This document shows positions 1-64,000 of a stretch of DNA of 64,000 bases, piece by piece; position 1 is the first letter of the stretch; each line of letters starts with the position of its first letter. This DNA comes from Pseudogemmobacter hezensis (GTDB lineage: Bacteria; Pseudomonadota; Alphaproteobacteria; Rhodobacterales; Rhodobacteraceae), in contig NZ_JABJXT010000007.1 in the NCBI RefSeq assembly GCF_013155295.1, positions 62,001 through 126,000 of the forward strand, in the 5' to 3' direction. The translations under genes and the position numbers were made by a program. Below the pieces are notes generated by a model. That model was given only the letters and a program-made list of their open reading frames with translations. It ran no database searches and was not told where the DNA came from.

Positions 1-365
1 GGCGGCCCTGCCGCGCGATGTATCTGTGGAGCATGGGCGGCTGGCTTCTGGGCGCGGCCTCTACCCTGCTGGGGCCGAACCTGATCTGGGCCTGCACAGA
101 GGCGGTCGAGGATACCGTGCACCACCATCTGACCGATCAGCTGGATTTTCTGAAAGACCGTGATCGCGCGCTGCATGATCTGATTGACAGCATCCGTGCC
201 GAGGAAGAGGGCCATCTTGATCTGGCCCGCGCTGAAAAGACCCGTGACACCTGGGCCAGCCGTGGTTTTCAGGCGCTGGTGCGTCACAGCGTCAATCTGG
301 TGATCTGGCTCTCCACCTGGGGCGAATCCTCGCGGATGCGCCGTGACCTGGGGGCCGCAGCATGA
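1..365 (+). CDS. coq7: Demethoxyubiquinone hydroxylase Coq7, 3' part
   Basis: This is the C-terminal part of a Coq7-type di-iron monooxygenase that hydroxylates demethoxyubiquinone late in ubiquinone synthesis at the inner membrane face. The reading frame is open from base 3, so the 5' end lies outside the window; the first visible Met (base 18) is internal. The EEEGHLD segment matches the ExxH iron-ligand helix of the family, and a hydrophobic stretch near WSMGGWLLGA fits the membrane-associating helix. Its stop overlaps the next start (ATGA), so it probably heads or belongs to the downstream operon. Family call is by motif and overall look. Confidence 0.85.
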   Translation, partial: RPCRAMYLWSMGGWLLGAASTLLGPNLIWACTEAVEDTVHHHLTDQLDFLKDRDRALHDLIDSIRAEEEGHLDLARAEKTRDTWASRGFQALVRHSVNLVIWLSTWGESSRMRRDLGAAA

Positions 366-880
366 GCTTTGTGACCCTGACCTCGGATCGGCTGATCCTG
401 CGCGCGCCCGAGGCGGGCGACCTTGCTGCCTTCACCGCTTTCGCGGGATCCGCGCGGACGCGCTATGTCGGCGCTGCAAAGACCCCGGCCCAGGCGGCTG
501 AGAAATTCGCCAGCATGATCGGCCAGTGGCATCTGCGCGGCTATGGCCGCTTTACCATCACCGATCGCGCCAGCGGTGCGCCGCTGGGCCATGCCGGGCC
601 GCTGCATTTCGATATGGATGCGCCGGTCGATCTGACCTGGTCGCTCTGGAGCGCCGAGGCTGAGGGGCGCGGCATCGCATCCGAGGCGGCGCGGCTGGTC
701 CATGACTGGATGGCGGCGGATGGGCGTTTTGCCGGGGCCGTCACCTCGATCCACCGCGACAACCACGCGTCAAAGGCGGTTGCGCGGAAGATCGGCGGCG
801 TCGAAAGCACCGCGCCATCGCCGCATCTGGCAGATGCGGTTCTGTGGCATTTCCCGCTGAAGGCGGAGGCTGCCGCATGA
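362..880 (+). CDS. GNAT family N-acetyltransferase (RimJ/RimL-like)
   Basis: A 172-aa acetyltransferase of the GNAT fold, expected to move acetyl from acetyl-CoA to an amine. It starts with the typical strand LTSDRLILRAPEAGDL of the RimJ/RimL branch, and the C-terminal part carries the usual motif with an HRDNHASKAVARKIG helix that binds CoA. The ATG overlaps the stop of coq7 (ATGA) and its own stop overlaps the next acetyltransferase, so the three are translationally coupled. It is similar in architecture to its downstream neighbour and the two may be an old tandem duplication. The substrate cannot be told from sequence. Confidence 0.82.
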   Translation: MSFVTLTSDRLILRAPEAGDLAAFTAFAGSARTRYVGAAKTPAQAAEKFASMIGQWHLRGYGRFTITDRASGAPLGHAGPLHFDMDAPVDLTWSLWSAEAEGRGIASEAARLVHDWMAADGRFAGAVTSIHRDNHASKAVARKIGGVESTAPSPHLADAVLWHFPLKAEAAA

Positions 881-1410
881 TCGCGCTGACAGGCACCCCG
901 GTTCTGACCACTCTGCGCCTGACGCTGCGGGCGCCGCAGGCCCGCGATCTGCCGGCCTTCACCGCCTATATGACCAGCCCCCGCGCGGCCTTCACCGGCG
1001 GCCCGACCAATGCGGCAGGCGCCTTTGAGACCTTTTCGATGGTGATCGGCCATTGGGCTTTGCGCGGTCACGGGCTTTTTGCGGTCACCCTTACGGATAC
1101 GGGGGAAACCATCGGCCTGGCCGGGCACCTCAGCCCGCCCGCCTGGCCCGAGCCAGAGCTGGCCTGGAACCTCTGGGACGCCGCGCATGAGGGGTTCGGC
1201 TATGCCACCGAGGCGGCCTTTGCCGTCCGCGACCATGCCTTTGGCGCATTGGGCTGGACCACGGCGATCAGCATGATCGCGCGTGACAATCACCGTTCGA
1301 TTGCGCTGGCCCGTCGCCTTGACGCGACCCCAGAGCGCGACGATGAGATTTTTGGCAAGCCGATGACGATCTGGCGCCACCCGCAGCCCGCCAGGGGAGA
1401 GAAGAAATGA
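877..1410 (+). CDS. GNAT family N-acetyltransferase, second of a tandem pair
   Basis: A 177-aa GNAT acetyltransferase. The N-terminal strand (LTTLRLTLRAPQARDL) and the late ARDNHRSIALARRLDA helix correspond position by position to the preceding gene, supporting duplication followed by divergence. I place the start at 877, where ATG overlaps the preceding TGA; an upstream in-frame start at 844 would lie inside the previous gene and is less likely. The stop overlaps the chorismate mutase start. Substrate unknown. Confidence 0.8.
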   Translation: MIALTGTPVLTTLRLTLRAPQARDLPAFTAYMTSPRAAFTGGPTNAAGAFETFSMVIGHWALRGHGLFAVTLTDTGETIGLAGHLSPPAWPEPELAWNLWDAAHEGFGYATEAAFAVRDHAFGALGWTTAISMIARDNHRSIALARRLDATPERDDEIFGKPMTIWRHPQPARGEKK

Positions 1411-1703
1411 CCGATCCCACCGCCCGCGCCGCCGAACTGCTGAAAGAACACCGCGAGTCGATCGACCGGCTGGACGCGATCCTTGTCTATACGCTGGCCG
1501 AGAGGTTCAAGCACACCCAATCGGTTGGCCGGCTGAAAGCCGAGCACGACCTTCCCCCATCCGACCCCGCCCGCGAGGCGCGTCAGATCGAACGCCTGGA
1601 GCGTCTGGCCGAAGAGGCCAAACTCGACCCGGCATTCGCCAAGAAATTCCTGACCTTCATCATTTCCGAAGTCATCAGGCATCACGAGAAACTGCAGAAA
1701 TAA
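1407..1703 (+). CDS. Chorismate mutase (AroQ type)
   Basis: A 98-aa all-helical chorismate mutase, converting chorismate to prephenate on the way to phenylalanine and tyrosine. The pattern RESIDRLDAILVYTLAERF is the family N-terminal helix with its active-site Arg, followed by the Lys of the VGRLKAEH segment. Length is that of stand-alone AroQ enzymes; no prephenate dehydratase or regulatory domain is attached. It overlaps the upstream acetyltransferase by ATGA and ends 44 nt before rpsP. No other aromatic amino acid gene is directly adjacent, although trpF and trpB occur further on in the window. Confidence 0.88.
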   Translation: MTDPTARAAELLKEHRESIDRLDAILVYTLAERFKHTQSVGRLKAEHDLPPSDPAREARQIERLERLAEEAKLDPAFAKKFLTFIISEVIRHHEKLQK

Positions 1704-1747
1704 GCGGGCCCCGCGCCCGCGTCCAAGCCATCTGAAGGAGAAAAACC

Positions 1748-2107
1748 ATGGCTATGAAAATCCGTCTCGCCCGTGGCGGCTCGAAAAAGCGCCCGTTCTA
1801 CGCAATCGTTGCATCCGACTCGCGCATGCCGCGCGACGGCCGTTTCATCGAGAAGCTGGGCACCTACAACCCGCTGCTGGCCAAAGACAATGAAACCCGC
1901 GTGGTTCTGAACGTCGAGCGCATCCAATACTGGCTGGGCCAGGGCGCACAGGCAACCGACCGCGTGCAGCGCTTCCTGGAAGCCGCTGGCCTGAAAGAGA
2001 AGAAAGTCCGCTCGAACCCGAAATCGGCTGTTCCGGGCAAAGCAATGACCGAGCGCGCCGCGAAGAAAGCTGCCCGTTCGGAAGCTCCGGCTGCTGCTGA
2101 AGAGTGA
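1748..2107 (+). CDS. rpsP: 30S ribosomal protein S16
   Basis: A 119-aa S16, a small-subunit assembly protein. The N-terminus [18 protein letters not shown] and the downstream [15 protein letters not shown] motif are diagnostic. It has a strong Shine-Dalgarno (GAAGGAG, 1735-1741) seven bases ahead of the ATG. The C-terminus is a Lys/Ala-rich tail, common in alphaproteobacteria. It is followed by rimM, the usual rpsP-rimM-trmD-rplS order, here interrupted by one membrane-protein gene before trmD. Confidence 0.97.
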
Positions 2108-2117
2108 TCTGAACTGC

Positions 2118-2152
2118 GCTGTCGGGGGCGGGTAATGTCTGCCCCCGACAGC
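2118..2152 (+). promoter_or_regulatory. 12-bp hairpin between rpsP and rimM
   Basis: The arms GCTGTCGGGGGC (2118-2129) and GCCCCCGACAGC (2141-2152) are perfectly complementary with an 11-nt loop. No U-run follows, so it is not a classical terminator. It starts 11 nt after the rpsP stop and ends 30 nt before rimM, where it could slow 3' decay of the rpsP message or set the S16:RimM ratio. That role is inferred. Confidence 0.55.
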
Positions 2153-2181
2153 CGCGCCTGAACCAGCGAACGGAGCGGGAT

Positions 2182-2688
2182 ATGTCGGAAGATCGGGTCT
2201 GTGTCGGCTCTGTCGCGGGGGCCTTTGGCGTTCGCGGAGAGGTGCGGCTTAAAAGCTTTTGCGCCGAGCCAACGGATATTGCCGCTTACGGCCCGCTGAC
2301 CACGAAAGACGGCAGCCGCAGCTTTGCGGTGACGCTGACGCGCCCGGTGGCCGGTGGCATCGGGGCCCGCCTCTCTGGCGTGACGGATAAAGACGCAGCC
2401 GATGCGCTGCGCGGGACAGAACTTTATGTGGCCCGTGAGCGGTTGCCCAGGCTGCCCGATGATGAATTCTATTATGCCGATCTGATCGGCCTTGCGGTGC
2501 GTGACCCGGGTGGCACGGGGCTGGGCACGGTGATTGCGGTGCACAACCACGGTGCTGGCGATCTGATCGAGATCCGGCTGACCGGCAAAGCCTCGCCGCT
2601 TTTGCTGCCCTTCACCCGCGCAACCGTGCCGACCGTGGATCTGGCGGCGGGTCTGCTGATCGTTGACCTGCCCGAGGGGCTGGACTGA
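2182..2688 (+). CDS. rimM: Ribosome maturation factor RimM
   Basis: A 168-aa RimM, which binds S19 and helps mature the 16S rRNA 3' domain. The N-terminal RimM barrel starts VCVGSVAGAFGVRGEVRLKSF, and the second PRC-barrel part shows DDEFYYADLIGLAVRD and a C-terminal VDLPEGLD. Length is typical. It sits 74 nt after rpsP, separated by a strong hairpin, and is followed by a short hairpin at 2697-2717. Confidence 0.95.
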   Translation: MSEDRVCVGSVAGAFGVRGEVRLKSFCAEPTDIAAYGPLTTKDGSRSFAVTLTRPVAGGIGARLSGVTDKDAADALRGTELYVARERLPRLPDDEFYYADLIGLAVRDPGGTGLGTVIAVHNHGAGDLIEIRLTGKASPLLLPFTRATVPTVDLAAGLLIVDLPEGLD

Positions 2689-2696
2689 CCTTTGCG

Positions 2697-2717
2697 AAGG
2701 GCCCTGTCGGGCCTTTT
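2697..2717 (+). terminator. Probable terminator after rimM
   Basis: AAGG/CCTT and CCC/GGG arms with a single bulged G and a TGTC loop are followed by TTTT. The stem is short and the U-run modest, so termination may be partial. Confidence 0.45.
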
Positions 2718-3236
2718 CGGGGCGATGCAGGCCGGGGCGGTCCAAGTCTGGGCGCTCCAGGGCCCGGCGGCTTATAGATCATGATCTGTGTCGATATGTC
2801 AGGGCGGGGCTTTTGCGCGCCCGCGCCCGCCCCATGCTGAGGATTGCAGGGCGGGTTCCTTGTTGATTTGCGGGAACATTGTTCTTTCCGCGGAAACAGC
2901 TGGCGGACAACCACAAGCCGTATTGCCCTTTCGGGCCGGACTGCAGGCGATTGGTGCCAGAACAGAGAGAATGCTTCCTCTATCGCTATGTTGCCGCAAT
3001 CGCCAGGCGCCAACCCGCGCAAGAAACGGCGATTTCTGGCCCGCGCCACCGATGCGCCATTATTTTGCCATGGCTGGCCTCTCTTCTGGCTGCACCGTCT
3101 GCCGGTTGTTTGTGGTGGGCAGCGGTCGCAGGGCAAGCCTTGGCATTCCTGGGATCAGCGCGGATGGCGGCGGGGCTGAGGCCTCGTCCATATGTTAAAC
3201 GGGTGCTGACAGGATGTTTGCGCCGGGCTTAAGGGG
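2718..3236 (+). other. Intergenic stretch without recognisable gene
   Basis: About 520 nt separate rimM from the next gene. Several open frames of 67-136 codons cross it on the plus strand, but they overlap one another in different frames, are rich in Arg, Cys and Pro, lack clear ribosome binding sites and resemble no family I know. I see no RNA gene or large repeat. It may contain the promoter of the membrane-protein gene at 3237. Confidence 0.4.
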
Positions 3237-4235
3237 ATGCGGGTCGTGAACCATCGCAAAAGTCTGCTTCAGGGGGCTACGGTTCAGCTTTACATGGGGC
3301 CTTTGCTGGCGGGCCTGGCCGGGTTCGGCCCCGCGCTTCTGCCGCCTTTCATTGCGATCTTCATGCTCTGGCTGGTTCTGTTGCGCCCGCACAGATGGCC
3401 GCAAAGCGGCGCTGAATGGCTGAAGCCGGATGCCTTGCTGCTGACGCTGACGCTGCTGGTGTCGCAGACGCTGTTTGTGGCGGTGCTGTTCGGGGTCGGG
3501 CGTGGGCTGGGTGGCGTTCTTGGCTACCTGCCGATTTTCCACCCGACGCTGCCGCTTTGCCTTTCCCTGCTGGCGCTGCCGCTGATGCGCCTGGTCTGGA
3601 GCCCGGAGCTGGCGCTGGAAAACGATGAGACGATTGATCAGGATCTGTGGGCAGCCGCCCAAAGCGGCGAGGCGCGGCCTGCGGTCTCGGCCCAGCTGGC
3701 GATGTCAGAGCTGTTTGCCCTGTCAGAGCGCGGCCGGGCTGATGCCGGGCAAATGCTGGATGCGCTGGACCATTATCTTGACACCGGCGATATCTGGTCG
3801 CGCCTTGCCGTGCTGGCGGCCAGCCTTGATACCAGCCCCGCGAATGAACATGTCGCGCTGCGCCGCGCGGTCATCCTGAAGTCGACCGATCCGCTGCCGC
3901 AATCACAATTCGCGGTCCCCGGAGAGATCCGCACCGCTTTTGCCGCGGCAGGCACCTCGGATGATCTGCTGGCGCTGCTGGCGCTGCGGGGCCGTGCCCT
4001 GCTGCAAAAGCAGCCCTCGGCCGCGCATTACTTCCCGCCCCGCGCCGTGGTGACAGATCTGGCCGCAAACAGCGCAGGCGGGACGGCGGCACTGGCATTG
4101 GCGGATCTGGCGGCAGAGCTGGCGAAACTGGTCCCGGAACCGCCCAACGCGGCGCAGAAAAATGCGGCCACCCGCCCCGCATCAGGGGCGGCATCGGGGC
4201 CACGCGGCTTCGCTGCGAAAACGACCTCGGCATAG
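3237..4235 (+). CDS. Hypothetical membrane protein between rimM and trmD
   Basis: A protein of up to 332 aa that I do not recognise. The first ~120 residues hold three or four hydrophobic segments (around GPLLAGLAGFGPALLPPF, IFMLWLVLL, LLLTLTLLVSQTLFVAVLFGV and LCLSLLALPLMRLVW). The remaining ~200 residues are soluble, Ala/Leu-rich and helical, with a low-complexity Ala/Gly tail. Start choice is uncertain: the ATG at 3237 abuts the AAGGGG element, whereas GTG at 3246 has it at good spacing. Location inside the rpsP-rimM-trmD-rplS cluster suggests expression with translation genes, but no function can be assigned. Confidence 0.65.
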   Translation: MRVVNHRKSLLQGATVQLYMGPLLAGLAGFGPALLPPFIAIFMLWLVLLRPHRWPQSGAEWLKPDALLLTLTLLVSQTLFVAVLFGVGRGLGGVLGYLPIFHPTLPLCLSLLALPLMRLVWSPELALENDETIDQDLWAAAQSGEARPAVSAQLAMSELFALSERGRADAGQMLDALDHYLDTGDIWSRLAVLAASLDTSPANEHVALRRAVILKSTDPLPQSQFAVPGEIRTAFAAAGTSDDLLALLALRGRALLQKQPSAAHYFPPRAVVTDLAANSAGGTAALALADLAAELAKLVPEPPNAAQKNAATRPASGAASGPRGFAAKTTSA

Positions 4236-4413
4236 GGTGCATGATACTGGCCGGGATACTGGCCGCGATGCTGGTCAGGCCGCGCAGGGGCAGGGCGCGC
4301 AGGGGCTGGGCCGCTGAAACGGCGCTCTATCCGCTGTCTCTTTGCAGGCGGGTTCTGAAAGGGGCCCGCTTTGTCCTCTTTCACCAGGGCGGGTTTGGCG
4401 CTAAATCGCAATC

Positions 4414-5265
4414 ATGAATGATGATCCCCGGCCAGAGCCCCAGTCCCCGACAGTTGCAGAGCCTGCGGCCAGCCGCAGCCATGGCAGGCTTAAAATGCAG
4501 GTCGCGCTGAAGCCGCGCGACCTGATGGAAGAGCCGCGCGTGCTGCGCAATTCTTTCGAGGCCAGGATCGTGACCCTGTTCCCGGATGCCTTTCCGGGCA
4601 CGCTTGGGCTGTCTCTGACCGGAAAAGCCCTGGATCAGGGGCTGTGGCGGCTGAACACCTATGACCTGCGCAACTACGGCGAGGGCAGGCATCGCAATGT
4701 CGATGACACACCGGCGGGCGGCGGGGCCGGCATGGTGCTGCGCGCCGATGTGACAGACCGCGCCCTGAGCGCCGCGATGGAAGGCGTCAGCGCCGGGCGG
4801 GCCGAGTGGCCGGTGGTCTATCTTTCGCCGCGCGGGCGGCCATTTGATCAGGCGACCGCGCGGCGGCTGGCGGCGGGGGCAGGGGTCACCATGCTTTGCG
4901 GGCGGTTCGAAGGGGTCGATCAGCGCCTGCTGGACCATTGGCAGATCGAAGAGATCAGCCTGGGCGATTTCGTCATGACCGGGGGCGAGATCGCGGCCCA
5001 GGCGGTTCTGGACGCGGTTTTGCGCCTGCGGCCCGGCGTGCTGGGCAATGCTGAATCTGCGGTCGAGGAAAGTTTCTCGGATGGTCTGCTGGAGCATCCG
5101 CAATATACCCGCCCCGCGATCTGGGAGGGGCGTGAAATCCCTGCCGTGCTGAGTTCAGGCAATCACCGCGAAATCGCCCGCTGGCGGCGTGCGGAATCGG
5201 AAAAGATTACCGAAGCCCGCCGCCCCGATCTCTGGCAGACCTTTTTGCAGCGTGAGGATCGCTGA
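4414..5265 (+). CDS. trmD: tRNA (guanine-N1)-methyltransferase TrmD
   Basis: TrmD uses SAM to make m1G37 in tRNAs, preventing +1 frameshifts. The core begins near residue 49 (FEARIVTLFPDAFPG) and contains the trefoil-knot SAM site, with CGRFEGVDQRLLDH and ISLGDFVMTGGEIAA. The 283-aa length exceeds the usual ~240-250 because of a ~48-residue polar N-terminal extension. Downstream Mets at residues 28 and 38 could be the true start, but the frame is open and codon use looks coding throughout. rplS follows after 284 nt with its own likely promoter. Confidence 0.95.
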   Translation: MNDDPRPEPQSPTVAEPAASRSHGRLKMQVALKPRDLMEEPRVLRNSFEARIVTLFPDAFPGTLGLSLTGKALDQGLWRLNTYDLRNYGEGRHRNVDDTPAGGGAGMVLRADVTDRALSAAMEGVSAGRAEWPVVYLSPRGRPFDQATARRLAAGAGVTMLCGRFEGVDQRLLDHWQIEEISLGDFVMTGGEIAAQAVLDAVLRLRPGVLGNAESAVEESFSDGLLEHPQYTRPAIWEGREIPAVLSSGNHREIARWRRAESEKITEARRPDLWQTFLQREDR

Positions 5266-5290
5266 GAGGGGGCAGGGCCTGCTGCGGCGC

Positions 5291-5319
5291 TTGACCGATT
5301 GCAGCCGCCAGCATATAGC
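5291..5319 (+). promoter_or_regulatory. Candidate sigma70-type promoter for rplS-rpmE
   Basis: TTGACC (5291-5296) and TATAGC (5314-5319) are separated by exactly 17 nt, in the 284-nt gap between trmD and rplS. This would leave a leader of about 225 nt before rplS, long enough to carry autogenous control. Prediction from consensus only. Confidence 0.5.
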
Positions 5320-5549
5320 CAGCGGGTCTGGGGGCGAAAGCCAGCCGGACCCGATTCCCTATGTCTGATCTAACCGCTTTCTTCGGCGGCAGCGGATACG
5401 GGGGGCGGTCTGCCGAAAGGCAAAGCCAACCGAACCGAACTCAGGCGGGCTTGTCGCAGCAATGCGGTGCAGGGACCCGGAAGAAGACCATGAGCGCTCG
5501 GCAAGGATCACCTCTGTGGAGTTAAACCACAGGCAAACGGAGAAATGCG

Positions 5550-5924
5550 ATGAACCTGATCGCTCAGATCGAGGCAGAGCAAATTGCTGCCCTCGACAAG
5601 AAGATCCCTGATTTCAAAGCTGGCGACACCATTCGCGTCGGCTACAAAGTGACCGAAGGCAGCCGTTCGCGCGTGCAGGCCTATGAAGGCGTTTGCATCG
5701 CCCGCAAAGGCGGCGCGACGCTTGCAGCCTCGTTCACCGTCCGCAAGATTTCCTTCGGCGAAGGCGTCGAGCGCGTGTTCCCGCTCTATTCGACCAATGT
5801 CGACTCGATCGAAGTGGTTCGCCGCGGTAAAGTCCGTCGCGCCAAGCTGTATTACCTGCGCGCCCGTCGCGGTAAATCGGCCCGTATCGCCGAAGACAGC
5901 ACCTATAAAGCCAAATCGGAATAA
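5550..5924 (+). CDS. rplS: 50S ribosomal protein L19
   Basis: A 124-aa L19, located at the 30S-50S interface. Diagnostic segments are [34 protein letters not shown] and [21 protein letters not shown] good SD (GGAGA, spacing 6) precedes the ATG. Only 11 nt separate it from rpmE, so the two are cotranscribed and end at the strong terminator at 6179-6210. Confidence 0.97.
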
Positions 5925-5935
5925 GGAGAGCCGAG

Positions 5936-6157
5936 ATGAAAGAGGGCATTCACCCCGAATATCACTTCATCGAAGTGAAAATGACCGATGGCTCGACCTA
6001 CCAGACCCGTTCGACCTGGGGCAAAGAGGGCGACACGCTGGCGCTCGACATCGACCCGCTGGCGCACCCGGCCTGGACCGGCCAGTCGGCCAAGCTGATG
6101 GACACCGGCGGCCGCGTGTCGAAGTTCAAAAACAAATATGCAGGCCTTGGTTTCTGA
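5936..6157 (+). CDS. rpmE: 50S ribosomal protein L31
   Basis: A 73-aa L31 ([19 protein letters not shown]...). It lacks the CxxC zinc-ribbon cysteines of the zinc-binding L31 form, so it is a cysteine-free (C-minus-like) L31, which makes no zinc demand. SD AGGAGAG is ideally spaced. It is the last gene of the rplS-rpmE unit, followed by a strong intrinsic terminator. Confidence 0.93.
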
Positions 6158-6178
6158 AACCACGCCCGCAGAGTTCAG

Positions 6179-6210
6179 AAAAGGCGCATCTTCGGATGCG
6201 CCTTTTTTTA
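6179..6210 (+). terminator. Intrinsic terminator after rpmE
   Basis: AAGGCGCATC (6181-6190), loop TTCG, GATGCGCCTT (6195-6204), then a run of T. A perfect 10-bp stem with a stabilising UUCG tetraloop. Confidence 0.9.
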
Positions 6211-6454
6211 TTGCCTGAGGCCTGGCTGATGATCGCGGCCGCATCGTTTGCGCCGGGTTGCATTGGCCTGGGCGGGGATGATTCGCCACGTAAGAGAAAC
6301 AGTCTGTCGCGCAGGTGATCCGCATGGCCCATGTTTCAACCGCGCTCTGCCACAAACCTGCCCCGGTTCAGAGCGATCCTGGCCTCAGAAAAACGAAGCG
6401 GCCCGCTGCCAGATGTGATCAGGCGCGCGGCATGTGCAGAGAAGGAAACGGATC

Positions 6455-6622
6455 ATGGGCAAGGCATTGGAATTCTTTTACAACCTCACCGCAAAGCGTG
6501 AGGTTCAGCCCGAGACCGACGACGTGTTCGACGCCCGTCTGAAGAAACTGGATGCCGTGCGCCAGGTGTCAGTCTCGCGCGCTGTTCTGTTCAGAACGCA
6601 GCCTGCACACCAGGAAGTCTGA
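6455..6622 (+). CDS. Small hypothetical protein convergent with mipZ
   Basis: A 55-aa ORF starting MGKALEFFYNLTAKREVQPE with a good SD (AGAAGGAAAC, 6439-6448) ahead of ATG 6455. The first ~35 residues have ordinary coding character. The last ~10 codons overlap the 3' end of mipZ on the opposite strand (32 nt), so the C-terminus may be a read-on from a shorter or lost gene. I do not recognise a family. The 240 nt upstream, after the rpmE terminator, show nothing else. Confidence 0.4.
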   Translation: MGKALEFFYNLTAKREVQPETDDVFDARLKKLDAVRQVSVSRAVLFRTQPAHQEV

Positions 6623-7400
6623 GCGCGTTGATCAGGTCGCGCAGCTCCTGGCGGGCGGCAACGTTCGACAGGTTCAGCTGCTCGACCCCGGTGTCTTTCA
6701 GATCCAGCAGCGTCAGCCCACGCGGGAACAGCTCGCGGAAGATGACGCGCTCGGAAAAGCCGGGGGCAACGCGAAAACCGATGCGCCGCGACAGATCCTC
6801 CAGCGCGGCACCGACCTTCTTCTTGTTATGCATGGCCTGCGCGCCCAGACGGTTTCTGAGCACGATCCAGTCGATGGGCTTCAGCCCTGCCTGGGCCCGC
6901 AGCTGGCGGGCGCCCCAGACCATCTCGGCATAGATCGACGGGCCTTTGACTTTGCCGCTTTCGGGATCAATCCGGGCGAGAAGGTCGAAATCCACAAATG
7001 AGTCATTCAGCGGCGTGATCAGCGTATCGGCCAGCGAATGCGCCACCTGGCTCAGCCGGGTATGGCTGCCGGGGCAATCGATCACGATGAAATCCTTGAT
7101 TGGATCCAGCGCTGAGACAGCCATGGTCAGGCGCTGGTCAAAGGGGTTCTCGCCGTCGACCAGCGTGCCGGGGTCGGCCTCGGGCATTTCGCGGTAATCG
7201 GGCGAGGGCAGGTCGATCCCGGCCTTGGCCAGCCAGGCGCGGCGGTTCTCGACATAGCGGCCAAAGGTGCGCTGACGCAGGTCCAGATCCAATGCGCCCA
7301 CCCGGTGCCCGGTTCGCGCCAGAGCCGTTGCGACATGCATGCAGGTGGTGGACTTCCCCGAGCCGCCTTTTTCATTTCCAACAACGATAATATGCGCCAT
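6591..7400 (-). CDS. mipZ: Division-plane positioning ATPase MipZ
   Basis: A 269-aa ParA/MinD-superfamily ATPase. The N-terminus HIIVVGNEKGGSGKST carries the deviant Walker A (residues 9-17), followed by LDLDLRQRTFGRYVENRRAW, which is characteristic of MipZ rather than ParA, and the DCPG Walker B-like switch. In alphaproteobacteria MipZ rides on ParB at the origin and inhibits FtsZ polymerisation near poles, placing the division site. It is monocistronic here, with tRNA-Arg 400 nt upstream on the other strand. Length and motif order match the family. Confidence 0.92.
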   Translation of the reverse strand: MAHIIVVGNEKGGSGKSTTCMHVATALARTGHRVGALDLDLRQRTFGRYVENRRAWLAKAGIDLPSPDYREMPEADPGTLVDGENPFDQRLTMAVSALDPIKDFIVIDCPGSHTRLSQVAHSLADTLITPLNDSFVDFDLLARIDPESGKVKGPSIYAEMVWGARQLRAQAGLKPIDWIVLRNRLGAQAMHNKKKVGAALEDLSRRIGFRVAPGFSERVIFRELFPRGLTLLDLKDTGVEQLNLSNVAARQELRDLINALRLPGVQAAF

Positions 7401-7800
7401 GGCAGTGGCTCTCTTTCAGGACTATTCCAGCATGTCTATTGGCAAGGTCGAAGCAAAAGAGGAAGCCCTTTTCTGGCTGGATTGCAACGGGCATCGCCGT
7501 TCGGGGCCGGGAACCACGACCACTTCGGGTCAAACCAGAGCATCAGATAGCCCTGGTGTTTCAAATAACGGCTATAGCTGGAGCAGTTCGTCCTGCGGCA
7601 AAGGGGGCAGGCTTGCTCATGGCCCAATCTAACCCGCTGACTCGAAAACGTGAATCCGTCAGCAAACCGGCCAGTTCAACAAAGCCCGGGTGCTCAGCTT
7701 AAAAAAACGCTTTTCCTGGCAGGGCGTTACAGGGTATGCACCAAAACGAAGACCGGATTGCGGCCCGGATCCGACGTCAAATCGAAAAGCCGCAAAACGC
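7401..7800. other. Intergenic region between mipZ and tRNA-Arg
   Basis: Four hundred bases separate the divergent mipZ and tRNA-Arg genes. It must hold both promoters, but I cannot place a confident -35/-10 pair. Short open frames on either strand are not convincing and overlap one another. Base composition becomes more AT-rich toward the tRNA. Confidence 0.4.
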
Positions 7801-7877
7801 GGTCCCGTAGCTCAGCTGGATAGAGCAGCCGCCTTCTAAGCGGCTGGTCGGGGGTTCGAGTCCTCCCGGGATCGCCA
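7801..7877 (+). tRNA. tRNA-Arg (anticodon TCT)
   Basis: A full cloverleaf can be drawn. The acceptor stem GGTCCCG (7801-7807) pairs with CGGGATC (7867-7873), with one G-U; the discriminator is G7874 and an encoded CCA ends at 7877. The anticodon loop CTTCTAA (7833-7839) gives anticodon TCT, reading AGA/AGG. The T arm is GGGGG-TTCGAGT-CCTCC (7850-7866). It stands alone and marks the left edge of a small AT-richer decayed island; tRNA-Arg 3' ends are common integrase targets. I found no second copy of its 3' end downstream. Confidence 0.97.
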
Positions 7878-8165
7878 TTTTTTCCACGTAAGATCAGCAT
7901 CTTAAGGGAGAACTCCGAGATTTGTGCGCGGCTCTCGGAAACAAGGTTCAGACGACGGTATTCATTTTATTGTTTTGTTTCATATGGTTGCGGAGAAACA
8001 CTCGGACGGTGTGAAATTCGCCTGCAAAGCACCGTATCCAACGAAGCTTTCGGCAGCGGTACGCCACTTTCTGACGCAACGTCAGCCGCACCCAACAGCC
8101 CATCCACTCTCTTGTCAGCCATCCACACCGGGCATTGCCCGTTTGATCCAGGAAAGAGTGATCAG

Positions 8166-8399
8166 ATGCAAATTTCTCAAAACCAGCGCGGGCAGCTTGA
8201 GGTGAAACTGCGGCGGCTTACCATCGTCTGTGACATGCAGCCTGATGGGGTTCTCGTCAGCGATTTGGCAGATCTGTGCGAAGAAGCCATCGATGCGATG
8301 ACCGACACTGAGGTAGAGGAATTCCTTTCAGGCGCCCTTGTAACGCCCGCTGTCTACGTGGATGGTCGTCTTTTCCGCCAGAACGGTATGATGCCGTAA
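8166..8399 (+). CDS. Hypothetical 77-aa protein in tRNA-linked island
   Basis: An ORF starting MQISQNQRGQLEVKLRRL with an SD-like AGGAAAG about 10 nt upstream. The product is acidic in its middle (DLADLCEEAIDAMTDTEVEEF) and ends in a short strand/turn tail (AVYVDGRLFRQNGMMP). It is followed eight nucleotides later by a 9-bp hairpin (8408-8437). Codon choice is less GC3-biased than the core genes around it, in keeping with horizontally acquired DNA. No family recognised. Confidence 0.5.
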   Translation: MQISQNQRGQLEVKLRRLTIVCDMQPDGVLVSDLADLCEEAIDAMTDTEVEEFLSGALVTPAVYVDGRLFRQNGMMP

Positions 8400-8407
8400 C
8401 GATAATG

Positions 8408-8437
8408 CCTCTGGCGGAACATTGCGCTTCGCCAGAG
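8408..8437. terminator. Hairpin after the 77-aa ORF
   Basis: CCTCTGGCG (8408-8416) pairs with CGCCAGAGG (8430-8438) around a 13-nt loop. It directly follows the stop at 8399. The following TCAAATTT is only weakly U-rich, so termination is plausible rather than certain. Confidence 0.45.
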
Positions 8438-8723
8438 GTCAAATTTCGCAGTCCCACTTGCGGTGCGGCTCCCACGGACTAACTTTATCGTAAGCCCGCG
8501 ATTTTGCCTCCTGTCGGGTTTCGTATGAATATTTGTTAAACGGTATATGGTTACCCGGTTCGGAGTTGCGTGAATTCCGCGATCCGAACCTCTTGTCAGG
8601 CAACCTCTGACGATCTGAGGGCTTCCTCAGGTCCATCTGGCGCGATGCACATGCACACGCCATATTTCTAGGCAAAACTTGAATTCGTTCAAGAATTATC
8701 AGGGCGGTTTGCGCGAGAGCGAC

Positions 8724-8987
8724 ATGATCCGGTTCGAAGAGGTCATCCGCAAAGTCATTGTCGATGAGCTCTATTCCATCATCGCGAGCTTGACCGCCGC
8801 AAAAGTTGCAGATCTCCTGCTGACGACCAGACAAGCAGCAGAACACCTTGGAACCTCAGTCCACACCCTTGAGGCCTACAGGTACAAAGGGACCGGCCCA
8901 GAGTTCGTGAAATGCGGTGGCAGTATAAGATATTACGCCTCGGCACTGACACAGTGGATCGAAACCGGCGGGGACCGGCCCCACTAA
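8724..8987 (+). CDS. AlpA/excisionase-like helix-turn-helix protein
   Basis: An 87-aa protein whose C-terminal ~55 residues form a MerR/excisionase-type winged helix: LLTTRQAAEHLGTSVHTLEA, then a basic wing region (YRYKGTGPEFVK) and a closing strand/helix (SIRYYASALTQWIE). Such HTH_17 proteins are excisionases or regulators of integrative elements. The ~30-residue N-terminus is helical, perhaps for dimerisation. I chose ATG 8724; a TTG at 8679 would add 15 residues. No integrase gene is left nearby, so it may be an orphan remnant of an element integrated at tRNA-Arg. Confidence 0.65.
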   Translation: MIRFEEVIRKVIVDELYSIIASLTAAKVADLLLTTRQAAEHLGTSVHTLEAYRYKGTGPEFVKCGGSIRYYASALTQWIETGGDRPH

Positions 8988-9005
8988 CCACGCGACGATA
9001 TCGCG

Positions 9006-9052
9006 GGTCTGCAGCGGGGCGCTCCCTGAGATATCGCGACCCGCTGCAGACC
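9006..9052. repeat. 13-bp inverted repeat behind the HTH gene
   Basis: GGTCTGCAGCGGG (9006-9018) and CCCGCTGCAGACC (9040-9052) are perfect inverted copies with a 21-nt spacer. GATATCGCG flanks both arms in the same orientation (8997 and 9029). No U-run follows. It could be a binding or recombination site for the upstream HTH protein, or a transcription-blocking hairpin. Confidence 0.55.
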
Positions 9053-9309
9053 ATTGCTGTGCCCCCCGATGCTCATCCAGCTGACACCAGAGTCGGCGGT
9101 TGAATTTGGCGCGGTTGCGCCGACGGAGCAATGGGCGATCTGCGCAGCGTTTCGGCGGCGCGAATCTGATCGCTCAACCTGGAAATCGGAAATCCATTGT
9201 AGCTATCGCCCAAGCACTTTTTGGGCAAAAGATACACCTGAACGCACCCCGCGGCGGGAAAAGTAAGAACATCTGGGCACTGTTAAAAGGTCGAATTCTC
9301 GTTCGATAC

Positions 9310-9537
9310 ATGGCGATTTACGACAATCTTCATCCTGTAGAGGACCCGCTCGATGCAGTTATCCCTCTGCATCATCTCAGGGGTAACTGGGTGGCGCGCA
9401 TCAACGATCGCGTGCAAGTGCTGATGACGCAGGCCTGGGACAAGTTCGGCCTCGACACAAAGTCTCCCACGATTGCAGATGTTATGCGTTTCGTGCAGGT
9501 GCTGATCCGCGAAGAGAATGCTCTGCGTGCCCACGCG
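9310..9537 (+). pseudogene. 5' fragment of an unknown gene cut by an IS remnant
   Basis: A plus-strand frame starting MAIYDNLHPVEDPLDAVIPL reads as a plausible protein for about 75 residues, with helices around NDRVQVLMTQAWDKFGL and VMRFVQVLIREENALR. It then runs into antisense sequence of an IS3-family orfB near 9537 and continues open without meaning. I interpret it as the front part of a gene whose remainder was lost when the IS inserted. No family recognised; no clear SD, so the original start may lie upstream. Confidence 0.35.
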
Positions 9538-9762
9538 CCGATACCCGAAGCGGCGACGCTTCTCGGCGATCCTGTGCATTTCCTCACGGATTTCCGGGTT
9601 GTCGGGCGGCCTCTCACGCCGCACCGTCTTCGGATCGACACCGATCAGGACGCAGGCCCGACGCTGAGAGGTCGCACGTCGCCGGTTCATTTGAACCGGA
9701 GGCATTTACCGGCTCCACCTTTATCGCCCGCAGCACTGCGTCCCGCCGTTGCATCGGCGTCG
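9537..9762 (-). pseudogene. Truncated and frameshifted IS3-family OrfB
   Basis: The OrfB start (KALTTPMQRRDAVLRAI) is in one frame. It then shifts to another frame for SQRRACVLIGVDPKTVRRE and EKRRRFGYRRVG, which are the conserved N-terminal helices of IS3 OrfB. After FGYRRVG similarity ends. The DDE catalytic domain is absent, so the gene is dead. Confidence 0.78.
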
Positions 9763-10026
9763 TCAGGGCTTTCCCAGCAGATCCTTAAGCAGCACATTGT
9801 CGACCATCGCGTCGGGCAGCAGGCGCTTAAGCGTTGCGTTCTCGTCCTCAAGCTGCTTCAGCCGTTTGGCGTCGGACAGGTCCATCCCGCCATACCTGGC
9901 CTTCAGCTTGTGGAAAGTCGCAGGGCTCAACCCGTGCTTGCGGCACAACTCGGAGGTCGGTAAACCTGCCGCCTGCTCTTTGAGCATCCCGATGATGTGA
10001 GCTTCGGTGAAACGGCTTTTCCTCAT
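9763..10026 (-). CDS. IS3-family transposase OrfA
   Basis: An 87-aa OrfA with the HTH_Tnp_1 domain: KSRFTEAHIIGMLKEQAAGL, LCRKHGLSPATFHKLKARYGGMD, then a leucine-zipper-like segment (LKQLEDENATLKRLLPDAM) used for multimerisation. Full length for the family. In intact elements a -1 frameshift fuses it to OrfB; here orfB is broken, so only the DNA-binding part could be made. Confidence 0.88.
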   Translation of the reverse strand: MRKSRFTEAHIIGMLKEQAAGLPTSELCRKHGLSPATFHKLKARYGGMDLSDAKRLKQLEDENATLKRLLPDAMVDNVLLKDLLGKP

Positions 10027-10129
10027 GTCGTCTGCTCCTTTTCAGGTTGGGCAGACTCTAGATCACGGCGAGGGAACTTCCGGGGGGGGGCAGGTCACCA
10101 CATTTGTCGAGGTGAAGGCGGTCGAGGTC

Positions 10130-10300
10130 CTGTCGCCGCTGCAGTTCGGGCATTACCTGAGCTTCTACAACAGCCGCCGCCCGCATTCGTCGCTTGACGG
10201 GAACACTTTCGACCAAGCCAACTTCAACCAGTCGATGCCCGAAGCGGCAGCGGCCTGAACGAGGCGGAAAACCACTTAGAAAACGCCCGGAACCTGTTCA
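10130..10300 (+). pseudogene. C-terminal scrap of a second IS3-family OrfB
   Basis: On the plus strand, HYLSFYNSRRPHSSLDG followed by FDQANFNQ is the conserved C-terminus of IS3-family OrfB, ending in a TGA at 10256-10258. The sequence AACCTGTTCA (10291-10300) could be its terminal inverted repeat. It lies in the opposite orientation to the adjacent remnant and starts just beyond the latter's inverted repeat, so the left-half element probably inserted into this older copy. Confidence 0.65.
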
Positions 10301-10430
10301 GATAAACCGAGGCACCTCTCTCGCCGGCCTGGTGTGTTTCCACAGCGGCACAAGGACATGGCTGTGATGACAACAGACGCTGGCTTCTCGCAGAAGCCAG
10401 TCACCGCGCCGGCATCAGGTTCTGGCTTCG

Positions 10431-10835
10431 TCATTTGTCAGTATGAACGAGCCGGGATCCATCTGTTTCAGATGCGAACTCCTGTTCCAGGAAGCGCTCG
10501 AACTGGTCTAGATCCACCGGCTCATACTGACCAAAGGCCTGCATCCACACCGAGGCCGCGCGCAGGGCGCCGGGATCCAGCTTGCACCATACGACCCGGC
10601 CGCGACGCTCGCGGGTGATCAGCCTGGCCTCGGCCAACACCGCCAGATGCTTTGATATTGCCGCGAGGCTGATCGAAAACGGCTCGGCCACATCGGTGAC
10701 CGCCATATCGTCCTCAAGCAGCATTGCAAGGATCGCGCGGCGCGTCGGATCGGCAAGCGCGGCGAAGGTTAGATCCAGCGCCGGATCATTGGGCAGCGCA
10801 GAGGGCGAGGTTGCAGGAGGGGCGGGCTGGGACAT
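10431..10835 (-). CDS. ArsR/SmtB-family transcriptional regulator
   Basis: A 134-aa winged-helix regulator. ALADPTRRAILAMLLEDDMAV is the typical first helix, the recognition region is ISLAAISKHLAVLAEARLIT, and the wing is RRGRVVWCKLDP. The metal-binding ELCVCDL motif of ArsR/SmtB metal sensors is absent. The C-terminal QYEPVDLDQFERFLEQE is typical of the subgroup often paired with SRPBCC proteins, but none is adjacent. A short inverted repeat lies about 45 nt upstream of its start and could be its own operator. Confidence 0.85.
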   Translation of the reverse strand: MSQPAPPATSPSALPNDPALDLTFAALADPTRRAILAMLLEDDMAVTDVAEPFSISLAAISKHLAVLAEARLITRERRGRVVWCKLDPGALRAASVWMQAFGQYEPVDLDQFERFLEQEFASETDGSRLVHTDK

Positions 10836-10879
10836 GATGCAATATCACCCGCCAACGCGGGCCGCGCAATCCCGCATAG

Positions 10880-10895
10880 TCAACCGATTTGTTGA
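10880..10895. promoter_or_regulatory. Possible operator upstream of the ArsR-type gene
   Basis: TCAAC (10880-10884) and GTTGA (10891-10895) form an inverted repeat with a 6-nt spacer, placed about 45 nt upstream of the regulator. Autoregulation is common in the family, but the site is short and unproven. Confidence 0.3.
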
Positions 10896-11017
10896 ATGTC
10901 GCCCCGGGCCCGGAATGGCCCGTTTTTGCGCCGGATGCGGATGCGGCGGCGCGTGCTAATTTCGATTACATATTGAAAACAATCGGTTGCCCTGGGTGGC
11001 GGGCTGTTCACGTAAGG

Positions 11018-11046
11018 TTGACTCATTGGGCGGTGCCGCATAGAAG
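11018..11046 (+). promoter_or_regulatory. Candidate promoter of the atp F0 operon
   Basis: TTGACT (11018-11023) and TAGAAG (11041-11046) with 17-nt spacing, 25 nt before the atpI start. Confidence 0.5.
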
Positions 11047-11070
11047 GCAACGAAGTGTCATGGGGGCGAA

Positions 11071-11427
11071 ATGGCGTCTGAACCCGATCCTGGCAGGCTG
11101 AGAGCGCTGGAACAGCGACTGGAAGATCTGAAGGGCAAGGCGAAGCCGCAGCGAACCTCGGTGGCAAAGGGAATCTCGCATGGCGAGCTTGCCTGGAGGA
11201 TGGTGATCGAGCTTTCAACCGGCATCATGGTCGGGACGGGGATCGGTTACGGGCTGGATCATTTGTTCGGCACGCTGCCCATCTTTCTGGTGATCCTCTC
11301 GCTGCTCGGCTTTGTGGCTGGTGTCCGCACGATGATGGGCACGGCGCGCGAAGACGCAGAGAAACGCGCGGCGGCGGCCGCAAGAGACAGTCAGGCGGCA
11401 CAGGTCGCCCCGGATGAAGGAAAGTGA
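11071..11427 (+). CDS. atpI: ATP synthase protein I (AtpI)
   Basis: A 118-aa AtpI, a membrane protein thought to help assemble the c-ring. After a polar N-terminus it has two membrane segments ([20 protein letters not shown] and [17 protein letters not shown]), with the Gly-rich pattern and [10 protein letters not shown] typical of alphaproteobacterial AtpI. The C-terminus is a charged Ala-rich tail. It is the first gene of the F0 operon; atpB begins within a few nucleotides of its stop. Confidence 0.88.
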
Positions 11428-11429
11428 AC

Positions 11430-12194
11430 GTGGCGGCAGAGAGCACAACGGCTGAAGGCGCAAGCGGTTTTGCGATCCATCCGATGGATCAGTTCGTCGT
11501 GAAGCCGCTGTTCGGCGATGGTCCGGTCAACTGGTACACGCCGACCAATGTGACGCTGTGGATGGGTGTGGCGATCATTGCGATCTTCGCGCTTTTCGTG
11601 CTGGCAACCCGCCATCGCGGCATCATCCCGACCCGCATGCAGTCGATCGCCGAGGTCTTCTACGGCTTCATCCACAATATGGTTGAGGAAGTCGCAGGCC
11701 ATGACGGGGTGAAATACTTCCCCTATGTCATGACGCTGTTCCTCTTTATCCTGCTGTCGAACCTGCTGGGCCTTCTGCCCATGAGCTTCACCACCACCTC
11801 GCATGTTGCCGTGACTGCGTCGCTGGCAATGCTGGTTTTCCTTGGGGTGACGCTGATCGGTGTGGCACGTAAGGGTCTTGGCTTCTTCTCGATGTTCTGG
11901 GTTTCGTCGGCACCGCTGGCGCTGCGCCCGATCCTCGCGGTGATCGAGATCATCTCTTACATCATGCGCCCGGTTTCGCATTCGATCCGTCTTGCAGGCA
12001 ACCTGCTGGCAGGTCACGCCGTTCTGAAGGTTTTCGCGGGCTTTGCCTCGATGGCGATCATCTCGCCGCTCGCGATCGCAGGTGCCGTTGGCATCTATGC
12101 GCTTGAGGTGCTCGTGGCCTTTGTTCAGGCCTATGTCTTCACCATCCTGACCTGCGTCTATCTGAAAGACGCGGTGGGCGACGCCCATCACTAA
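11430..12194 (+). CDS. atpB: F0F1 ATP synthase subunit a
   Basis: Subunit a forms the proton half-channels next to the c-ring. The product of ~254 aa has about six membrane spans. [13 protein letters not shown] contains the essential Arg, and [15 protein letters not shown] is the usual last helix. I choose GTG 11430, eight nt behind AAGGA; GTG 11424, overlapping the atpI stop, is a close alternative. Confidence 0.95.
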
Positions 12195-12242
12195 GGTCCG
12201 GGTCTAAATCTCAGCCATTCCCAGCTTACAGGAGTATATCAC

Positions 12243-12479
12243 ATGGGCGGCGAACTCGCAGAATTCGGCAAATACATCGGTGCAGGCCTTGCAGCATTCG
12301 GTCTGGCTGGCGCTGGTCTCGGTGTGGGTAACATCGTTGGCAAGTTCCTCGAAGGCGCTCTGCGCAACCCGTCGGCTGCACAATCGCAGACCGCAAACCT
12401 CTTCGTCGGCATCGCTTTCGCAGAAGCTCTCGGGATCTTCTCGTTCCTGATCGCTCTGCTGCTGATGTTCGCAGTCTGA
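12243..12479 (+). CDS. atpE: F0F1 ATP synthase subunit c
   Basis: A 78-aa hairpin of two membrane helices joined by the polar loop [12 protein letters not shown]. The proton-binding acid is Glu61 in [13 protein letters not shown]. The N-terminal helix has the GxGxGxG packing pattern. SD AGGAG is strong. Separate SDs and spacer around this gene fit the need for many c copies per complex. Confidence 0.96.
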
Positions 12480-12565
12480 TCTGCTTCTGACGGATAAGTG
12501 GGAAGCGGCGCGGGTCGGCAACGGCTGGCGCCCTTCCTGTTCAGAAGAGATCGACGGAGAGCATT

Positions 12566-13117
12566 ATGGCAACGGAAACCCACGGCGTTAACTGGCACCA
12601 GGAGTGCCTTTATGACGCAGGCGGCGCCAAGGGCATGCCGCAGCTCTGCACAGACTGGATGCCCAATCAGGTGTTCTGGCTGGCAGTCGCGCTGGTGGTG
12701 TTGTTCGTGATCCTCTCGCGTATTGCCTTGCCGCGCATCGGTGCGGTTCTGGCAGAGCGCAAGGGAACGATCACCAATGATCTCGCCGCCGCCGAAGAGC
12801 TGAAGCTCAAGGCGCTTGAGGCTGAGAAAGCCTATAATGAGGCGCTGGCCACCGCCCGCACCGAGGCTGCGAAGATCATCGCAGCGGCAAAAGCCGACAT
12901 CCAGAAAGACCTGGATCAGGCAACGGCCAAAGCAGATGCGGAAATCACGGCACGTGTGACGGAATCCGAAGCGAAGATCGCCGAGATCCGCGCCGGCGCT
13001 GAAGAGGCGGTGCAGGCCGTCGCAAAAGACACCGCGAAAGAGCTGGTTTCGGCTTTGGGTGGTGCGGCTGATGCGCGTTCGGTGACCGCTGCGATCAATG
13101 CCCGGCTGAAAGGATAA
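12566..13117 (+). CDS. atpG: F0F1 ATP synthase subunit b'
   Basis: A 183-aa b' subunit of the peripheral stalk. One membrane helix lies at residues ~35-56 ([20 protein letters not shown]) and is followed by a long charged coiled coil rich in Ala, Glu and Lys. The N-terminal ~35 residues (with three Cys/Trp-containing segments) are an alphaproteobacterial feature. It precedes atpF by 4 nt, so b and b' are made as a pair, as in photosynthetic bacteria and their relatives. The symbol is variously atpF', atpG or atpX. Confidence 0.9.
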
Positions 13118-13121
13118 GGCG

Positions 13122-13682
13122 ATGAAAAAACTTCTCATCTCCGCCGCAGCCGCGCTGACCGCGTCACCTGCAATGGCGGCTTCGGGCCCGTTCTTCTCGC
13201 TGGGCAGTACCGATTTCGTCGTTCTGATCGCCTTCCTGATCTTTGTCGGCATCCTGCTTTATGCAGGCGTGCCGGGGATGATCGGGCGTCTGCTTGACAA
13301 GCGTGCGGCCACCATCAAGGCCGAGCTGGAAGAGGCCCGCGCCCTGCGTGAAGAGGCAAAGACCATCCTCGCTTCTTATGAGCGCAAGCAAAAAGAAGTG
13401 CTGGAGCAGTCTGAGCGCATCATCGCAACCGCGAAGGACGAGGCCCGTGCAGCCGCCGACAAGGCGCGTGCGGATCTGAAGATCTCGATCGAGCGTCGTC
13501 TGCAGGCTGCCGAAGAGCAAATCGCTCTGGCAGAGCAGACCGCGGTCCGTCAGGTTCGGGAACGTGCGGTGGCAGTTGCTGTTGCGGCAGCCGGCGATTT
13601 GCTGGCGAAGAACAGCAGCGAAGAATGGGCGGCAGCATCGATTGACGATGCGATTGCCCAGGTTGATGCAAAGCTGCACTGA
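13122..13682 (+). CDS. atpF: F0F1 ATP synthase subunit b
   Basis: A 186-aa b subunit. It starts with a signal-like hydrophobic segment (KKLLISAAAALTASPAMAA), has a main membrane helix at TDFVVLIAFLIFVGILLY, then the long EEARALREEAKTILASYERK coiled coil of the stalk. It is the last gene of the F0 operon and is followed by a strong terminator. F1 genes are not in this window, consistent with the split F0/F1 operons of Rhodobacteraceae. Confidence 0.93.
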   Translation: MKKLLISAAAALTASPAMAASGPFFSLGSTDFVVLIAFLIFVGILLYAGVPGMIGRLLDKRAATIKAELEEARALREEAKTILASYERKQKEVLEQSERIIATAKDEARAAADKARADLKISIERRLQAAEEQIALAEQTAVRQVRERAVAVAVAAAGDLLAKNSSEEWAAASIDDAIAQVDAKLH

Positions 13683-13701
13683 TCTGCGCTGAAAGATTTA
13701 A

Positions 13702-13729
13702 AAAAGCCCCGGTTTTCCGGGGCTTTTTT
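13702..13729. terminator. Terminator after the atp F0 operon
   Basis: AAAAGCCCCGG, loop TTTT, CCGGGGCTTTTTT. A near-perfect bidirectional intrinsic terminator between atpF (plus) and trpF (minus). Confidence 0.9.
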
Positions 13730-13772
13730 CGTATCTGGTGGCCCTTTCCCTGGGGCTTTTCCCGGCCTGTGC

Positions 13773-14453
13773 TCAGCGCAGGCGGGGGATGGCCGGGTCG
13801 GCCTGCGCGGGCCCGAGGGCGGCTTTCGTGAAGGCCGTGATCTTTGCCAGATCCTTGACGCCTGGCGCACTTTCGACGCCGGAAGAGACATCGACCTGGC
13901 GGGCATTGGTCAGCCGGATCGCCTCGGCGACATTGCCGGGTGTCAGCCCGCCTGCCAGCATCCAGGGCTTCAGCCACCGCCGCTGCGCCACCAGCCGCCA
14001 GTCAAAGCTAAGGCCATTGCCGCCGGGCAGGGCGGCATCTTTGGGCGGTTTCGCGTCGATCAGCAGCTGATCGGCGACCAGCGCATATTCCATAAGGGGC
14101 GCCAGATCGCCCTCATCCGCGACGCCGATGGCCTTCATCACCGGCAGGCCAAAGCGCTGGCGGATCTGGGCCACGCGCTCGGGGCTTTCATGGCCATGCA
14201 GCTGCAGCATATCCAGCGGCACCTGGGCCAGTATTGCATCAAGCGCTGCGTCATCGGCATCGACCACCAGCCCCACCTTGCACAGGCCGTCAGGTGCGCT
14301 CAGCGCGGCTGTGCGGGCCTCTTCGGGGGTGACATTGCGGGGTGACTTGCCAAAGAACACAAAGCCCACATAGGCCGCGCCTGCGGCCGCTGCCGCTGTG
14401 ACCTCGGCCGGGTGGCGCAGCCCGCAGATCTTGGCGCGGATTGCGGCGCTCAT
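13773..14453 (-). CDS. trpF: Phosphoribosylanthranilate isomerase
   Basis: A 226-aa TIM-barrel enzyme of tryptophan synthesis (PRA to CdRP). [12 protein letters not shown] holds the catalytic Cys (residue 10), LLIDAKPP the catalytic Asp, and [10 protein letters not shown] plus VDVSSGVES bind phosphate. It overlaps the upstream LapA-domain gene by ATGA. In this lineage trpF and trpB are usually close; here they are about 5 kb apart, on opposite strands, with ihfB, rpsA and cmk between. Confidence 0.95.
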
Positions 14454-14812
14454 TTCGCGTCATCCGCCGCCAGGATCGCCAGGACCTCATCCTTTGGCGG
14501 CACCGAATTGCTGTCTTTCAGAACCGCCAGTTCGCGTTCAAGCCGGGCGACGGCTTTGGTCTGGGTCTTTGCGGTCTGGCGCAGGCGCATCTCGCGCAGC
14601 CACTCCCAGACAAAGCCCACCAGAATGCCAAGCGCGATTGCACCCAGGATCACCACGAAAAGCGGCAGCGACCAGCCCGGGCCGATGCCCAGCATATTGC
14701 CGATCCCCTCTGGCACAAGGCGCAGCGTCACCGTGCCCCGGTTGGCCAGCGCCAGTGTCAGCAGAACAAGTCCTGTGACAGCTACAAAAATAAGGCGAAG
14801 GTAACGCAACAT
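14450..14812 (-). CDS. LapA-domain (DUF1049) membrane protein
   Basis: A 120-aa inner-membrane protein with two N-terminal spans (around [21 protein letters not shown] and [20 protein letters not shown]) joined by a short loop, then a cytoplasmic coiled coil (ELAVLKDSN). This is the LapA/LapB lipopolysaccharide-assembly family layout, also called DUF1049. It is coupled to trpF by ATGA overlap and lies 211 nt downstream of ihfB, a conserved alphaproteobacterial neighbourhood. The precise role in alphaproteobacteria is not known to me. Confidence 0.82.
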
Positions 14813-15023
14813 GATCTGCCACTCCGTTCAGTCCGGGCGGGGCCATCGCCCCTTTCCGGGAATATCATCGGGGCATGTCCAGGCCCCTGCCGGGGAATAT
14901 CACCCTTCCGCTGCCCGGGTTCAACCCGCAGCCGCATACTGCCCGACAGGCCAGGCAGATCCAGGGTGAATTACGCCAGTGTTTGAAAACGCCAGTGTCT
15001 GAAAGGCGGGTTATCGCGCTTTG

Positions 15024-15305
15024 TCAGCGGCCGTTCAGGCGGTCGCGCAGCAGCTTGCCGGTCTTGAAGAAGGGCACGCGTTTGTCCTCGACCTCGACCG
15101 CCTCGCCGGTGCGCGGGTTGCGCCCGGTGCGGGCGTCACGTTCTTTGACCGAGAAGGCGCCAAAGCCGCGCAGCTCAACCCGATCACCGCGCGACAACGC
15201 CTCGATCACCTCTTCAAAAACGGTGTTCACGATACGCTCGACATGGCGTTGGGTCAGATGCGGGTTCTCGTCTGCGATCTTCTGGATCAGTTCCGAGCGG
15301 ATCAT
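15024..15305 (-). CDS. ihfB: Integration host factor subunit beta
   Basis: A 93-aa DNA-bending protein of the HU/IHF family. [17 protein letters not shown] is an IHF-beta start and [20 protein letters not shown] contains the beta-arm with the intercalating Pro (RNPRTG). Start at 15305 is set by a GGGAGAG SD; the frame runs open further upstream but without Met. The upstream 272-nt gap holds a 15-bp palindrome. Confidence 0.95.
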
Positions 15306-15530
15306 CCGGTCTCTCCCATTACGCTGCTTGTGGCGGGCCCGGTTTTGCGGGCACGACGAGTATCTGGGAATATAAGAATAAAACCCGGCATGAGGCAAAT
15401 GAAAACAAGAGCCTGGCGGGTGCTGAGCCCCGGCTGAGGGGCTGTCCTATGCGGAACCCTGCTACAAGCCGCCAGGACATGGCGCAAAGCCGCCTGATGA
15501 GGCTGCCTTTCAGGGGCTTGCCATATAAGA

Positions 15531-15545
15531 GAAACGAATCGTTTC
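15531..15545. promoter_or_regulatory. 15-bp palindrome upstream of ihfB
   Basis: GAAACGA-A-TCGTTTC, arms of 7 bp around one base, 225 nt upstream of ihfB and 33 nt beyond the end of the preceding minus-strand gene. It could be an operator; no regulator is assigned. Confidence 0.35.
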
Positions 15546-15577
15546 GGGTATTGGCCTGTGATTTTCAGCCCATACCC

Positions 15578-16231
15578 TTAGCCGATGACGGGGCCACGAC
15601 ACCGCTGCATCAGGCTGTCGGGGGGCATCGGTGGCTGGCCGCCCCAGAACCAGTCGCGCCAGATCATGCTATTGGGGGTGTCTATCGCGAAGCCGGTTGG
15701 ACTGTTTAATCCTCCGCGCGCAGGTATCTGAGTATACCCGGTTGAAAATGCTCTTATTGAGTCCAGGTCAGGTTCTGTCGGTCCCAAGGCGGCCTGAACT
15801 GCGAGGAACGGCACGAGACCGAGGCTGATCTCAGTGGCACCGGTGTCAAATACGTTGGTGCTGAACTGCAACATGGTGTTCGCGCCTGCATGACGGTCTA
15901 TCGCCAGCCAATCTTCGCAGGGGGAGACCGAGACGGGAAAGCCTCGGCTGAGAAAGGTGTGAATATCGTAGAAATACCCGGCATCTGAGAGCGCCATGAA
16001 GGGCAGCGGCGAATGATCTTCAAGTAATTCTGCATGCTTGATGAATGCGTTCTCGAGGACACTGACGCCAAAGCTCATCTTCCCATTTATGAAACGGGGA
16101 ACCAGTTGTGAGGGTGAGCAGCGGGTGCCATCGGGAGCATCGCCGTAACACTTATGCATAAACGCCTCTGGCAGGTCGACCGCGAGGACAGGGGCGCGTT
16201 TGCGGAAGCTGAAGGGCTTCCGGCTGCGCAA
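15578..16231 (-). CDS. Hypothetical protein between rpsA and ihfB
   Basis: An open frame of up to 217 aa with no family I recognise. It is not a shadow of another gene, and its residues look like a real soluble protein (ISLGLVPFLAVQAALG, PTGFAIDTPNSMIWRDW). Cysteines occur at CYGDAPDGTRC, CEDW and near the C-terminus. The start is unclear: TTG 16231 lies 3 nt after the preceding stop, and the first Met (MHKCYG, ~16159) is 24 residues later. A coupled ATG overlapping the preceding stop is in a frame that soon ends, so a frameshift near the 5' end is possible. Codon use is less GC-biased than neighbours, suggesting acquisition. Confidence 0.5.
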   Translation of the reverse strand: MRSRKPFSFRKRAPVLAVDLPEAFMHKCYGDAPDGTRCSPSQLVPRFINGKMSFGVSVLENAFIKHAELLEDHSPLPFMALSDAGYFYDIHTFLSRGFPVSVSPCEDWLAIDRHAGANTMLQFSTNVFDTGATEISLGLVPFLAVQAALGPTEPDLDSIRAFSTGYTQIPARGGLNSPTGFAIDTPNSMIWRDWFWGGQPPMPPDSLMQRCRGPVIG

Positions 16232-16234
16232 GGA

Positions 16235-16480
16235 TCATTCAATGTGAATTTCGCGGCTCACTTCGCCCAGAACTTCGCCCAAAACTTCGCACAGCTCTTC
16301 CGGGAGCGTCTGGCCTGTTCGGGCTTCAGGTTCCGTGATTTCGGCAGGGCTGGCGGGGGGGGCGATCCGCACTATGGGGCGCGATCCTGGCCTCTTCCAG
16401 TCGCCCTGCACCCGCGCCGCCATCTCATCCGAGCGCAGGCGCTCACCGATTTCCAACAGGAACTGACGCAAGGGATGCAT
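16235..16480 (-). CDS. Small hypothetical protein with EVLG repeats
   Basis: An 81-aa acidic protein starting MHPLRQFLLEIGERLRSDEM, with SD AGGTGG four nt before ATG 16480. The C-terminal part has the repeated tetrapeptide EVLGEVLGEV, encoded by a 12-nt tandem duplication (about 16259-16295). The middle is Pro-rich (IAPPASPAEITEPE). It begins directly behind the rpsA terminator and its stop is almost adjacent to the next hypothetical gene, so the two appear to form a unit inserted between rpsA and ihfB. No family recognised. Confidence 0.5.
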   Translation of the reverse strand: MHPLRQFLLEIGERLRSDEMAARVQGDWKRPGSRPIVRIAPPASPAEITEPEARTGQTLPEELCEVLGEVLGEVSREIHIE

Positions 16481-16494
16481 GGTACCACCTAAGG

Positions 16495-16523
16495 AAAAGG
16501 CCGGGATGCGCTCCCGGCCTTTC
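16495..16523 (-). terminator. Terminator after rpsA
   Basis: AAAGGCCGGGA (16496-16506) pairs with TCCCGGCCTTT (16512-16522) around a 5-nt loop; on the minus strand a TTTT run follows. It ends about 15 nt before the start of the 81-aa gene. Confidence 0.85.
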
Positions 16524-16571
16524 GATGCTGTCATATGGCAATCAGGCGGTAAAGCCCGACGCCGGATCCGC

Positions 16572-18251
16572 TTAGCGGTCGCCTTTGAGGGCTGCGCCGA
16601 GGATGTCGCCGAGCGACGCGCCCGAATCGGACGAACCGTATTGCTGAACAGCTTCCTGCTCTTCGGCGATCTCACGTGCTTTGATCGACAGACCCAGCTT
16701 GCGGGTCTTGCTGTCGACATTGGTCACGCGCACATCAACCTTGTCGCCGACATTGAAACGCTCGGGGCGCTGATCGCCACGGTCGCGTGCCAGGTCCGAG
16801 CGGCGGATGAAGTTCTTGGTGCCGTTGTAGTCAACTTCGACGCCGCCTTCTTCGATCGCGGTCACCGTCACGGTGATGATCGAGCCACGCTTCACGCCGT
16901 CAACAGCATCAGAGAAGGTGTCTTCGCCAAGGGCTTTGACCGAAAGCGAGATACGCTCTTTCTCGATGTCGACTTCGGAAACCGCTGCCTGGACGATGTC
17001 GCCCTTGCGGTATTCCTGGATCGCCTCTTCGCCGCGCTTGTCCCAGGACAGGTCGGAGAGGTGAACCATGCCGTCGATGTCGTTGTCGAGGCCGATGAAC
17101 AGACCGAATTCGGTGATGTTCTTGACTTCGCCTTCGATGGTCGAGCCAACCGGATGGGTTTCCGCGAAAACTTCCCACGGATTGCGCATGGTTTGCTTCA
17201 GGCCCAGCGAAACGCGACGCTTGGCCGAGTCGATTTCCAGCACCATGACTTCGACTTCCTGCGAGGTCGAAACGATCTTGCCGGGGTGCACGTTCTTCTT
17301 GGTCCAGGACATTTCCGAGACGTGAACCAGGCCCTCAACACCGGCTTCCAGCTCAACAAAGGCGCCGTAATCGGTGATATTGGTGACGCGGCCCTTGTGG
17401 ACCGAACCGATCGGATATGCTTTTTCAACAGCATCCCACGGATCGTTCTGCAGCTGTTTCATGCCCAGGCTGATACGGTGGGTTTCTTTGTTGATCTTGA
17501 TGACCTGGACCTTGATGGTCTCGCCGATCGACAGGATCTCCGACGGGTGGTTCACACGGCGCCATGCCATGTCGGTGACGTGCAGCAGGCCGTCAACGCC
17601 GCCGAGGTCAACGAAGGCACCATATTCGGTGATGTTCTTGACCACGCCGTCCACAACCTGACCTTCGTGCAGGTTGCCGATGACTTCTGCGCGCTGTTCG
17701 GCGCGGCTCTCTTCGAGGATCGCACGGCGCGAAACCACGATATTGCCACGACGGCGATCCATTTTCAGGATCTGGAACGGCTGCTTCATACCCATCAGCG
17801 GGCCAGCGTCGCGCACGGGGCGCACGTCAACCTGGCTGCCCGGAAGGAAGGCAACAGCGCCGCCCAGGTCAACCGTGAAGCCGCCTTTGACGCGGCCGAA
17901 GATCGCGCCTTCGACGCGGATCTCGTCAGCATAGGCTTTCTCAAGACGATCCCATGCCTCTTCGCGGCGAGCTTTCTCGCGCGAGATGACAGCTTCGCCA
18001 CGGGCGTTCTCGACGCGGTCCAGATAGACCTCGACGGTGTCGCCAACATTGATCGAAGGGGCTTCGCCTGGATTTGCGAATTCTTTCAGATCGACGCGGC
18101 CTTCCATTTTGTAGCCGACATCGATGATGGCCTGGCCCGCTTCGATAGCGATGACCTTGCCTTTGACAACCGTGCCCTCATCGGGGGTGTCAATTTCGAA
18201 GCTTTCAGCAAGAAGGGCTTCGAATTCGTCCATAGCGTTTTTAGCGCACAT
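16572..18251 (-). CDS. rpsA: 30S ribosomal protein S1
   Basis: A 559-aa S1 with six S1/OB repeats, recognisable by recurrent phrases such as NITEYGAFVDLGGVDGLLHVTD, NITDYGAFVELEAGVEGLVH and NITEFGLFIGLDNDIDGMVH. S1 unfolds and recruits mRNA on the 30S. Length is the usual one for alphaproteobacteria. SD AAGGA lies 12-13 nt before ATG 18251. The order cmk-rpsA is conserved across proteobacteria; ihfB normally follows, but two unknown genes intervene here. Confidence 0.97.
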   Translation of the reverse strand: MCAKNAMDEFEALLAESFEIDTPDEGTVVKGKVIAIEAGQAIIDVGYKMEGRVDLKEFANPGEAPSINVGDTVEVYLDRVENARGEAVISREKARREEAWDRLEKAYADEIRVEGAIFGRVKGGFTVDLGGAVAFLPGSQVDVRPVRDAGPLMGMKQPFQILKMDRRRGNIVVSRRAILEESRAEQRAEVIGNLHEGQVVDGVVKNITEYGAFVDLGGVDGLLHVTDMAWRRVNHPSEILSIGETIKVQVIKINKETHRISLGMKQLQNDPWDAVEKAYPIGSVHKGRVTNITDYGAFVELEAGVEGLVHVSEMSWTKKNVHPGKIVSTSQEVEVMVLEIDSAKRRVSLGLKQTMRNPWEVFAETHPVGSTIEGEVKNITEFGLFIGLDNDIDGMVHLSDLSWDKRGEEAIQEYRKGDIVQAAVSEVDIEKERISLSVKALGEDTFSDAVDGVKRGSIITVTVTAIEEGGVEVDYNGTKNFIRRSDLARDRGDQRPERFNVGDKVDVRVTNVDSKTRKLGLSIKAREIAEEQEAVQQYGSSDSGASLGDILGAALKGDR

Positions 18252-18442
18252 AAGTGGTGTTTTCCTTTTTGGTGTTTTCTGGCCATGCGGTTGGCTCCGC
18301 CGGTCTTTGCTGGCCCCGTGACAAAACGCCTGCTTCCCCGATAAACCGGGACAAGACGACTCAAGCGCGGGATGTGCCGCCTATAAAGGAAATCGGCTGC
18401 CCCAGCAAGCAAAAGGGCAACAGGCAAAGGCCCGGGTGGCCC

Positions 18443-19066
18443 TTATTCGCCCTGAGACGCCGCACGGGCGGCGATGACCGCCGCCACCGCCGCCGCCACC
18501 GCCTCTTCGATGCTCAGATCAGAGGTGTCGATGATCAGCGCATCCTCCGCAGGCTTCAGCGGCGCGTCGGCGCGGTTCATGTCACGTTCGTCGCGCTCGA
18601 CCACCTCGGCCAGCACCGCCTCAAAGGGTTTGGGGCCTGCCTCGCCGCCCAGCTCCAGCCAGCGCCGCCGTGCCCGGATGCCGGCACTGGCTGTCACATA
18701 AAGCTTCACCTCAGCCGCAGGGCAGATCACCGTGCCGATATCGCGCCCATCCAGCACCGCGCCGCCGTCCCGGCGCGCAAATCGGCGCTGAAACTCCAGC
18801 AACGCTGCCCGCACCTCGGGAATGGCCGCAACCCGGCTGGCGGCCTGACCTGCCTCCAGGCTGCGCAGATCACCGCGCTGCAGATCCGCCGCCTCCAGTG
18901 TCTGCGCGGCCAGGATCGGATCGCCGCCCTTCACGCCCACCGCCCGGTAAAGCGCCCCGGTATCCAGATGCGCAAAGCCGAACCGCTCGGCCACCGCCCG
19001 GCTGATCGTGCCCTTGCCCGCCGCTGCCGGCCCGTCGATTGCCACCGTAAAAACCACCTCAGACAT
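18443..19066 (-). CDS. cmk: Cytidylate kinase
   Basis: A 207-aa kinase phosphorylating CMP and dCMP with [23 protein letters not shown] carries the P-loop (residues 12-20), [20 protein letters not shown] is the conserved substrate region, and the LID contains [16 protein letters not shown]. The ATG at 19066 is the first sensible start; the same frame is open upstream only because it runs antisense to trpB. It lies 190 nt upstream of rpsA. Confidence 0.95.
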
Positions 19067-19091
19067 CTGCCCGGCCGCTCCCTGATCCAAT

Positions 19092-19152
19092 TTCATCTGT
19101 CTATAAATATCCCGGGGGAGAGCCGCAACGCGGCGAGGGGGCAGCGCCCCCT
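19092..19152 (-). repeat. Dispersed double-hairpin repeat, copy A
   Basis: On the minus strand this reads: GGGGGC-GCT-GCCCCC hairpin, GCCGC-GTT-GCGGC hairpin, then CCCCCGGGATATTTATAGAC and AGATGAA. The same three-part unit occurs at 30011-30070 and 63669-63730 and in part at 63624-63655. Copy A lies between the divergent cmk and trpB genes. Confidence 0.85.
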
Positions 19153-19207
19153 TTTCCCCGGCTGTCAACGGCGCTACACCTGTCGCGTCTGAACAGGGGA
19201 TCACAGC

Positions 19208-20440
19208 ATGGCCGAGGACGGTATCAACAGCTTCATGAACGGCCCGGATGAGCGCGGCCGCTTTGGCATTCATGGCGGACGTTTCGTCTCGGAAACGCTG
19301 ATGCCGCTGATCCTCGATCTCGAAGCCGAATACGAACGCGCCAAAACCGACCAGAGCTTCTGGGACGAGATGGCCGACCTCTGGAAATACTATGTCGGCC
19401 GCCCCAACCCGCTCTACTTTGCCCCCCGCCTGACCGAACACCTCGGCGGCGCAAAGATCTACCTCAAGCGCGAAGAGCTCAATCACACCGGCAGCCACAA
19501 GATCAACAACGTGCTGGGCCAGATCCTGCTTGCCCGCCGCATGGGCAAAAAGCGCATCATCGCAGAAACCGGGGCGGGCCAGCATGGCGTCGCCACCGCG
19601 ACCGTCTGCGCGCGCTTTGGTCTGAAATGCATCGTCTATATGGGCGCCCATGATGTCGAGCGTCAGGCCCCGAACGTCTTCCGCATGCGCCTTCTGGGCG
19701 CCGAGGTCGTGCCGGTCACCTCGGGCCGTGGCACGCTGAAAGACGCGATGAATGACGCGCTGCGCGACTGGGTCACCAATGTGCGCGACACCTTCTATTG
19801 CATCGGCACCGTCGCAGGCCCGCATCCCTATCCGGCGATGGTGCGCGATTTCCAGTCGATCATCGGCCGTGAAACCCGCGAGCAGCTGCAGGAACAGGAA
19901 GGCGAGGGCCGTCTGCCTGACACCGTGATCGCAGCCATCGGCGGCGGATCGAATGCGATGGGCCTCTTCCACCCCTTCCTCGACGATCCAACGGTGAAGA
20001 TCATCGGCGTTGAGGCCGGTGGCAAAGGCGTGGATGAGCGGATGCAGCATTGCGCCAGCCTGACCGGCGGCCGCCCGGGTGTTCTGCACGGCAACCGCAC
20101 CTATCTGTTGCAGGATGCGGATGGCCAGATCCTCGAAGGTTTCTCGATCTCGGCCGGTCTTGATTACCCCGGCATCGGGCCCGAGCATTCCTGGCTGCAT
20201 GATATCGGTCGTGCCGAATATGTCAGCGTGACCGATGATGAGGCGCTGGCGGCCTTCCAGCTGCTTTGCCAGACCGAGGGCATCATCCCCGCGCTCGAGC
20301 CGTCGCATGCCATCGCGCATGTGATCAAAATCGCGCCGACGCTGCCGAAGGATCACATCATCGTCGTCAACCTCTCGGGGCGCGGCGACAAGGATATCTT
20401 CACCGTCGCCCGCCATCTGGGTGTCGAGATCCAGGGCTGA
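19208..20440 (+). CDS. trpB: Tryptophan synthase subunit beta
   Basis: A 410-aa PLP enzyme that joins indole and serine. The PLP lysine is Lys98 in [28 protein letters not shown] holds the catalytic Glu loop, and [10 protein letters not shown] binds the cofactor phosphate. Full length. trpA does not follow; instead a truncated haemoglobin gene lies convergent downstream. Repeat copy A lies in the upstream region shared with cmk and ends 56 nt before the start. Confidence 0.97.
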
Positions 20441-20476
20441 TCCGGGACTGCCGGGCTGACAGGGGACTGCTGGGGG

Positions 20477-20881
20477 CTATTTCAGTTTTGGAATCCCCCC
20501 GAAGTCCTGCAGTCCCAGGCTGAGACCGCGCCCGATCCGATGCGCCAGCGCCGACCAGGCGCTGGCGGTCTCCGGCGGCAGACGACGCTGCAGCACAGTA
20601 TCAAACAGCCTGAGCCAGGGGATGAACATCCCCGCCCGCACATTTCCCGCAGCCTTGTGAACGGCCATCGGATTGCCGTCATACCTGCGCCCGTCTTTGC
20701 TTTCCCCGGGCAGAATGGCGTTGCGCCAGAAGGCGATGATCTTTTCCTCATGCTCTGGCCAGTCTCTGACATGGGCGGCAAAGACCGGGCCCAGCACCGG
20801 ATGGCGGCGGATCTCTGCATAGAAGTCATGCACCACGCCGCGCAGCTCAATGTCGGAAATAGGGAATCTGGCAAGCGACAT
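20477..20881 (-). CDS. Group III truncated haemoglobin
   Basis: A 134-aa globin of the short 2-on-2 fold. ISDIELRGVVHDFYAEIRRHPVLGPVF is the group III B/E region, and HVRDWPEHEEKIIAFWRN precedes the F helix, in which His of PMAVHKAAG is the likely haem ligand. Group III proteins bind O2, CO or H2S/NO-related ligands, and roles in microaerobic redox are inferred rather than established. It is 36 nt from the convergent trpB end. Confidence 0.88.
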   Translation of the reverse strand: MSLARFPISDIELRGVVHDFYAEIRRHPVLGPVFAAHVRDWPEHEEKIIAFWRNAILPGESKDGRRYDGNPMAVHKAAGNVRAGMFIPWLRLFDTVLQRRLPPETASAWSALAHRIGRGLSLGLQDFGGIPKLK

Positions 20882-20935
20882 GGGGCGGTTTTCCGGGGGT
20901 AAATGGGGGGGGCAATGTTTGATAAGTGAAAGCGC

Positions 20936-21313
20936 TCAGCTCTCGCTATCGGTGGCATAAAGGCGCAGAACCTCCAGCGGGACGATCTCAAGCGTGGCCA
21001 GATGGGTGGCTTTCAGCCGCAATTTTGGCGCGGCGCCCTCATCATGGGCCTGCAAAAAGCGGCTGGCGCAAAGGCACCACTGATCGCCCGGCTTCAGCCC
21101 GGCGAAGCCAAACTCCGGGCGCGGCGTCGAGAGGTCATTGCCCAGGTATTTGGAAAAGGCCAGGAACTCGGCCGTCATCTCGGCGCAGACAGTGTGCAGG
21201 CCCTGATCGGTCGGGCCGGAGTTGCAGCAGCCATCGCGGAAGAACCCGGTCAGAGGGCGGGTTGAGCAGCCCTCAAGCGCGGTGCCCAGCACGTTCACGG
21301 ATGGGTATTTCAT
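20936..21313 (-). CDS. DUF2237 family protein
   Basis: A 125-aa protein with the DUF2237 signature: NVLGTALEGCSTRPLTGFFR, DGCCNSGPTDQGLHTVCAEM, FLAFSKYLGNDLSTP and GDQWCLCASRFLQA. The conserved cysteines suggest metal or redox chemistry but the biochemical role is unknown to me. It is followed by the truncated haemoglobin in the same direction, 54 nt downstream, and they may be cotranscribed. Confidence 0.87.
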   Translation of the reverse strand: MKYPSVNVLGTALEGCSTRPLTGFFRDGCCNSGPTDQGLHTVCAEMTAEFLAFSKYLGNDLSTPRPEFGFAGLKPGDQWCLCASRFLQAHDEGAAPKLRLKATHLATLEIVPLEVLRLYATDSES

Positions 21314-21381
21314 GGGACAACCTTTCTGATGCGGCCAGCCTGATCGCTGCGCGGCACGGGGTCAACTCTGCGCGGATCAGA

Positions 21382-21426
21382 GGCCAGCATAACCAGGGCC
21401 AGCATAACCAGGGCCAGCATATCTAG
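21382..21426. repeat. 15-bp tandem repeat at the 3' end of the FAD monooxygenase gene
   Basis: Three units (GGCCAGCATAACCAG twice, then GGCCAGCATATCTAG) run from 21382 to 21426, with a fourth degenerate unit inside the coding end of the monooxygenase. The last full unit contains that gene's stop codon, so the array may have grown by slippage from the gene end. Confidence 0.85.
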
Positions 21427-22664
21427 GGCCAGCGCTTTGAGGCCAGCGGCGGGATCAGCCGCCCCGCAACCAGCCGCGTCAGCAGCCAGGGCACCGGCGG
21501 CACCAGTGAGATCGGGGCGAGGCCAAAATCCCGAATCAGCGGCAGGATCCGGCTGTCAGACTGATAGGCCGGCGTCAGAAAGGCGCTGAACAGCTGGTAA
21601 AGCCGCACATGCCAGCGCCGCATGCGGGCATAGGCGGTCAGCGCCTCATCCGGCGGGCCGCGCAGCGCCTCGCGCAGGGCCAGCGCATCCAGCAGCGCCA
21701 TATTCGCCCCCTGGCCCAGCTGCGGGCTGGCGCGATGGGCCGCGTCGCCGATAAAGACCAGCCCGGGCGCGTAGGGGCGGCGCAATGTGCCGTGGCTGTA
21801 AAAAGCGGGCGTCATCTGGCTGGCACTGGTCAGCCCGGCAAGGAAGGGCTGCATCTGCGGCCAGAAGGTGCTGGCGCTGGCCTTCCAGGCGTCAAAGCGG
21901 TCCTCGCCCCATTGCTCTAACTCGGGGCGCGACATCGACCAGAACACGGCGGCGCGGCGCTGGCTTTCGCCCGGCAGGCTGCCGATCGGCATCAGCCCGG
22001 CCATGCGGCTGGCGCGAAAATAACGCTGGCGCAGCTGGTCTTGCGACATGTCCGAGGCCTCGGGCCATGGCACATGCGCCCAAATCGCCCCGTAATGCAG
22101 CGCCCGCGCCCGCAGCGGCGACAGGGCCGAGCCCGCGCCCGAGGCATCGACCACCAGGTCAAAGGCCCCGATCTCGCCGTGTTCCGAATGCAGCACCCGG
22201 CCCCCGCCATAGGGCAGGGCGCGAACCACCGTCTCGCCGGTGATCAGCTGCAGATCTGACGCCTGCATCGCCTGCCAAAGCACATGGAACAGGCTGGCCC
22301 GCAGCATTGCAAAGGCGGGCTCTTGCGGGGGGTAATGCACGTCAAGCGCGTCACGGCCCTGCAGCGCTTCGTGGAATGCGCCCGTCAAACCCGTCGCCGT
22401 CCCGTCCAGGCCCTGTGCAGACCAGCCGCGCATGCGCCGGATCGGCGCGCCCAGTGCCCGGGCCGCATCGCCCTGACCCAGCTCATCCAGCACCGCCAGC
22501 CCCACCGGCTGCACCATCAGCCCCGAGCCAAGCGGGCGCGGGCTTTCAAACCGCTCGATCAGGGTGACACGGTGACCATCACGCGCCAGCAGGCTGGCGG
22601 CCGCCAGCCCCCCCATGCCCGCGCCGATCACCGCAATTTTCAGCGCTTTTCCCTGGGCCTGCAT
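21423..22664 (-). CDS. FAD-dependent monooxygenase (UbiH/salicylate hydroxylase-like)
   Basis: A 413-aa flavoprotein of the PHBH-fold group. The N-terminal dinucleotide fold KIAVIGAGMGGLAAASLLAR has GxGxxG, and VFIGDAAHRASPQLGQGANM is the GD motif that binds FAD. The segment LVVDASGAGS is the DG-like motif. These enzymes hydroxylate aromatic substrates with NAD(P)H and O2; the actual substrate is not readable. It stands alone, divergent from ileS (223 nt shared upstream region). Confidence 0.87.
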   Translation of the reverse strand: MQAQGKALKIAVIGAGMGGLAAASLLARDGHRVTLIERFESPRPLGSGLMVQPVGLAVLDELGQGDAARALGAPIRRMRGWSAQGLDGTATGLTGAFHEALQGRDALDVHYPPQEPAFAMLRASLFHVLWQAMQASDLQLITGETVVRALPYGGGRVLHSEHGEIGAFDLVVDASGAGSALSPLRARALHYGAIWAHVPWPEASDMSQDQLRQRYFRASRMAGLMPIGSLPGESQRRAAVFWSMSRPELEQWGEDRFDAWKASASTFWPQMQPFLAGLTSASQMTPAFYSHGTLRRPYAPGLVFIGDAAHRASPQLGQGANMALLDALALREALRGPPDEALTAYARMRRWHVRLYQLFSAFLTPAYQSDSRILPLIRDFGLAPISLVPPVPWLLTRLVAGRLIPPLASKRWP

Positions 22665-22887
22665 TCATCACTCCTTCAACCCGCCTCTGGACCCGCGATT
22701 TCGCCGCGCTTATAAGGCGCGTATCATGGCGTATCCATTTGCGATCTTTGCCCGGTCTCCGGGTGTCCGAATTAGCGGCCCGGCGCGCTGAAATCCAGCA
22801 CGCCGGGAGATTTCGCACGGCCATGCCCCGCAGCAACTGGCGCGGGGGCCGGGCGCAGCCATTCACCTTTGATAAGGACCGCATCAC

Positions 22888-25797
22888 ATGTGCGCCGATA
22901 CGACCGATACGACCGCTGAAACCGGCACCGATTACCGCGACACCGTTTTCCTGCCTGAGACCGATTTCCCCATGCGTGGCGACCTGCCCAACCGCGAGCA
23001 GGGCTGGCTGGACCGCTGGGCGCGCCTTGGCGTCTATAACCGTCTGCGCGAAAAGGCGGGCCGCCCGTCTTTCGTGCTGCATGACGGCCCTCCCTATGCC
23101 AATGGCCATCTGCATATCGGCCACGCGCTGAACAAGGTGATCAAGGACATCATCACCCGCAGCCATCAGATGATGGGCCATGATGCGCGCTATGTGCCGG
23201 GCTGGGACTGCCACGGCCTGCCGATCGAGTGGAAGATCGAAGAGCAATATCGCGCCAAAGGCCTGAACAAAGACGACGTCAATATCGTCGATTTCCGCCA
23301 GGAATGCCGTCGCTTTGCCGAGGGTTGGGTGAATGTCCAGCGCGATGAGTTCCAGCGCCTGGGTGTCTATGGCAATTGGGAAGATCCTTACCTGACAATG
23401 GCTTATCATGCCGAGGCGGTGATCGCCCAGGATTTCATGAAGCTGTTGATGAATGGCTCGCTCTATCAGGGCTCGAAGCCTGTGATGTGGTCTCCGGTTG
23501 AGAAAACCGCCCTGGCCGAGGCCGAGATCGAATATCACGACCACACCAGCCACACGGTCTGGGTGCGGTTTAAGCCTGTCTCGGGCCTTGAGGGCGCGAG
23601 CGTGGTGATCTGGACCACGACCCCCTGGACCATCCCGCAAAACCGCGCGGTGGCTTACGGGCCAGAGATCGCCTATGGCCTTTATCGCGTTGATGCGGTT
23701 GATGAAAAATCGACGGCGGTGGTGGGCGAGACCCTGATCCTCGCCGATGCGCTGGCAGAAGGCGTCAAGGCTGCGGCGAAGGTCGAGGCCTGGACCCGGC
23801 TGCGCGACGTGGCGACCGCCGAGTTTGACGGCGTGATCCTGAAACACCCCTATCACGGGGTTGAGGGCGCAAATGGCGAATGGGACTACGATGTCCCCAT
23901 GCTGCCCGGCGATCACGTCACCGATGATGCGGGCACCGGCTTCGTTCACACCGCGCCCAGCCACGGCGATGACGACTATCAGATGGGCCTGAAATTCAGG
24001 CTGCCGATGACCTATAACGTCACCGAGGACAGCAGCTACCGCGCCGATCTTCCCCTGTTTGCAGGCCAGCACATCATCCTGGCCGATGGCAAGGAAGGCC
24101 CGGCCAATGTCTCGAATATCAAGCAGATGGCCTATGCGGGTGCGCTTTTGGCCAAGGGCAAGATCAAGCACAGCTATCCGCACAGCTGGCGCTCGAAAGC
24201 GCCGGTGATCTTCCGCAACACGCCGCAATGGTTCGCCGCCATCGACGCAAAGCTGAATGACGGCCTGGGCGAGTTCGGTGATACGATCCGCAAACGTGCG
24301 CTGACCTCGATCGAGGATCTCGTCGAGTTCACGCCCGTTTCCGGTAAGAACCGCCTGCATTCCATGATCGAGCATCGCCCCGACTGGGTGCTGTCGCGCC
24401 AGCGCGCCTGGGGCGTGCCGCTGACCTGTTTCACCAAAAAAGGCGCGAAACCGACCGACCCTGATTTCCTTTTGCGCAACGACACCGTCAACCAGCGCAT
24501 CACCGAGGCGTTTGAGAAAGACGGTGCCGATGTTTGGTATGTGCAAGGATTCAAGGAAAAAGCGCTCGAAGGCGTGGTCAATCCGTCGGATTATGACCAG
24601 GTCTTTGATGTGCTGGATGTCTGGTTCGACTCGGGTTCTACCCATGCTTTCGTGCTGCGCGACCGCGCCGACGGCACCGATGACGGCATCGCGGATGTTT
24701 ACCTTGAGGGCACCGACCAGCATCGCGGCTGGTTCCATTCGTCCTTGTTGCAGGCCTCGGCCACGCGCGGGCGGGCGCCTTACCGCAATGTGGTGACGCA
24801 TGGGTTTACGCTGGATGAGAAGGGCATGAAGATGTCCAAATCCATCGGCAATACCGTCGCACCGCAAGAGATCATCAAGGAATATGGCGCCGATATCCTG
24901 CGGCTTTGGGTGGCGCAGACCGATTACACGCTGGATCAGCGCATCGGGCCGAAGATCATCAAAGGCACCGCCGACAGCTATCGCCGTCTGCGCAATACGC
25001 TGCGTTTCATGCTGGGCGCATTGGCCGGGTTTGAAGAGGCCGAGCGCCTTCCCGAATCCGAGATGCCCGAGCTGGAGAAATGGGTGCTGCACCGCCTGGC
25101 CGAGCTGGACGCGGAAATCCGCCGCGAATACCGCGCCTTCAACTTCTCGGGCGTGTTCCAGACGCTCTTCAACTTTGCGACACTGGATCTCTCGGCCTGG
25201 TATTTCGACATCCGCAAGGATGCGCTTTATTGCGACGGGCCGGACAGCCTCCGCCGCCGTGCCGCGCGCACGGTGCTGGATCTCCTGTTCCAGCGCCTGA
25301 CCACCTGGCTTGCGCCGATCCTGCCCTTCACGATGGAGGATGTCTGGCTGTCGCGCCACCCGGGCGATGAGGCCTCGGTCCACCTGCAGGACTTCCCCGA
25401 AACGCCCGAGGCGTGGAAAAACGACGCCCTCGCCGCGAAATGGGAGCAGATTCGCGCTGCCCGCCGCGTGGTGACCGGCGCCCTGGAGGTCGAGCGCACC
25501 GCCAAGGTGATCGGCGCCAGCCTTGAGGCAAAGCCCAGCGTCTATGTCTCTGACAGCGCGATGCTGGCGGCGCTGAACTCGGTCGCTTTTGCCGATATCT
25601 GCATCACCTCGGGGATCAGCCTCTCGGATGCGGCTGCGCCGGAAGGGGCCTTTGCACTGGCCGATACGCCCGCGATCCGCGTGGTGTTCCACCCGGCCGA
25701 GGGCGCGAAATGCCAGCGATGCTGGCAGATCCTGCCCGATGTCGGCAGCCATGCGCATCCCGAGACCTGCGCTCGCTGCAACAGCACCCTGGGCTGA
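22888..25797 (+). CDS. ileS: Isoleucine-tRNA ligase
   Basis: A 969-aa class I synthetase. GPPYANGHLHIGHALNK holds the HIGH signature, EKGMKMSKSIGN the KMSKS loop; WTTTPWTIPQNRAVA and DDAGTGFVHTAPSHGDDDYQ belong to the editing domain that clears Val-tRNA(Ile). The C-terminus ends in a zinc ribbon with CQRCW and CARC, as in the pseudomonic acid-sensitive bacterial type. SD AAGGA precedes ATG 22888. A terminator follows. Confidence 0.97.
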   Translation: MCADTTDTTAETGTDYRDTVFLPETDFPMRGDLPNREQGWLDRWARLGVYNRLREKAGRPSFVLHDGPPYANGHLHIGHALNKVIKDIITRSHQMMGHDARYVPGWDCHGLPIEWKIEEQYRAKGLNKDDVNIVDFRQECRRFAEGWVNVQRDEFQRLGVYGNWEDPYLTMAYHAEAVIAQDFMKLLMNGSLYQGSKPVMWSPVEKTALAEAEIEYHDHTSHTVWVRFKPVSGLEGASVVIWTTTPWTIPQNRAVAYGPEIAYGLYRVDAVDEKSTAVVGETLILADALAEGVKAAAKVEAWTRLRDVATAEFDGVILKHPYHGVEGANGEWDYDVPMLPGDHVTDDAGTGFVHTAPSHGDDDYQMGLKFRLPMTYNVTEDSSYRADLPLFAGQHIILADGKEGPANVSNIKQMAYAGALLAKGKIKHSYPHSWRSKAPVIFRNTPQWFAAIDAKLNDGLGEFGDTIRKRALTSIEDLVEFTPVSGKNRLHSMIEHRPDWVLSRQRAWGVPLTCFTKKGAKPTDPDFLLRNDTVNQRITEAFEKDGADVWYVQGFKEKALEGVVNPSDYDQVFDVLDVWFDSGSTHAFVLRDRADGTDDGIADVYLEGTDQHRGWFHSSLLQASATRGRAPYRNVVTHGFTLDEKGMKMSKSIGNTVAPQEIIKEYGADILRLWVAQTDYTLDQRIGPKIIKGTADSYRRLRNTLRFMLGALAGFEEAERLPESEMPELEKWVLHRLAELDAEIRREYRAFNFSGVFQTLFNFATLDLSAWYFDIRKDALYCDGPDSLRRRAARTVLDLLFQRLTTWLAPILPFTMEDVWLSRHPGDEASVHLQDFPETPEAWKNDALAAKWEQIRAARRVVTGALEVERTAKVIGASLEAKPSVYVSDSAMLAALNSVAFADICITSGISLSDAAAPEGAFALADTPAIRVVFHPAEGAKCQRCWQILPDVGSHAHPETCARCNSTLG

Positions 25798-25822
25798 GGC
25801 AGACAATCTGAACAACGGTTAA

Positions 25823-25856
25823 AAAGCCGCGTCCCCAACCGGGGCGCGGCTTTCTT
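25823..25856 (+). terminator. Terminator after ileS
   Basis: AAAGCCGCGTCCC pairs with GGGGCGCGGCTTT (one G-U) around a short AACC-type loop, followed by TTT-C-TT. Confidence 0.8.
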
Positions 25857-25963
25857 AACGGTATTTTAGGGATCTGGCCCAAAGATCACCCCAATTTGTT
25901 CTGAATTCGGCCAGGTTTTCCGGGATTTTGGGCCAGGAGTTACTTAGCCCAGGGATCCCGCCG

Positions 25964-26551
25964 ATGAATATCCAGGTCAGCGAAGTCGCAGCGCCCCAGA
26001 CGCTTGATCGGGCGCGGGCCTTCTTTGGCGACACGCTGCTGGTGGGCCTTGCGCTGATCGCCGGAGAGCAGGCGCCGCAGATGCGCGTCGTCTCGGTCTC
26101 TGATCGCCAGCCGATCCGCGCCCGCGAGTCGTTCAGCGCCGAATACCAGGAGATCCCCGCAAACCCGCGCCAAAAGCGCACGGTGCAAAAGGTAAGCGGC
26201 GAGATTTTCGGCGATGATGTCACCTTTAAGCTGGCCTCTGGCCCGTCGCGGGTCTTCAAGGTGCCGCTGCCCGATGCCCGCAAGGCCGGGGCGCAGGCGC
26301 TGCGCATGCAGCTGCCGCAGCTGATGGCGCTTTATTACCGCGACCGCGAGCAGGGCTTTGAGGAAACGCTTTACACGCTTTCGGCAAAGCGCGGCTTTCT
26401 GGCGCTGAGCCCTGAGATCGTGTTCCGGGTCGGTGAGGATATCTTCCGTATCGACAAAACCCGCGCCACCGTCAGCCATGCGGGCGAGACGGTGCTGGAT
26501 CTCAGCCGCGAAGAGCTGCGCAGCCAGGCAGGGCAGGCGGGTTATCTCTGA
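25964..26551 (+). CDS. Conserved-looking hypothetical protein
   Basis: A 195-aa soluble protein without recognised family. It starts MNIQVSEVAAPQTLDRARAF behind an AGGGA SD. The middle is basic (REQGF, NPRQKRTVQKVSG) and the rest alternates strands and helices (FKLASGPSRVFKVPL, LPQLMALYYRDREQ, VGEDIFRIDKTRATV). No signal peptide or membrane span. It is monocistronic, between two terminators. Codon use matches the core genome, so it is likely a genuine lineage-specific gene. Confidence 0.72.
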   Translation: MNIQVSEVAAPQTLDRARAFFGDTLLVGLALIAGEQAPQMRVVSVSDRQPIRARESFSAEYQEIPANPRQKRTVQKVSGEIFGDDVTFKLASGPSRVFKVPLPDARKAGAQALRMQLPQLMALYYRDREQGFEETLYTLSAKRGFLALSPEIVFRVGEDIFRIDKTRATVSHAGETVLDLSREELRSQAGQAGYL

Positions 26552-26586
26552 AAGGGCCGATTGGTCAAAGCGCTTATTGGACAATG

Positions 26587-26620
26587 AAAAACGCCGACAG
26601 GGATCCTGTCGGCGTTTTTG
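26587..26620. terminator. Bidirectional terminator
   Basis: AAAACGCCGACAGG pairs with CCTGTCGGCGTTTT around a tiny AT loop, with T-runs on both strands. It serves the 25964 gene on plus and the DUF1127 gene on minus. Confidence 0.9.
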
Positions 26621-26643
26621 TTTTTCGGTAAGGCAGGCGCAGC

Positions 26644-26847
26644 TCAGGTGGCGTGTTTGCGGCCCAGCCAGAGCGGCAGCAGGATGCGCGCATTGGCGGC
26701 CCCGCTGTCATCGCCAAGGCCCTCATGCATGGCCAGAAGATCGCCACGGGTCAGGCCGATATCGTCCAGCAACCGATCATCCGCGCGATTAAGCAGGAAC
26801 GCGGTCGAACGGCGCAGCTGCATCAGCGATTTCAGACGGGTGAACAT
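26644..26847 (-). CDS. DUF1127 (YjiS-like) small protein
   Basis: A 67-aa protein with the DUF1127 core LNRADDRLLDDIGLTRGDL. Start at 26847 is fixed by GGAGG seven nt upstream; a TTG four codons earlier is unlikely. Small DUF1127 proteins in alphaproteobacteria have been linked to phosphate and RNA metabolism and stress responses. Ends next to a bidirectional terminator. Confidence 0.85.
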   Translation of the reverse strand: MFTRLKSLMQLRRSTAFLLNRADDRLLDDIGLTRGDLLAMHEGLGDDSGAANARILLPLWLGRKHAT

Positions 26848-26977
26848 TTTAGCCTCCAATAAACGGTTGGGCTGTATATGCGTCCGGCTTTGACATTTCT
26901 CAAACGAATAGATTTAATATCTGCGATGAGTTTTGTTGATGGGTTGGCCGGACAGGTCTGACGGATAGGGTGGGCGG

Positions 26978-27907
26978 ATGGGACAGCCAAATCTCGAAAG
27001 CGATCTGATGCGCGGTTTTCTGGCGGTGGCCGAGTCTGGCTCTGTCACGCTGGCGGCGGCGCGGATCGGGCGCACGCAATCGGCGGTCAGCCTGATGATC
27101 CGCCGGCTTGAGGACAACCTCGGCCAGCCTTTGTTCGAGCGCCAGGCCCGGGGCGTCACCCTGACCGCACGCGGCGAGCAGCTTTTGCCCTATGCGCAGC
27201 GGGTGGTGGCGCTGCTGGATGAGGCAGCGCTGGCCCTGCGCGAAAAGCCCCTGACCGGGCCGGTGCGGGTTGGCATCCCGGATGAATACTCCGGCACCAT
27301 CCTGCCGCGCGCGCTGGCCGCCTTTGATGAGCGCCATGAGGGGCTGCAGGTCTCGGTCTTATGCGACCACTCTGACCGTCAGCTGATCGCGCTGGAAGAG
27401 GACCGCCTTGATATCGCGGTGATCCATGACACCAGCTATTTCCAGGAGGGCGAGCTTTTAACGATCGACCCCAGCGTCTGGGTCACCTCGATCACCCATA
27501 TGCAGCATCTGCGCAGCCCGGTTCCGGTGGCGGTCTATCTGCACAGCGAATGGTGCCGCGAATTTGCCGAGGCCTCGCTGAACCACCAGGGCATGCGCTG
27601 GCGGCGCGCCTGGTATTGCGATGTGGCCAGCGGCATGCGCAATGCGGTGACGAATGGGATGGCGATTTCGCCGCTGTCGCGCTCGACCATCCCCGCAGGC
27701 TGCCGCGAGCTGACCGCCGAAGAGGGGTTCCCGGCGATTGATTCGGCGCGGGTCTTGCTGCGGCGCAATCCACGCGGCACCTCGCCCGCGATTGAGGGGA
27801 TGGCGGCGGTGTTGCGAGAGGCCTTCCGCCCGCTGACCGTCGCCCGCACACCCGGCGCGGCAGAGCCACTTTCGCCCGAGGCCCAGGCTTTGGCGCCCCG
27901 CATGTAG
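26978..27907 (+). CDS. LysR-family transcriptional regulator
   Basis: A 309-aa LysR regulator. The winged HTH is DLMRGFLAVAESGSVTLAAA and RIGRTQSAVSLMIRRLEDN, then the ligand domain begins LTGPVRVGIPDEYSGTILP. The divergent neighbour upstream is the DUF1127 gene, and the downstream DUF1176 gene starts 76 nt later. A LysR normally controls a divergent gene, so DUF1127 is a candidate target, but nothing in the sequence proves it. Confidence 0.92.
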   Translation: MGQPNLESDLMRGFLAVAESGSVTLAAARIGRTQSAVSLMIRRLEDNLGQPLFERQARGVTLTARGEQLLPYAQRVVALLDEAALALREKPLTGPVRVGIPDEYSGTILPRALAAFDERHEGLQVSVLCDHSDRQLIALEEDRLDIAVIHDTSYFQEGELLTIDPSVWVTSITHMQHLRSPVPVAVYLHSEWCREFAEASLNHQGMRWRRAWYCDVASGMRNAVTNGMAISPLSRSTIPAGCRELTAEEGFPAIDSARVLLRRNPRGTSPAIEGMAAVLREAFRPLTVARTPGAAEPLSPEAQALAPRM

Positions 27908-27982
27908 GGGTGGTGCGAGGCTGGGCAGGGCTTGGCAGGCGGGCCCGCTGCATGGCACTGTATTTTGGCAACCGGAGGCCCG

Positions 27983-28624
27983 ATGATCCGCTTTTCCCAC
28001 TCGCCCGCCCGCATCTCAGCGCTTTCGCTGGCCCTTTGCCTTTGCGCAGGCCCGGCCCCTGCCCAGGCCGAAGGCACTGGAACTGGCGCAGACGATGCGG
28101 CAATCGCCCTCTTCTCAGCGAGCTTCAGCGAAAGCTGTGCCGGTGCCTTTGAAGAGGATGGCAGCCTGGTCGAGGCCCCGCAGCGCCATGAGGTTCTGGC
28201 CCCCAGCAGCTGGGGCGAGCCAGAGCCGGTGACCGTCTGGCAGTTCAGCTGCGCCCTCTATGCCTATAATACTGCGCAGGTTTTTATGATCATGGATGAG
28301 GGCGGCGGGGTGCAACCCGTGGCCCTGGCCTGCCCGACGCTGCAGATCGAATATGACGAAGAGGCCGCCGCCCCCGGCGAGGCCGACAGCGTGGTCAGCG
28401 TGCTGAAAATCAACGGCTGGAGCGCCGATCTGCTGGCGATAAATGCCGAATTTGATCCCGCCACCCTGACCATCCGGGCCCATACCTATTGGCGCGGGCT
28501 GGGCGATGCCTCGGATAGCAGCCTCTGGAGCCTGCAGGACCGCGCCTTCCGGCTGCAGCATTTCGAGGCGGATGCCAGCTATGATGGAGAAATCAACCCG
28601 GTCACTCTGGTCGATTTCCGGTGA
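27983..28624 (+). CDS. DUF1176 family secreted protein
   Basis: A 213-aa protein with an N-terminal signal peptide (ARISALSLALCLCAGPAPAQA), so periplasmic. The mature part has the DUF1176-like pattern of short strands, with Cys residues at SESCAGAF, QFSCALY and LACPTL that could form disulfides. SD GGAGG is well placed for ATG 27983. Its stop overlaps the GTG of the methyltransferase gene. Function unknown. Confidence 0.75.
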   Translation: MIRFSHSPARISALSLALCLCAGPAPAQAEGTGTGADDAAIALFSASFSESCAGAFEEDGSLVEAPQRHEVLAPSSWGEPEPVTVWQFSCALYAYNTAQVFMIMDEGGGVQPVALACPTLQIEYDEEAAAPGEADSVVSVLKINGWSADLLAINAEFDPATLTIRAHTYWRGLGDASDSSLWSLQDRAFRLQHFEADASYDGEINPVTLVDFR

Positions 28625-29103
28625 CGCAGCCGCATAAACCCTCAGACAGCCCGGCAACCAGCGCGAGCTGCCAGACCCCTTTCGGCCCGGTCTCGCTGCG
28701 CGATGACGGGCAGCGGATCACGGCACTGGTCTGGGAGGAGCAGGTGGGCACGCCCAGCCCGCTGGCCCGTGAGGGGCTGCGTCAGATAGCGGCCTATTTC
28801 GCGGGTGATCTGCAGGTGTTTGATCTGCCGCTGGACTGGGGGCAGGGCCTGCAAGAGCGGGTGCGCCGCGCCATGGCCGCGATCCCCTTTGGCGAGACGC
28901 GCAGCTATGGGCAGATCGCAAAGCTGGTTGGCGCCCCTGCCCAGGCGGTGGGCCAGGCCTGCGGGGCCAATCCGATCCCGATCCTGATCCCCTGCCACCG
29001 GGTTTTGGGCGCAAAGAGCTTAGGCGGTTTCTCGGCCCCGGGTGGGGTTGAGACCAAGGTCGCCCTCTTGCGGCTGGAGGGGGCGGCGGGTCTGCTGATC
29101 TGA
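28621..29103 (+). CDS. ogt: Methylated-DNA-[protein]-cysteine S-methyltransferase
   Basis: A 160-aa suicide repair protein that moves the alkyl group from O6-alkylguanine to its own cysteine. The active site ILIPCHRVLG has Cys125; the helix-turn-helix is TRSYGQIAKLVGAPAQAVGQA. The N-terminal part is the short Ogt type without Ada domains. Start is GTG 28621, overlapping the preceding stop by GTGA. Confidence 0.93.
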   Translation: MTQPHKPSDSPATSASCQTPFGPVSLRDDGQRITALVWEEQVGTPSPLAREGLRQIAAYFAGDLQVFDLPLDWGQGLQERVRRAMAAIPFGETRSYGQIAKLVGAPAQAVGQACGANPIPILIPCHRVLGAKSLGGFSAPGGVETKVALLRLEGAAGLLI

Positions 29104-29169
29104 GGGGGCTTGCCCGCCCAGGCCGGGCATGCCAGGGAGCGTGTAACGGTTTCTTAACGGCCTGGCATC

Positions 29170-30006
29170 GTGACACTCGGCGTCTTTCTGGCCGTTATGG
29201 CGGCAGCCTTCCTTCATGCGCTGTGGAATGCGCTGATCAAACTTGGCACCTCAAAGATCGGGGCCATGGTGATCCTTTCCATCATGGAGGTGCCGATTGG
29301 TCTGGCGGTGGCCTTTGTGGCCGGGCCGATTGATCCGGCGGCAATTCCATGGGTGATCGCGGCCGGGCTGACCCATTTCGCCTATAAATTCTTCCTCTCT
29401 TACGCCTATGAGCGTGGAGATCTCAGCCGCGTCTACCCGATTGCCCGTGGCGCGGCCCCGATGATTGTCGCGGTGGCGGGGGTGTTTGTCCTGAGCGACC
29501 AGCTCAGCAACCGCCAGTATCTGGCGATCACCATCCTGGCGGCAGGGATCCTTCTGATGGCACGCGGGGTATTCGCCAGCGGCGAGAACCGCCGCCTGGT
29601 GCCCTTTGCGCTTGGCTCGGCGCTGGCGACTGCGACCTATACGCTGATCGACGGCCAGGGGGCGCGGATCTCTGGCAATGCGGTGGCCTATATCGCCTGG
29701 GTCTTCGTGGCAGACGGGCTGATTTTCTCGCTTGGCATGCTGGCCCTGCGCGGCAGGGCGGTGATCCCTGCGGGCGGGCATGCCTGGCGGATGGGCACAA
29801 TCGGGGCGGCGGCAAGCTTTGGGGCCTATGCGATTTCCGTCTGGGCGATGACCTTCGCGCCAATCGCGCTGGTGGCGGCGCTGCGAGAGACCTCTATCCT
29901 TTTCGCGGTGCTGATCGGCTGGTTGGCCTTTGGCGAGCGGATGAGCCGGGAGAAGCTGGTCGCGGCGCTTGTCATCATATCCGGCGTGATACTGACGCGC
30001 TTCTGA
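29170..30006 (+). CDS. EamA/DMT-family permease
   Basis: A 278-aa inner-membrane protein with about ten spans in two EamA repeats, as in the drug/metabolite transporter superfamily. The first repeat ends near LSDQLSNRQYLAITILAAGILLMARG and the second near FGERMSREKLVAALVIISG, the two characteristic loop motifs. Starts with GTG 29170. Substrate unknown; some relatives export amino acids or nucleobases. A copy of the dispersed repeat begins a few nt after its stop. Confidence 0.87.
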   Translation: MTLGVFLAVMAAAFLHALWNALIKLGTSKIGAMVILSIMEVPIGLAVAFVAGPIDPAAIPWVIAAGLTHFAYKFFLSYAYERGDLSRVYPIARGAAPMIVAVAGVFVLSDQLSNRQYLAITILAAGILLMARGVFASGENRRLVPFALGSALATATYTLIDGQGARISGNAVAYIAWVFVADGLIFSLGMLALRGRAVIPAGGHAWRMGTIGAAASFGAYAISVWAMTFAPIALVAALRETSILFAVLIGWLAFGERMSREKLVAALVIISGVILTRF

Positions 30007-30010
30007 GGAA

Positions 30011-30070
30011 AGGGGGCCAGCCCCCTTGCGGCAAAGCCGCTTACCCCCGGGATATTTAAGGACAGATGAA
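30011..30070 (+). repeat. Dispersed double-hairpin repeat, copy B
   Basis: GGGGGCCAGCCCCC hairpin, GCGGC-AAA-GCCGC hairpin, then CCCCCGGGATATTTAAGGAC and AGATGAA. Same layout as copies A and D. It lies between the convergent EamA permease and pcs genes, close behind the permease stop, where the two hairpins could act as a terminator. Confidence 0.85.
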
Positions 30071-30142
30071 GATCCTGCCGCCTATTTTCTGGTTGGAATA
30101 CCGCGGCCCGAGGCTTTTGTCTGCAGCCGCAGACAGATCGTT

Positions 30143-30847
30143 TCAGCGGAGGCGCCGGACTTTCTCGGGGATGATTTGCTGCAGGATGCCTGCCAGCGCC
30201 AGATAAAGCGATGTAACGATCAGGCCCCAATGCGAAAGGCTGCCTTCGGCAAAATCCATCCAGGCGGCCCAGGCGGCAAATACGATCCAGGCCACCGAAA
30301 CCGGCAAAGAGATATTGCGCCAGCGCTTTGTGCGGGTGGGGTGGATGAACTTCAGGTTCGAGAACATCGCCACCGACAGCAGGATCACGATGGCAAGGAT
30401 GATCCCCTGCGAGGGCGCCACCGCGAAGAGCACCAGAACAACCATGTTCCAGCAGGCGGGGAAGCCGGCAAAGCTTTTGTCTTTGGTTTTCATCCGCGTG
30501 TCGGCAAAATAGACGACAGAGCCGAAGACGATCACGATGATCGCAATCCAGCCCGTCCAGCCGGTCAGCAGACCGGATTTGAACAGCGCATAGGCGGGAA
30601 TGAAAACATAGGTCAGGTAATCGACGATCAGATCCATCAGCACGCCATCATAGGTCGGCCAGTTTTTCTGAACGTCGAATTTGCGCGCCAGCGGTCCGTC
30701 GATCCCGTCGACGATCAGCGCCACCACCAGCCAAAGGAACATCAGGCTCCACTTCGCTTCGACGGCGGCAAGCATGGCCAGCATCGAAAGCACCGCCCCG
30801 GAGGCGGTCAGCAGGTGGACGGAAAGGGCCTTGTAGCGATCTGACAT
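30143..30847 (-). CDS. pcs: Phosphatidylcholine synthase
   Basis: A 234-aa membrane enzyme joining CDP-diacylglycerol and choline. The CDP-alcohol phosphotransferase signature is visible: DGIDGPLARKFDV followed by TYDGVLMDLIVDYLTYVF with the spaced Asp residues. About seven spans. Pcs is typical of alphaproteobacteria that put phosphatidylcholine in their membranes using external choline. The start at 30847 is the most likely Met (MSDRYKAL); the frame runs further upstream without membrane character. No methylation-pathway gene (pmtA) is nearby. Confidence 0.93.
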   Translation of the reverse strand: MSDRYKALSVHLLTASGAVLSMLAMLAAVEAKWSLMFLWLVVALIVDGIDGPLARKFDVQKNWPTYDGVLMDLIVDYLTYVFIPAYALFKSGLLTGWTGWIAIIVIVFGSVVYFADTRMKTKDKSFAGFPACWNMVVLVLFAVAPSQGIILAIVILLSVAMFSNLKFIHPTRTKRWRNISLPVSVAWIVFAAWAAWMDFAEGSLSHWGLIVTSLYLALAGILQQIIPEKVRRLR

Positions 30848-30950
30848 GGGGGTCTCATGCAGGATTATTGACGGAAGTGCAATCTCTGGCTGGTCGGGAA
30901 TCCCGTCTGGCATGCGGTGATCGGCAGGTTCGCCCCTCAGGACGCCCCCG

Positions 30951-31892
30951 TTAAAGGCGGGCGCGGGGATGGGCGGAGTTATAGACATCCATCAGGCGGG
31001 CGGCATCGACGGCTGTATAGGCCTCGGTGGTGGAAAGCGAGGCATGGCCCAGCAATTCCTGGATGGTGCGCAGATCGCCGCCTGCTGACAGGAGATGGGT
31101 GGCAAAGCTGTGGCGCATTGCATGCGGTGTCGCGCTTGCGGGCAGCCCCAGCTGCATTCGCGCCTGCTCCATCGCTTTCTGGATCAGCCTTGGGTTCAGC
31201 GCCCCGCCCCTGGTGCCGCGAAAAAGCGGGGCGTCGCGCTCAGCTCCCCAGGGCGAGAGGCGCAGGTAATTCGCCACCGCCTGCTGCGCCACCGGCAGTA
31301 CCGGCACCAGCCGCGTCTTGCCGCCTTTGCCGGTGATGCGCAGCATATCGGGCAGGGGCGCATCGGCCCCGGTCAAGGAAAGCGCCTCGGAAATCCGCAG
31401 GCCGCAGCCGTAGAGCAGCGTGACCACCGCCATATCGCGGGCCTGCTGCCAGTCGCCGCGTGCCTGCAGGGCGACGGTCTCAATCATCTCCTGGGCGTGA
31501 TCTTCGGACAAAGGGCGCGGCAGGCGGCGGCGGTATTTCGGCGCGCGGGCGGACAGCAGCACCAAAGCCTCGCCGGGCAGGTCCTCACGCTCGGTCAGCC
31601 AGCGCGAAAAGCTGCGGGCCGATGCCAGCGCCCGTGCCAGCGAGCGGGCCGAAAGACCGCGCCCGCGCTCATGCGCCATCCAGGCCCGCAGATCGGCCTG
31701 GCTCAGCCCGGCCAGCTGTTGCGGGCCGGGCGGCGATCCGGTGTGATGGGCCAGAAAGCTTAGCCAGCCCAGCACGTCATGGCGGTAGGCGGTGATCGTA
31801 TGGTCTGAGGCCCCCTTCAGCGCCGAAAGCCCCGCCAGCCAGTCGCTCAGCGCTGCCCGCATCTGTGGGGTCAGCGCTATCAGGTCGTTCAC
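30951..31892 (-). CDS. xerC: Tyrosine recombinase XerC
   Basis: A recombinase of about 313 aa that resolves chromosome dimers at dif together with XerD. The catalytic set is visible: Arg in GCGLRISEALSL, the Lys region at TGKGGKTR, HAMRHSFATHLL, LLGHASLSTTEAYTAV with the C-terminal Tyr. Start GTG 31892 overlaps the DUF484 stop (GTGA) and has a GGTGG SD; GTG 31901 is also possible. The DUF484-xerC order is conserved in proteobacteria. Confidence 0.93.
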   Translation of the reverse strand: MNDLIALTPQMRAALSDWLAGLSALKGASDHTITAYRHDVLGWLSFLAHHTGSPPGPQQLAGLSQADLRAWMAHERGRGLSARSLARALASARSFSRWLTEREDLPGEALVLLSARAPKYRRRLPRPLSEDHAQEMIETVALQARGDWQQARDMAVVTLLYGCGLRISEALSLTGADAPLPDMLRITGKGGKTRLVPVLPVAQQAVANYLRLSPWGAERDAPLFRGTRGGALNPRLIQKAMEQARMQLGLPASATPHAMRHSFATHLLSAGGDLRTIQELLGHASLSTTEAYTAVDAARLMDVYNSAHPRARL

Positions 31893-32605
31893 GACAGCCA
31901 CCGGCGCATGCTGCGCTCGAATATGCCGGCGAAGAAGGTCAGCAGATCGGTGCCCTGGGTCGGGCGGAACTGATGCGGATCCTCGGCCCCAAGCGCCAGC
32001 ATGCCGGGCAGGCGGCCGGGCCCGAAATCAAGCCGCAGCAGCGCCTCAGAGCCGATAAAGCCTGCCTCAGCGCCATAGATTTTTTCGCTGGCCGTTTTCA
32101 TGCGCGGGCTGAGCGGGCGCAGCGTCACGATGCGCAAGGGCGCCGTGCGGCCCGCTGCGATATAGGCCGAGGTAAAGCCCGAGCCCGCGATCATCATCAC
32201 ATCGCTCAGCCGTTCCATCGCGGGATCGGCCTTGCCCTCTGCGGGGGGGGCGGCGCTTTCCAGCACCAGACGGATCCGGTCCACCCGCAAAGTGGCGGCG
32301 ACATCACCCGAAAGCCCGGCCAGAAACTCTGAAAAATCCAGCGGGTCCAGCATCTGCAGGATCGCGCGGTGGATCTGATTGGTGCCCGCCAGGTTTTCAT
32401 AGGCGGCGGCAATCACCGAGCGATGGGTGTCTTCCAGCCGGTCCAGTTTCGATTCCAGCCGCTGCATCGCCAGCCCGCGCAGATCGACGACATTTGATCC
32501 CATCGTGCGCTCATTCGCGGCCACCAGGGCATTCATCAGGTCGCGGTCATCCAGCAGGTTCTCAGGCTCCGCAAGGATGCGGTCGCGCAGGTCAGGTTCG
32601 ATCAT
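31889..32605 (-). CDS. DUF484 family protein
   Basis: A 238-aa protein with a coiled-coil N-terminus (LRDRILAEPENLLDDRDLMNA, SKLDRLEDTHRSVIAAAYEN) and a GAF-like C-terminal domain (PGMLALGAEDPHQF), which is the DUF484 layout. It is consistently found directly upstream of xerC, as here with overlapping codons. Function unknown; the pairing suggests a role with XerC or chromosome dimer resolution, but that is inference. Confidence 0.88.
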   Translation of the reverse strand: MIEPDLRDRILAEPENLLDDRDLMNALVAANERTMGSNVVDLRGLAMQRLESKLDRLEDTHRSVIAAAYENLAGTNQIHRAILQMLDPLDFSEFLAGLSGDVAATLRVDRIRLVLESAAPPAEGKADPAMERLSDVMMIAGSGFTSAYIAAGRTAPLRIVTLRPLSPRMKTASEKIYGAEAGFIGSEALLRLDFGPGRLPGMLALGAEDPHQFRPTQGTDLLTFFAGIFERSMRRWLS

Positions 32606-32754
32606 TGATATTTGCTCGGATTATTTTTGCTTATCTGGGGCGGTATATAGCAAAAAAGGGAAAGCGCGGGGAAGCATTTCCTGCACCCGTTTCGCAAAGC
32701 GCCGGGTCAGTGGCATATCTGCGGCAGGTCCGGCGCAGCCTTCCCCCGCACCGT

Positions 32755-34962
32755 TCAGAGGAAATTCTGCGGGTCGATATCGATGGCCAGTTTGATGTCT
32801 TTGGGCTGGCGGCGCTGTCGCAGCCATTGCGTCAGCGCCTGTTGCAGGGGGGCGGATCTGGGGGCCTTGATCAGCAGTCTGACGCGATGGCGCCCGCGCA
32901 CGCGTGCGATGGGGGCGGGGGCGGGGCCGAAAATCTCGGCCCCGATGCGGCGCAGCGGCCCATCGGCGCGGGCAAGATCGGCCCCGAAATCAAACAGCGG
33001 CTGCAGCTCGGGGCCCGACAGGATGATCCCGGCCATGCGACCAAAGGGGGGCGCACCTGCGGCGCGGCGCTCTTCGGCCTCGGCCCGCCAGAAGCCCTCT
33101 TCATCACCGCCGAGGATGGCGCGGATCACGGGATGCTCGGGCTGGTGGGTCTGCAGCCAGGCCTCGCCCGGCTTGCCCGCCCGCCCGGCGCGGCCCGCCA
33201 CCTGGCGCATCAGCTGAAACGTGCGCTCGGCCGCGCGCAGGTCAGAGCCCTGCAGCCCCAGATCGGCGTCGATCACACCCACCAGCGTCAGATGCGGGAA
33301 ATTGTGCCCCTTGGCCACGATCTGGGTGCCGATGATGATATCGGCCTCGCCTGCGGCAATCGCCTCGATCTGCGCCTTCAGCGCCCGGGCCGAGCCGAAG
33401 AGGTCTGACGACAGCACCGCGATCCGCGCTTCGGGGAAGCGGGCGGTGACCTCTTCGGCCAGCCGTTCGACACCGGGGCCGATGGCGGCCATGCGCCCCT
33501 CGACCCCGCAGGAGGGGCAGGCCTCGGGGATCGGTTTTGACGCGCCGCATTGGTGGCAGATCAGCCGTTTGAGGAAACGGTGCTCGACCATCCGCGCATC
33601 GCAATGATCACAGCCGACCTGCTGGCCGCAGGCGCGGCACAGCGTGACGGGCGCATAGCCACGGCGGTTGATGAACAAAAGCGATTGTTCCCCGGCCTTT
33701 ACGCGGCCCTCGACCCCTTTGGCCAGGGTCTCGGACATCCAGCGATCTGCGGGCAGCTTCTCGCCGCGCATGTCCACGGCCCGCATCTGCGGCAGCTCGG
33801 CGGTGCCAAACCGCGCCGTCAGATCCAGCCGCCGATAACGCCCCTGATCGGCATTGACCCAGGTCTCCAGCGAGGGCGTCGCCGAGGCCAGCACCACCGG
33901 GCAGCCGGTGATCGAGCCGCGCAGCACCGCCATGTCGCGGGCGTTGTAAAGCGCCCCCTCTTCCTGCTTGTAAGAGGTGTCATGCTCTTCATCGACCACG
34001 ATCACCGCCAGATCCTGGAAGGGCAGGAACAGCGCCGAACGCGCCCCCACCACCAGCCCGACATCGCCGGTGGCGGCCATTTTCCACAGCCGCCGCCGCT
34101 CGGTCTGGGTGACGCCGGAGTGCCATTCGCCGGGGCGGGCCCCGAAGCGGGCCTGAACACGTGACAGAAAATCGGCGGTCAGCGCGATCTCGGGCAGAAG
34201 CACCAGCGCCTGCCGCCCGCGCCGCAGCGCCTCGGCCACGGCTTCGAGATAGGCTTCGGTCTTGCCCGATCCGGTGACGCCTTTCAGCATGACGGGCTGG
34301 AAGGCACCCGCCGCCACCCAGTCGCGCAGGGCCTCACCCGCGGCGATCTGATCGCCTGCCAGCCGCGAGGGCGCATCGGCGTTCAGGCGCGGATAGGGCA
34401 GATCGCGGGGCGCCTCTTCCTCGGTCAGCACGCCCAGTTTCACCAGCCCCTTGACGACGGATGCCGAGACAGAGGCCGCCTCGGCCAGTTCAGCCGCCAG
34501 CACGGGGGCCCCCCCGAAGGAGCGCAGCACCTCGATCACCCTGTGGCGGGCGTCGGTCAGCTGATTGGGCACCGGGCCCGACAGCCGCAACACCTTGCGC
34601 ATCGAGGGCGGGCTGGTCAGCCCCGGCGCCCGCGTCGCCAGCCGCAGCATCGAGGGCAGCCAGGTCATGGTGTAATCGGCAGCCCGCGTCAGGAACTGCC
34701 GCAGCTCGGCCCGCATGGGGGGCACGTCCAGCACCCGGGCGATGCTGCGCAGTTTCGCGCGGTCGAAATCGCCAACCCCCGGCCCCCAGACCACCCCCAG
34801 CACCTTGCGCGGGCCCAGCGGCACCTCGACGAAATCGCCGGTGCCGCAGCCGCCTTCGGGGGCGCGATAGTCAAGGAACGGGCCAAGCGGTTCGGTCGTC
34901 AGAACCGCGACCGTCTCGCCTGCGGCGAAATCGCGTTCATATGATCCGGCTGGCTCTGTCAC
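32755..34962 (-). CDS. priA: Primosomal protein N' (PriA helicase)
   Basis: A 735-aa replication-restart helicase. LKGVTGSGKTEAYLEAV is Walker A, VIVVDEEHDTSYK is the DExH box, and zinc-binding cysteines run from CRACGQQVGCDHCDA to CHQCGASKPIPEACPSCG. AGRAGRAGKPGEAWLQT is the late helicase motif. Starts with GTG 34962, divergent from the transaldolase. Full length for the family. The neighbour order with DUF484, xerC and transaldolase is seen in other Rhodobacteraceae. Confidence 0.95.
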   Translation of the reverse strand: MTEPAGSYERDFAAGETVAVLTTEPLGPFLDYRAPEGGCGTGDFVEVPLGPRKVLGVVWGPGVGDFDRAKLRSIARVLDVPPMRAELRQFLTRAADYTMTWLPSMLRLATRAPGLTSPPSMRKVLRLSGPVPNQLTDARHRVIEVLRSFGGAPVLAAELAEAASVSASVVKGLVKLGVLTEEEAPRDLPYPRLNADAPSRLAGDQIAAGEALRDWVAAGAFQPVMLKGVTGSGKTEAYLEAVAEALRRGRQALVLLPEIALTADFLSRVQARFGARPGEWHSGVTQTERRRLWKMAATGDVGLVVGARSALFLPFQDLAVIVVDEEHDTSYKQEEGALYNARDMAVLRGSITGCPVVLASATPSLETWVNADQGRYRRLDLTARFGTAELPQMRAVDMRGEKLPADRWMSETLAKGVEGRVKAGEQSLLFINRRGYAPVTLCRACGQQVGCDHCDARMVEHRFLKRLICHQCGASKPIPEACPSCGVEGRMAAIGPGVERLAEEVTARFPEARIAVLSSDLFGSARALKAQIEAIAAGEADIIIGTQIVAKGHNFPHLTLVGVIDADLGLQGSDLRAAERTFQLMRQVAGRAGRAGKPGEAWLQTHQPEHPVIRAILGGDEEGFWRAEAEERRAAGAPPFGRMAGIILSGPELQPLFDFGADLARADGPLRRIGAEIFGPAPAPIARVRGRHRVRLLIKAPRSAPLQQALTQWLRQRRQPKDIKLAIDIDPQNFL

Positions 34963-35076
34963 CGTTAGCGCTCACATTTCAATTCCCGGACCCTCTTTCA
35001 CCCCGGGCCGCTTTGCGGTAATACCCGCCTCGATCCCCTTACTCCACCCTTGCCTGCCCAATGGGAGCATGACGCC

Positions 35077-35730
35077 ATGAAGTTCTTTGTAGATACCGCC
35101 GATGTGGATGCGATCCGCGAGCTGAATGATCTCGGCATGGTGGATGGTGTGACCACCAACCCCTCGATCATCCTGAAATCGGGCCGTGACATCCTGGAAG
35201 TCACCAAAGAGATCTGTTCGATCGTTTCCGGCCCGGTCTCGGCCGAGGTCGTGGCTGAAAAAGCCGATGACATGATCGCCGAGGGCCGCAAACTGGCGAA
35301 AATCGCCGAAAATATCGCGGTGAAAGTGCCGCTGACCTGGGACGGTCTGAAGGCCTGCAAAGTGCTGTCAGATGAGGGCCGCATGGTCAATGTGACGCTG
35401 TGCTTCTCGGCCAATCAGGCGCTGCTGGCGGCAAAAGCGGGCGCGACCTTCATCTCGCCCTTCATCGGCCGTCTCGATGATATCAACCTCGATGGTCTGG
35501 ATCTGATCCAGGACATCCGCACGATTTACGACAACTATGGCTTTGACACCCAGATCCTGGCGGCCTCGGTGCGCACGGTCAATCACGCGAAAGACTGCGC
35601 GCTGATCGGCGCCGATGTGATGACCGCACCGCCTTCGGTGATCAAGTCGATGGCGAATCACATCCTGACCGACAAGGGTCTGGAGCAATTCGCAAAAGAC
35701 TGGGCCAAGACCGGCCAGAAAATCCTCTGA
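35077..35730 (+). CDS. tal: Transaldolase (short TalC/Fsa type)
   Basis: A 217-aa TIM-barrel enzyme of the small transaldolase/fructose-6-phosphate aldolase subfamily. The Schiff-base lysine is Lys83 in [12 protein letters not shown], with [14 protein letters not shown] and [18 protein letters not shown] as family landmarks. Start is [10 protein letters not shown]; the frame extends nine codons upstream but only the ATG 35077 is sensible. Short forms of this kind in alphaproteobacteria are generally real transaldolases. A terminator follows. Confidence 0.95.
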
Positions 35731-35752
35731 TCGTCAGATCAGGACCAGGCGT

Positions 35753-35777
35753 AAACGGGGGCTTCGGCCCCCGTTTT
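35753..35777 (+). terminator. Terminator after transaldolase
   Basis: AAACGGGGGC, loop TTCG, GCCCCCGTTTT. Perfect 10-bp stem with a UUCG loop. Confidence 0.93.
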
Positions 35778-35888
35778 CATTTTGAAAGGCGGGGAGTTGA
35801 GGCGGGGAGTTGAAAGGTGGGGACGCCTGAGGCTGGCCTCTTTTGCCCCAAGGCATTAGCCTGCATCAGCCCCTCTGAGGAGACAAGA

Positions 35889-36479
35889 ATGCCCGCGAAA
35901 AACCCCGAAGCCCCCGAAGCGCTGGAATTCCTGGCCACCCGCCTGTCGCAGCCTGCGAAAATGTTCACCGCGCCCGTGCCCTCGCACGAAGAGCTGGCGG
36001 CGATTTTGCAGATCGCCCTGCGGGTTCCCGATCATGGCAAGCTGGAGCCATGGCGGCTGATCGTGCTGGAAAAACCCGATTTCATTCGCCTGGCCGATCT
36101 GGCCGAGGCGCGGGCGAAAGAGCTGGGGGCGGATGCGGAAAAGACCGAAAAGGCCCGCGGCCAGTTTGATCGCGGCCTCATGGCGGTGGCGGTGATCTCT
36201 TCGCCGAAAATCTCGGACAAGATCCCGCAGGCCGAGCAGGTCCTCTCGGCAGGGGCGCTTTGCATGAACCTGGTCACAGTCGCAACGGCGGCGGGCTGGG
36301 GGGCAAACTGGCTGAGCGGCTGGCCCTCGCATGATGCGGTCTTCCGCGCGCGTGCCTTTGGCTGCAGCGCAGAGGAAAGCGTGGCGGGTATCGTCCATAT
36401 CGCCACCCCGGCGCGGGCCTTCACCGACCGGCCGCGCCCCGATCCGGCCCGGGTGGTGCAATGGGGATTGGGCGGCTGA
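35889..36479 (+). CDS. Nitroreductase family protein (YdjA-like)
   Basis: A 196-aa FMN oxidoreductase of the minimal nitroreductase type. ALRVPDHGKLEPWRLIVLEK is the classic FMN-phosphate and substrate-facing start, and AALCMNLVTVATAAGWGANW (with G for A in the first position) plus VAGIVHIATPA complete the fold. SD GAGGAG is ideal. Physiological substrate unknown. It overlaps the next gene by 19 nt. Confidence 0.88.
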   Translation: MPAKNPEAPEALEFLATRLSQPAKMFTAPVPSHEELAAILQIALRVPDHGKLEPWRLIVLEKPDFIRLADLAEARAKELGADAEKTEKARGQFDRGLMAVAVISSPKISDKIPQAEQVLSAGALCMNLVTVATAAGWGANWLSGWPSHDAVFRARAFGCSAEESVAGIVHIATPARAFTDRPRPDPARVVQWGLGG

Positions 36480-37210
36480 ACGGGCTGCTGCGCCGCGCCT
36501 GGCGCGATACATGGCGCATTCTGCGCAAGCCGCAGATCCGGCGGACCGGGGCCCTGTCGCTTTTGTTGACCGGGGCGCTGCTGGTGGCGGCCTGGGCGAT
36601 ATTGCTTTTGGTCCTGATATCGCGCGGTGACATCGGCGCGGCTGATGGCGGGCTGGACAGCGCCTTGCCAGAGGAACTGGCCCTGACAGGCGCAACTTTT
36701 TGGCTTTTGCTGCTGGCGGCCTCCAGTTTTCTGATGGTGCCCGTGGCCGCAGTCTTTGCGGGCCTGTCGATGGATGAGGTCGCCGCCCCGGTCGAGCGGC
36801 TGCGCTGGCCGGGAATGCGTCCGCCAAAAGCGGCGCGATACAGTCGCCTGAAGCGGCTGGTGAACTTCATCGGGCTGTTGCTGGTCGCCAATCTGCTGGC
36901 GGCGGTGGTTATGCTGCTATTGCTGCCGCTGATTGGCTTTTTTGCGCTGATCGTCTGGTTCGGGGTGAATGGCCGCCTGCTCGGGCGTGAGTATTTTACC
37001 CTGATCGCGTTGCGCCACCTCTCGCCCGCAGCGGCGGGCCGGATGCTGTCACAGGCGTCCGGCGCAGTCTGGCTGGCAGGCATGGCACTGGCGCTATCGC
37101 TGAGCGTGCCGATTCTGAACCTGGCTGCTCCCTGGCTGGGGGCGCTGTGGTTCACCCATATCTTCCACCGCATCCGCACCGCCGCGCCTGCAACGCACAG
37201 CAGCGGTTAG
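36461..37210 (+). CDS. EI24/CysZ-like membrane protein
   Basis: A 249-aa membrane protein with about four to six hydrophobic segments (LLLTGALLVAAWAILLLVL, FWLLLLAASSFLMVPVAAVF, LLLVANLLAAVVMLLLLPLI, AVWLAGMALALSLSVPILN). The loop NGRLLGREYFTLIALRHL is the conserved EI24 (DUF540) feature shared with sulfate permease CysZ. Whether it transports sulfate is not clear. Start overlaps the nitroreductase end, so translation is probably coupled. Confidence 0.72.
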   Translation: MGIGRLNGLLRRAWRDTWRILRKPQIRRTGALSLLLTGALLVAAWAILLLVLISRGDIGAADGGLDSALPEELALTGATFWLLLLAASSFLMVPVAAVFAGLSMDEVAAPVERLRWPGMRPPKAARYSRLKRLVNFIGLLLVANLLAAVVMLLLLPLIGFFALIVWFGVNGRLLGREYFTLIALRHLSPAAAGRMLSQASGAVWLAGMALALSLSVPILNLAAPWLGALWFTHIFHRIRTAAPATHSSG

Positions 37211-37263
37211 GGGCCACGGGCAGAACGGCCAGGTCTGTTGGGCGGCGGGCGTCTATTGGGCGC

Positions 37264-37575
37264 CTATTGGGCGGCGGGCTCGGCCTGCTGCGCCTGTTCA
37301 TAGGCGTCTTTGTCAAGAACGCCACGGAAATCAATGTCATAGATGGTGAACCATCCCGACAGGATCACCCCTGAAATCGCCGCCCAGATCACCGCTGCAA
37401 AGCCGGTGGCGATCAGGGCGCTGCGGCCGACCGTCTCTTCGGCGGGCGCGCCAGGGGGCGTGCCTGGCACCACCTCTCCGGCCTCGGCCTGGGTGCGGGT
37501 GCGCAGCTGCAACACGATGTAAAAGGTCAGAAACCAGGTGATGGCGAAAAGGACGATGGCGGATGTGAGGTTCAT
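37264..37575 (-). CDS. DUF1467 family membrane protein
   Basis: A 103-aa protein with two membrane segments (SAIVLFAITWFLTFYIVL and ALIATGFAAVIWAAISGVIL) and the loop that characterises DUF1467. It overlaps mce by ATGA; this mce-DUF1467 pairing is conserved in Rhodobacterales and relatives, which suggests coupled expression, though no functional link to the propionate pathway is known to me. Confidence 0.88.
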   Translation of the reverse strand: MNLTSAIVLFAITWFLTFYIVLQLRTRTQAEAGEVVPGTPPGAPAEETVGRSALIATGFAAVIWAAISGVILSGWFTIYDIDFRGVLDKDAYEQAQQAEPAAQ

Positions 37576-37976
37576 ACCTGCTCCAGTTCCACGAGGCAGC
37601 CGTTGAAATCCTTGGGGTGCAGAAAGAGCACGGGCTTGCCGTGGGCACCGATCTTCGGCTCGCCCGTCCCCAGCACGCGTGCGCCCTGCGCCTGCAGACG
37701 GTCGCGCGCGGCCAGAATATCATCGACCTCATAGCAGATGTGATGGATACCACCTGCCGGGTTTTTCTCAAGAAAGCCCCGGATCGGTGAGGCCTCTCCC
37801 AGCGGGTAGAGCAGCTCGATCTTGGTATTGGGCAGCTCGATAAAGACCACCGTCACGCCATGGTCTGGCTCATCCTGAGGGGCACCGACCTTCGCGCCCA
37901 GCGTGTCACGATACTGACGCGAGGCGGCCTCAAGGTCGGGCACGGCGATGGCGACATGGTTCAGACGTCCGATCAT
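37572..37976 (-). CDS. mce: Methylmalonyl-CoA epimerase
   Basis: A 134-aa VOC-fold enzyme interconverting R and S methylmalonyl-CoA. MIGRLNHVAIAVPDLE carries metal-ligand His7, GGIHHICYEVDD the second ligand region, and NGCLVELEQV the terminal Glu. In this lineage it serves propionyl-CoA assimilation and the ethylmalonyl-CoA pathway. Start at 37976 is the first Met of the VOC domain; the frame upstream is open but unrelated. Confidence 0.95.
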   Translation of the reverse strand: MIGRLNHVAIAVPDLEAASRQYRDTLGAKVGAPQDEPDHGVTVVFIELPNTKIELLYPLGEASPIRGFLEKNPAGGIHHICYEVDDILAARDRLQAQGARVLGTGEPKIGAHGKPVLFLHPKDFNGCLVELEQV

Positions 37977-38204
37977 CGGTAATCTCCTGGGCAAGGGATG
38001 GCCGACCGTCCTGCAGATGGTGCCATCGGGCGGCCTGACGGGGCTGACAGCCTGCTTATGCGCCGCGACAGCCTGCGGGGCAAGGCCCAGGTGCTGCGCC
38101 GCAAGCCAGCGCCTGCTGGGGCCGGGCTGCGGTGGCGCTGTTAACGCGCGATTCACCCGGTCATGCCAGGCTGGGGTCAGCTGCTCAGTAAAAGGAATGC
38201 TGCG

Positions 38205-39026
38205 ATGTCCCCGCGCCCCCCCGCGACGCCTGTAATGCTTCCTGCAATGGTGCCTGGAATGGCCCCGACGATCCAGGCGCTGCCCCTGCGCGGGCTGACG
38301 CTGCTGATCGTCGAAGACAGTCGCTTCGCCAGTGAGGCGCTGCGCCTGATGTGCCAGCGATCGGGGGCACGTATCCGGCGGGCTGACAGTCTTGGCGTCG
38401 CGGCCTCGCATCTGGGGCTTTACCGGCCGGATGTGGTGATCATCGATCTCGGCCTGCCCGACGGGCGGGGTGAGGATCTGATCCGCGGCCTGTGCCGGGA
38501 TGGCGGCCCGGTCGTGCTGGGGATGAGCGGGGATGAAAACGGCGCTCAGCGGTCCTTTGCGGCGGGGGCGGTTGGCTTTCTCGGCAAGCCTTTGCCCGAT
38601 CTGGCAGGCTTTCAGGCGGTCATCCTGTCGCATCTGGGGGATCGAGAGATGCGCAGCGCCCCCTTTGAGGCAGAGATCACCCCCGATCCGCTGGCCCTGC
38701 GCGATGATCTGCGGCTGGCAGAGGCGGCGCTGGCAAATGGCAAAGGTGAGGATGCGCGAACCTGGCTGCAGGGCTTTCTGGCGGGGCTTGCGCTGCAAAG
38801 CGGTGATCCGGCGCTGAAATCAGCAGCCGATGCGATCAGCAGCAGCCGTGATCGCGGCCAAATCCGCGATCTGATCAGCGAAAAGATCCGCCAGATGCCG
38901 ATAATCGCCACATCTGACGGCCTTCACCCGGCCCGGAAGCCGCATCTGACACCGCGCTTGCAGCGCGCTGTCGGCGCAGGCGGGGCGCAGCACCCGGCTG
39001 CGACCTCGGGCTCTGCCCAGGCCTGA
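38205..39026 (+). CDS. Response regulator receiver protein with unknown C-terminal region
   Basis: A 273-aa protein. Residues ~30-140 form a receiver domain: LTLLIVEDSR has the acidic pair (Glu37, Asp38), VVIIDLGLPDGRG the phosphorylatable Asp81, and VGFLGKPLPD the conserved Lys. The remaining ~130 residues are helical (LAEAALANGKGEDARTWLQG, AISSSRDRGQIRDLISEKIR) and end in a low-complexity tail. I see no HTH, GGDEF or EAL output domain, so it may signal by protein contact. No histidine kinase gene is nearby. SD AAAGGA supports ATG 38205. Confidence 0.8.
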   Translation: MSPRPPATPVMLPAMVPGMAPTIQALPLRGLTLLIVEDSRFASEALRLMCQRSGARIRRADSLGVAASHLGLYRPDVVIIDLGLPDGRGEDLIRGLCRDGGPVVLGMSGDENGAQRSFAAGAVGFLGKPLPDLAGFQAVILSHLGDREMRSAPFEAEITPDPLALRDDLRLAEAALANGKGEDARTWLQGFLAGLALQSGDPALKSAADAISSSRDRGQIRDLISEKIRQMPIIATSDGLHPARKPHLTPRLQRAVGAGGAQHPAATSGSAQA

Positions 39027-39066
39027 CCTGGGTCTTTTGGCGCGCGGGCTCTGGTCGGGGAAGGGC

Positions 39067-39786
39067 TCAGAGGGCGGGATCAGCACAGGCCAAAAGATCA
39101 CGCGTGGCCGCTGACAGCCGTGCTTTCTGGCGGCCCTGCGCGTCGAAGTTGTCAGGCTTCAGCCAGGTCTGGATTTTCGCAGACAGCGCAGGCCAGTCTT
39201 TGTCGATGACCGAGAACCAGGCCGTGTCGCGGCTGTGGCCTTTGACGATCATATGCTGGCGAAAGACGCCCTCATAGCTGAAGCCCAGCCGCTGCGCGGC
39301 CCTGCGTGAAGGCAGGTTCAGCGCGTTGCATTTCCATTCATAGCGCCGATACCCCTGCCGGAACGCCCAATCCATCATCAGCGACATCGCCTCGGTGACA
39401 GCGATTCCGCGCTGCATGGCGGGCGAGATGCAGATATGGCCGACCTCGATTGTGCCCGCCTCAGGCGTGATGCGCAGATAGGCGGCGATCCCGCCGTAAA
39501 GCCCGGTTTTCAGATCGCGCAGCACGAGGAAATACGGATCCCGCCCGCCCTGGGCAGCCTGCGCCCAGGCATGATAGTCGGCGGCAGAGGCGAAGGGGCC
39601 ATTGCCCATATAATCCCAAAGCCGCGCATCCCCGTCAAAGGCGGTGAAAAGCGCGGCGGCGTGGCGGTCTGCATCCAGCGGCTCTAACGCGACGGCGCGA
39701 CCAGACAGATGCAGCGCCTCAGGCCTGGGCGGGGGCTGCCAGTTCGGCAAGGGCTCGCCGAAGGCGGGTTCAGGCAGATCGGACAT
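39067..39786 (-). CDS. GNAT family N-acetyltransferase
   Basis: A 239-aa GNAT enzyme of the RimJ/RimL branch: HLSGRAVALEPLDADRHAAAL, EVGHICISPAMQRGIAVTEAMSL (split here as the CoA-binding strand and helix), and KCNALNLPSRRAAQRLGFSYEGVFRQ. Start 39786 follows an AGAGGTG SD. Longer than the other two in the window because of an N-terminal lead. Substrate unknown; protein or antibiotic amines are typical. Confidence 0.85.
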   Translation of the reverse strand: MSDLPEPAFGEPLPNWQPPPRPEALHLSGRAVALEPLDADRHAAALFTAFDGDARLWDYMGNGPFASAADYHAWAQAAQGGRDPYFLVLRDLKTGLYGGIAAYLRITPEAGTIEVGHICISPAMQRGIAVTEAMSLMMDWAFRQGYRRYEWKCNALNLPSRRAAQRLGFSYEGVFRQHMIVKGHSRDTAWFSVIDKDWPALSAKIQTWLKPDNFDAQGRQKARLSAATRDLLACADPAL

Positions 39787-39895
39787 GGCGCACCTCTGGG
39801 GGATGTCCACTCAGGCTAGGGGGCTGGTCGGGGCCAGGCAAGCGGCAGCGCCCCTGGACTTATTTTCACGGCGCATCTGGAAAGGTCTGGGCATG

Positions 39896-39930
39896 AAAAG
39901 GCCCGCCGCGATCATTGTCGCAGGCGGGCC
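39896..39930 (-). terminator. Terminator after aspS
   Basis: GGCCCGCC and GGCGGGCC arms (39900-39930) enclose a smaller GCGA/TCGC stem; on the minus strand TTTT follows. It lies 34 nt past the aspS stop. Confidence 0.8.
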
Positions 39931-39963
39931 GGTCAGTCTCAGATCTGTCAGACCGCGCAGGTC

Positions 39964-41745
39964 TCAGGCGTCTTTCGGGATCACCCGCAGCCGCAGCTCG
40001 CGCAGCTGCTCATTGGTGGGTTCCGAGGGCGCGTTCATCAGCAGATCTTCGGCGCGTTGGTTCATCGGGAACATGATGACCTCACGGATATTGGTGGTAT
40101 CCGCCAGCAGCATGACCAGCCGGTCGATCCCTGCCGCGCAGCCGCCGTGGGGCGGGGCGCCGTATTTGAACGCCTTAACCATGCCGCCGAAGCGCTTGTC
40201 GACCTCGGAATTCGGGTATCCGGCCAGCTCAAAGGCCTTATACATGATTTCCGGCTTATGGTTGCGGATGCCGCCCGAGATGATCTCATAGCCGTTGCAG
40301 GCCAGGTCATACTGATAGGCATAGACGTTCAGCGGATCGCCCGACAGCGCCTCAAGCCCGCCCTGCGGCATCGAGAAGGGGTTGTGCGAGAAGTCGATCT
40401 TGCCGTCATCGGTCTTCTCATACATCGGGAAATCGACGATCCAGGCAAAGCGGAAGCTGTTCACATCGGTCAGACCCAGCTCGCGGCCGATCTCATTGCG
40501 GGCGCGGCCGGCAACCGATTCGAACACATCGGGCTTGCCGCCCAGGAAGAACACCGCGTCGCCCTCGGCAAGGCCCAGTTCAACCCGGATTGCCTCGGTG
40601 CGCTCTGCTCCGATGGCTTTGGCGATCGGGCCAGCCGCCTCGGTCGAGCCATCTTCGGCCTTGCGCCAGAAGATATAGCCCATGCCCGGCAGGCCCTCTT
40701 TTTGCGCGAAGGCATTCATGCGGTCAGCAAATTTGCGCGAGCCGCCGGTCGGCGCGGGAATGGCGCGAACCTCGGTGCCCTCATTTTCCAGAAGGTTTGC
40801 AAAGATCGCAAAGCCCGAGCCCCGGAAGTGCTGCGAGACATCGACCATTTTGATCGGGTTGCGCAGGTCCGGCTTGTCCGAGCCATACCATTTCAGCGCG
40901 TCACGATAAGAGATCAGCGGCCAGTCGGCATGGACCTTGCGGCCTTCGCCGAATTTCTCGAAGAGGCCCTGCAGCACCGGCTGCACGGCGGCGAAAACGT
41001 CTTCCTGGGTGACGAAAGACATCTCGATATCGAGCTGGTAGAAATCGGTGGGCGAGCGGTCAGCCCGCGGGTCTTCGTCGCGGAAGCAGGGCGCGATCTG
41101 GAAATAGCGGTCAAAGCCCGCCACCTGGATCAGCTGTTTGAACTGCTGCGGCGCCTGGGGCAGGGCGTAGAATTTGCCCGGATGCAGACGCGAGGGCACC
41201 AGGAAGTCGCGTGCGCCCTCGGGCGAAGACGCCGTGATGATCGGGGTCTGGAATTCGTTAAAGCCCTGATCCCACATGGCATTGCGCAGCCAGCGCACGA
41301 CGTTCGAGCGCAGGATCATGTTCTTGTGCATCGTGTCCCGACGCAGGTCGAGGAAACGATAGGTCAGGCGGGTTTCCTCGGGATATTCGGTCTCACCGAA
41401 GACCGGCAGCGGCAGGTCGCCATCAACCGGGCCCAGCACCTCGACGTCGGTCGCATAGACCTCAATCTCGCCGGTCGGGATTTTGGTGTTGATCAGGCTG
41501 GCGTCACGCGCCTTCACGCGGCCATCAATGCGGATCACCCATTCCGAGCGCACCTTGCTCAGTTCGGCAAAGGCCGGGCTGTCGCTGTCGGCCAGCACCT
41601 GGGTGATGCCGTAATGGTCGCGCAGGTCGATGAACAGCACGCCCCCATGGTCGCGCACACGGTGCACCCAGCCCGAAAGGCGCACGGTCTCGCCGACATT
41701 GGCGTTATTGAGGCCTGCACAGGTATGGCTGCGATAGGCGTGCAT
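39964..41745 (-). CDS. aspS: Aspartate-tRNA ligase
   Basis: A 593-aa class II synthetase of bacterial type. [20 protein letters not shown] is followed by the OB-fold anticodon domain ([19 protein letters not shown]), class II motif 2 ([20 protein letters not shown]) and motif 3 near the C-terminus ([20 protein letters not shown]), with the GAD insert between. Start 41745 follows a GGGGAA SD; the frame has ten more codons upstream starting at ATG 41775. It may be nondiscriminating and make Asp-tRNA(Asn), which depends on whether asnS exists elsewhere. Confidence 0.96.
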
Positions 41746-41834
41746 CGGCGTTCCCCTTTCAGAGGTGTGTTTCATCGGCCCCGGTAAAACGCCGAGTGCC
41801 GCGCGAAGTCAAGCCCGCGCCCCTCTGAACAGCA

Positions 41835-41859
41835 AAAGGCCCGCCAAAAGCGGGCCTTT
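41835..41859 (-). terminator. Terminator after the BMP-type ABC operon
   Basis: AAAGGCCCGC (41835-41844), loop CAAAA, GCGGGCCTTT (41850-41859), with a T-run on the minus strand. Confidence 0.88.
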
Positions 41860-41881
41860 CACGGGTCTCTGTCGTGTCAGA

Positions 41882-42973
41882 TCACTTCGGAATATCGCCG
41901 GTGATGCCTTCGACATAGAAATCCATCGTGGCAAGGGCTGCGTCATCGGCAACCACGCCATCAGCCAGCCACTCCGAGCCGTCCTGTTTGTTCAGCGGCC
42001 CGGTGAAGGGGTGGTAGGTGCCAGCCGCGATATCATCGCGCAGCTTTTCAGCGGCGGCTTTCACCTCGGCCGGAACGGCCTCGGTGATTTCGCCGATCTC
42101 GACCTCACCGCCGGCGATGCCTTCCCAGGCGGCCGATTGCGCGTAAGAGCCATCCAGCAGCGCGCCGACGCGCTTGATGTAATAGGGCGACCAGTTGTCG
42201 ATGATCGCCGAGACGCGGGGCGCGGGCTTATAGGCCGACATGTCAGAGGCCTGACCGAAACCGATCACGCCCTCGACCTTGGCGGCCTCGGCCAGCGGTG
42301 CGGTGGAATCGGTGTGCTGCAGGATCACGTCGATGCCCTGGTCGATCAGCGCTTTGGCGGCATCGGCCTCTTTGGCGGGGTCGAACCAGGTATAGGCCCA
42401 GACCACGGTCATGGTCGCATCCGGGTTCACCTTTTTGGCGTGGATGTAAGAGGCGTTGATGCCCTGGATGACCTCGGGGATCGGGTAAGAGCCGATATAG
42501 CCGATTTTATTCGATTTGGTCATATGGCCCGCGATGGTGCCCATGACGGCGCGGCCCTCATAGAAGCGGGCGTCATAGGTCGAGACATTCGGCTGGTCGC
42601 GCTTGAAGCCCGTGGCATGCTCGAATTTGATATCCGGGAACTGCGCCGCGACCGCCTGGGTCGCGTCCATGAAGCCGAAAGAGGTGGTGAAGATGATATT
42701 GCAGCCATCCAGCGCGAATTGGGTGATGGCACGCTCGGCGTCGGCACCCTCGGGCACCGATTCCTGCCAGGCGATATCGACCTTGTCGCCGAACTCTTCC
42801 TTCAGCGCCAGCGCGCCCTGATGGTGCTGATAGGTCCAGCCGCCGTCACCGATGGGGCCGACATAGATGAAGCAGGCCTTCACATGATCCAGGCCCTGCG
42901 CCATAGCCGCGCCGCTGGTCAGCGACAGGCCAAGGCCAATGGCGGCACCCGCCAGCAGATTTCTGCGTTTCAT
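41882..42973 (-). CDS. BMP-family ABC transporter substrate-binding protein
   Basis: A 363-aa periplasmic binding protein of the BmpA/PnrA family, which usually binds purine nucleosides. It has a signal peptide (KRRNLLAGAAIGLGLSLTSGAAMA). The core shows VGPIGDGGWTYQHHQGALALK, FTTSFGFMDATQAVA and IGYIGSYPIPEVIQGINA. It is the last gene of an ATPase-permease-permease-binding protein operon on the minus strand. Nucleoside import is the best family guess; it is not proven by sequence. Confidence 0.93.
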   Translation of the reverse strand: MKRRNLLAGAAIGLGLSLTSGAAMAQGLDHVKACFIYVGPIGDGGWTYQHHQGALALKEEFGDKVDIAWQESVPEGADAERAITQFALDGCNIIFTTSFGFMDATQAVAAQFPDIKFEHATGFKRDQPNVSTYDARFYEGRAVMGTIAGHMTKSNKIGYIGSYPIPEVIQGINASYIHAKKVNPDATMTVVWAYTWFDPAKEADAAKALIDQGIDVILQHTDSTAPLAEAAKVEGVIGFGQASDMSAYKPAPRVSAIIDNWSPYYIKRVGALLDGSYAQSAAWEGIAGGEVEIGEITEAVPAEVKAAAEKLRDDIAAGTYHPFTGPLNKQDGSEWLADGVVADDAALATMDFYVEGITGDIPK

Positions 42974-43078
42974 AACAGTCTCCCCGTTGTGGCAGGGGCC
43001 TTGGTGCCCCCGCAAATTCTGCCCCGCTATGGGGCGTGAAAACCTTGCCCGGGCATGGCCCGTGGCCCTGATCCAGCC

Positions 43079-44008
43079 TCAGCGAGAGGCGTGGAAATTC
43101 TGCCCCAAAGAGGCCGGGGCGCCCATCCTGGCCCCTTTGCGCGCCGACATCACCACCAGCACGACGATGGTGATCAGATAGGGCGCCATGCTGAGATACT
43201 CGACCGGGATGCGGTATTCTGCGGCCTGCAGGTTCGGCCCCAGCACCAGCAGCCCGCCGAAAAGCCAGGCCCCGAACAGCACGCGCCCGGGCCGCCAGGA
43301 GGCAAAGACCACGATGGCCAATGCGATCCAGCCGATGCCATTGGTGATATTGTCGGTCCACTGCGGCACCCGCACCAGGCTGATATAAGCCCCGCCGATT
43401 CCGGCCATCGCGCCGCCAAAAAGGATGCAGAGCAGGCGGATCCGGTTGACCTTATAGCCAAGGGCGTGGGCGGCCTCATGGTTCTCGCCGACAGCGCGGA
43501 TGATCAGCCCGGCGCGGCTGCGGTTCAGAAGCCACCAGGTCACCGCGACCATGGCCAGCCCGAACCAGACCACCCAGTCATGGCGGAACAGCATCGGCCC
43601 AAGGAAGGGAATGTCGCGCAGCGGCCCCATCGGCACCGCGCCCGTTACCGGCGGTTTGATCCCGTTGAACCCCTGTCCGGCCAGCGATGAGATGCCGATG
43701 CCGACGAGTGTCAGCGCCAGCCCTGTGGCAACCTGATTGGCCTGCAGCACAAGGACCAGAAAGGCAAAAATCAGCGAGAAAGCCGCGCCACAGGCCGCGC
43801 CCGCCAGAAAGCCCAGGATGGGGCTTTGGAAGGTGACGGCGGCGATAAAGCCAGAGACGGCGCCGATGATCATCATCCCCTCAACGCCCAGGTTCAGGAC
43901 GCCCGAACGCTCGACCACGGTCTCGCCAAGGGCCGCCAGCAGGATCGGCACCGAACCCACCATCAGCGAGGCCATCAGAACCGCAATATCAATGCCGCCG
44001 ATGATCAT
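43079..44008 (-). CDS. ABC transporter permease, BMP-type system (second)
   Basis: A 309-aa permease of the BPD_transp_2 (branched-chain amino acid/ribose-like) type, with 8-10 spans. ERSGVLNLGVEGMMIIGAV is the typical EAA-like cytoplasmic-side motif, and LIIRAVGENHEAAHALGYKV is the second conserved loop. ATG overlaps the upstream permease stop (ATGA), and 105 nt separate it from the binding-protein gene. Pairs with the next permease in the membrane. Confidence 0.93.
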   Translation of the reverse strand: MIIGGIDIAVLMASLMVGSVPILLAALGETVVERSGVLNLGVEGMMIIGAVSGFIAAVTFQSPILGFLAGAACGAAFSLIFAFLVLVLQANQVATGLALTLVGIGISSLAGQGFNGIKPPVTGAVPMGPLRDIPFLGPMLFRHDWVVWFGLAMVAVTWWLLNRSRAGLIIRAVGENHEAAHALGYKVNRIRLLCILFGGAMAGIGGAYISLVRVPQWTDNITNGIGWIALAIVVFASWRPGRVLFGAWLFGGLLVLGPNLQAAEYRIPVEYLSMAPYLITIVVLVVMSARKGARMGAPASLGQNFHASR

Positions 44009-45099
44009 GCGCCCGCTCCTTTGCTTTGGCTGCGGCTCAGGCGGATGCGGTAATTGGTCAGCACATCGACGCCCAGCAGGAAGAAAAGCAGCATGCCCTG
44101 AAAGACCTGGATCGAGGCCGCAGGCAGGTTCAGGCGCGATTCCGCAAGGCTGCCGCCGACATAGGTCAGCGCCATCAACAGCCCGGCCAGCACGATGCCC
44201 AGCGGGTTCAGCCGGCCAAGGAAGGCAACGATGATCGCGGTGAAACCATAGCCGGTGGCAAAATTCTCGGTCAGCTGACCGGCGGGGCCGCTGACCTCGA
44301 AAATCCCGGCCATACCTGCAAGGATCCCGGCGGTGCCGAGGCAAAAGATTATCAGCCGCGTCGGGCTGACGCCATGGAAGCGGGCCGCGCGCGGGGCCTG
44401 GCCTGCAAGGCGGATCTGAAAGCCGATGCCATGGCGGGTCAGCAACACATAGGCCGCAACGGCTACGGCCAGCGCGGTGAATGCGCCCCAATGCAAGCCG
44501 CTGCGCTCGATCAGGTCGAAATTGCGGGCGGCGGGATAGGTCGAGAAGTTGCGGCTGCCAGGAAAGCCCATGCCCTCGGGGTTTCGCAGAAAGCTGAATG
44601 AGGCCTTTGCAAGGATCGCCTGGGCGACATAGACCAGCATCAGCGACACAAGGATCTCATTGGTGTTGAACCTTGTGCGCAAAATCGCAGGGATCATGGC
44701 CCAGGCCCAGCCGCCAAAAGCCCCGGCCGCGACCATCAGCGGAAAGATCAGCCGGTTTTCGGTCGGGTAAAAGGCAAGCCCGACTGAGGCCCCGATGACC
44801 GCGCCCATGATATACTGGCCTTCAGCGCCGATATTCCAGATCCCGGCGCGAAACCCCATCGCCAGCCCGACCGCGATCAGGATCAGGGGGGCCGCTTTGA
44901 TAAAGAGCTGAGCGCGGAAATAGGAGGCGTTGGATCCGGCCAGAGGCTCCCAGAAAATGGTTCGGATCACGGTGAACGGATTCGAGCCGAGCGCCGCAAA
45001 CAGCAGGCCAGCCGCTGTCATCGTCAGAAGAACAGCCAGCACTGGCGTGAACCACAGCCAGAAGCGTGAGGGATTTGGGCGCTTTTCCAGCCTCAGCAC
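44005..45099 (-). CDS. ABC transporter permease, BMP-type system (first)
   Basis: A 364-aa permease, about 10 spans. FRAGIWNIGAEGQYIMGAVI is the conserved motif of the nucleoside/BMP-type permease, and IRLAGQAPRAARFHGVSPTR the second loop. Starts with GTG 45099 after GGGGGTGA. The 96-nt gap to the ATPase gene is filled by two perfect 22-bp palindromes. Confidence 0.93.
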   Translation of the reverse strand: MLRLEKRPNPSRFWLWFTPVLAVLLTMTAAGLLFAALGSNPFTVIRTIFWEPLAGSNASYFRAQLFIKAAPLILIAVGLAMGFRAGIWNIGAEGQYIMGAVIGASVGLAFYPTENRLIFPLMVAAGAFGGWAWAMIPAILRTRFNTNEILVSLMLVYVAQAILAKASFSFLRNPEGMGFPGSRNFSTYPAARNFDLIERSGLHWGAFTALAVAVAAYVLLTRHGIGFQIRLAGQAPRAARFHGVSPTRLIIFCLGTAGILAGMAGIFEVSGPAGQLTENFATGYGFTAIIVAFLGRLNPLGIVLAGLLMALTYVGGSLAESRLNLPAASIQVFQGMLLFFLLGVDVLTNYRIRLSRSQSKGAGA

Positions 45100-45128
45100 A
45101 GATCACCCCCGGGGCCATCGTTGCGCAA

Positions 45129-45173
45129 CCAATTCCTTGCAAGGAATTGGGCCGATTTCTTGCAAGAAATCGG
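45129..45173. repeat. Two adjacent perfect 22-bp palindromes
   Basis: CCAATTCCTTG|CAAGGAATTGG (45129-45150) and CCGATTTCTTG|CAAGAAATCGG (45152-45173), one base apart, both centred on TTGCAA. They lie between the ATPase and permease genes of the ABC operon. Each could form an 11-bp hairpin in RNA or bind a dimeric protein. TTGCGCAA (45121-45128) directly adjoins on the permease side. Confidence 0.93.
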
Positions 45174-45195
45174 GCTTGTGGCTGCCCATTGCGCG

Positions 45196-46728
45196 TCAGT
45201 TTGCAAGATGCGCTTCCTCCATGCCGTGGGCGCCGCCCATCATCAGCCCGATCTGTTCGGTGTCGAGGCCCTGGATCGGGCGCGGGGCGGTCAGGCGGCC
45301 AGCATTCAGCACTGCGAAGGTGTCCGCGATCTCCATCAGCTCATCGAGATCCTGGCTGATCACCACCACCGCAGCACCCGCCGCCGCACAGTCGAGGATT
45401 TTCTGGCGGATTGCGCTGGCTGCTGCCGCATCCACGCCCCAGGTGGGCTGATTGATCACGATCACATCTGCCCCCTGTTGCAGCTCTCGCCCCATCAGGA
45501 ATTTCTGCAGGTTTCCGCCCGACAGCGCCCTTGCCGCCACATCCGGCCCGGGCGTTCTGACGTCGTAATCCCGGATCACCGCTTTTGCGAAATCGCGCAC
45601 TTTGCCCCAGCTGACAAAGCCGTTGCGCGACAGGGGCATCCTCGCCCCCGCCGTAAGCCAGGCGTTTTCTGTCAGGCTCATATCCGGGGCAGCGGCATGG
45701 CCATAGCGATCCTCGGGGGCGGCGACGAGGCCTGCTTTGCGCCTTTGCGCCGGGCCTGCCGCGCCAATCGGCTGACCGTTAAGCGTGATCGCCCCGGGCG
45801 CGGAACGCAGCTCGCCTGAAAGCGCCAGCAGCAGCTCATCCTGGCCATTTCCGGCCACGCCTGCGATGCCCAGGATCTCACCTTTGGCGAGTGAAAAGCT
45901 GATCTCGCGCAGGGGGGTGCCAAAGGGGATCGGCGAGGGGCGCGACAGGTTCGAAACCTGCAGCGCCACTGCGCCATGTGTCGCGGGGCTGCGCGATGGC
46001 ACCGCAAGCGATGCGCCGACCATCAGCTCGGCCATCTCGCGGGCCGAGCGCTCGCGCGGGGTGCAGGTGGCGACCACCCTGCCACGCCGCAGGATCGTGG
46101 CCTCATCGCAAAGACTGCGGATCTCTTCCAGCTTGTGGCTGATGTAAAGAATCGAGGTGCCTGCCGCCGCCAGCTGCCGCAGGGTGCCAAAGAGGATTTC
46201 CACCTCCTGGGGGGTCAGCACTGAGGTCGGCTCGTCCATGATCAGCAGTTTCGGATCCTGCAGCAGGCAGCGGATGATCTCGACCCGCTGGCGCTCGCCC
46301 GCAGACAGGTCGCCGACATGGCGGGCAGGGTCCAGCGGCAGGCCATAGGCCTCTGACACCTCGCGGATACGGCCCGACAGGATGCGCAGGGGGGGCGGGG
46401 TCTCCATCCCGAGCGCGACATTTTCCGCAACCGTCAGCGCCTCGAAAAGCGAGAAATGCTGGAACACCATTGCCACGCCCTGGCGGCGGGCCTCGGCGGG
46501 GCGGCCGGGGGCATAGGGGCGGCCTGACAGCAGCATGCGGCCCTGGTCCGGGCGCACGAGGCCATAGATCATCTTGACCAGCGTCGATTTGCCCGCGCCA
46601 TTCTCGCCCAAAAGCGCATGGATTTCGCCCGTCCGGATGGTGAACGAGACATCGCTGTTGGCGATCACGCCGGGATAGGCCCTGGTCAGGCCTTCGAGGC
46701 GCAAAAGCTCATCCGTGGCGGCTGTCAT
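45196..46728 (-). CDS. ABC transporter ATP-binding protein, BMP/sugar-type (tandem NBD)
   Basis: A 510-aa ATPase with two nucleotide-binding domains, as in RbsA/NupA. The first is complete: LLGENGAGKSTLVKMIYG (Walker A), LSAGERQRVEIIRCLLQD and LLIMDEPTSVLTPQE. The second has the usual degenerate P-loop (GVAGNGQDELLLALSG) but keeps ALSGGNLQKFLMGREL and VINQPTWGVD. First gene of the transporter operon; ATG 46728 with a GCGGGG lead. Confidence 0.94.
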   Translation of the reverse strand: MTAATDELLRLEGLTRAYPGVIANSDVSFTIRTGEIHALLGENGAGKSTLVKMIYGLVRPDQGRMLLSGRPYAPGRPAEARRQGVAMVFQHFSLFEALTVAENVALGMETPPPLRILSGRIREVSEAYGLPLDPARHVGDLSAGERQRVEIIRCLLQDPKLLIMDEPTSVLTPQEVEILFGTLRQLAAAGTSILYISHKLEEIRSLCDEATILRRGRVVATCTPRERSAREMAELMVGASLAVPSRSPATHGAVALQVSNLSRPSPIPFGTPLREISFSLAKGEILGIAGVAGNGQDELLLALSGELRSAPGAITLNGQPIGAAGPAQRRKAGLVAAPEDRYGHAAAPDMSLTENAWLTAGARMPLSRNGFVSWGKVRDFAKAVIRDYDVRTPGPDVAARALSGGNLQKFLMGRELQQGADVIVINQPTWGVDAAAASAIRQKILDCAAAGAAVVVISQDLDELMEIADTFAVLNAGRLTAPRPIQGLDTEQIGLMMGGAHGMEEAHLAN

Positions 46729-47051
46729 CCCCGCATTCTGCCTTTCTGCTGTCCGGAGGGCCGGGCCTGATCCCGGTTTCCATCCGGGCCTCAATAGTTG
46801 CACCGCGCCCCTGACCGCAATGGCCTGCGGGTGTTTGCTGGCGCGGATATCGTCAATCGGGCGGGGGATGCGTGAATTTTCAGCCGCCTGATGCCGCCCG
46901 GGCGGCCAGCCAGGCCGGAATGCATGGCCAAATCGGGGGTGATCCGCCGGGACCGATTCTCTCGCCCGGGTCTTTCGCGCAGGGGGTGTGAAGGGCGCAG
47001 GCGGCGAACCGCCCCCTTTCACGGGGGGCTGGCAGTTGTTAGGTTGGCCCC
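46729..47051. other. Divergent intergenic region between the ABC operon and dnaE
   Basis: A 323-nt region that must hold the promoters of both the transporter operon and dnaE. It is GC-rich with short runs of GGGGG and CCCGGGCGG; I cannot identify a clear -35/-10 pair or operator, nor any gene. Confidence 0.4.
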
Positions 47052-50000
47052 ATGTCAGGCGCACCCCGATTCATCCATCTTCGCACCCATACCGAGCACT
47101 CTTTGCTGGAGGGCGCGATCCCGGTCAAAAAGCTGGTGAAACTGGCCGCAGCGGCAGAAATGCCCGCGATTGCCGTCACCGACACGAACAACATGTTCTG
47201 CGCGCTGGAGTTTTCCAGCCATTGCAAGGATGCGGGCGTGCAGCCGATTGTCGGCTGTCAGGTCGCGCTGGAATATGACCCCTCGGCGCCTGGCGAAAAG
47301 CCCCGGATGCCCGCGCCCATCGTGCTGCTGGCGCAGTCCGAGGCGGGTTATATGAACCTGATGAAGCTGAACTCGTGTCTTTATCTCGATAAGGCGGGTC
47401 AGCTGGTGCAGGTCACGGTTGACCAGCTGGCCGCGCATGGCGAGGGGCTGATCTGCCTGACCGGCGGGCCTGACGGGCCTTTGGGGCGGCTGTTGCAGGG
47501 CGGGCAGGAGCCGAAAGCGCGGGCGCTGCTGGAGCGGCTGGCGGCGATTTATCCCGACCGTCTTTATGTCGAATTGCAGCGCCATCCGGGCGAGGGCGGC
47601 AAGCTGCCGCCCGCCGAGGCCGGGTCAGAGCGCGGCCATATCGAGCTGGCCTATGCGCTTGGCCTGCCGCTGGTTGCCACCAATGATGTCTATTTCCCCA
47701 AAACCGACATGTATGAGGCGCATGACGCGCTGATCTGCATCGCCGAGGGCGCCTATGTCGACCAGCTGGAGCCGCGCCGCCGCCTGACGCCGCAGCACTA
47801 TCTGAAGTCCGAATCCGAGATGTGCGCGCTTTTCGCCGATCTGCCCGAGGCGCTGGAGAATACCGTCGAGATCGCAAAGCGCTGCGCCTTCATGGCCTAT
47901 AAGCGCAAGCCGATCCTGCCGAAATTCGCCGATGATGAGGTGGAAGAGCTGCGTCGCCAGGCCTGGGAGGGGCTGGAGAAGCGCCTTGCGGTGATCCCAC
48001 TGGCCGCACCGCGTGAGGAATATGAGGAACGGCTGAAGTTTGAACTGTCGATCATCGAGCGGATGGGCTTTCCCGGCTATTTCCTGATCGTGTCTGACTT
48101 TATCAAATGGGCCAAAGAGCACGATATTCCGGTCGGGCCGGGGCGGGGCTCGGGGGCGGGCAGCCTGGTGGCCTATGTGCTGACCATCACCGACCTTGAT
48201 CCGCTGCGCTATGCGCTGCTGTTCGAGCGGTTTTTGAACCCCGAGCGGGTCTCGATGCCCGACTTCGACATCGACTTCTGCATGGATCGCCGCGAAGAGG
48301 TGATCCGCTATGTGCAGGAAAAATACGGCCATGACAAAGTGGCGCAGATCATCACCTTCGGCGCGTTGCTCTCAAAGATGGCGGTGCGCGATGTGGGGCG
48401 CGTGCTGCAGATGTCTTACGGCCAGGTCGACCGCCTGGCCAAGATGATCCCGGTTGAGGGGGTCAAGCCGGTTTCCATCACCAAGGCGCTGGCCGATGAG
48501 CCGCGCCTGCGTGAGGCCGCGAAGGAAGAGGTCGTCGGGCGGCTGTTGAAATATGCCGAACAGGTCGAGGGGCTTTACCGCTCGGCCGGCACCCACGCCG
48601 CCGGTGTGGTGATCGGCGACCGGCCGCTGGATGAGCTGGTGCCGCTGTATCAGGATCCGCGCTCGGAAACCCCGGCCACCCAGTTCAATATGAAATGGGT
48701 CGAGGCGGCGGGGCTGGTGAAGTTCGACTTCCTCGGCCTGAAAACCCTGACCGTTATCAAAGACGCGATCCGCCAGGTGCTGGAGGCGGGGCGCCCGCTG
48801 CATATCGGCCCCGACGGCACGCAGCTTTACGAACCGCCTGCGGGGGCGGAGAATGACATCGGGCATATCCCGCTCGATGACAAAGCGACCTATGATCTTT
48901 ACTCGGCGGCGCGCACGGTCGCGGTCTTCCAGGTGGAAAGCTCGGGCATGATGGATGCGCTGCGGCGCATGAAACCCACCTGTATCGAGGATATCGTGGC
49001 GCTGGTGGCGCTGTATCGCCCCGGCCCGATGGAGAACATCCCCACCTATTGCGAGGTGAAGAACGGCACCAAAGAGCTGGAGTCGATCCATCCGACCATC
49101 GACCACATCCTGAAGGAAACCCAGGGCATCATCGTCTATCAGGAACAGGTGATGCAGATCGCCCAGGTCATGGCGGGCTATTCGCTTGGCGGCGCTGACC
49201 TTTTGCGCCGCGCCATGGGTAAGAAAATCGCCGAGGAAATGGCGAAGGAACGGCCCAAGTTCATCGAGGGCTGCACGGCCACCCACCAGATCGACACCAA
49301 AAAATCCGGTGAGGTGTTCGACCTGCTGGAGAAATTCGCCAATTACGGTTTTAACAAATCGCACGCGGCCGCCTATGCGGTGGTCAGCTATCAGACCGGC
49401 TGGATGAAGGCGAACCATCCGGTTGAATTCATGTCCGGCGTGATGAATTGCGATATCCATCTGACCGACAAGCTGGCGATCTATAAGCGCGAGCTGGACC
49501 GGATGGAGGTCAAGGTCGTCCCTCCTTGCGTCAATCGCAGCCTGGCGGTGTTTTCGGTCAAGGATCAGCAGCTGGTCTACGGCCTTGGCGCGCTGAAAAA
49601 CGTCGGCGTCGAAGCGATGAAGACGATTGTCGAGGCGCGTGGCCAAAAGCCCTTTGCGACGATTTTCGACTTTGCCCGCCGGGTGGATCTGAAGAAGATC
49701 GGCAAGCGCCCGATGGAGATGCTGGCCCGCGCCGGGGCCTTTGATCAGCTGGACCCGAACCGGGCACGTGTATTCGAGGCGCTGGACGGGCTGGTGGCCT
49801 ATTCGGCGGCGGTGCATGAGGCGGCGGCCTCGGCCCAGGTCTCGCTGTTCGGCTCGTCTGGTTCGGACATACCCGAGCCACGCATCCCCTTCCGCGATGA
49901 CTGGCTGCCGGTCGAACGCCTGGGCCATGAGCATCAGGCGATCGGCTTCTACCTGTCGGGCCATCCGCTTGATGATTACATGTCGGCGCTGAAACGCTCA

Positions 50001-50540
50001 AAGGTCGAGACCCTGACCGAGATCACCCGCAAGGCGCTGGCCAAAGGCCCCTATATCGCCAAGATCGCGGGCTCGGTTTCGGCGCGGCAGGAACGCAAAT
50101 CGGCCAAGGGCAATCGCTTCGCCTTTGTCTCGCTTTCCGATCCGACCGGGCTTTATGAGGTGACCTGCTTCTCGGATGTGCTGGAAGCCTGCCGCGATTT
50201 CCTGGAGCCCGGCTGCAATGTGGTCCTCACGGTCAAGGTCGATCCCGATGGCGAGGGCGTCAAGCTCCTGGCCAATGGGGTCGAGCCGATTGACCGCGTG
50301 GCCTCTCGGGCTGAGGCCGCCGATATCCGCATCCATATCGACCGCCCCGAGGCGGTGACCTCGCTTGCGCTTTTGCTGGGGGAACCCGCTGGCGGGGCGC
50401 GGGGGCGGATCACCCTTTGTGTGCCCGATGAGGAAGGGCGCGAGATCGACCTGCTGCTGCCCGATCCCTATCCGGTCAGCCCCCAGGTGCGCGGCGCCAT
50501 CAAGGCGATGCAGGGCGTGGTGATGATCGAAGAGGTTTGA
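47052..50540 (+). CDS. dnaE: DNA polymerase III subunit alpha
   Basis: The 1162-aa replicative polymerase. The N-terminal PHP domain starts IHLRTHTEHSLLEGAIPVKK; the palm has PGRGSGAGSLVAYVLTITDL and the catalytic SMPDFDIDFCMDRREEV; YNKSHAAAYAVVSYQTGWMK (FNKSHAAAYA here) is the fingers segment, and an OB-fold region (KIAGSVSARQERKSAKGNRF) lies near the C-terminus. DnaE1 type by its length and layout. Nothing is coupled to it downstream. Confidence 0.97.
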   Translation: MSGAPRFIHLRTHTEHSLLEGAIPVKKLVKLAAAAEMPAIAVTDTNNMFCALEFSSHCKDAGVQPIVGCQVALEYDPSAPGEKPRMPAPIVLLAQSEAGYMNLMKLNSCLYLDKAGQLVQVTVDQLAAHGEGLICLTGGPDGPLGRLLQGGQEPKARALLERLAAIYPDRLYVELQRHPGEGGKLPPAEAGSERGHIELAYALGLPLVATNDVYFPKTDMYEAHDALICIAEGAYVDQLEPRRRLTPQHYLKSESEMCALFADLPEALENTVEIAKRCAFMAYKRKPILPKFADDEVEELRRQAWEGLEKRLAVIPLAAPREEYEERLKFELSIIERMGFPGYFLIVSDFIKWAKEHDIPVGPGRGSGAGSLVAYVLTITDLDPLRYALLFERFLNPERVSMPDFDIDFCMDRREEVIRYVQEKYGHDKVAQIITFGALLSKMAVRDVGRVLQMSYGQVDRLAKMIPVEGVKPVSITKALADEPRLREAAKEEVVGRLLKYAEQVEGLYRSAGTHAAGVVIGDRPLDELVPLYQDPRSETPATQFNMKWVEAAGLVKFDFLGLKTLTVIKDAIRQVLEAGRPLHIGPDGTQLYEPPAGAENDIGHIPLDDKATYDLYSAARTVAVFQVESSGMMDALRRMKPTCIEDIVALVALYRPGPMENIPTYCEVKNGTKELESIHPTIDHILKETQGIIVYQEQVMQIAQVMAGYSLGGADLLRRAMGKKIAEEMAKERPKFIEGCTATHQIDTKKSGEVFDLLEKFANYGFNKSHAAAYAVVSYQTGWMKANHPVEFMSGVMNCDIHLTDKLAIYKRELDRMEVKVVPPCVNRSLAVFSVKDQQLVYGLGALKNVGVEAMKTIVEARGQKPFATIFDFARRVDLKKIGKRPMEMLARAGAFDQLDPNRARVFEALDGLVAYSAAVHEAAASAQVSLFGSSGSDIPEPRIPFRDDWLPVERLGHEHQAIGFYLSGHPLDDYMSALKRSKVETLTEITRKALAKGPYIAKIAGSVSARQERKSAKGNRFAFVSLSDPTGLYEVTCFSDVLEACRDFLEPGCNVVLTVKVDPDGEGVKLLANGVEPIDRVASRAEAADIRIHIDRPEAVTSLALLLGEPAGGARGRITLCVPDEEGREIDLLLPDPYPVSPQVRGAIKAMQGVVMIEEV

Positions 50541-50639
50541 GCGGCCCCCGTTCCGCTGCATCTCTGGCACCAACACCGGGCCGCGCCTGGTCTGATTTTC
50601 TGAAAACATCCCCCTCAGCGGCCCGCGCATTGCGGGCTG

Positions 50640-50668
50640 TTGCCTTCTGCTGTCACCTGCAGTAATTG
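50640..50668 (+). promoter_or_regulatory. Promoter of the zinc-related operon
   Basis: TTGCCT (50640-50645) and TAATTG (50663-50668), spacing 17 nt. The expected start site (~50675) falls inside the palindrome at 50671-50687. Confidence 0.55.
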
Positions 50669-50670
50669 CG

Positions 50671-50687
50671 ATGTAATAACATTACAT
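50671..50687. promoter_or_regulatory. Zur-like operator
   Basis: ATGTAAT-AAC-ATTACAT, arms of 7 bp and a 3-nt spacer, 11 nt before the ATG of the COG0523 gene and overlapping the predicted start site. AT-rich palindromes of this sort with GTAAT/ATTAC are the Fur-family (Zur) box style in Rhodobacteraceae. A repressor bound here would block transcription when zinc is sufficient. No zur gene is in the window. Confidence 0.6.
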
Positions 50688-50698
50688 TTGAGGATGCC

Positions 50699-51946
50699 AT
50701 GCCAGCCAGCCCCCAATCAGGTGACAGCCGTCTGCCGGTTACAGTTCTTTCCGGCTTTCTCGGTGCAGGCAAAACCACGCTTTTGAACCATGTGCTGAAC
50801 AACCGTCAGGGCCGCCGTGTCGCGGTGATCGTCAATGATATGTCCGAGGTGAATATCGACGCAGACCTGGTGCGGGCCGGCACCGAGCTGTCGCGCTCTG
50901 AGGAAAAGCTGGTCGAGATGAGCAATGGCTGCATCTGCTGCACCCTGCGCGATGACCTTTTGGCAGAGGTGCGCCGCCTCGCCGCAGAGGGGCGCTTTGA
51001 CTATCTGCTGATCGAATCCACCGGCATTGCCGAGCCGCTGCCCGTCGCCGCGACTTTTGATTTCCGCGACAGCGCGGGCGAAAGCCTCTCAGATGTGGCG
51101 CGGCTGGATACGATGGTGACCGTGGTCGATTCCGTCAATCTGACCCGCGATTTCGCCAGCCATGATTTCCTGACGGATCGCGGTGAATCCCTCGGCGAGG
51201 GCGATCAGCGCAGCCTCGTCTCTTTGCTGACTGATCAGATCGAGTTCGCCGATGTGATCATCCTGAACAAGACCAGCGCGGCGGGGGCGCAACGCCTTGA
51301 TACGGCGCGCAAAATCGTGCGGGCGCTGAACCCCGATGCGCGGGTGATCGAGACCGATTTCTCGCAGGTCGCGCCAGAGGCGATCTTTGACACCGGGCTG
51401 TTTGATTTCGATCAGGCGCATCAGCATCCCCTTTGGGCGAAAGAGCTTTACGGCTTTGAACACCACACCCCCGAGACCGAGGAATATGGCATTTCCTCAT
51501 TCGTCTACCGCGCCCGCAGGCCTTTTGATCCGGCCCGGCTTTATGCCGTTCTCAATGGCGATCTGCCGGGGGTGATCCGCGCCAAGGGGCATTTCTGGCT
51601 GGCGACGCGCCCGAATTGGGTGGCCGAATTCAGCCTGACGGGGGCGATTTCCGGGGTGACGCCTTTGGGGGGCTGGTGGGCCTCGGTGCCGCGTGAACGC
51701 TGGCCGACCCATCCCGACTCGCTCAGCGAGGTTCTGTCGCATTGGCAGGAACCCTGGGGGGATCGCCGCCAGGAGCTGGTCTTTATCGGCGCCGGCATGG
51801 ACCAGCCAGGGCTGATCGCGGCGCTGGATGCCGCCCTGGTGGCGCAGACAGATTTCACGCCCGCACTTTGGGCGGGGCTGGCGGATCCTTTCCCGGCCTG
51901 GGGCAATACGGGCCGCAAAGCGGATGGGCAAAGCGATGTCGCCTGA
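50699..51946 (+). CDS. COG0523 (CobW/ZigA-type) GTP-binding metallochaperone
   Basis: A 415-aa G3E-family GTPase. [19 protein letters not shown] has the Walker A (residues ~19-26), [12 protein letters not shown] is the CxCC metal motif, and [14 protein letters not shown] plus VIILNKTSA are the G-domain switches. The C-terminal CobW_C domain ends [13 protein letters not shown]... and carries further His residues. Zur-controlled members deliver zinc to enzymes under zinc shortage. The Zur-like box directly upstream and the zinc-transport genes behind support this role. SD GAGGATG is close to the ATG. Confidence 0.92.
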
Positions 51947-51985
51947 GGGCCGCTTTCCCCAGACCCGGCACAGGGGGGCATGCTG

Positions 51986-52273
51986 ATGGGGCGCAATCTT
52001 GTCACCTCGCTGCGCTGTCGCGCCCGCGCCCGCCCGATGGATCGATTTGACCGTTTGCCGCCCGAGCTGCGCCACTGGCTGGCGCGGGCCGCGCTGCCCT
52101 GGAGCCCGCAGTCCGCCGCGCGTCTGTGGCAAAAGGCGCTGCGCGAGGCGGCGGGCGACCGGGTGGCGGCGCTGTCGCGGCTGGACCGCGCCGAGGCACG
52201 CCTGCTGGCGCGGGACGGGCGGCAGGTCTGGGGCGCGGATTACCCCCAGGCCGCCCTGGGAAAGCCAGGTTGA
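51986..52273 (+). CDS. DUF6525-like small protein
   Basis: A 95-aa basic protein: RFDRLPPELRHWLARAALPWSP and SRLDRAEARLLARDGRQVW are what I recall of the DUF6525 family seen in Rhodobacterales. No signal peptide. ATG 51986 has AGGGGGG at proper spacing; ATG 51980 is possible. It lies 40 nt behind the COG0523 gene and ahead of the zinc-transport genes, so it appears to belong to the same operon, with unknown role. Confidence 0.6.
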   Translation: MGRNLVTSLRCRARARPMDRFDRLPPELRHWLARAALPWSPQSAARLWQKALREAAGDRVAALSRLDRAEARLLARDGRQVWGADYPQAALGKPG

Positions 52274-52384
52274 TGAGGGGGGCCTGGCTGATGAGGCTGC
52301 CCTGGCAAGATCCTGCCCGCGCCATGGGGGATGTGATCGGTTGTGAATTGCCCTGCGCCCGCCCTGGGCGCTACCACAGGGGCC

Positions 52385-53068
52385 ATGGCATCCCACACCC
52401 CCCGCGTTTCTTCCGGCCTTCTTTCTGTCCTTTTCTGCGCCGTGCTTTTGCCCGGGGTGGCAAAGGCGCATCCACATGAATTTGTTGATACAAATCTCGG
52501 TTTTCAGTTCGATGAGGCCGGGAAACTGGCAGCGATTTCCGTGGTCTGGCTTTATGACGACCTGACTTCGCTGCTGATCCTGGCGGATCTGGGGATGGAT
52601 ATGGATGGTGATGGTGTGCTGAACCCGGATGAGGCGGCGCGGCTGCAGCAAATGGCCGGGAACTGGCCCGAGGGCTTTGACGGCAACCTCTATCTGGCGG
52701 CAGATGGGGTGCCGCTGGCGCTTTCGGGCCCGCTGAACGGCCAGGCGGGGCTGCGCGACGGGCGGATCTGGATGACCCACCTGCGGGCGCTGACCACAAG
52801 GATCGGGCCAGAGCTGTCCGGGGTCTCGCTGCAGGCCTATGATCCCAGCTATTACATCGCCTATGATCTGCAGGGCAGCCCTGCGCAAAGCGGGCGGACG
52901 GATTGCCGGATCTCGACTCTTGCCGCGGATACAGCGGCGGCCCAGGCGCTTTATGACCAGGCGGTCAGTGAGGTGACCGGGGCAGAGCTGGCCGATGGTG
53001 ATTATTTCCCCGAAATCGGCGGTGCATTCGCCGCAACGCTGAGGCTGGAATGCGACGCATTGCCATAA
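52385..53068 (+). CDS. DUF1007 family periplasmic protein (ZevA-like)
   Basis: A 227-aa protein with signal peptide (SGLLSVLFCAVLLPGVAKA) and the mature start HPHEFVDTNLGF, which is the DUF1007 signature and a possible metal site with its two His. ILADLGMDMDGDGVLNPDE resembles a Ca/metal-binding loop. In Haemophilus influenzae the ZevA member works with the ZevB permease in zinc uptake. It overlaps the permease gene by 19 nt. Start MASHTPRVSS chosen; a longer frame begins at 52343. Confidence 0.85.
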   Translation: MASHTPRVSSGLLSVLFCAVLLPGVAKAHPHEFVDTNLGFQFDEAGKLAAISVVWLYDDLTSLLILADLGMDMDGDGVLNPDEAARLQQMAGNWPEGFDGNLYLAADGVPLALSGPLNGQAGLRDGRIWMTHLRALTTRIGPELSGVSLQAYDPSYYIAYDLQGSPAQSGRTDCRISTLAADTAAAQALYDQAVSEVTGAELADGDYFPEIGGAFAATLRLECDALP

Positions 53069-54039
53069 TCGCCACCGGAGTTTTGCTGGCAGCCGCCGCG
53101 CTGGTCTGGGCCTTTGGGCTGGATCAGCGGGTGGCGCAGATGGTGCTGGGGCTGCAGCGCGATTATCAGAACGCACTTGGCCGGGTGCTCAGGGCACTGC
53201 GGGCCGGGGATCCGGGGGCGATGGCCTCGTTCCTGGGCATCTGCTTTGCCTATGGGTTTTTCCACGCGCTTGGGCCGGGCCATGGCAAGGCGCTGATCGC
53301 CGCCTGGAGTTTTGGTGCCGGATCTGGCGCAAGACGGGCGCCCGGGCGGGTGGTGATGGTGGCGGCGCTGGCCTCACTGGGGCAGGCGACGGTGGCGGTT
53401 GCGGTGATCTGGGCTGGGATCTGGCTTTATGACGGCATGCGCGAGCGGGTCGAGGGCCTGGCCGCGCTGATTGATCCGATTGCGCTGATGCTGATCGCGC
53501 TTTTGGGGCTGATCCTGTTCCGGCGCGGGCTGCGCCATCTGGCACGGCATTCGGGGGATCATTCCGCGGTCCATCCGGCGGCCCATCCGGCGGCTCATCC
53601 GGTGGGGCAGGAAACCGCCGGGGCGCATCACCATCATGATCACCACCATGACGCCGATTGCGGCTGTGGCCATCAGCATATGCCGGATGCCTCGGCGGTG
53701 GCCCAGGCGCATGGTTGGCGCGAGATCGCGCTTTTGGTCGCGGGGGTGGCGCTGCGCCCCTGCACGGGTGCGCTTTTCATGCTGATCCTGACCTGGCGGC
53801 TGGGGCTGAACGGGCTGGGGATCCTGGGCGTCTATGTGATGGGTTTTGGCACCTTCCTGGTGACCGGCATCGCGGCGCTGCTGGCTGTCACCCTGCGCAG
53901 CACGTTAGAGCGGGCGGTCAATGCGCCGGGAAGTGCGGCGCTGCTGCAGACCTCGGGGCGGCTGGCGGCGCTGATCGAGCTGGCGGCCGGAGCGCTGATC
54001 TTCATCCTGGGCCTCTCGGCGGCGCTGCGGCTGCTGTGA
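53050..54039 (+). CDS. NicO/RcnA-family metal permease (ZevB-like) with His-rich loop
   Basis: A 329-aa permease with about six spans. FHALGPGHGKALIAAW contains the HxxxGPGHGK family motif of NicO proteins. A cytoplasmic or periplasmic loop in the middle (residues ~165-215) is exceptionally rich in His: HPAAHPAAHPVG and HHHHDHHHDADCGCGHQH. This loop is a likely metal sink or gate. The C-terminal half (VALRPCTGALFMLILTW) has the second family motif RPCTGA. Zinc is favoured because of the upstream Zur-like box and DUF1007 partner; Ni/Co cannot be excluded. Confidence 0.88.
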   Translation: MRRIAIIATGVLLAAAALVWAFGLDQRVAQMVLGLQRDYQNALGRVLRALRAGDPGAMASFLGICFAYGFFHALGPGHGKALIAAWSFGAGSGARRAPGRVVMVAALASLGQATVAVAVIWAGIWLYDGMRERVEGLAALIDPIALMLIALLGLILFRRGLRHLARHSGDHSAVHPAAHPAAHPVGQETAGAHHHHDHHHDADCGCGHQHMPDASAVAQAHGWREIALLVAGVALRPCTGALFMLILTWRLGLNGLGILGVYVMGFGTFLVTGIAALLAVTLRSTLERAVNAPGSAALLQTSGRLAALIELAAGALIFILGLSAALRLL

Positions 54040-54062
54040 CGCGGCCAGGCTGGCCGAGGGGC

Positions 54063-54359
54063 CTACCAATGGGGCGGCGGCTGGTTGGCGGCAGGGGCCT
54101 CGCCTGCCATCATCTCACGCTCTGCCTCGCGTTCCATCAGCATCTGGACGCGGCGCGACAGCGTGGTGATTTCCCGGTCCTGGCGGGCGACCACCTCGGA
54201 AAGATCATCCACCGCCCGGATCAGATGCGCGAGCTTTTCCTCAAGCACCTCAGCCCCCTCAAGCGCCCCAGCCCTTTGTGCCCCAGCCCTTTGTGCCCCA
54301 GCCCTTTGTGCCTCAGCCCTTTGTGCCTTAGCCTGTTGCTGTGCTGCTGTGTCACCCAT
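54063..54359 (-). CDS. slyX: SlyX family protein with repeat-expanded N-terminus
   Basis: A 98-aa protein whose C-terminal ~60 residues ([36 protein letters not shown], ending in QPPPHW) are the SlyX coiled coil. The N-terminal ~35 residues are low-complexity, built from an AQRAG-type pentapeptide encoded by a 15-nt tandem repeat. SlyX is widespread but its role is unknown. It is convergent with the preceding permease gene. Confidence 0.82.
54265..54339. repeat. 15-nt tandem repeat inside slyX
   Basis: Units GCCCCAGCCCTTTGT (54265, 54280, 54295), GCCTCAGCCCTTTGT (54310) and a degenerate copy (54325-54339). Read on the minus strand they encode repeated ...QRAGA. The unit length of a multiple of three keeps the frame. 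Confidence 0.93.
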
Positions 54360-54510
54360 CGCCAGATCCCGCATATTTCCCACGCAGGCAGAGAATGCGA
54401 TATCCGCCCGGGGGGCGCAAGGACGGGCGCCCCCCGCATCCGCCGCTTGTCGGTCCTGGCCCCATCCGCTAAGGGGATTGCAAACCGATCTTACAGCCGG
54501 GAATACACCC

Positions 54511-55995
54511 ATGTCCGAAGGCAAGACCCGCCGCCCCAAGGCCGAAACGCCCAAAGGGTTCCGTGACTATTTCGGGACCGAGGTCACCGAGAGAAAGGCA
54601 ATGCTCGACGCGATTGCCGGGGTTTACCATCGTTACGGCTTTGACGCGCTTGAGACATCTGCGGTGGAAACCGTTGAGGCGCTTGGGAAATTCCTGCCAG
54701 ACGTTGACCGCCCGAATGAGGGCGTTTTCGCCTGGCGCGACGAGGATGAGGCCTGGATGGCGCTGCGCTATGACCTGACGGCGCCTCTGGCGCGGGTTGC
54801 GGCGCAGTATCGCAACGATCTGCCCTCGCCCTATCGCCGCTATGCGATGGGCCCGGTCTGGCGCAATGAAAAGCCAGGCCCCGGTCGTTTCCGTCAGTTC
54901 TACCAATGCGACGCCGATACGGTTGGCACGGCTTCCGTCGCGGCGGATGCCGAGATCTGCGCCATGTTGTCGGACGCGCTGGAAGTGGTCGGCATTCCGC
55001 GCGGCGATTACGTGGTCAAGGTGAACAACCGCAAGGTTCTGAACGGCGTGATGGAGGTGGCGGGCGTCCTTGACCCGTCTGACCCGACCCGCTTTGAGGC
55101 CGAGCGCGGCATCGTTCTGCGCGCCATCGACAAGATCGACCGTCTGGGCGACGCCGGCGTGCGGGCGCTGCTGGGCGAGGGCCGCAAGGACGAAAGCGGC
55201 GATTTCACCAAAGGCGCGGGCCTCAGCCTGGAACAGGCCGAGGTTGTCATGGGCTTTGTCTCTGCCAAACGCGACAGCGGGGCGGAAACGGTTGCCCGCC
55301 TGCGTGAGCTGGTCGGCGCATCCGTGCTGGGGGCTGAGGGCGTCAATGAGCTGGAAACCATCGCCACGCTGCTGGATGCGGGCGGCTATGGTGCGGATCG
55401 GATCGTGCTGGATCCGGGCGTCGTGCGCGGCCTTGGCTATTACACCGGCCCGGTGTTCGAGGCCGAGCTGACCTTTGAAATTCTGGACGAAAAAGGCCGC
55501 AAGCGCCAGTTCGGCAGCGTGGCGGGCGGTGGGCGCTATGACGATCTGGTCAAGCGCTTTACTGGCCAGGCGGTGCCTGCGACGGGGGTTTCCATCGGCG
55601 TTGACCGCCTGCTGGCGGCGCTGCATGCGAAGGGCCGCGTCGCGGCGGATACCACCGGCCCGGTCGTGGTGACCGTGATGGACCGTGACCGCATGGCCGA
55701 TTACATGGCTATGGTTGCTGATCTGCGCCAGGCGGGCATCCGCGCCGAGGTCTATCTGGGCAATCCGAAGAACTTCGGCAACCAGTTGAAATATGCCGAC
55801 AAACGGCAAAGCCCGGTCGCGGTGATCCAGGGCTCAGACGAGGCGGCACGGGGTGTTGTCGTGCTGAAAGATCTGATCCTTGGCGCGAAAATCGCCGAGA
55901 ATGCCACGCTTGAGGAATGGAAGGACCGCCCCGCGCAGCTTGAGGTGGCCCGCGCCGATCTGGTCCAGGCCGTCAGAAAGATGCTGGCGCAATGA
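54511..55995 (+). CDS. hisS: Histidine-tRNA ligase
   Basis: A 494-aa class II synthetase. [20 protein letters not shown] is motif 1 entry; [19 protein letters not shown] is motif 2 (in this alphaproteobacterial form), [14 protein letters not shown] the His-A loop and [12 protein letters not shown] motif 3 region. Longer than the ~420-aa common form, as in other Rhodobacteraceae. ATG 54511 is preceded by a weak SD. Its stop overlaps hisZ (ATGA), linking tRNA charging to the histidine pathway. Confidence 0.95.
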
Positions 55996-57101
55996 GCCTT
56001 ACCGCCAGCGAAAAGGCCGGGGTCCGCGCCGTCGCCGAAGAGCTTTACGCGCGGTTTCTGGCCACCGGGGCGGCCCCGGTCGAGACCGATATCCTGCAGC
56101 CTGCGGGCACGCTTCTGGATCTTTACGGCGAGGATATCCGCGCCCGCGCCTATGTGACCGCCGATCCGGGCCTAGGCGAGATGATGCTGCGCCCTGACTT
56201 CACCGTGCCTGTGGTCCAGGCCCATATGCGCGACGGGGCGGAACCCGCGCGTTACGCCTATATGGGCGAGGTTTTCCGCCGCCAGGAAGATCCGCAGGCG
56301 CGCGCCCGCGAATATCTGCAGGTGGGGTTTGAGGTCTTTGACCGCGCCGCACCCGCCGCCGATGCTGAGGTTTTCGCGCTGTTTTCCGACATTCTGGCGC
56401 CTTTGAAGCTGCGCCCGGCCACCGGGGATATCGGGATCCTGATGGCGGCGGTGCGCGGTCTTTCGACCTCAGACCGGCGCAAGGCGGCTTTGTTGCGCCA
56501 TATCTGGCGGCCGCGCCGCTTCCGGGCGCTGCTGGATCGTTTCGCAGGCCGCGCCGCGCCTTCGCCCGCCCGCGCCGCTCTGCTGTCGCGGTTGAAATCC
56601 GACGCGCCCGCCGCGCTGGTTGAGGCGGCAGGGCCGCTGGTTGGCCTGCGCTCGGCCGAGGATATCGCGGAACGCGCGACCGCGCTGATTGAGGATGCGC
56701 AGACGCCCCCCATCGCCGCGCCTGAGGCTGCGCTGCTTTATGATCTGTTGAACCTGCAGGCCCCCGCGCTGGCGGCGCTGGCGCATCTGCGCGGCATTGC
56801 ACCGATGCTGCCCGCGATCACGCCCGCGATTGACACCTTCGCCGCCCGGCTGGAGGCCCTGCAGGCGCGGGGCGTTGATGTGGCAAACCTGCCATTCGAG
56901 GCCAGCCACGGCCGCACCACGCTGGAATATTACGACGGCTTTGTTTTCACGCTGACCGCAGGCGATGCGAACCTGCCTGCGATTGCCTCGGGCGGGCGCT
57001 ATGATGCGCTGACGGCGCAGCTGGGGCAGGGCGGCTCTATCCCGGCGGTGGGCGGCATCATCCGGCCAGAGCTGGTCGCCAGGCTGCGGGGGGATCTGTG
57101 A
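55992..57101 (+). CDS. hisZ: ATP phosphoribosyltransferase regulatory subunit
   Basis: A 369-aa class II-like protein that resembles hisS but does not charge t[23 protein letters not shown] is the degenerate motif 2, and [16 protein letters not shown] the degenerate motif 3. HisZ activates and senses histidine for the short HisG. It overlaps hisG by four bases (GTGATG region). Confidence 0.93.
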
Positions 57102-57811
57102 TGATCAAGATCGGGGTGCCCTCGAAGGGGCGGCTGATGGAAAAGACCTTTGACTGGTTCAGCGCCCGCGGCCTGAGCATGGCAAAGACCGGCAATGACC
57201 GCGAATACTCCGGCGAAATCAACGGGATCGACGGCGTCGAGCTGGTCATGCTGTCCGCAGGCGAGATCCCGCGAGAGCTGGACGCAGGCCGCATCCACCT
57301 TGGGGTGACCGGCTCTGATCTGGTGCGCGACAAGCTGGCGGGCTGGCAGACCCGGGTGATCGACTGGCAGGCGCTTGGCTTTGGCCATGCCGATCTGGTG
57401 ATCGCAGTGCCCCAGGCCTGGGTCGATGTGGATACGCTGGATGATCTGGACGCAGCCGCCAGCGCCTTTCGCGCCCGTCACGGGTTCCGCTTGCGGATCG
57501 CCACCAAATATCACCGTCTGGTGCGCGACTATCTGACCGCCAATGGCGTGGCCGATTACGCGCTGACCGACAGCCAGGGCGCGACCGAAGGCACGGTGAA
57601 GAACCTGACCGCCGAGGCGATTGCCGACATCACCTCTTCAGGTGAGACGCTCAGGGCCAACCATCTGAAGATGCTGTCAGACGGGCCGATCCATCAAAGC
57701 CAGGCCACGCTTTTCGTGGCGCGGGCTGCGGATTGGAGCGGGGCAGGACGCGCCTCGCTGGCCGAGCTGGCAAAGCGGCTGGGCATGCCCCTGCCAGATC
57801 TGGCGGACTGA
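57101..57811 (+). CDS. hisG: ATP phosphoribosyltransferase, short form
   Basis: A 236-aa catalytic subunit, the first enzyme of histidine synthesis (ATP + PRPP). IKIGVPSKGRLMEKTFDWF opens it, ITSSGETLRANHLKMLSDG is the PRPP-binding motif. The C-terminal regulatory domain of long HisG is missing, matching the presence of HisZ next door. I use ATG 57101; GTG 57098 would add one residue. Confidence 0.95.
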   Translation: MIKIGVPSKGRLMEKTFDWFSARGLSMAKTGNDREYSGEINGIDGVELVMLSAGEIPRELDAGRIHLGVTGSDLVRDKLAGWQTRVIDWQALGFGHADLVIAVPQAWVDVDTLDDLDAAASAFRARHGFRLRIATKYHRLVRDYLTANGVADYALTDSQGATEGTVKNLTAEAIADITSSGETLRANHLKMLSDGPIHQSQATLFVARAADWSGAGRASLAELAKRLGMPLPDLAD

Positions 57812-57955
57812 TCTGCCCGATCTGGCGGGCTGAACGGGTGGGCTGATCTGGCGGGCTGGACGGGCGGGCTGGACGGGCGACGCCCTTCGTGGCGGCGGCC
57901 TGGTCCGGCGTGTTTTGTGCCGCCTGTTTCAGCACGACTTTGGTTAACGCGGCGG

Positions 57956-58804
57956 TTAACGCGGCGGACCGAATGCGCCAGGCCCGCGCAGTCTGGCGTG
58001 GCGGTTCACGTCTTTGTACAGCAGATAGCGGAACGGGCCAGGCCCGCCCGCATAGCAGGCCTGGGGGCAATAGGCGCGCAGCCACATGAAATCGCCCGCC
58101 TCGACCTCAACCCAGTCCTGGTTCAGTTTGTAGACCGCCTTGCCCTCCAGCACATAGAGGCCGTGTTCCATGACATGGGTCTCCTCGAAGGGGATCACGC
58201 CGCCGGGCTGGAAGGTGACGATGGTGATATGGCCGTCATGGCGCAGATCGTCAGGGGCCACAAAGCGGGTGGTGGCCCAGGTGCCATTGGTGTCTGGCAT
58301 TGGTGCGGGCGGGATGTCGCGCTCGTTGATCACCAGCGGCTCGGGCGGCGTCAGGCCGGGGGCGGGCTCCCATATTTTGCGGATCCAGTGAAAGCGGGCC
58401 GGGGTCGCGCCCTCGGCAAAAAGCGTCCAGCGGCTGCCGGGCGGGATATAGGCGAAGGATCCCGCTTCCAGCTCATGGCCCTGGCCGTTCAGGGTAAGGG
58501 TGGCAAGGCCGCCGGTGAAGAAAAGCCATCCCTCGGCACCGGGGTCAGGCTCGGGGGTTGCAGAGCCACCGCCGGGTGCCACCTCCATCACATATTGGCT
58601 GAAGGTTTCAGAAAAGCCGCTCATCGGGCGGGCGATCATCCAGAGTTTGGTCTTGCTCCAGCCGGGCAGATATGAGGTCAGGGTGTCGGCAAAGCAGCCC
58701 CTGGGGATCACCGCATAGGCATCGGTGAAGATGGCGCGCCCGGTCATCAGCCGGCTTTGCGGTGGCAGGCCGCCCTCTGGGGCGTAGTAGCTGCGATTTG
58801 TCAT
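57956..58804 (-). CDS. allE: (S)-ureidoglycine aminohydrolase
   Basis: A 282-aa bicupin that releases ammonia from (S)-ureidoglycine in purine/allantoin breakdown. TGRAIFTDAYAVIPRGCFAD is a family start; the C-terminal cupin EETHVMEHGLYVLEGKAVYK and VEVEAGDFMWLRAYCPQACY hold the metal ligands (H, H, E... pattern). No other allantoin gene is adjacent here. Start 58804 is the first Met of the domain (MTNRSYYAPEG). Confidence 0.88.
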   Translation of the reverse strand: MTNRSYYAPEGGLPPQSRLMTGRAIFTDAYAVIPRGCFADTLTSYLPGWSKTKLWMIARPMSGFSETFSQYVMEVAPGGGSATPEPDPGAEGWLFFTGGLATLTLNGQGHELEAGSFAYIPPGSRWTLFAEGATPARFHWIRKIWEPAPGLTPPEPLVINERDIPPAPMPDTNGTWATTRFVAPDDLRHDGHITIVTFQPGGVIPFEETHVMEHGLYVLEGKAVYKLNQDWVEVEAGDFMWLRAYCPQACYAGGPGPFRYLLYKDVNRHARLRGPGAFGPPR

Positions 58805-58961
58805 CGGGCCGAGCTTTCCTCTGGGCTGTGTTGCGATAAATTGCGGGATATTTGCCCGGGAAGAAAAGCGGGAAATCCCGCCGGTCGGGAAAGGCTGACT
58901 TGCGGTTTCCTGCCAGAATGGGCATGTCATTCGCGTATTTGCAATGTACCGGAGAAATCAC

Positions 58962-60476
58962 ATGGCGTTCCTGAGGCATGGCTTTGCCGTTCCCGCAATT
59001 GTCGTTCTGATGAGCGGCAGCGCCCACGCCGCGCTGACCGCCGATCAGGTATGGCAGTCCTGGAAGGACGGCGCAGGCCTCGTTGGCCTGGATATCAAAG
59101 CTGCGACCGAGGCAAATTCGGGCGGCACGCTGACCCTTAATGATGTGACGGTCGCCCCCGATGACATCGATGAGCCGCTGAAGATCTCGTCGCTGACGCT
59201 GGTCGAGAATGGCGATGGCTCTGTCACCATCACCCCCGGCGATGCGATTGGTCTGAAGGTTGGTGACGACAAGGCTGGCGGCACGGCCAATGTCGAGCAT
59301 GACGCTCTGGTCATCACCGCCCGCGAAGGCGAAAATGGCGGTATCGTCTATGATTACGAAGCAAACCGTCTGAGCGTGGTCTATGACTTCGTCTCTGAAG
59401 GCTATAGCTTTGACGACACCAAACCGGCCGAGCCGAACAAAGACAATGGCTCTGTCACCGTCGAGGGGCTGAAGGGCAGCTACAGCGACACCCCCGGCAC
59501 CAACCGTGTGTTCAGCCTGGCGCTGGAAGCGGCGAAACTGGGCTATGCGATCAACTCTGACTATCCGGGGCTTGAGACCTCCAGCAAAGCGGTCACCGAC
59601 AGCGATGATGCAAAGCTGAACTTCGAGTTCACGCTGCCCTCGACCATCGCGCTGGCCGATATCGACACCGCAAGCGAGCTGAAAGCCGCGCTTGAGCAGG
59701 GTCTGGCGCTGAAGCTTTCCAGCTCGAACGGCGAATCGCGCGGCACCTCCAGCGAGAAGTCGATGTTCTTCTCGTTCGATATGGATCTGACCGCTGGCCC
59801 GGCCATTGCCGAGGTTCTGTTCAACAAGGATCTGTTCAGCCTGACCTCGTCGGGCGCGGATGGGATGAAGATCAACGTCAACTCGGAGGGCCTGCCGGCC
59901 CCGGTGCAGATCAGCCTGGACAGCGCCGAAGTGAAAGTGCTTTCGCCGGTTATGTCGGGCGAGACCGCGGCTGACTACGGTATCGTTATGAAACTGGATC
60001 AGCTGACGCTGAATGACGAAAGCTGGGCGCTCTTTGATCCGACTGCCGCGCTGAAGCGCGAGCCGATTGACCTGGCGGTTGATATCGACGGCAAGGCGAA
60101 AATCGACTGGCTGGCGATGGCGATTGCCGATGAGCAGGGCCAGGAGCCGGTGATCCCGCAACCGGAATCGCTGAACCTGAACCAGATCGTGCTGAAACTG
60201 GCGGGTGCGGCGCTGAACGCAACCGGCGCGCTGACCTTCGACAATTCGATGGGCATGCCGGCACCGCTGGGTGAGGTCAATATCGACCTGACCGGCGCAG
60301 AGCAGCTGATCGCTGGCCTGATCGCGATTGGCGCGATCTCGGAAAGCGACGCGATGGGCGCCCGGATGATGATGGGCATGTTCATGGTGGCCGGCTCTGA
60401 GGAAGACAGCCTGACCTCGAAAATCGAGTTCAAAGAAGGCTTCAGCATCTTCGCAAACGGCCAGCAGATCCAGTAA
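58962..60476 (+). CDS. DUF2125 family secreted protein
   Basis: A 504-aa exported protein with a signal peptide (RHGFAVPAIVVLMSGSAHA). The mature part is long, Asp/Glu/Ala-rich and strand-forming (DVTVAPDDIDEPLKISSLTL, VVYDFVSEGYSFDD, EVNIDLTGAEQLIAGLIAIG), typical of DUF2125 and AsmA-like beta-helical proteins. ATG 58962 has a GGAGAAA SD. Cell-envelope role is likely but unassigned. Confidence 0.8.
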   Translation: MAFLRHGFAVPAIVVLMSGSAHAALTADQVWQSWKDGAGLVGLDIKAATEANSGGTLTLNDVTVAPDDIDEPLKISSLTLVENGDGSVTITPGDAIGLKVGDDKAGGTANVEHDALVITAREGENGGIVYDYEANRLSVVYDFVSEGYSFDDTKPAEPNKDNGSVTVEGLKGSYSDTPGTNRVFSLALEAAKLGYAINSDYPGLETSSKAVTDSDDAKLNFEFTLPSTIALADIDTASELKAALEQGLALKLSSSNGESRGTSSEKSMFFSFDMDLTAGPAIAEVLFNKDLFSLTSSGADGMKINVNSEGLPAPVQISLDSAEVKVLSPVMSGETAADYGIVMKLDQLTLNDESWALFDPTAALKREPIDLAVDIDGKAKIDWLAMAIADEQGQEPVIPQPESLNLNQIVLKLAGAALNATGALTFDNSMGMPAPLGEVNIDLTGAEQLIAGLIAIGAISESDAMGARMMMGMFMVAGSEEDSLTSKIEFKEGFSIFANGQQIQ

Positions 60477-60501
60477 TCCTGCACTGCAGACAGACCACCA
60501 G

Positions 60502-60526
60502 CGCGGCCCTTCGGGGCCGCGTTTTC
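60502..60526 (+). terminator. Terminator after the DUF2125 gene
   Basis: CGCGGCCC, loop TTCG-like, GGGCCGCG, then TTTT. Follows the stop by 25 nt. Confidence 0.85.
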
Positions 60527-60573
60527 ATTTCAGCCCCGGCCTTTTGCAGCGGCGCTGTCGGGCAGGGCGCAAA

Positions 60574-60620
60574 ACAGAATAAACCCGGCTCAGTGCGGAT
60601 CTGAGCCGGGTTTATTCTGT
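60574..60620 (-). terminator. 20-bp perfect inverted repeat ending the small secreted-protein gene
   Basis: ACAGAATAAACCCGGCTCAG (60574-60593) and CTGAGCCGGGTTTATTCTGT (60601-60620) are exact inverted copies with a 7-nt loop. On the minus strand a T-rich tail follows. It lies 19 nt past the end of the 60639 gene and faces the DUF2125 terminator. Confidence 0.85.
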
Positions 60621-60638
60621 GACTGCAGCCTCTTTGGC

Positions 60639-60932
60639 TCAGTAGCCGTATTTGCGCAGCAGAACCATCAGGCGCCCCGTCAGCTGCGAGGTATTCCCGA
60701 CGATGGTCAGATCATCGCAAACCTCATGGGCGATCAGCCCGGCCGTGTCGCGGGGCATGCCCGGGCGGATCTCCTGGATGAAGTCCACGAATTCGGCGCG
60801 GGAATCATTGATCAGACCCCAGTTGGACACCGGCCCGCGGTTGCAGGGGTTCTCAAAGGTCCGCACAGTCTGCGCCGCAACGGGCAGAGCCATAAGTCCG
60901 ACTGCTGTGGCAGCGGCTATGATTTTATACAT
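60639..60932 (-). CDS. Small secreted protein
   Basis: A 97-aa protein with signal peptide (MYKIIAAATAVGLMALPVAA ending at AQT). The mature 75 residues contain two Cys (NPCNRGP and HEVCDDL), which could form one disulfide. Rest is helical (SRAEFVDFIQEIRPGMP, QLTGRLMVLLRKYGY). No family recognised. Monocistronic with its own terminator. SD is weak. Confidence 0.7.
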   Translation of the reverse strand: MYKIIAAATAVGLMALPVAAQTVRTFENPCNRGPVSNWGLINDSRAEFVDFIQEIRPGMPRDTAGLIAHEVCDDLTIVGNTSQLTGRLMVLLRKYGY

Positions 60933-61310
60933 TTTTCTAACCCTAAATCGTCACAATTCTGCCCGATAATTCTGCCTTGCGCCGTTGCCCGAGTCCATAT
61001 GCTGATTTGGAAACAGTGATCGTGGCATTCCCGGCATTCCTGGCGAAAGCCGCAATAATCATATGGGCCGTGCAACCCTGGGGCGTCATATCCGCCCGCC
61101 GCGGTCTGCCGGGTGATTCCTTTGTGCAGGCACCGAACAGCCCCCCGCGATAAGCCCGCGAGAGGCTGCCCTCTGGCGCAATCGTGACGCAGGAAATCGC
61201 GCCTCGCCCGGGCTCTGATGCGGGAATGGGTTGAACTCTGCGCTTCCAGGCCGTATCCGAGGGCGGCTGGCCTGTGGTGGTCAGCGGATTTTACCTGGGA
61301 CAGCGCAGTC
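60933..61310. other. Region upstream of secE without gene
   Basis: A 378-nt gap between the small secreted-protein gene and secE. tRNA-Trp commonly precedes secE in proteobacteria, but I see no cloverleaf here. Short open frames in several phases are not convincing. It must hold the secE promoter; I see no consensus clear enough to mark. Confidence 0.4.
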
Positions 61311-61502
61311 ATGGCGAGCACCAATCCACTTCAGTTCCTGCAGCAGGTTCGCGGCGAGGTCGGCAAGATCCACTGGCCGAAACGCCGTGAAGTGGTGCTG
61401 ACGACGATCATGGTCTTCATCCTGTCGGCACTGGCTGCGACCTTCTTCAGCCTGGTCGATCTTGGCGTTCGCTGGGGTCTTGAGCTGATCTTCGGCGTCT
61501 GA
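61311..61502 (+). CDS. secE: Preprotein translocase subunit SecE
   Basis: A 63-aa single-span SecE. NPLQFLQQVRGEVGKIHWPK is the amphipathic helix with the conserved KxxWP, followed by the membrane span TIMVFILSALAATFFSLVDL. Short alphaproteobacterial form. The frame extends 31 codons upstream but ATG 61311 (MASTNPLQ) is the family start. nusG follows after a hairpin terminator. Confidence 0.93.
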   Translation: MASTNPLQFLQQVRGEVGKIHWPKRREVVLTTIMVFILSALAATFFSLVDLGVRWGLELIFGV

Positions 61503-61596
61503 AGCAAGAGAGACCTGGGCGGGCCCGCGTGAAGGGCCCGATTGGACTTGATCGGCGCTGGCGTAGCGGCTAAATCCGCTGCGACGTTACGACAGG

Positions 61597-61629
61597 GCGT
61601 GCACCGATTCGGGGTGTGCGCTGTTTTTT
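61597..61629 (+). terminator. Terminator-like hairpin between secE and nusG
   Basis: GCGTGCACC (61597-61605) pairs with GGTGTGCGC (61613-61621) with two G-U pairs around GATTCGG, followed by TG and six T. A smaller AGCGG/CCGCT hairpin lies just upstream (61565-61580). Confidence 0.7.
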
Positions 61630-61746
61630 GTTCCTGCGCATGCGCTTTATTGTGTATTCGCGGGGAAAGGCGGCCGGACGAACCGGCTTTTTGGAAACAA
61701 GGGGCCGACCCCTCGGCCTGAGCAGTCAGAAAGTGGAAGCGAAGCC

Positions 61747-62280
61747 ATGGCAAAACGCTGGTATTCTGTAAGCGTCCTCTCGAATTTCGAGAAGAAAGTG
61801 GCTGAGCAGATCCGCACTGCCGTGGAAGAAGCTGGCCTGCAGGAAGATATCGACGATATCCTCGTGCCCACCGAAGAGGTGGTCGAGATCCGTCGCGGCA
61901 AGAAGGTGACCTCAGAGCGTCGCATCATGCCGGGCTATGTGCTGGTTCATATGGAAATGACCTCGCGCGGCTATCACCTGATTTCGTCGATCAACCGCGT
62001 GACGGGCTTCCTTGGTCCGCAGGGTAAACCGATGCCGATGCGTGACGCCGAAGTGGCTGGCATGCAAAGCACCACCGCCGAGCAGGGTGAGGTTGCGCCG
62101 CGCAATCTGATCCGCTTCGAGATCGGCGAGAAAGTCAAAGTCACCGACGGGCCCTTTGAGGGCTTTGACGGGATGGTCGAAGAGGTCGATGAGGTGGCAA
62201 GCCGCCTGAAGGTCTCGGTTTCGATCTTTGGCCGGGCGACCCCGGTCGAGCTGGAATACACTCAGGTCATCAAGGTCTGA
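61747..62280 (+). CDS. nusG: Transcription termination/antitermination protein NusG
   Basis: A 177-aa NusG. The NGN domain starts KRWYSVSVLSNFEKKVAEQI, continues RRIMPGYVLVHMEM, and the C-terminal KOW is KVTDGPFEGFDGMVEEVDE. It couples RNA polymerase to Rho and ribosomes. 244 nt behind secE, with a terminator between, so it probably has its own promoter. The L11-L1 genes follow. Confidence 0.96.
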   Translation: MAKRWYSVSVLSNFEKKVAEQIRTAVEEAGLQEDIDDILVPTEEVVEIRRGKKVTSERRIMPGYVLVHMEMTSRGYHLISSINRVTGFLGPQGKPMPMRDAEVAGMQSTTAEQGEVAPRNLIRFEIGEKVKVTDGPFEGFDGMVEEVDEVASRLKVSVSIFGRATPVELEYTQVIKV

Positions 62281-62378
62281 GTGCATCATGCGGAAGGCGC
62301 GCGCCTGATTTCAGGTGACAGACCGGACCGCTAAACGCGCCTCCATGAGGGCGGCGCCGTGAAAGAGGAGAGGGCCAA

Positions 62379-62831
62379 ATGGCCAAGAAAATTATGGGCA
62401 GCCTCAAGCTGCAGGTGAAAGCGCAACAGGCGAACCCGTCGCCGCCCGTCGGCCCGGCTCTGGGTCAGCGCGGTCTGAACATCATGGCTTTCACCAAAGA
62501 ATTCAACGCCAAGTCGGCTGAGTATCCGCCGGGAACCCCGATCCCGACGATCATCACCTACTATCAGGACAAGTCGTTCAGCCTCGAGCTGAAGACGCCG
62601 CCGGCTGCTTTCCTCGTGAAAGAAGCTGCTGGCCTGAAGCCGGTTGGCAAGCGCAACCGCACCAAAGGTTCGGACAAGCCCGGTCGCACCGTGGCAGGCT
62701 CGATCACCACGGCACAGCTGCGCAAGATCGCTGAGACCAAAATGAAGGATCTCAACGCCAATTCGATCGAAGCGGCTATGAATATCGTTCTGGGTTCGGC
62801 CCGGTCCTGCGGCATCGAAGTGAAGGGCTGA
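62379..62831 (+). CDS. rplK: 50S ribosomal protein L11
   Basis: A 150-aa L11 of the GTPase-associated centre. [20 protein letters not shown] is the N-terminal domain signature, [20 protein letters not shown] belongs to the RNA-binding C-terminal domain. Preceded by a GAGGAG SD and 98 nt behind nusG. Only 5 nt separate it from rplA. Confidence 0.97.
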
Positions 62832-62836
62832 TCGAC

Positions 62837-63535
62837 ATGGCAAAGCTCGCAAAACGTGTGAAGAAAGCGCAAGAAGCTTTCGCTGGCAAGGACAACCTGG
62901 CGCTTGACGCGGCAGTTGCTCTGATCAAATCGGCAGCCTCGGCGAAATTCGACGAGACGCTGGAAATCGCGATGAACCTTGGCGTTGACCCGCGTCACGC
63001 AGACCAGATGGTCCGCGGCGTTGTGCAACTGCCGAACGGCACCGGCAAAACCGTGCGCGTCGCAGTTTTCGCCCGTGGCGCCAAGGCTGATGAGGCCAAG
63101 GCTGCAGGCGCAGAGATCGTCGGTGCAGAAGACCTGCTGGAGAAAATCCAGGGCGGCATGCTCGATTTCGATCGCTGCATTGCAACCCCGGACATGATGC
63201 CGCTGGTCGGCCGTCTGGGTAAAGTTCTCGGCCCGCGCAACCTGATGCCGAACCCGAAAGTGGGCACGGTGACCATGGATGTCGCAACCGCTGTGACCAA
63301 CGCCAAGAGCGGCGAAGTCCAGTTCAAGGTCGAAAAAGCCGGTGTTATCCATGCAGGTATCGGCAAGGTGTCCTTCACCGAAGAGAAGTTGGCTGAAAAC
63401 GTCCGCGCCTTCGTTGACGCTGTGACCAAAGCCAAACCGGCTGGCGCCAAAGGCACCTACGTGAAGAAAGTCTCGCTTTCCTCGACCATGGGCCCGGGCG
63501 TTTCGCTGGATCTGGCGACGACCGCTTCGGCCTGA
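62837..63535 (+). CDS. rplA: 50S ribosomal protein L1
   Basis: A 232-aa L1. [38 protein letters not shown] and [20 protein letters not shown] are the hallmark segments. In proteobacteria L1 binds its own mRNA near rplK and represses both. A strong terminator follows; rplJ-rplL, the usual next genes, are not visible in the remaining 460 nt. Confidence 0.97.
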
Positions 63536-63558
63536 TCGCTGCGATATATCTAAAGAAG

Positions 63559-63586
63559 CCGCCGCCCTGTTGGGGCGGCGGTTTTT
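63559..63586 (+). terminator. Terminator after rplA
   Basis: CCGCCGCCC (63559-63567) pairs with GGGCGGCGG (63573-63581) around TGTTG, followed by TTTTT. Confidence 0.92.
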
Positions 63587-63623
63587 CGTTGGGGACAGCT
63601 CGCGCATATGCCATTCTGTGGAA

Positions 63624-63655
63624 GCCTCCGGCGGGGATATTTGGAGACAGATGAA
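63624..63655 (+). repeat. Dispersed repeat, partial copy C
   Basis: GGCGGGGATATTTGGAGACA and GATGAA match the conserved tail of the repeat but the two GC hairpins are missing. It faces copy D tail to tail, 13 nt apart. Confidence 0.7.
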
Positions 63656-63668
63656 AATCCGCGATCCA

Positions 63669-63730
63669 TTCATCTGTCCCTAAATATCCCGGGGGTGAGC
63701 GGCGCAGCCGCGAGGGGGCAGGGCCCCCTT
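63669..63730 (-). repeat. Dispersed double-hairpin repeat, copy D
   Basis: On the minus strand: GGGGGCCCTGCCCCC hairpin, GCGGCTGCGCCGC hairpin, then CCCCCGGGATATTTAGGGAC and AGATGAA. Closest to copy B in the hairpins and the tail. Confidence 0.85.
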
Positions 63731-64000
63731 TGCCCCGGAAATGGCAGAAAGCCAGCCGTACAGCCTTGGCATTAGGGAGTAGACGGGGTAGAGAGGCCTT
63801 CTGTTGAGGCTTCGTGATTCGTCGCTTGGCCTCGGCACGCTTTGTCCGAGATGGCTGGTGGTGCGCAAACGCCTTAATTTCCGGCCTGAGATGGAGTTCG
63901 GGACGATATTTTCTGAGGCTTGCCTCGGGTGATTTTGGCTCTCGGGACGACATCATGGACCCGAATGCTTTGCCCGGAAGGGCAGGGCTGACTTGAGCCG
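63731..64000. other. Window end without recognisable gene
   Basis: Two hundred seventy nucleotides after repeat copy D. Short open frames exist on both strands (for example 63814-63996 plus) but none has a convincing SD or family look. The leader of rplJ could begin beyond the window. Confidence 0.4.

Follow-up and report, generated by a model that had tools for sequence, protein, structure and literature searches.

REP/BIME elements are palindromes of 20–40 bp with a GTAG/CGTC tag. They are extragenic and grouped, and lie downstream of coding regions, between codirectional or convergent genes, according to parts of PMC3733652, in which the CGTC type is also reported without a dedicated RAYT. 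Hairpins between genes also have a described role in message decay: differential decay in E. coli operons including malEFG was guided by intergenic hairpins (passages of PMC5927463), and in work on Rhodobacter sphaeroides secondary structures are said to protect from 3'-to-5' decay (passages of PMC7866481). Here we describe a pair of palindromes in the ATPase-permease gap of an ABC operon, which is one copy of a genome-wide family of paired hairpin-forming arrays. The arrays of this family consisted of two or three roughly 22-bp palindromes, and neighbouring palindromes had unlike arms.

The palindrome pair and its gene context

The window (the whole stretch of 64,000 nt that was analysed) contained the following features around the pair:

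45129..45150, minus strand: second-transcribed palindrome and hairpin, CCAATTCCTTGCAAGGAATTGG, ending 29 nt before the permease start codon
45151..45151, no strand: one-base spacer G, which puts the palindrome centres 23 bp apart
45152..45173, minus strand: first-transcribed palindrome and hairpin, CCGATTTCTTGCAAGAAATCGG, beginning 22 nt after the ATPase stop codon
45196..46728, minus strand: ABC transporter ATPase, the upstream gene (PF00005, two stretches)
44005..45099, minus strand: permease, the downstream gene (PF02653)
43079..44008, minus strand: second permease of the ABC gene run (PF02653)
41882..42973, minus strand: substrate-binding protein of the ABC gene run, Bmp/PnrA-like (PF02608)

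The ATPase-permease gap in this minus-strand, Bmp-type ABC run was 96 nt and held both palindromes. A sequence-only reading of the window had reported two perfect 22-bp palindromes one base apart in this gap, and we confirmed them at 45129-45150 and 45152-45173. Two of its details had to be corrected: the arms were said to share only the core and ends, but they match at 8 of 10 positions (CCAATTCCTT and CCGATTTCTT), and the 11-bp RNA hairpin given for each palindrome became, in the predicted fold, a 9-bp stem with a UGCA loop. The fold of the 63-nt RNA, with these two stems and loops, had -22.8 kcal/mol and a z of -3.8 against dinucleotide shuffles, and in a fold of the site a predicted outer stem enclosed both hairpins.

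No other array was identified in the window, where the remaining 15 hairpins with a stem of at least 9 were all solitary. At 60574-60620 there was a perfect 20-bp stem with a 7-nt loop, and it had no second copy in the own genome. An Rfam search of window 44800-45500 at E≤1 showed two sub-threshold snoRNA matches, both off the palindromes, and four array loci had no match at the gathering threshold, so no known RNA family was recognised. The blastn search of the 45-bp site against plasmid records gave 11 weak records from Bacillus-type genera and Cupriavidus, all with E about 8 and none covering 80%.

Array family in the genome

The 4.6-Mb genome had 9 copies of the sequence TTYCTTGCAAGRAA, spread over 8 loci (reversed control 0), and a second, unlike palindrome adjoined it at all 8 loci. 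The pattern CSGNNNYYTTNNAARRNNNCSG had 41 matches in the own genome versus 3 for the control, and 1 to 73 matches versus 0 to 7 across 13 same-genus genomes; non-palindromes are included in these matches. A model-free scan of a contiguous 400 kb of contig 1 revealed four arrays and one G-homopolymer artefact, and no solitary member of array type was apparent by eye in its list of 52 hairpins. At L148 4824-4873 (contig C1 384824-384873), about 22 G were followed by CGG and about 22 C, with the genes called convergent; this inverted homopolymer is possibly an assembly artefact.

Close pairs were defined by stems of at least 9 and centres 22-24 bp apart. The 464 kb made up of the window and the 400 kb of contig 1 contained 6 of them, and none appeared in any of 10 dinucleotide shuffles, so the ABC-gap pair is not a product of chance. 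A genome search for further tandem palindromes, which the sequence-only reading had proposed, found the type genome-wide. The element also occurred beyond ABC operons, for example after eno and dapA.

Sixty pieces of four kb were scanned, and L168, L182, L209 and L213, which had no array by the strict scan, stand outside the counts. The counts leave out the relaxed scan, which missed some arrays, including that of the window. The own-genome set of 24 arrays is a sample from among the matches listed.

Spacing and arm sequences

In the 62 arrays (63 found minus the G-homopolymer artefact), the centre-to-centre distance was exactly 23.0 bp in 49 of 60 directly neighbouring pairs and 22.5 to 24.0 bp in the others. 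This spacing was not forced by the scan, because gaps up to 10 nt were permitted. The 122 palindromes carried 45 arm sequences, of which CCGGAGTTTT (21) and CCGATTTCTT (16) were the commonest, and the own genome had 28 distinct arms among 52 palindromes. Most arms had TT before a variable central pair, and identical arms recurred at separate loci with differing centres. Such preferences for arm and core are partly built in, because most loci were picked by patterns requiring these letters; nine pattern-free palindromes from the contig-1 sample resembled the pattern-picked ones. By the relaxed scan, which is biased to good pairing, the stems were nearly free of G-U and almost perfect as DNA, and stem mismatches sorted by transcribed strand were few.

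Neighbours differing by at most one base were found in 0 of 64 pairs, versus 10.2 expected from arm shuffling, in a set that includes orthologs and four pairs that skip a filtered middle unit. The own genome alone had 0 of 28 versus 3.6 expected, a result reached in 2.2% of shuffles. Since near-identical neighbours were never found, simple duplication of one palindrome is ruled out, in agreement with the sequence-only reading.

Conservation in related genomes

Among 13 same-genus genomes, the ABC gap had two palindromes in 7 (with wider spacing in G003), one in 2 and none in 4. The arrays after eno and dapA were present in the same 7 genomes, and the other 6 had single hairpins at most at these two places, apart from the eno gene of G010 with two far apart. 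In 80 kb scanned of the same-genus genome G008, no array was found. A site that was unique and not conserved in close relatives would have spoken against the earlier reading; the type is genome-wide and the gap pair is kept in these 7 of 13 genomes.

The gap pair was present in 2 of 80 named Rhodobacteraceae loci, those of Pseudogemmobacter humi (L032) and a Paracoccaceae MAG (L049). P. humi is the closest named relative by permease (86%), which places the window probably in Pseudogemmobacter or a neighbouring genus. The L054 gap had one palindrome beside N, and the L064 gap had three, a run of N and then one more. Three adjacent G+C-rich palindromes were found in the L103 gap and single G+C-rich hairpins in several others of the remaining 76 gaps, and none of them was read as array type.

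In other genera, we found one array in the 160 kb scanned of G017 (23 bp) and one in the 160 kb scanned of G157 (21.5 bp, four hairpins). The 22-mer pattern gave mostly chance matches in 149 family genomes; among the matches listed, G014 (22 versus 1), G017 (38 versus 5), G157 (18 versus 4) and G105 (13 versus 2) were clearly above the control. A triple palindrome array with a 25-bp period and other cores was seen at L035 294-367 (Rhodobacter sp. BC.021 MAG), which suggests that lineages may vary in period and core.

Another extragenic motif, CCTCCGGCGG[GA], was observed in the same ATPase-permease gap, upstream of the permease, in 9 of the 80 named Rhodobacteraceae gaps (L039, L043, L056, L058, L068, L073, L086, L101 and L104), often followed by TATTT.

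Position of the arrays relative to genes

Over 85 ends, the arrays stood a median of 13 nt from the stop codon, and 81 of the 85 were no more than 80 nt away, including five negative values from rough gene calls. Two or more hairpins at most about 80 nt from the stop are the placement described for hairpin-cluster terminators, and the arrays share it. Between codirectional genes, the distance from array to next start had a median of 56 nt and a minimum of 11 nt. The convergent gap at L170 was almost all array, with 2 and 0 nt remaining.

After hand correction of two gene contexts, the 24 own-genome arrays were 12 convergent, 12 codirectional and 0 divergent, which is also the placement of REP/RAYT elements (downstream, codirectional or convergent). 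Background gaps no shorter than 45 nt numbered 54 convergent, 159 codirectional and 63 divergent. With the two corrected contexts, Fisher tests on the own genome gave p 0.0015 for convergent enrichment and p 0.0036 for divergent depletion; with raw gene calls, 2 of 24 were divergent (p 0.12). The gene caller was rough: L166 and L178 were called divergent in the raw output and reset to codirectional by hand, because dapA and an ORF, respectively, end just before the array, and some convergent calls overlap the array itself (contig 1, 59003). The own-genome test was preferred to the Fisher test on the whole set, which contains 28 convergent arrays (27 without the artefact) and the ambiguous context of L188.

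Terminators near the arrays

Of 87 array 3' ends, 4 had a canonical terminator in the 60 nt past the array. At convergent ends, canonical terminators were present past arrays in 4 of 54 cases versus 30 of 108 in the background (p 0.002), and in the own genome alone at 1 of 24 ends (p 0.015 versus background), with search stretches that differ slightly in length between arrays and background. This rarity past convergent arrays favours termination at the arrays. In the ABC gap, the transcribed strand had no T-run past the second hairpin, so the array is not a canonical intrinsic terminator with a G+C-rich stem and a direct U-tract.

At the 3' end of eno, the array follows the stop codon and precedes a G+C-rich hairpin, which has at least 4 T close behind it in five genomes and the weaker TAACTTTT behind it in G000. 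Since this terminator-like hairpin stands beyond the array, the eno array is not itself the terminator. The third, G+C-rich hairpin was seen at L252-L257 (G000, G012, G007, G001, G004 and G005), and it co-varies between G000 and G004, with GGGCACC/GGTGCCC versus GGGCGCC/GGCGCCC.

Downstream of dapA, the following gene starts about 9-12 nt beyond the array, so read-through is needed there. In dapA of G004 (L269), the stop TAG reads CAG, and the frame continues across the first palindrome until it ends within the second one.

Proposed function

The symmetry is kept despite differing letters, the arrays are placed after stop codons and they are scarce between divergent genes; therefore we read them as RNA hairpins. 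The sequence-only reading had offered a hairpin or an operator. The hairpin part is supported by the sites after stops, the varying arms with kept symmetry and the paired changes shown below, and the operator part is opposed by the same arm variation and by the placement.

Judged from sequence, the arrays probably shape message ends or message lifetime. We give about an even chance to the reading that they are REP/BIME-like hairpin elements at 3' ends and between cistrons, lacking a U-tract, which would serve as a barrier to 3' exonucleases and perhaps cause some bidirectional termination or attenuation. The barrier fits with the lack of a U-tract, with the arrays inside gene runs that polymerase must cross, and with the eno hairpin and its T-run beyond the array. 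Read-through RNA of any gene would form two adjacent hairpins shortly after the stop codon. These hairpins (here 9 bp with 4-nt loops) would block 3'-to-5' exonucleases, so that the upstream coding segment would have a defined and protected 3' end. Some of the polymerases that reach an array may also halt there, and between convergent genes this could happen to transcription from both sides. In the ABC operon, the outcome would be more of the ATPase segment than of the permease segment, and by analogy with malEFG and puf it is plausible that the hairpins set the ATPase:permease ratio.

It is possible, though we favour it less, that the arrays are mainly bidirectional terminators without a U-tract (either tandem-hairpin intrinsic terminators or hairpins that Rho assists), which would be leaky inside operons. 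The enrichment between convergent genes, the L170-type gaps that hold almost only array and the fewer canonical terminators past arrays all point in this direction. Hairpin clusters at stop codons were also proposed as terminators in 13 genomes (passages of PMC8355165), and in Zymomonas mobilis mapped intrinsic-terminator sites were over-represented between convergent genes, 34% versus 7.5% (passages of PMC7566282). However, no U-tract is present, codirectional genes starting as near as 11 nt would need read-through, and the eno array precedes a terminator-like hairpin.

Paired changes in the arms

Between the own genome and G004, 19 loci were matched by flanks, and 18 had arrays in both; at the remaining one (L163/L182) the G004 array was imperfect. 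We compared 28 ortholog cases (58 palindromes, 12 of them with some unaligned columns), and among the stem pairs 533 were unchanged, 16 had changed on both sides and still matched, 5 had become G-U and 21 were broken. The selection of G004 loci through a palindrome pattern favours pairing; the ABC, eno and dapA sets were chosen by protein. Outside the two outermost pairs, there were 14 paired versus 8 unpaired changes. The two outermost pairs had 18 of the 26 unpaired changes, and 6 of the inner 8 were at L180, where loop lengths are unequal. Three paired changes at L180 are probably one inherited event.

The covariation score of the ABC gap was 0.230 versus 0.101 in shuffles (0 of 500 as high), and without the innermost pairs a weak 0.122 versus 0.076 (50 of 500 as high), in an alignment of 6 sequences, 5 of them distinct, with G005 shifted by one base. 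In the five closest ABC-gap sequences the arms were nearly constant, and the clean paired change was innermost T-A to G-C in both palindromes. The innermost pair, which lies inside the predicted loop, was the site of 5 of the 16 paired changes. Because this pair would not form in an RNA hairpin, the symmetry may be kept at the DNA level or by copying. Its covariation, together with the few one-sided stem changes, hints at DNA-level symmetry or at both arms changing in one event.

A palindrome family kept at the DNA level should be considered: a copied or mobile REP-like repeat, gyrase or nucleoid-protein sites, or palindromes that template switching keeps perfect. Whatever the arrays do as RNA would then be secondary. 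The co-varying innermost pair, the near-perfect DNA stems, the same arms at different loci with differing centres and the variable presence of arrays among same-genus genomes would all agree with it. We think it unlikely, because the units have no sequence common to all and no apparent tag, the placement at 3' ends is strict and arrays are retained at orthologous gaps. The Y1-type (RAYT) transposase PF01797 was absent from all 13 same-genus genomes as well; the control was positive in 5 of 14 known genomes.

A tandem operator for a dimeric DNA-binding protein is very improbable: the two-fold DNA symmetry with tight spacing, the 37 of 122 palindromes with CCGGAGTTTT or CCGATTTCTT (in a partly pattern-chosen set) and the nearly constant ABC-gap arms of the five closest genomes could suit it, but the arms differ by site and by neighbour, and half of the 24 arrays lie between convergent genes and none between divergent ones (2 by raw calls). 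A transcription-factor operator with shared letters upstream of genes was also rejected, from the varying arms and the absence of divergent sites after hand correction.

Returning to the hairpin element, we tentatively suggest a wider reading, less firmly held than the exonuclease barrier. The arrays may be a repeat family defined by structure, with no fixed sequence, placed at 3' ends in a 23-bp register. Their arms would be rewritten in pairs, also near the loop, and one event of template switching or of copying between arrays might change both at once; neighbours would be kept unlike to prevent mispairing or recombination. Such a family would be maintained without a Y1 transposase and serve as general paired locks of message ends in part of the Rhodobacteraceae. 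If true, it means that a bacterial group marks many message ends by a hairpin pair conserved in shape and not in letters. Sequence-based repeat finders would miss such arrays, because the shape is kept and the letters are not. The dozens of arrays, with sister species showing paired changes, form a natural series. With it one may ask in what way hairpin clusters lacking a U-tract terminate or stabilise messages, what accounts for the tight spacing and how the palindromes persist in perfect form.

Comparison with known systems

A description of this family was not found in the open-access literature searched (print may differ), and six 18-letter arm strings had no match there. Five Rhodobacterales names that were looked for are absent from the consulted parts of PMC3733652, and those of the RepRanger survey (PMC12306157) have no mention of Rhodobacter.

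The arrays resemble REP/BIME, as described in parts of PMC3733652, as grouped extragenic palindromes after coding regions, between codirectional and convergent genes. They differ by the lack of a common sequence or apparent tag, the unlike neighbouring arms, the 23-bp register and the absence of Y1 transposase. Membership in REP/RAYT was rejected on sequence kinship, since the own genome has so many distinct arms and no tag was seen on reading the arrays by eye.

With the hairpin-cluster intrinsic terminators, in the passages of PMC8355165, they share two or more hairpins soon after the stop and a dispensable U-tract. In contrast to these, the arrays have recurrent arms, near-perfect palindromes and tight spacing, and they also lie between codirectional genes, the next gene being 11-40 nt off.

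The stem-loops of malEFG and puf, in the passages of PMC5927463, are similar in that an intercistronic hairpin protects the upstream segment, and malEFG is itself an ABC operon. Those are single-operon cases with measured decay, whereas the arrays are a genome-wide family known from sequence.
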